Origin: Pseudomonadota bacterium
GTDB lineage: Bacteria; Pseudomonadota; Gammaproteobacteria; Burkholderiales; REEB80
NCBI GenBank assembly: GCA_028873515.1
Contig: JAGWIG010000028.1
Location: 1-34,254, forward strand
Length of the DNA: 34,254 nucleotides
Reading direction: 5' to 3'
Shown: piece by piece, positions 1 through 34,254 of the stretch
Numbering within the stretch: the first letter of the stretch is position 1
Layout of the letters: each line of letters opens with the position of its first letter
Notes under the pieces: generated by a model
Databases searched by the model: none
Told to the model about the DNA's origin: nothing
The model's input: only the letters and a program-made list of their open reading frames with translations
Position numbers and translations under genes: made by a program

Positions 1-159
1 AGGATCACAAGAATCAGGGTAGGGGCGGAAGGCTCCGAACCGGTTGCACAAACGCAATCTACGCCTGGGGAGACCGTGGTAAGCCGCAAGGGTGGCAACA
101 CTCCTGCGCTCTGGTCGTCGAGCCAGGAAACCCCCGCTACAAGACCGCAAGGGCTTTAG
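1..159 (+). CDS. tnpB: TnpB C-terminal tail (partial, 5' end outside window)
   Basis: Frame 1 is open from the first base to TAG at 157-159 and encodes a 52-residue tail beginning RITRIRVGAEGSEPV. It is collinear with the last residues of the TnpB at 23954-25399, and the stop falls at the same place in the terminal hairpin. It corresponds to the basic, low-complexity extension after the zinc finger and RuvC-III motif, so no catalytic residue is visible here. Substitutions relative to copy 2 keep the frame open, so the gene diverged while still translatable. Confidence 0.8.
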   Translation, partial: RITRIRVGAEGSEPVAQTQSTPGETVVSRKGGNTPALWSSSQETPATRPQGL

Positions 160-175
160 CGGTGGGAGACTTCAT
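1..175 (+). mobile_element. Right end of an IS200/IS605-family element (copy 1, continues left of the window)
   Basis: The first 175 bases match 25241-25415, the right end of the intact IS200/IS605 element in this window, at 156 of 175 positions by my count. Identity stops exactly after the pentamer TTCAT (171-175), which defines the right boundary. The part seen holds the tnpB 3' end and the terminal hairpin (131-166). The rest of this copy lies outside the window, so whether it is intact cannot be judged. Confidence 0.9.
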
Positions 176-668
176 ACATGGCCACTTCACCGATGAGCGA
201 ATCGACGGCATCCGCAGCGGACGTACGCCACTGGCTGCCGATGAACACGTCTTTCTGTTCGCTGACACGCCGCGTTTCGGGGAGTGTTGTTACGCTGAGG
301 TTGAGCTTTCTGTGGTGTCGGACGCCGACTTGATGAGCGCGGCCTATAGCGCGAATGAACTGGCGAAGCAACTTCTTCAGGGGAGTGAATTCGATACTGC
401 GAATGCTTTTGCGATCAGCCACGTTTTCGCCGCCACTGAAAATCTCGCGGAGTGGAAGTCACTCAACAGCACGAGCGCCCTGATCGACCTCGATGCCATC
501 GTCTGTGAAGTGCGCGAAATGAATATGTCCTGGCAAAGCAAGGACGCCATCGTTGCGGCATTACAAACCGGGCAGAATGCCGGATTTGCCTGCAAATGGG
601 CGCTTCATGAGTTCAAGTTCAACGAGTCGGGCTTTCTGATTGCGGGTCAACATCAGGCAAGGGCATGA
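162..668 (+). CDS. Hypothetical protein, probably 5'-truncated by the IS insertion
   Basis: This frame of 168 codons can only start at GTG 162, inside the IS right end; the next in-frame ATG is about codon 58. The IS boundary at 175 therefore probably removed the natural N-terminus and now supplies the first residues. I recognise no family. The protein is acidic and mostly soluble in appearance, with no membrane segment or clear motif. Its TGA overlaps the ATG of the next gene (ATGA at 665-668), so the two were an operon. Codon use resembles neighbouring element genes. The old promoter is presumably lost, unless the IS provides one. Confidence 0.5.
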   Translation: MGDFIHGHFTDERIDGIRSGRTPLAADEHVFLFADTPRFGECCYAEVELSVVSDADLMSAAYSANELAKQLLQGSEFDTANAFAISHVFAATENLAEWKSLNSTSALIDLDAIVCEVREMNMSWQSKDAIVAALQTGQNAGFACKWALHEFKFNESGFLIAGQHQARA

Positions 669-871
669 ATCTCACGCTTGATAGCTACTGCTGGAACAAG
701 GCAATCCCCAGTTTGTTCAAGAAAGGGATTGCTATGCATCAAAGTGGCCTGCAGATTGAATCGTGCCCGTATGGCGACAAGCGCAAACCAGGTGGCCGGT
801 TGCCCTGGTCGCGCCCATTTATCGTCGCATGGTGCGATGGGTGGCGTTGGTCAGCCAATGGAAAAACCTGA
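665..871 (+). CDS. Small RMF/CrpP-like protein
   Basis: A 68-residue protein starting at ATG 665, overlapping the upstream stop by four bases. Residues from about 20 on read KGIAMHQSGL, then a CPYGDKRKPGGRL block, then FIVAWCDGW. This is the layout of the ribosome modulation factor family: a glycine-rich helix, a CPY motif, a spacer, then a W..GW helix. The family includes the stationary-phase 100S-ribosome factor Rmf and the plasmid- or ICE-borne CrpP group. Its location on a mobile element suggests the second group. The assignment is by motif only; the actual target is unknown. It is convergent with the acaB-like gene. Confidence 0.55.
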   Translation: MNLTLDSYCWNKAIPSLFKKGIAMHQSGLQIESCPYGDKRKPGGRLPWSRPFIVAWCDGWRWSANGKT

Positions 872-937
872 TCATGCCCGCCAATATCTTGAATCTGCTT
901 TTCAGGGCCTAGCCTGGGGCAGGTCTGGAAGATTCTT

Positions 938-1702
938 TCAGGCCTGCAGGGACTGGATTGGCTGTGTTTCTCCATCCGGGCCTTCATCTGGAACTGAAAC
1001 TTTGGCAGTCTTGCGTGTGCTTTTTTTGACCAGTGGGCTGATTTCCTGTTTTCCTGTTTCATTCGAACCAGTTTTGGATGTAATGGATAACCCGTCCCTG
1101 GAGGATGTTACCCCGGTTATGGATTGTTCAGGCTGGGCGTTCGCCCGGGTTTTGAGTTCGGTATACAGGGTCCGGATGGTCCGGGTAATGCCTCCCAGGA
1201 GTCGCTTGATTTTCTGTTCTTCGACAAAACGGTCGGATCGGGACAGAAGGTCGATACCCACGATCCAGAGGTAATGCTGCATTGCAATCAGTGTATCGGC
1301 CATTTCCAGCAGCTGCAGCAAGCGTTTGGCAAGGGGTGTGGCGATTTTGAGGGTTAATCCGGCTGGATTGTAGAGCGCACCCTTGGCTTCGAGCCCGGTT
1401 TCATGGCACAGATGCTGAAGTCTTACCAGCGCCGTGGCACATTCGGTCTCCGCCTTGCTGATTTTGGCGAGGATGTGGGCTTCACTTTGATCGATGAGTT
1501 CTTTTGCGCTTTCACCCAGAAGGATCTGGGCGAATACGCTGATAAAGTAGAGACAGTACTGGATATGGTTAAAGTTGCGTTCGACCAGGCGGACAATCAG
1601 GGGAGTCCTGAGGTTGGGCTGGATTTCGACATAGGCTCCCCGAAAGGTTGCAAGATAATCGGATTTTTGTTCCCGGTAACTGGTTTTGCGTGCCAAGGGC
1701 AT
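938..1702 (-). CDS. AcaB-like (DUF1845) conjugative-element regulator
   Basis: A 254-residue protein read leftwards. I chose ATG 1702 (MPLARKTSYREQ) because a strong AGGAGAGG lies five bases upstream. The frame continues to ATG 1948, but that extension has no good Shine-Dalgarno site and looks non-conserved. The core contains RGAYVEIQPN, then ERNFNHIQYCLYF, then a block with ETGLEAKGALYNP and ITLK/PLAKRLLQLLE-like helices. This pattern fits the AcaB/DUF1845 family found on IncA/C plasmids and many integrative elements, where AcaB helps activate transfer genes. The C-terminal 70 residues are basic, Ser/Thr-rich and probably disordered. It is the only element gene on the minus strand apart from the toxin-antitoxin pair, which suggests separate control. 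Confidence 0.6.
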   Translation of the reverse strand: MPLARKTSYREQKSDYLATFRGAYVEIQPNLRTPLIVRLVERNFNHIQYCLYFISVFAQILLGESAKELIDQSEAHILAKISKAETECATALVRLQHLCHETGLEAKGALYNPAGLTLKIATPLAKRLLQLLEMADTLIAMQHYLWIVGIDLLSRSDRFVEEQKIKRLLGGITRTIRTLYTELKTRANAQPEQSITGVTSSRDGLSITSKTGSNETGKQEISPLVKKSTRKTAKVSVPDEGPDGETQPIQSLQA

Positions 1703-1980
1703 GTCCTCTCCTGTTCGGAATGGTCTGGATTTCAGGGCATGATGGCACGCCAGACCCGTAGGGTTCGCCATGGAATAAGTCCTGAAAAGGGGTTTATTCA
1801 GGAGAACCTGGAGAAAATTGGCTCCTTTTCGGGATTCAGGCGGGTTTTGCATTGACAGGGATGATTTCTGCCCGATACCATGCACGTGTATTTCAAGGGG
1901 TGTAGCTGGCGCATCAGGTGGTAATGCGAGCCTATTCAAGGTGTTCATGATAATTCTGCAAATACGGCAGAACCCGTGAT

Positions 1981-2011
1981 CTGGGCAGGAAGGTGTTTGA
2001 TTCCTGCCCAG
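1981..2011. repeat. Perfect 11-bp inverted repeat upstream of the acaB-like gene
   Basis: CTGGGCAGGAA (1981-1991) and TTCCTGCCCAG (2001-2011) are exact reverse complements separated by nine bases. The repeat lies in the 655-base stretch 1703-2357, which otherwise contains no convincing gene. It may be an operator between the divergent acaB-like gene and the 2358 operon, or a leader hairpin. No T-run follows on either strand, so a terminator is unlikely. Confidence 0.6.
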
Positions 2012-2309
2012 GTTCCGGCAAAGGTCTTTTCACAGGGTTTTGATCCAGAAGCGGGTTAATCCAGCCTTTGGTTCGGGCCGCTCTCAAGAACGAATAGCTA
2101 AAAATCCGGTTGTTTTCGCGGATTTCCAGGCAGGACTCCAGGGTTCGCAGGATGGATTCCTGGCGGGATCCCTTTTTTCAGGTTTTTACACAAGCCAGTT
2201 GGTTTGGTAGCAAAAGCGCACTGAGGGGATTTGCAAAATATGCAGGCCTACTGTGCCAGTCGTGCGCCCAGGATTCAAGGGGCGCCAATTTCAAGCCTTG
2301 CGGGGGATT

Positions 2310-2357
2310 CCTTTCCCCGCTGGGGAGAGGTTCCTCCATTTTTTTTCAGGAGGAACC
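2310..2357 (+). promoter_or_regulatory. Leader with terminator-like hairpin and RBS-sequestering stem
   Basis: Two stems meet here. The first pairs CCTTTCCCC (2310-2318) with GGGGAGAGG (2322-2330) and is followed by eight T's at 2339-2346. The second pairs GGTTCCTCC (2329-2337) with GGAGGAACC (2349-2357), a perfect 9-bp stem that contains the AGGAGG ribosome binding site (2348-2353) and ends directly at the ATG 2358. The stems share bases 2329-2330, so full formation of one disturbs the other. The layout resembles an attenuator or translational switch. Confidence 0.55.
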
Positions 2358-2735
2358 ATGATGAAGCAAGTTCAGAAATCAAAGGATCCGGGTCCGGATT
2401 CAGTCCGGATACGTCTGGATTCATCCGGAGAAAGCCCGGATCCATCCCTGTCCCGATCGGTTGGCATGCTGTTTGAGGTGGCCCGGAAGTTTCTGGCCCA
2501 TCACCGGGTTGTCCGCCAGGAAGTCCTGCTTGATGTGCCAGGGCTGTGGCGTTATTTCATCTGGGAACGCGAAGATGGGGCCATTGTTATTTTATGCCAG
2601 TTCCTGGGTAAGCCTTCCGGCTTTAGGCATGTTTCCTATCGCAGTGGCAAAAGTTTTGAGGAAGAGGTAAAAAACCTGTCAGCGCGCCTTGAATCGCGTG
2701 CCCGGATGACCCGGGGCGTGGTGGAGGGAGCATGA
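2358..2735 (+). CDS. Hypothetical protein, first gene of the MoxR/VWA block
   Basis: A 125-residue protein starting at ATG 2358 (or the adjacent ATG 2361). AGGAGG sits 4 or 7 bases upstream, buried in a perfect hairpin. The first ~35 residues are polar (repeated S/D/P, encoded by several TCCGGAT repeats), followed by a folded part with FEVARKFLAHHRVV and LWRYFIWEREDGAIVILCQFL. I do not recognise a family. The C-terminus overlaps the next gene by ATGA, so the two are translationally coupled. No signal peptide or membrane segment is seen. Confidence 0.6.
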   Translation: MMKQVQKSKDPGPDSVRIRLDSSGESPDPSLSRSVGMLFEVARKFLAHHRVVRQEVLLDVPGLWRYFIWEREDGAIVILCQFLGKPSGFRHVSYRSGKSFEEEVKNLSARLESRARMTRGVVEGA

Positions 2736-3193
2736 TGGGCTTATCCAGACTTGCTCATGTTATTGAAGAATGTTCACAGGATTTCTTTCCGGACAGGTTA
2801 CCTGGTCCCATATCGGACAATCTGGCTGCACTGCAGGCATCCTGTTGCTGCAGGGCAGGCCAGAACAAGGATGAAGTTCCCTGGAATGAAAGTGAACTGG
2901 TTTTCCTGCACACGGATTTGTTCTATTCCTCACTGGATGCATTAAGAGGGTTGACGAATGAAAACGTGGGTGAGAAACAGGAAATTCTGGACTGGATTTT
3001 TGAACCGGATGTCGTGGTGAAAAAGGTGGATGGACTGAAGATCCTGGTCTATGCACTGGATATTCCTTTCAGCTTTGCACGATGCTGCAAAATGCTCGGA
3101 TATCAGCCAGACCGTATCCGCTCAGGACTGGAAGAACGGGTGAAAGCCCTGCATATCCAGTTTGTTCCGGCTTCCAGAAAGCGGCAAGGTTGA
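2732..3193 (+). CDS. Hypothetical protein, second gene of the MoxR/VWA block
   Basis: A 153-residue protein beginning at ATG 2732, which overlaps the upstream stop (ATGA); GGAGGGAG lies just upstream. The visible features are a cysteine cluster ASCCCRAG near residue 38 and a C-terminal segment with FARCCKMLGYQPDRIR that resembles a helix-turn-helix-like helical pair. I cannot name a family. No membrane segment is visible. The position between the small leader protein and the AAA+ ATPase is the only functional hint. Confidence 0.6.
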   Translation: MMGLSRLAHVIEECSQDFFPDRLPGPISDNLAALQASCCCRAGQNKDEVPWNESELVFLHTDLFYSSLDALRGLTNENVGEKQEILDWIFEPDVVVKKVDGLKILVYALDIPFSFARCCKMLGYQPDRIRSGLEERVKALHIQFVPASRKRQG

Positions 3194-3208
3194 AGGTCTA
3201 TCCCCAAA

Positions 3209-3255
3209 CGGGGCGCAGTTGGCGCCCCGGGAGGGGCCGTCGTGCGCTCCTTTTT
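3209..3255 (+). promoter_or_regulatory. Competing hairpins before the MoxR-like gene
   Basis: CGGGGCGC (3209-3216) pairs perfectly with GCGCCCCG (3222-3229). The right arm can alternatively pair as GCCCC (3224-3228) with GGGGC (3233-3237) around a GGGA tetraloop, so the two hairpins exclude each other. A short CTCC-TTTTT run (3247-3255) follows, then AAGGA and the start codon at 3270. This resembles the arrangements before 2358, 4465 and 5553. Confidence 0.5.
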
Positions 3256-3269
3256 CATCAAGGAATGTC

Positions 3270-4298
3270 ATGATGTCAAAATCAGTGGAATGCAAGAATG
3301 CCTCTCCGCGCTGGGAGAGCAGGGCCGTTGCGGACGTGTTCGGCGTAGAAGCGCCGATGGCGGCAAGGGTAGAAGTCCGGGTGGAAAAAACAGAAGGGGT
3401 GCCCCGGATCAATCCGGATTACCGCTTTGGCCTGGATAGCCTCAGGGTGATACATGGATTTTTTCTCTCAAGGGATCGATGTATCCAGTTTATCGGGCAC
3501 AAGGGATGCGGTAAAACGACCCTGGTCGAACAGTACCACGCCCGGGTCAACTGTCCCCTGATCCAGTATACGGCCCATCCCCGTACCGAGATTGATGATC
3601 TCTTCGGTCATTTTGTCATGACCGAAGAAGGATCGATGCGGTTTCATGCCGGACCGGTGGTGAAGGCGGCGAAAGAAGGCCTGTCTGTCCTGATTGATGA
3701 ATTCAATGTCCTGGATCCTGCCGTGGCAACAGGCATGAATGGTGTCTTGCAGGGTGGGGGATGTTTCTATATTCCGCAAACCCAGGAAACCATTACGCCG
3801 CATCCGGATTTCAGGGTTTTTGCAACGGGAAACATTGATGAGGGCAAAGGGCTGTACGCGGGCCGTAACCGTCAGGATGTGGCCAATGATGACCGGTTCT
3901 GGTTCTGGAAGCTTGATTATCCGAAACCGGAACACGAGATCCCGATAGTCCAGGCCATTTTTGAGGAGGCGGAACTGGATGCCTCCACGGCAAAGGAGAT
4001 GGCGGTGAAATGTGTGGAAGTGGCGAACAAGCTTCGTGCCCAGTTCATCGGGGAATCAGAGGCAGCGGATGCCCTCGAGGTGACCATGAGCACGCGTTCA
4101 TTGCTTCGCTGGGCCCGGTTGATGACGATATTCCGCCAGGTCGTCCGTTCAGGTCAGGAGCCCGTGCATTTTGCACTTGAGATTGCCCTGACCCACCGTC
4201 CGATTGAAGCGTCGACGAAGCTGGCCATTCATGCCATTGTGGAATCGGTGTTCAATGTCCCTTATACCCTGAAGACTGCAGGACTGGCCTCAAGGTAG
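3270..4298 (+). CDS. MoxR/CobS-like AAA+ ATPase
   Basis: A 342-residue ATPase starting at ATG 3270 (ATG 3273 also possible) with AAGGA upstream. Walker A is GHKGCGKTT at residues 76-84, Walker B is LSVLIDEFN at about residue 140, and a sensor-1 type VFATGN follows with an arginine-rich segment near NRQDVANDDRF. This is the AAA_5 (MoxR/CbbQ/CobS) group. Its members work with VWA proteins to remodel or load metal onto partner proteins. Here the VWA partner is two genes downstream (5553-7196), with a DUF3150 protein between. Similar CobS/CobT-like genes sit on SXT-type and IncA/C elements, where their role is not established. No truncation is visible. Confidence 0.85.
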   Translation: MMSKSVECKNASPRWESRAVADVFGVEAPMAARVEVRVEKTEGVPRINPDYRFGLDSLRVIHGFFLSRDRCIQFIGHKGCGKTTLVEQYHARVNCPLIQYTAHPRTEIDDLFGHFVMTEEGSMRFHAGPVVKAAKEGLSVLIDEFNVLDPAVATGMNGVLQGGGCFYIPQTQETITPHPDFRVFATGNIDEGKGLYAGRNRQDVANDDRFWFWKLDYPKPEHEIPIVQAIFEEAELDASTAKEMAVKCVEVANKLRAQFIGESEAADALEVTMSTRSLLRWARLMTIFRQVVRSGQEPVHFALEIALTHRPIEASTKLAIHAIVESVFNVPYTLKTAGLASR

Positions 4299-4322
4299 GG
4301 TTGAAGTGAGGGAAGAAGGGCC

Positions 4323-4432
4323 GGGTCTGCACGACCCTGGCTGGAAATCCCTATCAAGACGGCACAGGAGGAACTCCTGCTGCCTGTTCAAAACCCCATG
4401 CGGGAGCCCTTTTCCCGTCTGCGGGGAAGGGC
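4323..4432 (+). promoter_or_regulatory. Three hairpins in the leader of the DUF3150 gene
   Basis: The 166-base gap holds three stems. GGGTC (4323-4327) pairs with GACCC (4333-4337). GGCACAGGAG (4361-4370) pairs with CTCCTG-C-TGCC (4374-4384, one bulged C, GAA loop). GCCCTTTTCCCG (4406-4417) pairs with CGGGGAAGGGC (4422-4432, one bulge and one wobble). A GAGGAG site at 4451-4456 and the start at 4465 follow. No protein gene is seen in the gap. Confidence 0.45.
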
Positions 4433-4464
4433 ATCCCGATGGTTCATGTCGAGGAGTTGCCCTG

Positions 4465-5475
4465 ATGTCCCATCAAGTTATGGAGGAGTCCATCCGGACT
4501 TTAAGCCAGGTGGTTTGTCTTAATCTGGATGTGCATGTCTGGTCGGGTCGCAGGAAACTGCGTCCCGAGGATCTGAAAATGCGGGCCGGGGAATTTCCCC
4601 CGCCGGATCTGGCTACACTTGGATCCAAGAAAATCTGTGATCCACAAGCCATCTGCCTGTTTCACGCACTCTACAAGCGGGCACAGCGATGCTGCGAGAG
4701 CGTGGGTATCCGTTTCCTGAAGGGTTACGCCCTGCCTGAAGCGAAAACCCGTGCCGTTCTGCAGGAACTCGAAAAAATCAGGCAGGAGTTTGAAGCCCGG
4801 CTGGAATCTTTCCTGCTGGCCTATGAGAGCAATGTGCAGACGTGGGCACTGGCGCATCCAGGCTATGAGGAGGCCATTCTGAAAGGAGTGGAGACCCGGG
4901 AGCGGGTGCGGGCACGCACCCGGTTTGGCTGGCAGGTTTACCGGATTGAGACAGGATCCGGATCAGAAGAGTCGTGTGGAATGTTGCAGGAGGGTCTTGC
5001 CGAGGCGGCAAAGGGACTGGCCGGACAGCTTTTTCAGGAAGTTGCCCAGGCAGCCCGTTCCCTTTTTGATGGCAGCATTGCGGGTCGGGAACAGTGCAGC
5101 CGCAAAGCCGTCAATGCAGCTTTGGGCCTGCTCGGAAAACTCAATGGGCTGGCCTTTCTGGATTCGCGTGTGAGGCCGATTGTGGATTCCTTTGCTTTGA
5201 CGCTGGCAGGGCTGCCGCCTTCGGGTCCTTATCGGGATGCCGATTACTGGGCCATCCACGCCCTGATTGACATGCTCTCTGATGCACAGGCCATGATAAG
5301 GCATGGAGAGGGCATCCTGTCGAAAGAGGTGGATGGATTCCTGCCGTCAGTATCGCTAAACCGGAAAACCCTGCGCCAGGATGACTGGATAGAGCAGGGC
5401 CGGATGTGCCGGGTAGAGGAGGATTTTCCTCCTTCTGCTTACCCAGCAGGCACTCTGGAAGTCGTGGAATTCTGA
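4465..5475 (+). CDS. DUF3150-family protein
   Basis: A 336-residue protein. ATG 4465 has GAGGAG eight bases upstream; an in-frame GTG at 4306 has no support. The N-terminal half carries the pattern of DUF3150 proteins: VWSGRRKLRPEDL, then LATLGSKKICDP, then GIRFLKGYALPEAKTRAVLQELEKI, followed by a long helical stretch and RARTRFGWQVYRIE. Function is unknown. In conjugative elements this family occurs beside a MoxR/CobS-like ATPase and a CobT-like VWA protein, exactly as here, so it is probably a partner or substrate of that pair. No signal peptide or membrane segment is visible, and the helical, charged middle (residues ~85-145) may be a coiled coil. It is transcribed with its neighbours. Confidence 0.7.
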   Translation: MSHQVMEESIRTLSQVVCLNLDVHVWSGRRKLRPEDLKMRAGEFPPPDLATLGSKKICDPQAICLFHALYKRAQRCCESVGIRFLKGYALPEAKTRAVLQELEKIRQEFEARLESFLLAYESNVQTWALAHPGYEEAILKGVETRERVRARTRFGWQVYRIETGSGSEESCGMLQEGLAEAAKGLAGQLFQEVAQAARSLFDGSIAGREQCSRKAVNAALGLLGKLNGLAFLDSRVRPIVDSFALTLAGLPPSGPYRDADYWAIHALIDMLSDAQAMIRHGEGILSKEVDGFLPSVSLNRKTLRQDDWIEQGRMCRVEEDFPPSAYPAGTLEVVEF

Positions 5476-5507
5476 ATGTCACCTGCTGCAATCAGGTCTG
5501 TGAAGCT

Positions 5508-5540
5508 GGGTCGTCCGTTGCAGCGGGCGGCCCTTTTTTT
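5508..5540 (+). terminator. Terminator-like hairpin directly before the VWA gene
   Basis: GGGTCGTCCG (5508-5517) pairs with CGGGCGGCCC (5524-5533) over ten positions, with two G-T wobbles, and seven T's follow at 5534-5540. AGGA (5541-5544) and the ATG at 5553 come immediately after. By shape it is a good intrinsic terminator, yet it sits inside what looks like an operon. It may therefore attenuate, or set the 5' end of a processed transcript. Confidence 0.65.
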
Positions 5541-5552
5541 AGGAACACTGTC

Positions 5553-7196
5553 ATGAATCAGATTAAGGGAATGAAAGCGTTGCAGGGCAGTCTGCATCTT
5601 GTTGCACGGGCCCTGTCAGACAATCTGCGTGTTGAAGTGATCGTCGGCGGGGAGCGGGCCTGCACGGACGGGAAGAAAATTATCCGGCTGCCTTCTTTGC
5701 CGCTGGAGTGTGACAAGGCGAAAGTCCTGGCTTTTGGCTATATTTCACATGAGGCTGCGCATCTGCTTTATACGGATTTCAGGGTCTGGCACCAGTACGT
5801 GATTACGCCTATCCGCCAACATCTGCTCAATGTGCTCGAAGATATCCGGATTGAGCTTGAAATGAACCGACGCTACCCAGGATGCCAGGGGTTTATCGGA
5901 AATCTGGTCAGGGAGCTGGTTGCTGAAGGCCTTTTTGGGGACGCGCAAAGTGCCAATCCGGTCAGCCTGATGCAGGATTACCTGTTGCGCCAGATGCGCT
6001 TTGAGATCCTGGGCCAGAAGGCAATGGGTCCTCTTGCCCTGGCAACTGGAGCCAGGCTTGAAACCCTGATAGGGGCAAACCTGAAAAGGCGCCTGGATGA
6101 ATTGATGCGACAGATATCCAGGGCCCAGTCTACCCGGGATGCCTGCAGTCTTGCTGAAGCCATCCTGACCCTGTTCCGGAACGAGCTCGATGAGGCATCC
6201 CGTCCGCATGGGCCGGACCTGGCTTCGACCAGTACAGTCCTGCCGCCTGGAGTGGAAGAAGGGGTTAAAGAGGGCCGGAAAGAGGAGTGTCCTGGACGGT
6301 TTGAGGCCATAAAGCAGATTCTTGCGGCTTCGATAGACGCAGCGCAGCAGGGATTGGGAGAACGGGCCGGGAAAAGGATGGAGGAACTGTCCCGTTCCTC
6401 CCCTTCCGGGATCACCCTCGATACCCCGGATTCGAGGCTTTGCGAAGGCAGGGGGCAAGGTGATGAGCTGATACGGGAGGTTAAAGGTGAAACGAAAGCC
6501 CTGCGCCGGCGCATTCAGGGCCTGCTGCAGGATCGATCCCGCTCCAGAAGCATGGTCACTTCGCGTTCTGGCAGCCGGATTCAGTCCAGGCGGCTTTATC
6601 GTTTACGGATTGGAGATACAGGCATTTTCAGGCGTGTGCATGATGCCCCGGAGCCTCAAGCGGCCATCCAGATTCTGGTGGATCGTTCCGGCTCCATGGA
6701 AGGCCCGGCTTTCGAGACGGCAAAACGGGCCAGCGCAGCCGTTGCCTTGGCACTTGAAGGCTTGCCCCATGTGGTGGTATCGGTTGCGGTTTTCCCGTTT
6801 TCGCTAACCGGGCAGTCCGAGGGTATCGGTGTATTGACCCGTTTTGGGGAGCCAATTCGCCAGAGCATGATGCGATATGCAGATCTTGAGGCGGAAGGCA
6901 CGACGCCCATGGCTCCGGCATTGATGTGGGCAGGACTTCAGCTTGCTGCCCAGCAGCATGAACGTAAAATTCTGCTGGTCATGACCGATGGGGTGCCGGA
7001 TAACGCCAGTCTGACACGGACCGTTATCCGGGAAATCACCGCCTGCGGTATTGAGGTCATGGCGTTGGGTCTTCATCAGGATATTTCCTGTTTCTTCAGT
7101 CTGAACCAGACCCTCCATTCCATTTCGGAGCTGCCACAGGCTTTGTTCAATATGCTGGGCAGAGCCCTGATTCAGCCTGGCAGCAGATTATCCTGA
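5553..7196 (+). CDS. CobT-like VWA-domain protein with HEAAH motif
   Basis: A 547-residue protein with AGGA eight bases before ATG 5553. Residues 66-70 read HEAAH, an HExxH zinc-peptidase-type motif, followed by LLYTDF. The middle (about 200-350) is charged and variable. A VWA domain occupies about 370-540, with the MIDAS motif DRSGSM near residue 376, a GTTPMAPAL segment supplying the conserved Thr, and LLVMTDGVPDN. CobT-like VWA proteins act with MoxR/CobS-type ATPases, and one is encoded two genes upstream. The HExxH motif suggests metal binding or proteolysis, but whether it is catalytic is inference. This is the last gene of the block before a terminator and an IS relic. Confidence 0.8.
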   Translation: MNQIKGMKALQGSLHLVARALSDNLRVEVIVGGERACTDGKKIIRLPSLPLECDKAKVLAFGYISHEAAHLLYTDFRVWHQYVITPIRQHLLNVLEDIRIELEMNRRYPGCQGFIGNLVRELVAEGLFGDAQSANPVSLMQDYLLRQMRFEILGQKAMGPLALATGARLETLIGANLKRRLDELMRQISRAQSTRDACSLAEAILTLFRNELDEASRPHGPDLASTSTVLPPGVEEGVKEGRKEECPGRFEAIKQILAASIDAAQQGLGERAGKRMEELSRSSPSGITLDTPDSRLCEGRGQGDELIREVKGETKALRRRIQGLLQDRSRSRSMVTSRSGSRIQSRRLYRLRIGDTGIFRRVHDAPEPQAAIQILVDRSGSMEGPAFETAKRASAAVALALEGLPHVVVSVAVFPFSLTGQSEGIGVLTRFGEPIRQSMMRYADLEAEGTTPMAPALMWAGLQLAAQQHERKILLVMTDGVPDNASLTRTVIREITACGIEVMALGLHQDISCFFSLNQTLHSISELPQALFNMLGRALIQPGSRLS

Positions 7197-7210
7197 ACAG
7201 GCAGAGAAGC

Positions 7211-7247
7211 GATCCCGTTTGGCTGACGCCCGGCGGGATCCTTTTTT
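7211..7247 (+). terminator. Intrinsic terminator after the VWA gene
   Basis: GATCCCG (7211-7217) pairs with CGGGATC (7234-7240), with an inner GGC/GCC pair, and six T's follow at 7242-7247. A CAGGAAG resembling a ribosome binding site follows at once, as before the other genes of the block. The gene expected next is missing because the IS21-like end begins at 7266. Confidence 0.7.
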
Positions 7248-7265
7248 CAGGAAGCCAGTTCCAGG

Positions 7266-7598
7266 TGTCAATGGCAAGTGAATCATCCCCCAAGGTGGCA
7301 AAGTAAAATTCCCCAGTTTTGGATGATCAGCCTGATGGGATCATTGTTGTTCTCCTTTTTCTTTGGGTGGGCGACCTCGGTGGTGGGGAGGATGGGTTGC
7401 AGAGAATGAATGGCGGGGGTGGGACAGACCTTGAGGTAAAAGTACCGCATGTTTTTTCAGGCGATAGCTGTTGCCGTCGATCTGGATGATGATGGCATGA
7501 TGGAGCAGGCGGTCCTTGTGGGTGATCACCAGGCACCCGGTCTGGCCGTCGATGACGGCATCGAGCAGTTTTTTCAAGCCTTTCTTGTGGTGGTTCAT
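7266..7598 (-). mobile_element. IS21-family right-end remnant
   Basis: Read on the minus strand, an IstB-like C-terminus is followed by GC-poor DNA with repeated TTTTACTTTGCCAC and TTGCCATTGACA words. These are typical of the multiple terminal repeats of IS21-family elements. The end is placed at TGTCAATGGC (7266-7275). Only the distal part of istB and one terminus remain; istA and the other end are absent, so it is immobile. Confidence 0.6.
7341..7598 (-). pseudogene. Chimeric IS607-TnpA / IstB fragment
   Basis: An 85-codon frame joins two unrelated transposition proteins. Its first part, MNHHKKGLKKLLDAVIDG followed by CLVITHKDRLL, is the conserved helix-strand segment of IS607-family serine recombinases (TnpA). 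It then continues as HHAIIIQIDGNSYRLKKHA plus a basic proline-rich tail, the C-terminus of IstB, the IS21 helper ATPase. The join falls at the DRLL shared by both families (VTHKDRLL in IS607, LLDRLLHH in IstB). No catalytic residue of either parent remains. It is almost certainly non-functional, though still an open frame. Confidence 0.65.
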
Positions 7599-7708
7599 GT
7601 CTGAGCCAGGTTCGGCGATGACCGCCCGCCGTGTGCTCCGCAGTCAGTTTGCCTGTCACCTACCTGCGGCACAGTGTCGTGATCGGCACGCCCAGCGCCT
7701 GCGCGGTC
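7599..7708 (-). pseudogene. Degraded N-terminus of an IS607-type recombinase
   Basis: On the minus strand directly after the zeta-like gene, one frame reads KTAQALGVPITTLCRR then stop, the MerR-like helix-turn-helix of IS607 TnpA. A second frame then reads GKLTAEHTAGGHRR, the following conserved wing, and a third reads EPGSDMNHHKKG into the chimeric fragment. So the 5' part of an IS607 tnpA is present but broken by frameshifts and an internal deletion of the catalytic-serine region. Confidence 0.55.
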
Positions 7709-8371
7709 TTATTTGTACGTGGATTCTATGGCAGCCTGCACGATCGGGCGGGCCCACCCGGGTGTGGTCTTCAGGGCGTCCGGGTTCCCCGGATCGGGAT
7801 AGACCATCTGGCTACCGATCGTTTCCAGAACCCGGACCAGATCGGGAATCTCCTGATTGGGCATTGCCTCTGCGCTGTTGTCGAATATCTGCAGGCGGGT
7901 CAGTTGCGGTAACAGCTTGATAAGGTTGGTGCGACTGCTGATCCAGCGTTCGCGAATCTTGCCTTCCGGTATGGCATGGCCGCCGTGCTCGACACGAAGC
8001 TGAACCCGCTTGAGATGCAGTTCCACAGTGGAGAGACCACAAAACAGCATTATGATGTCGTGGGAACGGCTTGCCTTGGACAGCATGTCAGGAATGCTCC
8101 TGCCACCAAGAGTGGTTTCAAAGGCATAGCTTGTTTTCTGGATAAGGGCATCTTCAAGCCGGGACCGGTTGTGTTCCCAGGCGCGGCTATTGGCCTGGGC
8201 GGAATCCAGGTTGAATTGTGCCCGTAGCTCACGTGCATAGGTGTCAGGGTTGAACCAGTCCAGTCCATGCTCGAGCAGCAGAGCTCCTCCCATCGAGCTC
8301 TTTCCAGCCCCGTTGACCCCTGCCAGCACGAAGATAAAGGGACGCTTTGTGATACCTTCCGTTATGGGCAT
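7709..8371 (-). CDS. Zeta-toxin-like P-loop kinase (COG4185 type)
   Basis: A 220-residue protein starting at ATG 8371, one base inside the antitoxin's stop (TGATG), so the two are translationally coupled. Walker A is GVNGAGKSS at residues 18-26. NPDTYARELR follows, then YAFETTLGG (~83-90) and GGHAIPEGKIRERW (~130-143), ending with IFDNS. This is the signature order of the predicted ABC-type ATPase/zeta toxin group. Zeta toxins phosphorylate UDP-N-acetylglucosamine or related sugars, but the substrate here is unknown. The partner is a Phd/YefM-type antitoxin rather than epsilon. The stop codon abuts the IS607 relic. Confidence 0.75.
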   Translation of the reverse strand: MPITEGITKRPFIFVLAGVNGAGKSSMGGALLLEHGLDWFNPDTYARELRAQFNLDSAQANSRAWEHNRSRLEDALIQKTSYAFETTLGGRSIPDMLSKASRSHDIIMLFCGLSTVELHLKRVQLRVEHGGHAIPEGKIRERWISSRTNLIKLLPQLTRLQIFDNSAEAMPNQEIPDLVRVLETIGSQMVYPDPGNPDALKTTPGWARPIVQAAIESTYK

Positions 8372-8724
8372 CAGTACGACTTGCCGGCCTTGGGCCGGTT
8401 GGCGAGTTTTCCCCTGGTTTCAAACAGGGACTGTATTTTATGGTCCGCTCCGGGTTCCTGCAGGACAGCCAGTCGGGCGTTGAAACGGTTAGTCAGTTCA
8501 TCCAGCAGGGTTTGCTCCCGGGTTTTGAGCGCCTGGATTTCAGTGACGAGAGACTGGTACTGGCTTGCATCCAGCAGCACCATCTCCACTACGGAATGAT
8601 TGGTAATGGCGACGCTGCCTGACTGCTGGACCAGTCGTACTACATTGGCCCACTTGTTTTTTACCTGGGAAGCGTTTTGACGGGGTAAGGCGTGAAGGTC
8701 AGGAAGTCCGGTGATCATGTTCAT
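8371..8724 (-). CDS. Phd/YefM-type antitoxin
   Basis: A 117-residue protein starting at ATG 8724 (MNMITGLPD). ATGs at 8751 and 8778 are in frame, but both fall in the probable promoter. Residues ~15-70 carry NASQVKNKWANVVRLVQQSGSVAITNHS in two halves followed by EMVLLDASQYQSL, the Phd/YefM DNA-binding fold in which the N-terminal strand-helix binds the operator. The C-terminal half is a charged helix that would bind the toxin. It is coupled to the zeta-like toxin by TGATG. A 12-bp inverted repeat lies just upstream and is a likely autoregulatory operator. Confidence 0.75.
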   Translation of the reverse strand: MNMITGLPDLHALPRQNASQVKNKWANVVRLVQQSGSVAITNHSVVEMVLLDASQYQSLVTEIQALKTREQTLLDELTNRFNARLAVLQEPGADHKIQSLFETRGKLANRPKAGKSY

Positions 8725-8753
8725 GTCCCAAAAAAGTCCAGATAAGGACATTG

Positions 8754-8797
8754 TGGCAAAAATGGCCTTATATTTCAAGTTTTATCCATTTTTGCCA
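8754..8797 (-). promoter_or_regulatory. Probable promoter/operator of the Phd-zeta pair
   Basis: TGGCAAAAATGG (8754-8765) and CCATTTTTGCCA (8786-8797) form a perfect 12-bp inverted repeat with a 20-base spacer. On the minus strand a TTGAAA box lies in the spacer (8779-8774), and 17 bases later a CACAAT box (4 of 6 to TATAAT) lies by 8756-8751. A start of transcription near 8745 would leave ATG 8724 as the first usable start. Binding at the repeat would cover the promoter, as in autoregulated toxin-antitoxin operons. Confidence 0.5.
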
Positions 8798-9898
8798 GGG
8801 CTATACCGCCGGGCATGTTTCCGGTTCCAGGGGCATGGGTTGACCATTCAGCTGCTTTATGCTCCGGGTTACAGACCAGATTGAGAAAAGTCGGCTGGAA
8901 AGCTGTTAAACCCGGTCTTTTTACAGGTTAATAGCCTTTATCAGCCTGCACCGGCATAAACCGTCAGGTTGGTTAGGCTGCCCAAGCCTGTTATGCCGTG
9001 CCTTCTTTTCCTTGAATGGCAAGCAGGTTGATTCCGGAGTTATTTATCAAACCCTTGTCCAGTTTGCCTGATAGCCGGGTGTTTCCCATGTTCGGCTGCA
9101 TGCAGGTGAGACTTTAAGCCCGTCGCCCAGGGTATTTTTTTTCGGTTTTAAGGTGTTTCCATGAGCCTTGGCATCTGTGTTTTGTCCCCGGATTCCTGCA
9201 CCCTGGTACAGGCTGGGTGGTTCATCCGGTACCAGAATCCGCAGTTGGGAAAAGGAAAGTATTGAATAATGCCATGAATTTTATTTTCCTCTTCCTCTCT
9301 GTGCCGATGAGGTATTTCGGGAGTAAACCTAACAGGTGTTTCTTGTGAAAGCCAGATGTGGCAAGCCTTTCACGTTTTTAATTCTCATACTGTTCAGGCT
9401 GATTCATCAAATCTTTCCAAGAGGAGGGAATCTGGAAAATATGTGAAATTCATTTTTTGTTGGATATGCATAAAATAATAATGTTTTTTTTCATATAGTT
9501 ATATAATTTTATTTAAAAAAAAATAAAAATAGCTTGACGAGAGAATCCTTTTTTTTCAACGATAAAAAAAGGCGAAACCTGGAGATATCCGGAAAGTTTA
9601 ATCCCTGTGAAGGAGAACCCGGTGGAAGGTCGCTTTTTTTAAAAAGTCCTGTTTTTCCTTTTTGGATTTGAAGGGCGGGGAGGTATGCATGCCTTGCCCA
9701 GCCATTTGATGGGTAAATCCCGGCTGGCTCTTATGGACATGAAGCAGGAAAAACGGGTTGAATGCTGTTGAAGTATTGGGGAATCGAGGGGGCAGGATCT
9801 GCCGGGTCCAGCATGAAAAGCCGGGCTCCTGGAAGCAGGGAAGGCCGTTTTGGTTCTTACGGAATTTAATGCAGTACAAAAATAAAAATGAGGGCAGC
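8798..9898. other. 1.1-kb gene-poor stretch with an AT-rich block
   Basis: No convincing protein gene is visible on either strand. Bases about 9430-9560 are strongly AT-rich, with runs of T8 and A9, in contrast to the GC-richer flanks. One small frame, ATG 9161 to TGA 9265 (34 codons, AAGG upstream), follows a T8 run but resembles nothing. The stretch precedes the FlhDC-like activators and could hold their promoter, an oriT or a small RNA; none of these is demonstrated. Confidence 0.4.
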
Positions 9899-10210
9899 AT
9901 GAATCCAGAAACAGAGAATCCGATGCACCATCTCAATCTAACCATCCTGCTTACGGTACGGCATATGCTAGCCGAGGATCGCAGCCGGTCGATCCTTGCG
10001 TTCCGTCTGAGCGAGGAAACCACGGCATGGATAGAGAAACTGAAGCTAGAAGAAATCCTGCATATTGCCAGGGTGGATTATTTTCTTTGCGATTTCAACA
10101 ATACCTGGAAGACTCTCCAGGTACAGACCAAGCTTTCGCCTAATTCCATTGCCCAGAAAGCCTATGCCCTGCTTAACCAGACAGCTGCAGAAAGAGCGCG
10201 GAATGCATGA
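9899..10210 (+). CDS. FlhD-like activator subunit (SetD/AcaD type)
   Basis: A 103-residue protein. ATG 9899 has GAGGG upstream; a second ATG lies eight codons in. The sequence reads HHLNLTILLTVRHMLAEDRS, then AFRLSEETTAWIEKL and IARVDYFLCDF, the helical pattern of FlhD. FlhD partners FlhC in a heteromeric transcription activator. On SXT/R391 and IncA/C elements the homologues SetDC and AcaDC switch on transfer genes. Its position next to flhC-like, traI and traD genes, with no flagellar gene near, favours that role here. The 3' end overlaps the next gene by eight bases. Confidence 0.75.
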   Translation: MNPETENPMHHLNLTILLTVRHMLAEDRSRSILAFRLSEETTAWIEKLKLEEILHIARVDYFLCDFNNTWKTLQVQTKLSPNSIAQKAYALLNQTAAERARNA

Positions 10211-10754
10211 TTTGACCCAATACAGCCGCAGGCGGGTCCAGATCATTGAATTATGTGAACTGGGCTTAAGGCCGAGCTTCATCCAGGAGGCGGTTCCAGG
10301 GTTTAGGACCGAGGAAATTATCCGGATGTATCAGGCCGTGCAGGGAAAACGATCCAGTAAGGGCAACATGCCGGCCAAGGACGCCAAGTTTCTCTATAAC
10401 GAGCATACAACGCATCAGCTTTGCCTGCATGGATCCATTCTGGGTCGCTGCATGGATATTCTGAGACGGCATCCCCTGGCGGATGCCGTGGTGCTGATTA
10501 CTGCCTACAGGGAATATTTGCGCCTGATTCATCCGGGGGAGGCGTTCATTGATGCCAATCGGGCCTGGACCATGGTCCAGGCTTTCAGGAACAATAAACT
10601 GGAGCTTATCCGCTGTTCCACCTGCCACGCCGAGTATGTCGACGGCTATCGGATGAGGAGCAATTCCTGTCCCATCTGTTTCACGCTGAGAAAACGGGAA
10701 TTGTATCAGGATGCCCATCTGGCCTTGCAGGCTTTGGCAGAATGTTCCTCCTAG
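10203..10754 (+). CDS. FlhC-like activator subunit (SetC/AcaC type)
   Basis: A 183-residue protein starting at ATG 10203, inside the end of the flhD-like gene. It shows LTQYSRRRVQIIELCELGL at the N-terminus and four cysteines at residues 138, 141, 156 and 159 (CSTC and CPIC). These match the zinc site of FlhC in spacing and position (137, 140, 157, 160 in the E. coli protein). With the FlhD-like partner it should bind promoters of the mobile element; possible targets are the traI operon directly downstream and the 2358 operon. Full length, with no defect visible. Confidence 0.85.
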   Translation: MHDLTQYSRRRVQIIELCELGLRPSFIQEAVPGFRTEEIIRMYQAVQGKRSSKGNMPAKDAKFLYNEHTTHQLCLHGSILGRCMDILRRHPLADAVVLITAYREYLRLIHPGEAFIDANRAWTMVQAFRNNKLELIRCSTCHAEYVDGYRMRSNSCPICFTLRKRELYQDAHLALQALAECSS

Positions 10755-10850
10755 GAACGAGAGGAAGTCCGGGGGGAATTCCTGTCGGGTTGCCAGATCG
10801 GGATGGGCAGGTTGGGGTCGAAGGCAAAATCCCCGTGAATAGAAGGAAAA

Positions 10851-12602
10851 ATGGCGATTTTCGATGGTGTATTGGCAGGAACTTTTTTTCACAATTGCAG
10901 GATGAAAAAAACCGGCCTTGAGCATGTTCATTTCAGGATGCAAGGAGTTGCAGGGGACAGGATCCTGCCCCTGCCTCCGTCCTTGCATTCCGGTCCTGAC
11001 CCGGTTTGTTCTTCCGGACAGGCCGGTATCCCGGTTATTCCTCCTGAGGACATCCTGAAGACGCATCAGGATATTCTCAGACGTATCCGCCAGGCGAGCG
11101 GGATGGATGTAGATTCATACGCGCGGTTGATGCAGCCGGTTATCCTGCGCTATCTCCAGAACGTTCATCTGCTGCCCGCTACCCGGAAACAGGGATTCAG
11201 CCATGGCGGTGGATTGTTCCGGCTTGGACTGGAAGTGGGTTTTTTTTCCATGCAGGGAGTGGATGGGGTGATTTTCAGCCATGGACCCCGGATGCGAATT
11301 CTTGAGCCGCGGTGGAAATATGCGGCTTTTCTATGCGGGATGTGCCTTGAATGGCATCGCTGCCTGAGTGGGATGAGCATTACCGATATACGCGGTGAAG
11401 CATGGTTCCCCTTTGGGGAAACCCTGTGGGAATGGGCAAGAAGCCGGCAACGCTATTTTGTGCTCTGGGAGCCGGAGGGTGTTCCCGAAGCCGAAAAAAG
11501 GGCCTGTACCGCGTTCATCCTGTCGCGTATCGTCGAGCGCTGTGGGTGGCATTACCTGGATGAGGGCAGTCCACAAATCATACGGGAGCTGATGTTCACG
11601 ATTACCCGCAGTGTGCCTGGTGAAGCGGATACCCGGCTTGGCAGGATAGTCCGGCCCATGCTTGCCAGGGTTATGCAGCGGGAGCAGGGGTGCTTTACTG
11701 GATCCCCCCTTCATCCTGTTACAGATGTCCGTCTTGCCCCCAGGGTGCTGATGGCCATGCAGAAGCTGGTTCAGAAAGGCGTCTGGACAATAAACCAGGA
11801 CAATGCCCCGATCTGGTATTCAAAAGAAGGCCTGTTCCTTGTCTGGAGCCGTGCTGTCGAGGATCTGCATCTCTGGCTTGATTCGGATGATGGAGCCGGC
11901 TTATCCCCGGATCAGGATGGATTATGCGTAAAACTCATCGAGGCCCAAGTATTTTTAGCAGATGGAAACAGGCCTTACTGGGGCATGGTTCTGCCGGGTT
12001 GCTGCGAGGAGGTGGCCGGGGTCAGGTTTGCCCGTCCTGAACTTTTCCTTGAGACAGGTGATAGGGGTATTGCGCTTCCATTGGAAAACCTGCTGTCAAG
12101 GAACCGGATACCGCATGAGGCAGGAAGGGCCTTTGCTTTGGAATCCACGGGGAATACAGGCGGGCAGGAAGACCCTGCAGATGCTATTACGGAAGAAGAA
12201 GGAGTTAAACTCCAGGTCACGGCACGCCCGGCTGGCACACCCCTTCATTTGCCAGAAGCCGGCTCCAGGCAGGGAGCTTCCACTGGCTGTGCTGATATGC
12301 TTGAAGCGGTAGCAAGAGAAAAGCACTGTGGAAATTCCTCAGGGGTGGCAATCCATCGGGAAGGACTGGCGATTTCCCTGCCCTGGATTTTTTCCCATGC
12401 CGAAAATGGAATGGACGTGATCCGCGAACTGTGGGAACGAGGATGGCTATATCGCTCAAGCCTGACCCCTGAAGTGAAGGCCTATCCGGTCGAGATGGCG
12501 GGAAAAACTGAATCCTGCATCATCCTGACCGGGGTGATGGCACGTGAACTTGGATTATGCCCGGGCCAGGGTGCAGGAAAGACAGGATGTCATGAAGCCT
12601 GA
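10851..12602 (+). CDS. traI: MobH-family TraI relaxase homologue lacking the HD residues
   Basis: A 583-residue protein from ATG 10851 (AAGGA three bases upstream; ATG 10902 is an alternative). Residues ~60-175 align in order with the SXT-type TraI_2 domain: IPVIPPEDIL, YLQNVHLLPA, GGLFRLGLEV, EPRWKYAAFL, then SGMSITD. MobH relaxases nick oriT using an HD-type metal site. Here the usual HHH before GGLF is GFSH (115-118), the H of GGLxxHxLEV is L125, and the usual LLHDxGK is MCLEWHR (164-170). The C-terminal ~90 residues, with ISLPWIF and an RELWERGWLY segment, resemble the TraI_2_C domain. It is followed without a gap by traD. Confidence 0.75.
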   Translation: MAIFDGVLAGTFFHNCRMKKTGLEHVHFRMQGVAGDRILPLPPSLHSGPDPVCSSGQAGIPVIPPEDILKTHQDILRRIRQASGMDVDSYARLMQPVILRYLQNVHLLPATRKQGFSHGGGLFRLGLEVGFFSMQGVDGVIFSHGPRMRILEPRWKYAAFLCGMCLEWHRCLSGMSITDIRGEAWFPFGETLWEWARSRQRYFVLWEPEGVPEAEKRACTAFILSRIVERCGWHYLDEGSPQIIRELMFTITRSVPGEADTRLGRIVRPMLARVMQREQGCFTGSPLHPVTDVRLAPRVLMAMQKLVQKGVWTINQDNAPIWYSKEGLFLVWSRAVEDLHLWLDSDDGAGLSPDQDGLCVKLIEAQVFLADGNRPYWGMVLPGCCEEVAGVRFARPELFLETGDRGIALPLENLLSRNRIPHEAGRAFALESTGNTGGQEDPADAITEEEGVKLQVTARPAGTPLHLPEAGSRQGASTGCADMLEAVAREKHCGNSSGVAIHREGLAISLPWIFSHAENGMDVIRELWERGWLYRSSLTPEVKAYPVEMAGKTESCIILTGVMARELGLCPGQGAGKTGCHEA

Positions 12603-14604
12603 GGAGAGCCCATGGCGTCCTGCTTATGAAGCCATTGCAGCCATGGCGTGGATGTTGTCTTCTTTCCTGATGGTTTATCAGGGAAACAGGGGTGGGCTTG
12701 CATGGTCCTTTTATCTTGGCCCGGCCCTTCTTTTCCTGCTTATTGCACTCTGGATGGGGTGTCGGGCGCTGAAACTCTGGGCATTCAAGGCCTGCATGAA
12801 CCGGTTTGAGCTGGCGTTCATCAGGATTGCCCAGATACGCTGGCACCGCAGGCATCATCCTGGCAACGTTTTTCTGGGTTACGGGTTTGACTGGCAACCC
12901 CGGCATACCTGCTGTGCCCTTGAAATCCTGAAACGGGATGTTTCAAGCCTGATGCCTCCCGGATGGTACCGGCTGGCTCGAAGGCTCTGTGCCCGGATCC
13001 AGGATTTTTTCAGGTTTCATCTTGCCGGCAGAAGGCTGAATGGGCATCAGGGCAGGGTTCTGGAAGCCCGGCCTGAGGCCAAGCCGGTGGGCAAGCCCTG
13101 GATACAGGGTCTGGAACCATGCGAAAACCCGGTTTATGTCCCGGAAAAAACCTTTGAGGGGCATACCCTGATTCTGGGAACCACCGGAAGTGGCAAGACG
13201 AGACTGATTGAACTGCTGCTTTTCCAGTCCATCCTGCGTGGTGACGTGATTTATATCATCGATCCGAAAGGAGATCATGAACTGCGTGAAAGTGCCCGCC
13301 ATGCCTGTGAGCAGTGTGCCAGGCCGGATGCGTTTGTCCTGTTTCATCCCGCATTTCCGGAGCGTTCGATCCGTATCGATCCCTTGAAAAACTGGACACG
13401 TGTGACCCAGATCGCCAGCCGTCTTGCCTCCCTGCTGCCGGCCTCGTCTGAGGTGGGGGACCCTTTTGCCGGCTTCGCGTGGGAGGTCCTGAATTCCATT
13501 GTTGGCGGATGCGTCTATGTGTCAGAGCGTCCGACGCTTGTGAGACTGCGGCTGTATGTGATCAACGGGCCGGATTCCCTCATGAAAAGAGTGCTTGAAG
13601 TGTTTTTTGAACGAACCCTGCCCCACTGGAAAAGTGTGCTCTGGCCCTATATCGAGAAAGCAAAGCAGTCCACAAAACCTTCAAGAGGGCGTGAAGGAGG
13701 CAATCGCAACGGGGAACTGGCGGCCTATATGGACTATTACCGTCATGAGGTGGCCGATAGCCAGAAATCCAGTGAGGTCAGCGCGCTAATGAGCCTGACC
13801 GAACATAATCGTGAGCATCTGGGTAAAATGCTGACCCTGCTGGTTCCCATCCTCTCCCAGCTGACCACGAATCCACTGGATGCACTGCTCTCCCCTGATG
13901 TTCTGGATATTGAGGATGAACGTCCGGTATTTGATACCTGGAAACTCATCAACGGCGGCCATGTGGTCTATATCGGACTGGATTCGCTGTCTGACAAGAC
14001 TGTAGGCTCAGCCATTGGCTCCCTTCTGCTCGCCGATCTGGCGTCTGTTGCGGGTGCCATCTACAACTATGGTGATCCTGCAGTGCCCGGTGGCCTGGAT
14101 AAACCCCGGACAAGCCCGGGAATCCGGCCGAGAATCAAGGTGTTTATCGATGAGGCCGCAGAATGTATCAACAATCCCTTAATCCAGCTGCTTAACAAGG
14201 GCAGGGGTGCCGGGTTTGAACTGGATCTTGCCATGCAGACCCTGGCGGACCTGAGTGCGGCGCTGGGAAGCGAGGATCGGGCAAGAATGGTGCTTGGTAA
14301 CTGCAACAGCATGGTGGCGCTACGTACCCGGGACGGCAAGACCCAGAAATATATTGTCGAGAATTTTGGAGAAACCGCAGTTCCCGACCGGTCGTATTCA
14401 CAATCCAGAAGTTCGTCTTTTCAGGATTTTGGGCTGGATTCAAGAAGCCAGGACAGCATGACGGTGCGTGATGTAAGGACAGAGCTTGTCCCCCCTTTCC
14501 TGTTGGGTGAGTTGCCGGATATGCATTATCTTGCCTCGTTTGCCGGTGGACGCATTGTCAAGGGAAGGGTTCCGATTGTCTCAGGGAAGCGGTTCGCCAG
14601 CTGA
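12592..14604 (+). CDS. traD: TraD type IV coupling protein (SXT/TOL-type)
   Basis: A 670-residue inner-membrane ATPase that would link the relaxase-DNA complex to a type IV secretion channel. I chose ATG 12592 (11-base overlap with traI); an in-frame GTG at 12544 is possible. Two membrane helices lie at about residues 12-30 and 38-55. Walker A is GTTGSGKTR at ~196-204, followed by IDPKGDHE, and Walker B is VFIDEAAE near 517-524. NKGRGAGFELDLAMQTLADL follows, the conserved TraG/VirD4-TraD core, and the length is usual for the family. No gene for the channel itself is found in the window. Confidence 0.9.
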   Translation: MKPEESPWRPAYEAIAAMAWMLSSFLMVYQGNRGGLAWSFYLGPALLFLLIALWMGCRALKLWAFKACMNRFELAFIRIAQIRWHRRHHPGNVFLGYGFDWQPRHTCCALEILKRDVSSLMPPGWYRLARRLCARIQDFFRFHLAGRRLNGHQGRVLEARPEAKPVGKPWIQGLEPCENPVYVPEKTFEGHTLILGTTGSGKTRLIELLLFQSILRGDVIYIIDPKGDHELRESARHACEQCARPDAFVLFHPAFPERSIRIDPLKNWTRVTQIASRLASLLPASSEVGDPFAGFAWEVLNSIVGGCVYVSERPTLVRLRLYVINGPDSLMKRVLEVFFERTLPHWKSVLWPYIEKAKQSTKPSRGREGGNRNGELAAYMDYYRHEVADSQKSSEVSALMSLTEHNREHLGKMLTLLVPILSQLTTNPLDALLSPDVLDIEDERPVFDTWKLINGGHVVYIGLDSLSDKTVGSAIGSLLLADLASVAGAIYNYGDPAVPGGLDKPRTSPGIRPRIKVFIDEAAECINNPLIQLLNKGRGAGFELDLAMQTLADLSAALGSEDRARMVLGNCNSMVALRTRDGKTQKYIVENFGETAVPDRSYSQSRSSSFQDFGLDSRSQDSMTVRDVRTELVPPFLLGELPDMHYLASFAGGRIVKGRVPIVSGKRFAS

Positions 14605-14691
14605 TTTTCCTGTCAGGTCCAATACCGTATCGCTGTTATGGAAACGGCGTAATCATGGCCTGCCCGGAAATGCCCTGAAAGGGATAAGCCC

Positions 14692-15312
14692 GTGATACAT
14701 GTCCGGATCTGGATAGTGGTTTTAGGGGTGCTGTTTTTTCTGGAACCCCTGGTTGTCTCACAGGGTTTTATTCAGCAGGTGATTCGAAAACAGATCCTGG
14801 AAGTCGATGGGATTCTGGGTAAAAATGCAGGTCAGGCTATCCTGAACAGGGCACAATCCAGCTACGGCAGGATTTTTCCAGATCAATATCCTTTAAGCTC
14901 TCATGAAGTCCGGATCCCGGGAAGCGTCATTCAGTTGCCAGAACCTTATCTTGGCACCTTTGACCGTGCGGGAAGGTTTTTATGGATTCAAGGCTATGGA
15001 TCCAGACTGCTGTCCTGTATTGATATCTTCTTGATCCATGGGTACGTCTTGCTGGCTTTCGCACCCTATGGGGCTTTTTTTCTGCTCCCTGGACTGATCC
15101 AGGCAGAAGTGTGGCGCAGGATCAGAAGGGACACGTCTGCCCCATCCCTTCATTCCAGAAACTATTCCCGACTGTCCCTGCACAGTCTGATTCTATTGTC
15201 GGGTCTGCTCCTGCTTGATCTGGTCCTGCCTGTCATCATGACTCCGGATCATCTGCTGATCTGGGCTGGGTTGTGCACCATGGGGCTGTTTTACCGGATT
15301 GCTTTTCCATAA
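14692..15312 (+). CDS. DUF4400 membrane protein (TraJ-like)
   Basis: A 206-residue protein starting at GTG 14692, with GGGA seven bases upstream. It has an N-terminal hydrophobic segment (IWIVVLGVLFFLEPLVV), a periplasmic-looking middle, and three more hydrophobic stretches (~110-140, ~165-185, ~190-205). The layout and position directly after traD fit the DUF4400 integrating-element membrane proteins, represented by TraJ of SXT and IncA/C. Function is not established. In those elements transfer-pore genes follow, but here chromosomal-type genes follow instead, so the element seems to end or be cut here. Confidence 0.65.
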   Translation: MIHVRIWIVVLGVLFFLEPLVVSQGFIQQVIRKQILEVDGILGKNAGQAILNRAQSSYGRIFPDQYPLSSHEVRIPGSVIQLPEPYLGTFDRAGRFLWIQGYGSRLLSCIDIFLIHGYVLLAFAPYGAFFLLPGLIQAEVWRRIRRDTSAPSLHSRNYSRLSLHSLILLSGLLLLDLVLPVIMTPDHLLIWAGLCTMGLFYRIAFP

Positions 15313-15405
15313 TAAGTGGAAGCTGATGGAAAATTCCGGTTTCATCCTTTTTTATTTTGAGTTGATCCAAATGCGTTATTCAACCTTTAATGGTTAATGT
15401 GAATT

Positions 15406-15427
15406 CGGAAAATAATGGTATTTTCCG
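15406..15427. terminator. Inverted repeat between convergent genes
   Basis: CGGAAAAT (15406-15413) and ATTTTCCG (15420-15427) form a perfect 8-bp stem with a six-base loop between the convergent DUF4400 and DUF2784 genes. The stem is A/T-rich on the loop side, with A's on one arm and T's on the other, so it could end transcription from both sides. It is weak by itself. Confidence 0.35.
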
Positions 15428-15438
15428 TCTGCTCTGAT

Positions 15439-15933
15439 TCAGCCCCGGCCAGGGCCTGAGCGGAGGGGTGGGATTTTCCACCACAGGATGAGGGCATAAA
15501 TCCAGATGAGGGTATAAAGGAGGGTGAAAAACTCCATCGGAAGAGGCCAGAACAGGAGATGGTTAATCCAGGTCTGGATCAGGGGTTGATGCATTCCGTT
15601 TACGCCCGCCGCCTCCTGTAGACGGCTTTGCCAGCGTGTCAGAAAGCAGGTCTGGTCAAGTAGGGCCTGGAAGGCGACTGTGGACAGGGCCAGAAGATGC
15701 AGCAGACGCCACCAGAATTTCCGTACCCAGGGCCAGCCTCGCCAGGCTCCCAGCGGGATGGCCACGAGGCCAAAGACATTGAAGCCAATAATGACCAGAT
15801 GGATGGCAAGGATGCCTTGAGCGAGAAACAGGTCGGCTGTCGTGGTCGTTTCCTCTATGGGTTGGGTCGGCGGGAGCTTGAGAAAACATGGGCGCCGACC
15901 CGGAAAAGGGGTGCAGGCCCTTTTGTTCTTCAT
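15439..15933 (-). CDS. DUF2784-family membrane protein
   Basis: A 164-residue protein, ATG 15933 with AGGA five bases upstream. After a polar N-terminus, hydrophobic helices appear at ~35-58, ~75-92 and ~128-152. A histidine (H43) in the first and a WWRLLHLLAL segment in the second, followed by TCFLTRWQ, match the DUF2784 layout of a small inner-membrane protein of unknown role. The C-terminal tail is short and charged. It is downstream of the gamma-glutamyltransferase on the same strand, 61 bases away, and may be co-transcribed. It looks like chromosomal backbone, not part of the mobile element. Confidence 0.65.
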   Translation of the reverse strand: MKNKRACTPFPGRRPCFLKLPPTQPIEETTTTADLFLAQGILAIHLVIIGFNVFGLVAIPLGAWRGWPWVRKFWWRLLHLLALSTVAFQALLDQTCFLTRWQSRLQEAAGVNGMHQPLIQTWINHLLFWPLPMEFFTLLYTLIWIYALILWWKIPPLRSGPGRG

Positions 15934-15994
15934 TGGAATCCTGAAAACACGGAGTCCTGGTTCCTTCTTTCGAAATGCTTTTCCTTATACCGGG

Positions 15995-17584
15995 TTAGAA
16001 GCCGGCCACTCCTCCGTTGCTGCGCGGATCGGCCGCACCTTCAAAAATGCCTGAAGGGTGATGCACGATGGCCCCGGCATGCCCCATGCTTTCTTCGAAA
16101 GCTCCAACAGTCTCTATTTCATGGCCGCGTTTTTTCAGTTCGGCGATGATGGCGGGATCGAAGCGGGATTCAAGTTTCAGGGTATCTGAATTCCTGCCCC
16201 AGGTACTGCCCAGCAGCCAGCGTGGCAAGGTTACAGCCTGCTGCAGGGACAGGTTGAAGAGGGCGTAGCGGGTAAATACCGCAGCCTGGGTCTGGGGCTG
16301 TCCATCTCCCCCCATGGTTCCATAGACGAGCGTGCGACCGTCGTTGAACTGCACCAGGGGAGGGTTAAGGGTATGAAAAGGCAGTTTTCCCGGCTTGAGG
16401 AAATTGACTGATCGGGGATTCAGGGAAAAACTGCAGCCCCGGTTCTGCCAGATTATCCCGCTTGAAGGCAGGACCACACCACTGCCGAATTCGTGGTAAT
16501 TGCTCTGGATGAACGATACAGCCCGTCCCTGTCCATCGATGACCCCCATCCAGACCGTATCCGCATCTGAAGTCATGGATCCCCACCCCCCCGCCTTCTG
16601 CATGGAGATGGCCTGGGCATAGGGAGCAAGAAAATCCGGATGAAGCAGGGACTGGGCCGGGACTGTCATGGCATCCGGATCTCCGACATAGGCATCACGT
16701 ATCCTGAAGGCCTGTTTTGTGGCTTCTACGGCGAGGTGAATGAAATCGGCACTTTCCGGAAGGAGTCCGGATCCGCCCAGCTGTTCCATGAGGCTCAGGA
16801 TAATGAGCGAAATAACCCCCTGGGTTGGCGCGGTCATGTTGTAGATCTGTCCTGCTGGATGCCTGAGCATGAGCGGGGTGACCCGGGATGCATGACAGGC
16901 ATTGAAATCCGCAAGTCTTAGGGGGCTTCCGGCAGCGGCCAGGTCTGTGGCCATGGACTGGGCGAGTTCGCCCCGATAAAAATCATCGAGTCCAGAGTGA
17001 ACCAGATGCTCAAGCGTCATGCCCAGTTCGGGTTGCCTGAAAAGGGATCCCGTGACAGGCGGCTTTCCCTTGACCAGGTAGTAACGGGTAAACCCGGACT
17101 GATGCTCGAACTCGGGCGCTTTCCGGATTGTGGCAAGAGCCTGGCCTGCAGTTACCGGTATGCCTTCCCTGGCATAGTAACACGCATCTGCCAGCAGCCG
17201 GGACAACGGGATTCGCCCCCCGAGTTCCTGGCTCAGGGCGAGGGCTTCCTGCCAGCCCGAAAGGGTTCCGGCCATGGTGATGGCGGATTCGGGTCCATGA
17301 AAAGGGATCTCAGGTTTTCCGGCATACAAGGATGCATGGATGGCCTGGGCAGACCTGCCACAGGCGCTGATTCCAACAGGAGGCCTGCCGGGTTCATGGA
17401 TGAGCCAGAAACCATCCCCGCCTATCCCGTTCTTGTGCGGATAGACCACGGCAATGGTGGCGGCTGCAGCAATCATGGCTTCAATGGCGTTACCTTTTTC
17501 CCGAAGGATGGACAATGCCGATTCAGCAGCGAGGGAATGAGGGGCCACGGCCATGCCACGACGTCCATAAGTGGTATTGAGCAT
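15995..17584 (-). CDS. Gamma-glutamyltransferase family protein (YwrD-like)
   Basis: A 529-residue N-terminal-nucleophile hydrolase. I chose ATG 17584 (MLNTTYGRRGM) because AGG lies seven bases upstream and the family commonly starts so; ATG 17623 is in frame. The large-subunit signature is present (KGNAIEAMIAAAATIAV, GIGGDGFWLI). The likely autocleavage/catalytic Thr is T343 in DTVWMGVID, followed by SNYHEFGSGVV and GGDGQPQTQ. There is no signal peptide, so it is probably cytoplasmic, unlike periplasmic Ggt. These enzymes hydrolyse or transfer gamma-glutamyl groups, typically from glutathione, but the substrate here is unproven. It is divergent from the radical SAM gene. Confidence 0.85.
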   Translation of the reverse strand: MLNTTYGRRGMAVAPHSLAAESALSILREKGNAIEAMIAAAATIAVVYPHKNGIGGDGFWLIHEPGRPPVGISACGRSAQAIHASLYAGKPEIPFHGPESAITMAGTLSGWQEALALSQELGGRIPLSRLLADACYYAREGIPVTAGQALATIRKAPEFEHQSGFTRYYLVKGKPPVTGSLFRQPELGMTLEHLVHSGLDDFYRGELAQSMATDLAAAGSPLRLADFNACHASRVTPLMLRHPAGQIYNMTAPTQGVISLIILSLMEQLGGSGLLPESADFIHLAVEATKQAFRIRDAYVGDPDAMTVPAQSLLHPDFLAPYAQAISMQKAGGWGSMTSDADTVWMGVIDGQGRAVSFIQSNYHEFGSGVVLPSSGIIWQNRGCSFSLNPRSVNFLKPGKLPFHTLNPPLVQFNDGRTLVYGTMGGDGQPQTQAAVFTRYALFNLSLQQAVTLPRWLLGSTWGRNSDTLKLESRFDPAIIAELKKRGHEIETVGAFEESMGHAGAIVHHPSGIFEGAADPRSNGGVAGF

Positions 17585-17730
17585 CGGTTTACCTGTTAAT
17601 GGTTTTTCTGCATGTTCAATCATAGGCCAGAACCTGGCAGACTGTCATGCATAGTTCGGACAAAATGGCTGGCACAGCCTGATTATCCGTATCTTGAACA
17701 TTCCGGCTTCCTGTCTTATTTCTCTTTTCA

Positions 17731-17771
17731 CTGACCTGGATCAAAGTTTTTTTCTGTACGGGTTATATAGT
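17731..17771 (+). promoter_or_regulatory. Probable FNR/ANR class II promoter of the radical SAM gene
   Basis: CTGACCTGGATCAA (17731-17744) matches the FNR consensus TTGAT-N4-ATCAA at eight of ten defined positions. A TATAGT box lies at 17766-17771. With a start near 17778 the FNR-like site is centred about 41 bases upstream, the usual class II position. The transcript would reach the ATG at 17901 with a ~120-base leader. This predicts oxygen-dependent control. Confidence 0.5.
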
Positions 17772-17900
17772 CTGGATTTATACTGCTGGGTTTTTGGGTC
17801 CGGAAGCCCCGCTTCCGTGCCCGGTTCTTTTCTTTTTCTTGCTTTATATCCAGCCAGGCTGGATGGATAGGATTGTGATAACAGGGGGAGATATCAAGTC

Positions 17901-19757
17901 ATGCGTCTGCTGCTCATCAACCCGAAATACCAGGAAAGCTTCTGGAGTTTCAAGTGGGCTGTGGATGGGATATTGCCGGCAAAACGGGCCATCAACCCCC
18001 CCTTGGGACTTGCAACGCTTGCTGCCTTGTGTCCGCCGCATTGGCAGGTCGAAATTATCGATGAGAATATCGAATCCCTACCCTTGAATCCGGTTGCGGA
18101 TCTAATCGGGATATGTGGCATGGGTGTCCAGTTTGGCCGTCAGAAGGCGCTCCTGCGCTATTACCGGGAGGCGGGTTATTACGTGGTTGCTGGCGGAAGT
18201 TATGCATCCTTGAGTCCCGAACTCTATACCTTTCTTGCAGACACGGTTATTTCAGGCGAGGCGGAATATATCTGGAAACAGTTCTGTGCTGATTTTGAAT
18301 CGGGTTCACCGCAGCCCTTTTATCGGGAAACCGGCGTGGTTTCCCTGTCTGATTCACCGCTTCCGCGTTTTGATCTGCTAAAGATTAACCAGTATACGAC
18401 GGCGACCCTCCAGTTTTCCCGAGGCTGTCCTTTTCGTTGCGAGTTTTGCGACATCATTGTCATGTTTGGCCGCAGACCCCGCTGCAAGTCGATTGAGCAG
18501 GTGCATCTTGAGCTGGAAGCACTCCGGGCCCTGGGGGCACACAATGTTTTTTTCGTGGATGACAACCTGATTGGAAACAAGCCTGCAGCCCGGGACCTTC
18601 TTGGCTTTCTTGTAGATTACCAGAAACGGCATGATGACGTGTTCCGTTTCGGAACCCAGGCATCCCTTAATCTGGCCGAAGATCTGCCGCTTCTGCAGCA
18701 GTTCAGGCAGGCCCATTTTACCTGGGTGTTCATCGGCATTGAGTCACCCGATGAACAGACCCTGAAGGACACCCTGAAAGTGCAGAACCTTCACCAGGAT
18801 CTGCTGACTTCGGTGCGCACGTTCTATACATACGGGATTGATGTTCTTGCCGGGTTTATTGTGGGTTTTGATAATGACACGCCTGCAACTTTCGATGAAC
18901 AGTACCGCTTCATCATGAATTCAGGTATTCAGGCTGCCATGGTGGGGTTGCTCACAGCCCTGCCGCATACTCCCCTGTATGAACGGCTGGAGCGGGAGCA
19001 GCGCCTGATCCCGGGCCAGGACAGTTCTGACAATACCAGGCTGGCGACCAATTTCATTCCCAAGGGTATGAGCTATGATGAGATGCTTTCAGGATATCAT
19101 GCCCTGTACCGGCGTCTCCTCAGGGATCGCAGCATTGCAGAACGCATCCGGATCAAGATGCGCTATATGGCCTTGCCGGTCTACAGCGGTGAGTATTCGC
19201 TAAAGGAACAGCTAGGCATTCTTGTCAGGCTGTTCGTCCGGGGGCTTGTGCCGGGAGGTTTTCCAAGGCTGTTTCATTTTTTCCGCACCCTTCCGGTTCT
19301 GTCGCCGGGGAAGATACCCCAGGTCATGGTTGACTGGATAGCCGGGCTTGCGATGCAGGATTATGTCCGCCGCCATTTTGGACAGGACAGGCAGATTGTG
19401 GCAAGGCTCATCGGACGGATCCAGGATGCATGCAAGAACCAGAAAAAAGGGCTGCAGTGGGACAATGGCATGCAGGCAACGGATTCCGGGATTACCCTGC
19501 ATCTGGGTGGTGGGTTTGACCGCCACTTTTATCATCATGTTCAACGCCATCTCAAAAGACTTCTCAGGCGCACCAGTCTTGGCATTATTTTTTATGTTGA
19601 AGAGCTTCGGGAACAGGATGTGCCGGATCTGAAACAATTCCTGCAGCGGCTTGCCCGTTATGGCGACCGGATTTCCGTTGTAGCCAGTGAACGGATTCAC
19701 CAACTGGTCTTGATAGACTCTTCCGTGTTCAACCGGATCGTTGAGAAAAAATCCTGA
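17901..19757 (+). CDS. B12-binding-domain radical SAM protein
   Basis: A 618-residue protein from ATG 17901. Residues 1-140 form a cobalamin-binding-like Rossmann region (LLLINPKYQ, PPLGLATLAAL, VAGGSYASLSPEL). The 4Fe-4S motif is CPFRCEFC with C176, C180 and C183, followed by FFVDDNLIGN and IGIESPDEQTLK, a complete radical SAM barrel with its SAM-contact strands. After residue ~430 there is a C-terminal domain of about 190 residues, of which the last ~90 have a mixed alpha/beta pattern (GIIFYVEEL, RISVVASE) slightly like STAS domains. Enzymes of this group methylate or rearrange unreactive carbons, but the substrate is not inferable. The gene stands alone behind a probable FNR promoter. Confidence 0.85.
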   Translation: MRLLLINPKYQESFWSFKWAVDGILPAKRAINPPLGLATLAALCPPHWQVEIIDENIESLPLNPVADLIGICGMGVQFGRQKALLRYYREAGYYVVAGGSYASLSPELYTFLADTVISGEAEYIWKQFCADFESGSPQPFYRETGVVSLSDSPLPRFDLLKINQYTTATLQFSRGCPFRCEFCDIIVMFGRRPRCKSIEQVHLELEALRALGAHNVFFVDDNLIGNKPAARDLLGFLVDYQKRHDDVFRFGTQASLNLAEDLPLLQQFRQAHFTWVFIGIESPDEQTLKDTLKVQNLHQDLLTSVRTFYTYGIDVLAGFIVGFDNDTPATFDEQYRFIMNSGIQAAMVGLLTALPHTPLYERLEREQRLIPGQDSSDNTRLATNFIPKGMSYDEMLSGYHALYRRLLRDRSIAERIRIKMRYMALPVYSGEYSLKEQLGILVRLFVRGLVPGGFPRLFHFFRTLPVLSPGKIPQVMVDWIAGLAMQDYVRRHFGQDRQIVARLIGRIQDACKNQKKGLQWDNGMQATDSGITLHLGGGFDRHFYHHVQRHLKRLLRRTSLGIIFYVEELREQDVPDLKQFLQRLARYGDRISVVASERIHQLVLIDSSVFNRIVEKKS

Positions 19758-19956
19758 CTGGAAAGCAGAAATAAAGGGCATTTATCTGAATTTTTGAAAG
19801 CCTGTACTGCCCGGTTACTTCGGCCATGCTGCTTTGCGTGCCTTCTGTTCGACAAGGAACATCGAGTATGCTTGTTGGATGACATCATCCAGGGTCATGA
19901 TTAAATACTGCTTTTTCAAGGCAGCCGATAGTGGTTGCCATATCCAGTCCTTTAGG

Positions 19957-19994
19957 CCTACAATATTTACTACTTTTGTAGTAAATATTGTAGG
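19957..19994 (+). promoter_or_regulatory. 17-bp perfect palindrome, operator of the ParD/RelE-type pair
   Basis: CCTACAATATTTACTAC (19957-19973) and its exact reverse complement (19978-19994) are separated by TTTT. The right arm runs into the GGGAGAG ribosome binding site just before ATG 20002. Antitoxins of this kind repress their own operon by binding such palindromes. As RNA it would also form a strong hairpin masking the start. Confidence 0.75.
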
Positions 19995-20001
19995 GAGAGT
20001 C

Positions 20002-20232
20002 ATGGTGGGTATGCCAGTTAGAATCGACGACACGTTGTACGAGCAGGCGCGTTCTGAAGCGAAGGTTGAGCACCGCACAATTGCGGGACAGATTGAGTAT
20101 TGGGCCATGGTCGGGCGTGCATCGCTAGACAATCCGGATTTGCCAGTGAGTTTTGTGGTTGAAGCTCTGGCTTCAATGCGTGAGCCACGTGATGAAGCAA
20201 CTTCGTTCGTGCCACGCAGTCACCGTGCATGA
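20002..20232 (+). CDS. ParD-like antitoxin
   Basis: A 76-residue protein from ATG 20002 (ATG 20011 is also possible). It begins VGMPVRIDDTLYEQARSEA, then HRTIAGQIEYWAMVGRASLDNP. This is the ParD-like ribbon-helix-helix pattern: one strand for operator contact, two helices, then a flexible toxin-binding tail. The ATG of the toxin gene overlaps its stop (ATGA at 20229-20232). The 17-bp palindrome upstream is the likely autoregulatory site. Short and complete. Confidence 0.75.
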   Translation: MVGMPVRIDDTLYEQARSEAKVEHRTIAGQIEYWAMVGRASLDNPDLPVSFVVEALASMREPRDEATSFVPRSHRA

Positions 20233-20507
20233 TTTATGCCGTTAAACAAACGCGGCGCTTTGCACGTCAGTACAAGAAATTACACGAAAACACCATAGTT
20301 GATGTAGATAATGCGGTCGAGATGGTTGCTGAGAAGCCTTCCATCGGTGAGCGTAAAAAAGGTGCTCTCGCCGATTTGTTGGTCTACAAATTTCGTAGTC
20401 ATGGACAGCTCTATCTGCTGGGTTACACACTAGACGAAAGCGTCCAGTTGGTTTATCTGGAAGCCATAGGTTCCCACGAGAATTTTTACCGCGACCTCAA
20501 GCGCTAA
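20229..20507 (+). CDS. RelE/ParE-superfamily toxin
   Basis: A 92-residue basic protein, translationally coupled to the antitoxin. It reads VKQTRRFARQYKKLHENTI, then KPSIGERKKGALADLLVYKFR, then YLLGYTLDESVQLVYLEAIGSHENFYRDLKR. This has the length, central strands and C-terminal H.NFYRDLK of the RelE/ParE fold (YafQ-like or phage-derived group). Such toxins either cut mRNA on the ribosome or poison gyrase; the residues visible do not decide which. The module is flanked on the right by a decayed gene fragment. Confidence 0.75.
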   Translation: MIYAVKQTRRFARQYKKLHENTIVDVDNAVEMVAEKPSIGERKKGALADLLVYKFRSHGQLYLLGYTLDESVQLVYLEAIGSHENFYRDLKR

Positions 20508-20864
20508 TTTTACCTGCTGCAGTAAATATCTCGGCAAATTCCTGAACATTCTGCCTGTGATGTCCACTCCCCGCTGCGAGAATCTCCCCCGGCGCGCGGT
20601 CCTCAGAGCCGCTGGCATTCATTACAGCCGAGATCGCCTGTCACATGTTACCGATGTTGAACAAGGAGTCCGGTTCCGCTTCGGTCAGTTCAGGGTAGTT
20701 GTGCTGCAATGCCTGCTGGAAGAGGGTGATCATGACATCGAAGTCTGGCACCCACGTTCTCTTCCGGATTTTGGCAAATTCCGCCTTGAACTACCTGAAG
20801 CTGAAAAATCCCATGGGACGGTCTGGAAAGACTTCGTGTCTTCATTACCCTGGTTGAGCGACCC
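20508..20864 (-). pseudogene. Intergenic stretch with a decayed gene fragment
   Basis: No intact gene lies between the RelE-type toxin and pdhB. On the minus strand, 20790-20641 is an open segment of 49 codons. It has a protein-like composition (VPDFDVMITLFQQALQHNYP and YPELTEAEPDSLFNIGN) ending in TGA, but a TAG bounds it upstream and there is no proper start. It looks like the C-terminus of a lost gene of unknown family. An E2 gene might be expected here after pdhA-pdhB, but I see no lipoyl motif. Confidence 0.3.
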
Positions 20865-21845
20865 TCAGCCTGGATTAACCAGTTGACGTGCAGCGGTGAG
20901 GATATCCTCGGTGCGGGGAATGCTGGCGGATTCCAGGTTACGGTTGAAAGGTGTGGGAAGATCAAGACCCCCTAGTCGCTGGATGGGGGCATCCAGAAGA
21001 AAAAAGCAGCGCTCCTGCAGGGTGGCCGCGATTTCGGCTCCGGCCCCGGCAAAACGGCAGTCCTCTTCCACTATGAGGCAGTGATGGGTTTTTTCCAGTG
21101 AATGTGCACAGGTATCCCAGTCAATGGGCGACAGGCTGCGCAAATCGATGACATCCATGCTTATGTTTTCCTTGGCGAGAGTTTCGGCTGCCTGCAGGGC
21201 TAACTGAACCATCCGCGAATAGGCAATGCAGGTCAGGTGTTCGCCACTTCGACGTGTTACGGCCTGGTGGATGGCTGGAGCCATCGCACCCTCATCCACC
21301 CTGCCCTGGGTGAAGTAGAGCAGTTCATGCTCCAGAACCACAACCGGATCATTGCTGCGTATTGCCTGGCGCAATTGCCAGTACGCATCCTGGGGTGTGG
21401 CCGGAACCACGATACGCAGACCCGGTACATTCATGAGGATGGATTCCAGTCGCTGGGAGTGCTGTGCACCCAGCTGTTTTGCCACACCTCCTGGCATACG
21501 CAGGGTCAGCGGCATGGAGAACTGTCCGCCAGACATGAAGGGAATTTTTGCAGCCATGTTGACCAGGGCATCCATGGCCAGAAGCGCAAAATTGAGGGTC
21601 ATGATTTCGACGACAGGCCGCAGGCCGAGCATTGCTGCCCCGATGCCCAGTCCTGTAAAGCTGTTTTCAGAGATGGGGGTATCCCGTACCCGCCATTCGC
21701 CATACTTGGCCATGAGTCCTTCTGTCACCCGGTAGGTGCCTCCAAAAAGACCGACGTCCTCACCCAGGATAAAAACGGTTTCATCCGCGGCCATTTCGGC
21801 ATCCAAAGCCTGGTTCAGTGCCTGCCAGTACAGCATTTCCTTCAT
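20865..21845 (-). CDS. pdhB: Pyruvate/2-oxoacid dehydrogenase E1 beta subunit
   Basis: A 326-residue protein starting at ATG 21845, four bases inside pdhA. It carries the transketolase-like pyrimidine domain (ETVFILGEDVGLFGGTYRVTEGL, then RVRDTPISENSFTGLGIGAA) and the C-terminal domain (MDVIDLRSLSPIDWDT, HHCLIVEEDCRFAG). Together with the alpha subunit it decarboxylates pyruvate or a related 2-oxoacid and passes the acyl group to E2 lipoate. Branched-chain or acetoin substrates cannot be excluded from sequence alone. No E2 or E3 gene follows on this strand. Confidence 0.9.
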   Translation of the reverse strand: MKEMLYWQALNQALDAEMAADETVFILGEDVGLFGGTYRVTEGLMAKYGEWRVRDTPISENSFTGLGIGAAMLGLRPVVEIMTLNFALLAMDALVNMAAKIPFMSGGQFSMPLTLRMPGGVAKQLGAQHSQRLESILMNVPGLRIVVPATPQDAYWQLRQAIRSNDPVVVLEHELLYFTQGRVDEGAMAPAIHQAVTRRSGEHLTCIAYSRMVQLALQAAETLAKENISMDVIDLRSLSPIDWDTCAHSLEKTHHCLIVEEDCRFAGAGAEIAATLQERCFFLLDAPIQRLGGLDLPTPFNRNLESASIPRTEDILTAARQLVNPG

Positions 21846-22906
21846 GTTGGGCTTTTCATCAGTGTTTCGAAACGACGGTTGCAGAGAAATGCATCCCAGG
21901 CGTCCTGCATGCCCGGTTCTTCTGAGGCCTGTGCAAAGGCCAGGGCATCTTCCACTATCTTCTGTACTTCCTGTTTCATGCGGGTGAGCGTTTCTTCATC
22001 CAGTAATTCGTTATTACTGCAGTGATCAGTGAGTTGATCCAGACAGTCAGGACCTGCAGATCGGATATCCTCGAGGCTCGGATAGGGAGATTGGCTAAGC
22101 TGGATGGCTGTAGCAATGGGGTCATGGGCCTGATAGGCCAGCAATTCAGAACCAGGGCGGTAACTGCCTGGATCGGCCATGGAATGGCCGCGGTAACGAT
22201 AGGTTTCCAGTTCAAGGAGCTGAGGTCCGTCGCCTGACCGGATGGATTCCAGGGCATGTCTTGCCGCGTCATGGACAGCAAGCACATCCATGCCATCTAC
22301 TTTTTCTGCTGGAATGGCGTAGGCACAGGCGCGCTTGTAGACTTCCACCACAGCGGAGTGGCGATGAATCTCAGTGCCTATCTGGTAACGGTTGTTCTCG
22401 CAGACAAAAAGAATCGGAAGCTTCCACAAAGACGCCATGTTCAGGGATTCGTGAAATGTACCCTGATTGACTGCCCCATCTCCAAAAAAGCAGATGACTG
22501 CCTCGGGCAGATGTCGATAGGTGATGGCATAAGCTGCGCCAAGGGCAATGGGAAAGGTCTCGCCGACAATGGCATACCCCCCGAGAAAGCGTCGGGTGGA
22601 ATCAAAAAGGTGCATGGATCCCCCCATACCCCCGCAAATCCCGGGTTTTTTTCCAAACAGTTCTGCCATGATCTGGCGGGCAGGGATACCCCGCACCAGC
22701 GCGTGGACATGCTCACGGTAGGTGCTGATGATGTAGTCACCCGGTTCTGCCGCGTGTAATACGCCTACGGCAACAGCCTCTTCGCCAGGATACAGGTGCA
22801 GGAAACCACTGATGTTTCCCCTGGAGTATTCCTCGGCAGCAGCCTCTTCAAAGGCACGGGCCAATAGCATGTCACGCAGCATCGCAGACAGGTTCATCCT
22901 ATCCAT
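21842..22906 (-). CDS. pdhA: Pyruvate/2-oxoacid dehydrogenase E1 alpha subunit
   Basis: A 354-residue protein, ATG 22906 with AGGAGA five bases upstream. The thiamine-diphosphate motif is complete: GDGAVNQGTFHESLNMA through FVCENNRY. The substrate and phosphorylation-loop-like region YRYRGHSMADPGSYR is also present, with an N-terminal REHVHALVRGI segment typical of E1 alpha. The last ~60 residues are variable. Two-subunit E1 enzymes need E2 and E3, which must be encoded elsewhere. It is the first gene of pdhA-pdhB, with an FNR-like box about 310 bases upstream. Confidence 0.9.
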   Translation of the reverse strand: MDRMNLSAMLRDMLLARAFEEAAAEEYSRGNISGFLHLYPGEEAVAVGVLHAAEPGDYIISTYREHVHALVRGIPARQIMAELFGKKPGICGGMGGSMHLFDSTRRFLGGYAIVGETFPIALGAAYAITYRHLPEAVICFFGDGAVNQGTFHESLNMASLWKLPILFVCENNRYQIGTEIHRHSAVVEVYKRACAYAIPAEKVDGMDVLAVHDAARHALESIRSGDGPQLLELETYRYRGHSMADPGSYRPGSELLAYQAHDPIATAIQLSQSPYPSLEDIRSAGPDCLDQLTDHCSNNELLDEETLTRMKQEVQKIVEDALAFAQASEEPGMQDAWDAFLCNRRFETLMKSPT

Positions 22907-23398
22907 GGTCTCTCCTGTGCAACAAGAACCGTTGTTGAACGGATCCTGAAAAAAAGGCTGGGGTAGTCATCCTGTTTCACCATCCGGTCGGGCGGGGTGC
23001 CAAACTTTCATTGTGCCATTCTATCAGGCAGCAGGAAACAGGACTCCTGGAACGGGCCTGGAACTGCTGCCGTGTCTTCTGTTTTGCCTGGCAGTCCATA
23101 TCAAGGACTCTCCAATAAGTCCCGCTCATCCTGAAGCAGCAGGCATATGGTACGGCTAAGGATATGCATCCGGTTTCATTATACGCATTCAGGCGGGGTC
23201 AAGACGATATGGCTTTTGATCTAAATCAGGTGAAGGTCAAACTTTCCGGTTTCAAGCCAGCCTGCTGATTCTTGCTGGCTTCCAGAAGGCAGCTTCATGC
23301 GGGTTTCCAAGGAGTTTCGAAGCATTCAGGCCGGGTTGGGTCTTGTTTTTGGCTGTCTGGATCAGGGCGCTGGACAGGACGGGTTAACAGGAATTCAT
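22907..23398 (-). promoter_or_regulatory. Upstream region of pdhAB with -10 box and FNR-like site
   Basis: About 490 bases hold no protein gene. On the minus strand a perfect TATAAT lies at 23183-23178. Further upstream TTGATCTAAATCAG (23216-23229) matches the FNR/ANR consensus at nine of ten positions. The spacing (site centre about 51 bases before the inferred start) is not a standard FNR activator distance, so the role is uncertain. The left target site of the IS (TTCAT, 23394-23398) closes the region. Confidence 0.35.
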
Positions 23399-23461
23399 GA
23401 ACACCTGTCCGCGCATTCCCCTCTTAGGCGAGTTCCGAACCAGTCTTGCACCAGCAGGGGG

Positions 23462-23917
23462 TCAAGCGGACGGTTTGGTTTTTGACTTGGCTTTGGCCTT
23501 GCGTGCATGCTCTTCCGTTCCCTGGGCGTCCACATAAGCCCGCACCGTTTCAAGCGTAGCCCCGCCAACGCTGCCGACGAAATACGCCCGGTGCCAGAAC
23601 AGGGGCTTGCGGTAGAAGGCGGCAAAATGCTCCGCAAACCGGTTCCGGGTGCGCCGTGCGCTGGCGGTTTTGAGATTGTTAATCAGCACCGGAATGTCCA
23701 GTGCGGGGTGGATGTCGATCAGCAGATGCACATGATCCGGTTCGCCACCAAATTCAATCAGCCTGCAGCGCCATCCTTCGAGTATGTCGCCAAAGGCGGT
23801 TTCAAGATATTCCAGCAGTTCCGGTGTCCGTGTTTTGCGTCTATATTTCGTCACCAGGACGATATGCAGCTTAATGTTAAATACCGCGTGCGAACCGGAT
23901 TTATTAGCGTTGTCCAT
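23462..23917 (-). CDS. tnpA: IS200/IS605 transposase TnpA (Y1 HUH)
   Basis: A 151-residue single-strand transposase. The HUH motif is DHVHLL (H62 and H64), and the nucleophilic tyrosine is Y128 in LETVRAYVDAQG, followed by a basic tail. Length and motif spacing are those of active members, which cut and join the element ends as single strands during replication. The gene is read away from tnpB and ends about 60 bases from the left terminus. No frameshift, so probably active. Confidence 0.92.
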   Translation of the reverse strand: MDNANKSGSHAVFNIKLHIVLVTKYRRKTRTPELLEYLETAFGDILEGWRCRLIEFGGEPDHVHLLIDIHPALDIPVLINNLKTASARRTRNRFAEHFAAFYRKPLFWHRAYFVGSVGGATLETVRAYVDAQGTEEHARKAKAKSKTKPSA

Positions 23918-23953
23918 GCTTGCGCCTTAACGGATTGTAGTAGCATCTCATTT

Positions 23954-25399
23954 ATGCAGACTGGTCATAAATTTCGCTGTTATCCCACTGCTGCACAGGA
24001 ACAGACCCTGTTGCGGTGGATCGGCTGCCAGCGTTTCATCTACAACGCCAAGGTGCGCGAAGACCGGTATTTCCGCCGCTTTGCGCAGAAGTCTTTGCAG
24101 CACGCCGGGCAGGTTGCCCCGATAGACCAGCAGTACGCCCATTTCAAGACCGGACTCACGCCATACCTGTCCGAAGTGCCAGGTGCTGTGCTGCGCAATG
24201 GCGCAGTGCTGTGGAAGCAAGCCTGCAGCCGTTATTTCTCCAGGCTGGGCGGGCGTCCGGTCATGCACAGGAACCACGGCAGACAGGCCGTGTGGCTCAC
24301 ATCGGAAATGTTCAGGTTCGTGCCGGTCGTGGATGTAGGGACAGGTAAAATCACCGGACACCTGCTTCATATCGGTGGCAAGAAATTCCCCGTTGGCGTA
24401 CTGGCCTTTAAGGCGCACAAGGATTACAAGCTTCCCGCCTCGCTGCATATCAGCATTCACGCTGGTCGCTGGCATGTCTCGTTCAATCATGATGATGGCG
24501 TTCCCGAGCCAACCGACAAGGACACGACCGACTGGCTGATTCAGTTCGACGAAGCAGAATTGCGCAAAATGACTGCCGGGCTGGATCGGGGCGTAAATCT
24601 GCCGTTGGCCGGGAGCGATGATCAGCGATTTAATTTCTCGGAAGCCCAGAAGAAACGCCTGCTTGCCCAGGAACGTCACAAGAAACGCTGGCAACGCCGC
24701 CAGGCACGCCGCACCAGGGGTTCGGCAGGCTGGGTCAAGGCGAAGCGCCGTGTAGCGCGTTACCAGCGTTATGGTGCGGATGTGCGCCGGGATGTGGCCC
24801 ATCAGTCCAGCCACACGCTTGCCAGCGATCCGCGGTACAGGCTGTTCGTGTTCGAAGCCCTCAAGGTGCGGAACATGACGGCCAAGCCGAAACCGAAGCA
24901 GGACGGGCAAGGCCGCTGGGTCAGGAATGGCGCGGCCGCCAAATCCGGTCTTAACAAGTCCATTCTGGCTTCCACCTGGGGGCAGACAAAAACGTATCTG
25001 CAGTACAAGGCTCGCCGTCAGGGCAAGCTGGTTATCGACGTGCCCCCGTTCTATTCTTCGCAGGAATGTGCCCTATGCGGCCACGTTCACCAGGACAACC
25101 GGGTATCACAATCCGGATTCGTCTGCCTGAGCTGCGGGAACACCGACCATGCGGATCACAATGCGGCAAAGGTTATTGCCCTGCGCGGTGTCCGGCAGTT
25201 ATTGTCCGGGAAGGGTGTTCAGAAAGAATTGAGGCGGTGCAGGATCACAAGGAACAAGGTAGGGGCGGAAGGTTCCGAACCGGTTGCACAAACGCAATCT
25301 ACACCTGGGGAGACCAAGGTAAGCCGCAAGGGTGGCAACACCCCTGCGCACTGGTCGTCGAGCCAGGAAACCCCCACTACAACGCCAACAGGAGTTTAG
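23954..25399 (+). CDS. tnpB: TnpB RNA-guided nuclease
   Basis: A 481-residue protein. I start it at ATG 23954 (MQTGHKFRCYPTAAQ), the usual TnpB N-terminus; the frame is open further upstream across tnpA but not meaningfully. The RuvC residues are D211 (GLDRGVNLP), E301 (FEALKV) and D401 (HADHNAAK). The zinc ribbon is C372/C375/C391/C394. An N-terminal wedge/helical region precedes them. After D401 about 80 more residues form a basic low-complexity tail that overlaps the guide-RNA scaffold. TnpB cuts DNA matching its reRNA next to a motif equal to the insertion target, here expected to be TTCAT. All catalytic residues are intact. Confidence 0.92.
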   Translation: MQTGHKFRCYPTAAQEQTLLRWIGCQRFIYNAKVREDRYFRRFAQKSLQHAGQVAPIDQQYAHFKTGLTPYLSEVPGAVLRNGAVLWKQACSRYFSRLGGRPVMHRNHGRQAVWLTSEMFRFVPVVDVGTGKITGHLLHIGGKKFPVGVLAFKAHKDYKLPASLHISIHAGRWHVSFNHDDGVPEPTDKDTTDWLIQFDEAELRKMTAGLDRGVNLPLAGSDDQRFNFSEAQKKRLLAQERHKKRWQRRQARRTRGSAGWVKAKRRVARYQRYGADVRRDVAHQSSHTLASDPRYRLFVFEALKVRNMTAKPKPKQDGQGRWVRNGAAAKSGLNKSILASTWGQTKTYLQYKARRQGKLVIDVPPFYSSQECALCGHVHQDNRVSQSGFVCLSCGNTDHADHNAAKVIALRGVRQLLSGKGVQKELRRCRITRNKVGAEGSEPVAQTQSTPGETKVSRKGGNTPAHWSSSQETPTTTPTGV

Positions 25400-25435
25400 C
25401 AGGGGGAGACTTCATGAAGGTTAACCGTTAATTTT
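25241..25435 (+). ncRNA. Putative TnpB guide RNA (omega/reRNA), copy 2
   Basis: The scaffold covers the tnpB 3' end and right end, with the guide expected at about 25416-25435 (starts GAAGGTTAAC). The terminal hairpin pairs CCCCC 25371-25375 with GGGGG 25402-25406, CTA with TAG (the stop codon, 25397-25399), and AAC 25381-25383 with GTT 25394-25396. It also pairs CC with GG around AACA. Compared with copy 1, AAG/CTT has become AAC/GTT, a compensatory change. The 5' end is not determinable from sequence. Confidence 0.6.
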
Positions 25436-25523
25436 TGCGAGGAAATCCGTTTGTAAATTGTTTTATCCTTCCTGTTTAATTGAATTAAACTATTGCGATT
25501 CGTACCCATGCGGGAAATCCAGG

Positions 25524-26795
25524 ATGACAAAGTTAACGCCCCGCCTGTCCAGTCGTATCAGGCTTGCTGGCATCATGGCATTTCTCGGGGTTATTGGCCC
25601 CGGGATCATTACAGCCAATGTGGACAATGATGCGGGGGGGATCACGACCTACTCGCTTGCCGGTGCCCAGTTTGGCCATGCTTTCTTGTGGACACTTTTT
25701 CCGATTACCCTGCTTCTTATCCTGGTACAGGAGATGTCGGCCCGGATGGGGGTAGTGACAGGGAAGGGGTTTGCCGACCTCATCCGGGAACATTTTGGGG
25801 TACGCTGGACTTTCTATATCCTGCTCATGCTTCTGGTTGCCAATCTGGGCAATACTCTTTCGGAATTTGCCGGTGTTGCGGCATCCATGGAAATTTTCGG
25901 GTTTCCAAAATATCTGAGTGTACCCCTGACCGCAGCCTTTGTCTGGTGGCTGGTGGTCAAGGGGAGTTACAGGAGTGTCGAAAAGGTTTTTCTGTTTGCC
26001 AGTTTTTTTTATGTCTGTTACCTTGCTTCCGGATTTCTGGCCGCACCTCACTGGGCGGGTGTCATCAAGAGCAGCCTTATCCCGAGCTGGTCGGGTAAAC
26101 CGGCGTATCTGGCCATGTTCATCGGGATGGTAGGAACGACCATTGCACCCTGGATGCAGTTCTACCTCCAGTCTTCCGTAGTAGACAAAAAAATCCAGCC
26201 CAAGGATTACTGGGTTACGCGCTGGGATGTCATTGTAGGGTGTTTTGCGACCGACATCGTTGCCTACTTCATCATAGTCGCCTGCGCGGCGACAATCTAT
26301 GCTCATGGCCTGAGCATCAATTCGGCCAGGGATGCGGCTGTGGCCCTGGCACCGCTGGCCGGGAAATGGGCTTCCCTTCTTTTCGCCTTTGGCCTGTTCA
26401 ACGCCTCGGTTTTTTCGGCCTCCATCCTGCCGCTGTCGACGGCCTATTCCATGAGCGAAGGCATGGGCTGGGAATCGGGGGTGGATCACAGTTTCAGGGA
26501 AGCCCCTGCTTTCTATAGCCTCTATACCGGACTGATTGTCCTCGGCGCAGGACTCATCCTGATTCCCCATGCTCCCCTTATCCCCATCATGTACTGGTCA
26601 CAGGTGGCCAATGGCATCCTTTTGCCTTTTGTTCTCATCCTCATGCTCGTGCTTATCAACCAGCACCGCCTTATGGGAGAGCATGTCAACGGTCCGGTAC
26701 TGAATGTGACTGCCTGGGTTGCGATCATCTTTCTTGTGCTACTTAACAGCCTGCTTCTGCTGACAACGCTTTTCCCTTCATTCCTGACAGGTTGA
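25524..26795 (+). CDS. NRAMP-like divalent metal transporter, divergent metal site
   Basis: A 423-residue inner-membrane protein with about eleven hydrophobic segments, starting at ATG 25524 (GGGA eight bases upstream). The NRAMP fold is clear: GPGIITANVDNDAGG in helix 1, LAGAQFGH after it, and IAPWMQFYLQSS in helix 6. However, the usual metal-site motif DPGN is DAGG (36-39), and the usual MPH is APW (208-210). Loss of the helix-6 methionine is a feature of NRAMP-related Mg2+ transporters, so Mg2+ or another hard cation is plausible. It is followed two bases later by a MgtE-N/CBS protein. The IS right end lies 108 bases upstream. Confidence 0.85.
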   Translation: MTKLTPRLSSRIRLAGIMAFLGVIGPGIITANVDNDAGGITTYSLAGAQFGHAFLWTLFPITLLLILVQEMSARMGVVTGKGFADLIREHFGVRWTFYILLMLLVANLGNTLSEFAGVAASMEIFGFPKYLSVPLTAAFVWWLVVKGSYRSVEKVFLFASFFYVCYLASGFLAAPHWAGVIKSSLIPSWSGKPAYLAMFIGMVGTTIAPWMQFYLQSSVVDKKIQPKDYWVTRWDVIVGCFATDIVAYFIIVACAATIYAHGLSINSARDAAVALAPLAGKWASLLFAFGLFNASVFSASILPLSTAYSMSEGMGWESGVDHSFREAPAFYSLYTGLIVLGAGLILIPHAPLIPIMYWSQVANGILLPFVLILMLVLINQHRLMGEHVNGPVLNVTAWVAIIFLVLLNSLLLLTTLFPSFLTG

Positions 26796-26797
26796 CC

Positions 26798-28030
26798 ATG
26801 CAAATTTTTTTAAGCGAACTGAGTGGCAGGGGGGTTTATGACCAGTACGGAAAGCGGGTCGGCCGGCTCAAGGATCTGGTCATTCATCCCTCAGGTTCCC
26901 TTCCGGAGGTGATAGGTCTTGTCATCCGGCACCATCCAGGGGCGATTTACCTGCCTTTCCGGAATGTGGCCCGGCTTGAGCCGGAGGGAATTTGGCTCTC
27001 CCTCGGTTCAGAATCGATTTCCCCTTCGCCCCCTCCGGAAGATCATCTTCTGCTGCGTCGTGATCTGCTTGATGCCCAGGTGGTGGATACGCATGGTGCC
27101 CGGATCCTGCGGGTCAATGATGTGCTGTTGAGCTATCTTGCCGGCCACCTCAGGGTTGATGGCCTGGATATCGGGGTCAAGGGATTGATGCGTCGTCTGG
27201 GCTGGATGTTCCTTTTTTCCCATCTGACCCGGATTCTGGGGATTGCGGTTCCTGCGGGCATACTCCCGCTGGATACAGTTGCCTTGATTGACAAGGGGGC
27301 AGTCCGTGTCCACCTGAGCGTCCCCCAGGATGGGCTTGTTCGCATGCACCCGGCTGATCTGGCCGATCTGGCCGAGGAGATGGGTCGCCAACAGCGTAGC
27401 CGCCTTTATAGTGCCCTTTCTGATGAGCAGTTGGCAGATCTGATTGAGGCAGCTGATTCTTCCATGCAGGTTTCGATTCTCCATGAAATCGTCCCGACGC
27501 GGGCTGTACGGGTGCTGGAGGCCATGGAGCCAGATGAAGCCGCAGATCTTCTGGGAGAAATTCCGGGTGTGGAGTCCTCCGCCCTGATCCAGTCGATGAC
27601 CCCTGAGACTGGTGCCGAACTGCAGCAGCTGCTCACCCATAACGAGAACAGTGCCGGGGCGATGATGACAACCAGTTTTCTGGCGGTCAACGGTGAAGCG
27701 ACGGTGAAGGAGTGCCTGAAGTGGTTCAAGGAGTCTGCCCCGGAAGTTGAGCTCAATGCCTATTTCTACCTGACGAATCCAGAAGGCCAGCTTTCAGGAG
27801 TGGTTTCCCTGAGGCGCATGCTTTTTGCTGCGGAACATGACCAGATGACACAACTTTCCCCGAAGGAGATTTACCATGTCCATGTGCACACTTCCTGCCA
27901 GAAAGCCGTGGAAATGATTGCACATTACAAGCTTCTGGCCCTGCCGGTTCTGGATGCGGGAAACCGGATTGAAGGAGTGATTACGATACATGACGTTCTG
28001 GCGTATCTTCAGGAAGGCCGGACAAAATAG
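26798..28030 (+). CDS. PRC-barrel / MgtE N-domain / CBS protein (soluble)
   Basis: A 410-residue protein from ATG 26798, two bases after the transporter stop. The N-terminal ~160 residues form two PRC-barrel-like units (GVYDQYGKRVGRLKDLVI; DAQVVDTHGARILRVNDV). Residues ~180-290 are the MgtE N-domain (MHPADLADLAEEM, EAMEPDEAADLLGEI), and ~290-405 a CBS pair (MMTTSFLAVN, YKLLALPVLDAGNRIEGVITIHDVLAYL). No membrane helices follow, so it is the cytoplasmic Mg2+-sensing half of MgtE without its pore. Together with the NRAMP-like protein it probably forms a transporter plus regulator. This arrangement is known from other bacteria; the mechanism is inference. Confidence 0.82.
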   Translation: MQIFLSELSGRGVYDQYGKRVGRLKDLVIHPSGSLPEVIGLVIRHHPGAIYLPFRNVARLEPEGIWLSLGSESISPSPPPEDHLLLRRDLLDAQVVDTHGARILRVNDVLLSYLAGHLRVDGLDIGVKGLMRRLGWMFLFSHLTRILGIAVPAGILPLDTVALIDKGAVRVHLSVPQDGLVRMHPADLADLAEEMGRQQRSRLYSALSDEQLADLIEAADSSMQVSILHEIVPTRAVRVLEAMEPDEAADLLGEIPGVESSALIQSMTPETGAELQQLLTHNENSAGAMMTTSFLAVNGEATVKECLKWFKESAPEVELNAYFYLTNPEGQLSGVVSLRRMLFAAEHDQMTQLSPKEIYHVHVHTSCQKAVEMIAHYKLLALPVLDAGNRIEGVITIHDVLAYLQEGRTK

Positions 28031-28105
28031 GGATTCCTTTTTTTTTCGCGCAGGGTCAGGCAGGAGGGAGCAGCACGGATGGCTGGTCTGGCATTGATCA
28101 ACAGA

Positions 28106-28726
28106 TCAGTGTTTTCCTTTGCGGCAGTAGCAGTAGACAAACTGCTGGATTCTGCCAGAGGGAGTCTGGTGGCTTTCCTTTTCATGGGCGACCAGCAGGA
28201 AGGTCTCGCCAAATTCGGCGTGGAGTGTTTCCGGCCGGTAGCGCATGACGGGCAGTCCACTGCATTGTTCCGGGCCTTCTTCGGCAAAGGTGGCAATGAT
28301 GACGTGTCCGCCTGGGCGAACAGCCTTCCAGACGCGTTCGATATAGGCATGGCGATCTGCCGGGTCGGTGAGAAAGTGGAAGACTGCGCGATCATGCCAG
28401 ATGTCGAACCGGTACCGGGGAAATTTCGCCCGGGTAATGTCCGCTTCGATCCAGGACACGGTCTGGGCCTGTTCCCCTAGACGTTTTCTGGCGACATCGA
28501 TGGCTTTTGATGACAGATCAAGAACGGTGAGATCGGTATAGCCATCGGCGACCAGATCATCCACCAGCCTGGAAGCGCCTCCCCCGACATCAATAATGGC
28601 TGCATTTTTGTCGAGTGTGGTATCGTGAATGAGCCGCAGTGACCGGTCAGCATGTTCCTGGAACCAGCTTACCGTATCCGGTGGCCTGGTTGCATAGACC
28701 TGTTCCCAGTGGCGTTTGTGTTCCAT
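28106..28726 (-). CDS. Class I SAM-dependent methyltransferase
   Basis: A 206-residue protein, ATG 28726 with AAGGA six bases upstream. Motif I is IIDVGGGASRLVDDL, the acidic end of strand 2 is LTVLDLSSKAIDVA, and motifs II/III are FDIWHDRAVFHFL and VRPGGHVIIATF. These are the Rossmann-type methyltransferase features of the UbiE/COG2226-like group. The N-terminus (HWEQVYATRPPDTVSWFQE) is the common start of this small subfamily. The substrate is unknown. It is convergent with the PRC/MgtE-N gene and stands alone. Confidence 0.85.
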   Translation of the reverse strand: MEHKRHWEQVYATRPPDTVSWFQEHADRSLRLIHDTTLDKNAAIIDVGGGASRLVDDLVADGYTDLTVLDLSSKAIDVARKRLGEQAQTVSWIEADITRAKFPRYRFDIWHDRAVFHFLTDPADRHAYIERVWKAVRPGGHVIIATFAEEGPEQCSGLPVMRYRPETLHAEFGETFLLVAHEKESHQTPSGRIQQFVYCYCRKGKH

Positions 28727-29011
28727 AATTTGTCCTTCTCTGGAAGCTGGTTTTTCCTGGAAGATGTGAAGGCAGAAAAAACATGCATAGACCCTTTAGG
28801 GACCTGGTGCCTGTTCAGGTTAGCATGGCAGATGACTGCCTGCAATCCGGGTAAGCTATCCCGAATTGGGCTGGCATGGAAAAACAGGGAAGGCGGGTTT
28901 TGATGTCAGGCGTAAACCCAGGATGACTTTATGCTGCTTCGGTTAACCCGTAGCTGAAAAACACCCAGTCTCATCCATAACCTTATATATTGTGGTAATG
29001 CTGGAGTACTT

Positions 29012-29227
29012 ATGAAACCTGAATCCTTGCTGACCTGTCCGGTATGCGGCTATGCTCAGATGCTGAAGATGCCGACGGATGCCTGCCAGTGGTACTATTC
29101 CTGCCCGGGATGTAAAACCCTGCTTAAGCCCAAACCAGGTGACTGCTGTGTATTCTGCTCCTACGGCAGTGTGCCCTGCCCACCCATGCAGGAGGCGCGA
29201 AGCCGGGAAGGCCAGGAGAAACAGTAG
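29012..29227 (+). CDS. Small GDCC zinc-ribbon-like protein
   Basis: A 71-residue protein with CPVCGYAQ near the N-terminus, CPGC in the middle and a GDCCVFCSYGSVPCPP block. In all there are nine cysteines, apparently two metal-binding knuckles. GDCC-type small proteins are often found near metal-resistance or membrane-transport genes, but their function is not established. It precedes the LssY-like gene by about 220 bases and may be expressed separately. No signal peptide. Confidence 0.65.
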   Translation: MKPESLLTCPVCGYAQMLKMPTDACQWYYSCPGCKTLLKPKPGDCCVFCSYGSVPCPPMQEARSREGQEKQ

Positions 29228-29448
29228 TCCGTCATGGCTGGACAGTCGACAGTTTCTGTGGCAATCGCACCTGGTCCTTGTCCTGTCCGGGTAAAAGGAA
29301 ACCTGATCATGGGTCGGTTTTTAGTCTGCAAACGAGGGTTTCAGTCGGCTTTTTCGCTGGAAAGCCCGGATACATTCCAGGCCCTGTCCTTCCAGCGCCA
29401 TTCATCAGTTTCAGGAATATTCATTCGATTCCAGTGCGGCAGGCAAAG

Positions 29449-31458
29449 ATGAACCTGACCCATTTTTATGTGATCCATTGGGTACATGTCCACCCCGGCT
29501 GGGCGGAACTAATCATCTTTCTGCTGTCTCTGACTGAGTCCCTGGCCGTAATCGGCACGTTCATTCCAGGAACGACGGCCATGTTTTTTGCAGGTGCACT
29601 TATTGGGGCCGGAGTACTTGATCCCGGGCTTACCTTTACCTGTGCCATCGCTGGAGCTGTGGCAGGCGATGGGGTGAGCTTCTGGATTGGCCACCGGTAC
29701 AGGGAGCAGGTGGTGAATATGTGGCCCTTCAGAACTCACCGAGAGCTTCTGGAAAAAGGGCAGGGATTTGTGGCCAGACATGGCGGCAAGAGTATCCTGT
29801 TTGCACGTTTTGCAGGACCTATCCGGGCCATTGTTCCTGTTGTGGTTGGCATGTTCGGTATTTCACCTCTGCGGTTTTATACGGTCAATATCCTGTCTGC
29901 ACTGGCCTGGTCCATCGTGCATATCCTGCCTGGTATCGTTTTTGGAGCTTCATTGCAGCTGGCGGGTGAAATCAGTATCCGCCTGGTTATCCTGGTACTT
30001 TTGCTGGCTGCCTTCTTCTGGTTCGGGTTCTGGCTGGTGCGCACGCTGCTCTCAGGACTGCTTCCATGGATAGACCGGATCCGGAGCAGGGCTCTGGCCT
30101 GGGCAGGCCAGCATAACAACCTGCCTGCAGGGATGCTGATCCGGATCCTGTCGCCTGAAGAGCCAGAGTCAGGTGTGCTGCTGCTGATGGCGGCACTGCT
30201 TTTGCTGGGAACCTGGGTTTTTCTGGGGGTAGTGCAGGATCTGCTTTCCAAGGATCCCCTGATTCGTGTTGATGTCAATGTCGAACATCTCCTGCAGGGG
30301 CTGCGCATCCCCTGGATGGATGGAATCATGGCGGGAGTATCAGCACTGGGCAGTGTCTATGTCCTCATTCCCGTCGTCGTTGTGGTTGCATTGTGGCTTG
30401 GATTTCAGCGGCAGTGGCGGGCGTTTTGTTACTGGCTTGCAGCAGCCGGGTTTTCGCAGGGCATCATTCTACTCATCAAGGCGATGCTGGGCCGGGAGCG
30501 GCCGATAAACTGGTATACGGGTTGGGAACAGTATTCATTCCCCAGTGGACATGCGACAAACAGTGCCGTGATCTATGGATTCCTGGTTTTTCTGATTGCC
30601 CGTCAATCTTTGCCCCTCATGCGCAGGATCCTGGTTACAGTAACGGCGATGCTGGTTTTCCTGATTGCCTTTTCAAGGCTCTATCTCGGGGCGCACTGGC
30701 TATCTGACGTGATCGGTGGGGTCAGCCTTGGGCTGGCATGGGTTGCCATGCTCAGTCTGGCCTATACCTATCATCATCCCCCCCGGCTTCCTACGAAAAA
30801 TCTTCTGGGGGTTACCCTTGTGACGATGCTTCTGGCGAGTGGCGGGCAGTGGTTCTACAGGATGGGAGAAGGTGTGGGCCATCACGGGATGCAGAGCGTG
30901 CCAGAGATCATGGGGTTTTCGGCCTGGCAGCAGGGTGGGTGGCAGGCGTTGCCAGCCTATCGGGTTGATTTTGCCAGTGAGCCGGAGGAGCCGTTTACCC
31001 TGCAATGGGCTGGAAGTCGCATGAATATTACCCGGGAACTGGTCATGGCAGGCTGGAAACCCCCACCTGGAGCCTCCTGGGCGCACCGCTTCCTTGTCTG
31101 GCTTATCCCCCAGGTTCCAGCCATGAATCTGCCGGTTTTGCCCAGGCTAAATGGTGGCGTGATGCCGGCCATCCAGTTTATCCATGCCTCTACGCAGCCA
31201 GACAGCCGGGAAGTGCTGCGGCTGTGGCCCTCAGGTTATGTGGTTTCATTCGATGGGTTACATCGCGAACCGCTCTGGCTGGGTGAGGTGAGCTGTGAAA
31301 AAATATCCAGGCTGCTATCCCTGATGACGCTTATCAGGACGGAAAAAGATGCGGGCCAGTGTTCGGCCCTGTCCGGGAGACTGTTTCCCGGCGAGGTGAG
31401 GGTTCAGCGGATAAATGATCCTTCCCCGCTATTGCTCATTGGCACGGCCCCCGTATAA
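29449..31458 (+). CDS. DedA-PAP2-LssY fusion membrane protein
   Basis: A 669-residue protein from ATG 29449 (AGG upstream). Residues 1-200 are a DedA/VTT domain (GTFIPGTTAMFFAGALIG, FARFAGPIRAIVPVVVGM). Residues ~280-440 are a PAP2 phosphatase with KAMLGRERP (~344), PSGHAT (~365) and RLYLGAHWLSD (~410-420), all catalytic residues present. Residues ~450-669 are the LssY C-terminal domain. It is predicted to dephosphorylate lipid phosphates (undecaprenyl pyrophosphate or phosphatidic acid) and possibly move them across the membrane. The fused order is the one known from LssY-type proteins. A hairpin lies at the stop codon. Confidence 0.88.
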   Translation: MNLTHFYVIHWVHVHPGWAELIIFLLSLTESLAVIGTFIPGTTAMFFAGALIGAGVLDPGLTFTCAIAGAVAGDGVSFWIGHRYREQVVNMWPFRTHRELLEKGQGFVARHGGKSILFARFAGPIRAIVPVVVGMFGISPLRFYTVNILSALAWSIVHILPGIVFGASLQLAGEISIRLVILVLLLAAFFWFGFWLVRTLLSGLLPWIDRIRSRALAWAGQHNNLPAGMLIRILSPEEPESGVLLLMAALLLLGTWVFLGVVQDLLSKDPLIRVDVNVEHLLQGLRIPWMDGIMAGVSALGSVYVLIPVVVVVALWLGFQRQWRAFCYWLAAAGFSQGIILLIKAMLGRERPINWYTGWEQYSFPSGHATNSAVIYGFLVFLIARQSLPLMRRILVTVTAMLVFLIAFSRLYLGAHWLSDVIGGVSLGLAWVAMLSLAYTYHHPPRLPTKNLLGVTLVTMLLASGGQWFYRMGEGVGHHGMQSVPEIMGFSAWQQGGWQALPAYRVDFASEPEEPFTLQWAGSRMNITRELVMAGWKPPPGASWAHRFLVWLIPQVPAMNLPVLPRLNGGVMPAIQFIHASTQPDSREVLRLWPSGYVVSFDGLHREPLWLGEVSCEKISRLLSLMTLIRTEKDAGQCSALSGRLFPGEVRVQRINDPSPLLLIGTAPV

Positions 31459-31465
31459 TCGGGGG
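31448..31465 (+). terminator. GC hairpin at the end of the LssY-like gene
   Basis: CCCCCG (31448-31453) and CGGGGG (31460-31465) form a perfect stem. The gene's TAA stop lies in the loop. No T-run follows, so it may protect the 3' end rather than terminate. Confidence 0.4.
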
Positions 31466-31572
31466 AATCCAGGCCAGTCCGGACACTTGGATACAGCGTC
31501 AACTAGCCCGCACTGAAGAACGGGGTTTCTCGTGTAAAATGATGAAACTTATACCCAGGAAGCCATGTCTGC

Positions 31573-32256
31573 ATGAGAACGCTTTTAGTCGAAGATGATC
31601 CCAAGACCCTGTCCTATCTCTCCCGGGGCCTGAATGAGCACGGATTTATAAGTGATATTGCAAAGGATGGCGAAGAAGGCCTTCATCTTGCACTGACAGG
31701 CCCCTATGATCTCATCATTCTGGACGTGATGTTGCCCAGGCTCGATGGGTGGGCCGTACTGGCTGGAATCCGTGCCGCAGGAAAGAATCTGCCCATACTC
31801 ATGCTGACGGCCAGAGACAAGGTGGAAGATCGGGTCAAGGGGCTGGAACTGGGCGCAGACGATTATCTGGTCAAGCCGTTTGCATTTTCAGAACTTGTTG
31901 CCCGCATGCGCTCCCTGATGCGGCGGGGTACAGGCCAGCATATGGACAGGCTGTCGATTGCAGGGCTGGACATAAGCTTTCTTCGACACCAGGTCAGCCG
32001 GGATGGCAAGGTGATTGATCTTTCAGCCAAGGAATTCCAGCTTCTGGCCTTCCTTGCACGGCACCAGGGCGAAGTGCTTTCCCGTACGCTCATCGCTGAA
32101 CAGGTATGGGACATTCATTTCGAGTGTGACAGCAATATCGTGGATGTAGCCATACGCAGGCTTCGCCGCAAGGTCGATGACCCTTTCGGGGTCAAGCTGA
32201 TTCGTACTGTTCATGGCATCGGATATGTCCTTGATGACGTTTCAGCGCCTGCTTGA
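31573..32256 (+). CDS. OmpR/PhoB-family response regulator (CusR/CopR-like)
   Basis: A 227-residue protein from ATG 31573; AGGAAG lies ~10 bases upstream, and an ATG at 31564 opens only a two-codon frame. The receiver domain shows VEDDPKTL, the phospho-acceptor in LIILDVMLPRLDG, LTARD and YLVKPF. The C-terminal winged helix (LSAKEFQLLAFLARHQG, IVDVAIRRLRRKVDD, LIRTVHGIGYVL) binds direct repeats. Closest in style to heavy-metal regulators, it probably senses metal through the adjoining kinase. A triple 11-bp repeat upstream of the efflux gene (33671-33703) is its likely target. Confidence 0.9.
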   Translation: MRTLLVEDDPKTLSYLSRGLNEHGFISDIAKDGEEGLHLALTGPYDLIILDVMLPRLDGWAVLAGIRAAGKNLPILMLTARDKVEDRVKGLELGADDYLVKPFAFSELVARMRSLMRRGTGQHMDRLSIAGLDISFLRHQVSRDGKVIDLSAKEFQLLAFLARHQGEVLSRTLIAEQVWDIHFECDSNIVDVAIRRLRRKVDDPFGVKLIRTVHGIGYVLDDVSAPA

Positions 32257-33679
32257 GAGATTAAGGCAGGCGGGCGGTTCCATCACGGCGCGCATGACGG
32301 CCTATTTTACCCTGGCTGCCTGTGTGATGCTGCTCGTGGCTGTCACTTTTCTTCAGTGGGCCCTGTCGCGCAATCTTTATGGGGAAGATCACCAGTTTCT
32401 CAGGGACAAGGTTCATGTCATCCGCAATATCCTGCGTACCCAGCCTCTCGATCAGGCTACCTTGCATGAAGAGTTTCAGTGGGAAGGCCATACTTTCCGT
32501 TATGCCCATTATTATGCCCGTCTTCTGGATCCACAGGGCAGGATCATCATCGAGACGGACAGGATGGACAAGGTAGTGCCGGTAACTGTTTTCCCGGTTC
32601 ATGGCAAGAGCAGTTCCGGTCCGGATATCAGCGACAGGTGGCACAAGGGTGGAAAGGCGTTCATGCTGATGACGGCCGGGGCAAAGGCGGGAAATGGGGA
32701 TTCTGACCGGATACAGCTCGCGCTGGATGTTACACTGGAAGAAAAACTGATTGCGAGCTATCGCCAGGAACTGGCCATGGTGCTGTTTGCTGGCATCCTG
32801 CTTGCTGCGGCACTCGGTGCCCTGTCGGCAAAGCGCGCACTCAAGCCCCTTAAGGATATTACCCGAAGCGCACGCCAGGTCAGCTTTGAAACCCTGTATA
32901 CCCGACTTGGGGAAACGCGATGGCCCCGTGAACTTCGTGATCTGGCCCTGGCTTTTGATGAGATGCTCGAGCGCCTGGAGCATTCCTATACCCGGCTATC
33001 ACAGTTTTCGGCAGATCTGGCCCATGAGTTGAGAACGCCTATCCATAATCTCATGGGGGAAGCCGAGGTTGCCCTGCTTCGCAGCCGCAGCATTGAGGAA
33101 TACCGCCTGGCCATTGAATCCAGTCTCGACAATTATTCACGCCTGGCAAGAATGATTGATAGCCTGCTTTTTCTTGCCCGTGCGGATCAGGTTCCTTATC
33201 CCCTGCAGCGCAGCCGTTTTGATGTCCGTCTGGAGATTGAGCGGTTGCGGGATTTTTTTTCTGTCATGGCCGATGAACAGGATATCCGGATCCAGGTGTC
33301 CGGACAGGCTGAACTGAATGCCGATGTTCAGCTGGTCAGCCGCGCCTTGAGCAACATCCTGGATAATGCCTTGCGCTATACCCCGGTCCATGGCCAGATC
33401 CATATTGAACTGGTATCGTGTCCTGAAAGCGGGTGCCGAATTATTATCCGGGATACCGGCTGCGGGATTGCCCTCCATCATCAGGGCAAGGTGTTCGACC
33501 GGTTTTACCGGGTGGATGAATCCCGTTCATCGGCGTCTCCAGGAAGTGGGCTGGGTCTTGCGATTGTCCGTTCCATCATGACCATGCATGGTGGGGAAGT
33601 GGGTATGGAAAGTGTGCCTGGCAGGGGAACGATGATCTGGCTTTATTTTCCGGATTCAGAAATGACTGATTTGTCATAA
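32213..33679 (+). CDS. Heavy-metal-type sensor histidine kinase (CusS-like)
   Basis: A protein of up to 488 residues. Starts at 32213, 32225 and 32234 are all in frame and overlap the regulator's end, so coupling is likely. A membrane helix lies at ~28-48, a periplasmic sensor loop of ~130 residues follows, and a second helix lies at ~182-205. A HAMP linker comes next. The H-box is DLAHELRTPIH, the N-box LSNILDNALRYTP, and the ATP-binding G-boxes DTGCGIA and GSGLGLAI. The loop lacks an obvious metal-binding His/Met cluster apart from scattered His, so the signal is not certain. It forms an operon with the regulator. Confidence 0.88.
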   Translation: MASDMSLMTFQRLLERLRQAGGSITARMTAYFTLAACVMLLVAVTFLQWALSRNLYGEDHQFLRDKVHVIRNILRTQPLDQATLHEEFQWEGHTFRYAHYYARLLDPQGRIIIETDRMDKVVPVTVFPVHGKSSSGPDISDRWHKGGKAFMLMTAGAKAGNGDSDRIQLALDVTLEEKLIASYRQELAMVLFAGILLAAALGALSAKRALKPLKDITRSARQVSFETLYTRLGETRWPRELRDLALAFDEMLERLEHSYTRLSQFSADLAHELRTPIHNLMGEAEVALLRSRSIEEYRLAIESSLDNYSRLARMIDSLLFLARADQVPYPLQRSRFDVRLEIERLRDFFSVMADEQDIRIQVSGQAELNADVQLVSRALSNILDNALRYTPVHGQIHIELVSCPESGCRIIIRDTGCGIALHHQGKVFDRFYRVDESRSSASPGSGLGLAIVRSIMTMHGGEVGMESVPGRGTMIWLYFPDSEMTDLS

Positions 33680-33703
33680 TCCGGTCAGCTTTCTGTCATC
33701 TGC
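33671..33703 (+). promoter_or_regulatory. Three 11-bp direct repeats, probable response-regulator site
   Basis: TTGTCATAATC (33671-33681), CGGTCAGCTTT (33682-33692) and CTGTCATCTGC (33693-33703) repeat GTCA in exact 11-bp phase. OmpR/PhoB-type regulators bind such tandem sites on one face of the helix. The site overlaps the end of the kinase gene and lies 50 bases before the GTG of the efflux adaptor gene, fitting control of that operon by the adjacent regulator. Confidence 0.5.
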
Positions 33704-33752
33704 CATGTTTTAAGATGTGCGTCATGCAGCAGATCTTGTTGGGGGATCCATC

Positions 33753-34254
33753 GTGAATCTTTGGCGTCAAATCAGTCTGCCTGAAAGACGGGAGCCTTTT
33801 TTTCTTCGAAGGCAACAGATGCTGCGCATACTTGTGGCTTGTTTAATCCTCTTGGGTGCAGGTGCGGCTGGCGCCGCTCCCTTGTCCGTAAACTCCGTGC
33901 CATTGAAGATCCGTTCATGGAGGCATGAAATCAGGGTTCTGGGCCGGATCCGGACCCTGGATCAGGACGAAGTGCTGGCCCCTTTTGATGGACGTGTGAA
34001 AGGTCTGCTGGAGCGTCCGGGAAGCAGGGTCAGGTCAGGCCAGATCCTGATGGCCCTGGTTCCGCAGGATCTCGACCGGAAGATCATGCAAGCCCAGGCG
34101 CAGCGTGTTTATGCCGAGCATCACCTTCATCTCGTCCATATCCTTCTACATGAGCGTCTGCAGTCCCGGCAGCAGCTTGAGCAGGCCAGATTGGGCCTTC
34201 AGGTCGCAAATCAGCAGCTAGATATTCTTGAACGGCGCCTGACCCTGGGCGAGG
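33753..34254 (+). CDS. RND/HlyD-type periplasmic adaptor subunit (3' end outside window)
   Basis: An open frame from GTG 33753 (GGA six bases upstream) runs off the window's end; ATG 33819 (AAGG upstream) is an equally good start. From that ATG the protein has a textbook signal peptide (MLRILVACLILLGAGAAGAA). It then shows a membrane-fusion-protein barrel and a lipoyl-like half-motif (GRVKGLLERPGSRVRSGQIL), followed by the start of a helical hairpin (AQAQRVYAEHHLHL). This is the order of RND efflux adaptor (CusB/CzcB/AcrA-type) proteins, which join the inner-membrane pump to the outer-membrane channel. The neighbouring CusRS-like system suggests metal export. Pump genes are expected to the right. 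Confidence 0.8.
   Translation, partial: MNLWRQISLPERREPFFLRRQQMLRILVACLILLGAGAAGAAPLSVNSVPLKIRSWRHEIRVLGRIRTLDQDEVLAPFDGRVKGLLERPGSRVRSGQILMALVPQDLDRKIMQAQAQRVYAEHHLHLVHILLHERLQSRQQLEQARLGLQVANQQLDILERRLTLGE

Follow-up and report, generated by a model that had tools for sequence, protein, structure and literature searches.

In excerpts of PMC10097598 and PMC8612924, the omegaRNA (reRNA) that serves TnpB of ISDra2, from Deinococcus radiodurans, is a scaffold that overlaps the 3′ end of tnpB and the element's right end; it comprises stems 1-4, the last of them standing directly before the guide. Its cryo-EM structure shows a pseudoknot between UUC (-5 to -3) and an upstream GAA (-105 to -103), with the GAA of the foot left out of this pairing, and the C-terminal domain of the protein is disordered and dispensable for cutting (PMC10097598). 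In the excerpted text of Nety et al. 2023 (PMC10278001), the right-end hairpin lies in the omegaRNA, at most 10 nt from its 3′ end in almost all tested orthologs, and is the sole consistently conserved omegaRNA feature; covariance models are published there, and omegaRNAs of the Derived TnpB clade have two 5′ stem-loops and a 3′ one no more than 10 nt from the guide. The IS608 right palindrome IP-R with its G_R and C_R, as excerpts of PMC5934647 present it, is a subterminal hairpin that has a tetranucleotide guide at its foot and is followed on the 3′ side by a cleavage site. For the IS607 reRNA, the excerpted report (PMC10711439) gives a conserved pseudoknot between guide-flanking bases and the loop of stem-loop 1, reported to be required for activity. 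Related literature includes PMC8266576, PMC12803034 and PMC11701678; among the titles and abstract openings listed from a mainly open-access TnpB literature, we saw nothing on the present lineage or on covariation at -6 and -5.

The locus described here follows the ISDra2 plan. Its scaffold overlaps the tnpB 3′ end and the right end and folds into stems 1-4, stem 4 stands immediately before the predicted guide, and the terminus can pair with GAA of an upstream loop rather than with the foot; the UUUA tip of ISDra2 recurs in the hairpins called type B below. It differs from ISDra2 in size (modelled at 157 nt with a hairpin H2 of its own, against 116 nt), in its boundaries (right end TTCAT, and left site TGAA where ISDra2 has TTGAT) and in the partnership of -6 with the loop, which is a covarying canonical pair here but non-canonical in ISDra2 (-6G, -102U). 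The 3′ stem-loop close to the guide and the stem-loops 5′ of it are like those of Derived TnpB omegaRNAs, and the RuvC-III motif, HADHN by eye, resembles the NADXN of that clade. The IS608 layout of hairpin, foot and cleavage site is matched as well, with letters GAAA and TCAT, in roles assigned by analogy, where IS608 has GAAT and TCAA. The pseudoknot likewise recalls that of IS607, although IS607 belongs to another element family with other boundary rules.

The window, the whole stretch of 34,254 nt analyzed here, is contig C55 (G000:C55:1-34254) of a 3.4-Mb draft genome in 275 contigs, and both of its right ends belong to one type of IS200/IS605 element (Table 1). Copy 2 is complete, with tnpA and tnpB divergent and their starts back to back. 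The tnpA product exceeds the family cut-offs of PF01797 and NF033573 and matches the IS608 TnpA structure 2a6m (E 2.2e-17); its alignment to 2ec2 spans a PDHVHL stretch, which we take to be the HUH motif. The tnpB product carries the RuvC and zinc-ribbon region (PF07282, PF01385), scores 195.4 bits against NF040570 guided_TnpB (cut-off 100) and matches the ISDra2 TnpB structures 8bf8 and 8h1j (E 5.5e-15); against the narrower family NF038281 IS200_TnpB it reaches 124.4, where the cut-off is 425. Copy 1 comprises the last 175 bases of the element, the contig start falling inside tnpB. The genome as a whole holds eight full right ends and two partial ones; contigs C172 and C13 also start inside tnpB, and C113 and C234 stop inside it, as expected where a repeat breaks the assembly. 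Rfam gave no match at gathering score across the window, and a permissive search (E up to 10) of 25150-25460 matched no family. A search for TnpB in viral contigs produced 12 stretches that fitted a pattern, none of which was confirmed.

Table 1. Coordinates of the two element copies in the window and of their proposed parts.
Feature	Position	Strand	Basis or remark
Copy 1, right end only (tnpB 3′ end and RE)	1-175	+	cut by contig start
Copy 1 omegaRNA scaffold	19-175	+	R1 model match, 178 bits
Copy 1 stem 4, type A, GCAA tip	131-166	+	127-175 folds at -19.4 kcal/mol (RNA), -12.2 (DNA)
Copy 1 CTTCAT terminus: putative pseudoknot strand (-6 to -3) and right cleavage site	170-175	+	roles by analogy
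Copy 1 predicted guide, flanking DNA	176-195	+	omegaRNA model; differs among aligned own-genome ends
TGAA at left boundary: likely target site C_L / TAM core	23398-23401	+	
Copy 2 left-end hairpin	23418-23461	+	arms from two allelic types
tnpA, Y1 (HUH) transposase	23462-23917	-	PF01797 5.7e-35; NF033573 118.9 bits
tnpB, RNA-guided nuclease, 481 aa, open	23954-25399	+	PF07282, PF12323, PF01385
Copy 2 omegaRNA scaffold, modelled 157 nt	25259-25415	+	R1, 162.8 bits; overlaps tnpB 3′ end
Hairpin H1	25263-25275	+	pseudoknot loop GGAAG at 25267-25271
Stem 2, 5′ arm	25304-25308	+	covariation; pairs with 25363-25367
Stem 3b hairpin	25325-25348	+	
Stem 2, 3′ arm	25363-25367	+	covariation
GAAA at the foot of stem 4, probable right guide (G_R) for TnpA	25367-25370	+	analogy with IS608; columns G, A and A each conserved in 49 of 50 rows
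Copy 2 stem 4, type C	25371-25406	+	25367-25415 folds at -14.9 (RNA), -8.8 (DNA)
Copy 2 CTTCAT terminus: pseudoknot strand (25410-25413) and putative right cleavage site	25410-25415	+	cleavage by analogy
Copy 2 predicted guide	25416-25435	+	flank unlike other copies

Element boundaries were drawn from repeated copies. Of the 21 left ends, from five genomes, that the alignment reaches at the first or second base, 20 open with TGAA, and the flanks that precede it differ; two further partial matches are excluded from this count. On the right, homology among copies stops at TTCAT (25411-25415). Both ends carry a subterminal hairpin. No empty site of copy 2 was seen, its right flank being unmatched in 59 other genomes, and the ends and TAM are hence placed by alignment alone. 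Under a rule derived from IS608, in which guide bases 1-2 pair with -3 and -4 of the cleavage site, a foot of CATT predicts a left end beginning TG, and the TG.. found here would agree with it. The left hairpin of copy 2 has the left arm of C3, C66 and C77 and the right arm of C130; because its arms come from different allelic types it is poorly paired, folding at -9.0 against -17.1 for C3 and -12.0 for C130. Copy 2, though its tnpB is open, may therefore be a poor TnpA substrate.

The two right ends had been singled out in a first-pass annotation as about 89% identical, with changes that gather in the last hairpin and preserve its pairing. Aligned without gaps, 1-175 and 25241-25415 differ at 19 positions (89.1% identity), and 10 of the 19 do lie within the 36 nt of 131-166 (hypergeometric P = 0.001, for a region picked after the fact). 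The inner stem changes from AAG/CTT to AAC/GTT and the flanking A..G mismatch to G..A, just as described, and the tnpB stop is within the stem in both copies, as a TAG in the 3′ arm (157-159 and 25397-25399). The proposal that the outer stem keeps its pairing with other bases holds only in part: copy 2 has lost one pair and its hairpin is weaker. In register, the outer stem has one pair broken by G136>A and another by G161>A; T163>G lets the strand slip, so that 9 bp with a bulged T become 8 bp with a 1x2 internal loop. Clean compensation between the two copies thus comes down to a single pair, G143-C154 to C25383-G25394, plus one mirrored mismatch. Both 49-nt ends (127-175 and 25367-25415) fold better than their shuffles (z -3.3 and -3.3 as RNA, -4.2 and -4.4 as DNA), but copy 2 is weaker than copy 1 by 4.5 kcal/mol as RNA and 3.4 as DNA, and ranks 42nd (RNA) and 38th (DNA) in stability among 50 copies. 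With an untidy outer stem and a weaker second hairpin, two copies by themselves are thin evidence, and at this level the observation was confirmed only in part.

Relatives were therefore gathered by DNA, protein and covariance-model searches. Model R1 matched in 13 of 399 genomes of the order and 6 of 369 drawn from the class (E 0.001), and R2 in 9 of 32 genomes of family f42 and 3 of 398 drawn from the phylum (E 1e-5); these draws overlap, and the own genome is in all of them except f42. The distribution is patchy across lineages. Relatives on Ferrovum, Methylotenera, Polaromonas and Hydrogenophaga records point to Betaproteobacteria, and the element is also found on a gammaproteobacterial metagenome-assembled genome (L042) and a Geoalkalibacter plasmid (L132). 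From 34 candidate ends, L062, L010, L064, L063 (partial) and L038 were left out to give 29, and exclusion of L020, L023 and L014 gave the 26 rows of alignment A1 (MAFFT). Model searches then took 67 and later 80 loci, picked to avoid repeats of one place. Alignment A2 has 57 distinct rows; A3 has 71, of which 50 were used once 15 under 60 bits and 6 identical ones had been removed; a structure-blind alignment has 48, the 50 less the 5′-cut L116 and L119. A2 and A3 were fitted to the structure, pseudoknot excluded. Among the low-scoring rows set aside, L111 has T at -3 and L130 has a different end.

Across these copies the letters of stem 4 vary widely and can still pair, as in CGCTAGAACGCCTTCAGGCGTTTAGCG (L024), CAACTAAAACATTGCCAAATGTTTAGTTG (L144) and CATCTACAACTTTGTTGTTTAGATG (L100). 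In A1, 93.3% of cells are paired against 87.0% in shuffles, none of 500 shuffles being as high; 22 of 52 pairs show change on both sides where shuffles give 10.8 (again 0 of 500 reach it), and pairing falls to 29-45% when the partner is displaced by one to three columns. The figures for A2 are 91.0% against 75.7% paired, with change on both sides in 42 of 49 pairs against 29.3. Covariation was scored with our own script, similar to R-scape, which uses a G-statistic with average-product correction; its null alignments preserve the tree and each branch's substitutions. In the 34-row test, one stem-2 pair passed among all pairs (E 0.0175) and the stem-4 pair highlighted by the first-pass annotation had E 0.06. 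With the 48-row structure-blind alignment and a tree-aware null of 1000 alignments, that stem-4 pair (A1 columns 134-148) ranked first of 11,781 with the lowest E that the test can give, 0.0005; a pair of stem 2 also passed among all pairs (E 0.032), and no pair outside the structure fell below E 0.05. The 15 best pairs included 11 within the proposed structure and 4 outside it. In the two-set test, 11 of 52 proposed pairs had E < 0.05, four of them in stem 4 and one in the pseudoknot, values that are flattered because the structure pairs were placed in part by eye using those very sequences; the all-pairs E-values are independent of how those pairs were drawn. Stems 1 and 3a had no passing pair in the 48 rows. 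In A3 the stem-4 pair was again first, 14 of the 15 best pairs were in the structure and three passed among all pairs. Rows were added after the 34-row test, so the later tests are not independent of it. The fourth-best pair in A3, columns 95 and 214, lies beside stem 2 and would stack on it; its common forms are not Watson-Crick, and either a lineage effect or non-canonical pairing may lie behind the signal.

On a tree built from the rest of the scaffold, without stem 4, the highlighted pair changed on both sides 9 times, broke once and never changed on one side only. Since the copies are mosaic, some of the double changes may be hairpins that moved, which would inflate the number of independent changes. 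Pairs of stem 4 are broken in some copies (C181, C13, L065), and the hairpin of L109 does not fold as stem 4. Selection on an RNA or single-stranded DNA structure, beyond the protein tail, is nevertheless what the covariation across copies supports, and the first-pass reading was mainly right. The finding is real, and it is ordinary for stem 4 of a TnpB omegaRNA.

The best explanation, to which we give a probability of about 0.92, is that the hairpin is stem 4 in the 3′ part of the omegaRNA of an IS200/IS605 TnpB, its pairs kept as RNA, and that as single-stranded DNA it is also the right-end signal of TnpA. By analogy with homologues, the scaffold would be read as RNA from the tnpB mRNA and fold into stems 1-4 plus a pseudoknot that would join the transposon's final bases, CTTC, to the GGAAG loop some 140 nt upstream; TnpB would bind this scaffold and cut sites matching a guide drawn from flanking DNA, with stem 4 placed just before that guide. 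As single-stranded DNA, the hairpin with its GAAA foot and TTCAT end would form the right-end signal that TnpA recognizes and cuts. The second role of stem 4, as the right-end hairpin of the transposase, is probable by comparison with IS608. The letters would be free to change as long as pairs are kept, because the C-terminal tail of TnpB is expendable.

Whether RNA is needed in this account depends on pairs that a terminal DNA hairpin does not contain. It is conceivable, though very unlikely, that only the single-stranded DNA hairpin matters, read by TnpA in its folded form during peel-and-paste transposition. Stem 4 stands where IS608 has its right-end palindrome, and the GAAA foot and TTCAT end fit the guide and cleavage layout in excerpts of PMC5934647; L060, which has lost most of tnpB, retains both ends; and the ratio of events leading to G-U to those leading to A-C is 13:12 in stem 4 and 68:24 in the remaining helices (Fisher p 0.05; on another tree 15:13 against 61:25, p 0.11), the direction expected of a DNA constraint. 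Stem 2, however, takes the forms CCTGG/CCAGG, CTTGG/CCAAG, CTAAG/CTTAG and CCAAG/CTTGG, covarying across 55 nt, and the loop and terminus covary across about 140 nt. At loop position 13 and terminus -6, 41 of 45 rows are paired (G-C 30, C-G 7, U-A 3, G-U 1, mismatch 4); in the 48-row test this pair ranked fifth overall, with an all-pairs E of 2.2 and a two-set E of 0.0098. Taken alone, the four pseudoknot pairs lie above every shuffle on 3 of 5 measures, and on the other two, pairs changed on both sides and further pair types, 157 and 167 of 500 shuffles reach the observed value. Moreover, the terminal GTC of L112 and L115 is matched by GAC in the loop, yet the foot is still GAA (GGAAAG, GGGAAG). 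Loop and terminus covariation is unexplained by a terminal DNA hairpin, and so argues that the scaffold is selected as RNA; we know of no TnpA contact at stem 2 or at the loop/terminus pseudoknot. The alternative of RNA or single-stranded DNA left standing by the first-pass annotation is thus settled in part, the long-range covariation pointing to a folded RNA, with stem 4 probably serving the transposase as well. A mutational origin, in which template switching within a quasi-palindrome copies one arm onto the other and selection plays no part, could account for the absence of one-sided intermediates when C-G becomes G-C at the key pair. Yet many copies retain imperfections that such copying would iron out, namely the A.G mismatch, a bulged 3′-arm T or C and an unpaired 5′-arm base. 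Covariation is also seen in stem 2 and the pseudoknot, neither of which belongs to the arms of this hairpin, and we regard a mutational origin as still more improbable than a signal confined to DNA. Least credible is that coding constraint on the TnpB tail accounts for the pattern. The stop TAG stands at -19 in 32 of the 44 rows examined, and stem-4 length changes in threes in L031 (+3), L042 (-3) and L043 (-6), though not in L007 (-1) or L100 and L101 (-4). Against this, tail residues vary freely among copies (PATRPQGL, PATTRLRA, PTTTPTGV, PATTSQGV), and 9 of 15 partners on the 3′ side lie in or after the stop. Both changes at the key pair are non-synonymous (AGA>ACG and CTT>GTT, with tails PATRPQGL and PTTTPTGV), which argues that the protein tail is not what is kept; the CTA/TAG pairs at mid-stem are nearly invariant, and stop and stem thus share their bases.

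A different kind of objection is that the hairpins differ through recombinational exchange of modules and not through point changes in place, which is possible but on balance doubtful as the whole explanation. Among the eight own-genome right ends, 54 of 136 site pairs fail the four-gamete test and hairpin types A, B and C have no simple match to body types; the type B tip, CGCGTTTACGCG, recurs in five genomes (the own genome, G001, G220, G768 and G769), and the left hairpin of copy 2 is itself chimeric. Exchange between copies is likely part of the story. The type C hairpin of copy 2, however, was found in no other examined row, and exchange moves hairpins but does not create new pairing. Module exchange can be combined with the omegaRNA and TnpA reading of stem 4.

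That reading is evolutionary support, independent of cryo-EM, for an ISDra2-type omegaRNA fold in a TnpB lineage that has no Rfam match. A more tentative extension, which we would not favor as it stands, is that the last six bases are used twice: -3 and -4 would be frozen by the foot as DNA and by the loop as RNA, -5 and -6 would track the loop only, and stem 4, under both constraints, would have fewer wobbles than the RNA-only stems and move between copies as a module. C at -3 and T at -4 are each present in 50 of 50 rows of 60 bits or more, as expected if each has two partners. If so, -6/-5 and -4/-3 would be positions where the nuclease and transposase roles could be split by mutation. Apart from the support for the fold and these candidate positions, the results agree with existing knowledge.

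Several variant copies deserve mention on their own account. L112 and L115, the copies in G033 that hold both pseudoknot strands, form a sub-lineage in which AGTCAC replaces CTTCAT at the right end and is matched by a GGACT loop. L060/L100 (G199:C20:5496-5782) is a 287-bp derivative lacking most of tnpB; it has retained the left end and the omegaRNA scaffold, its stem 4 is changed yet paired, and it looks like a non-autonomous element carrying a guide RNA. In L038, L125 and L121, extra stretches, partly palindromic, lie in stem 4 or at its foot. Finally, a one-base deletion in the tip of L007 (G000:C172) and a two-base insertion at the foot of L097 (G220) each shift the tnpB frame past TAG, and in both the rest of the hairpin is kept.
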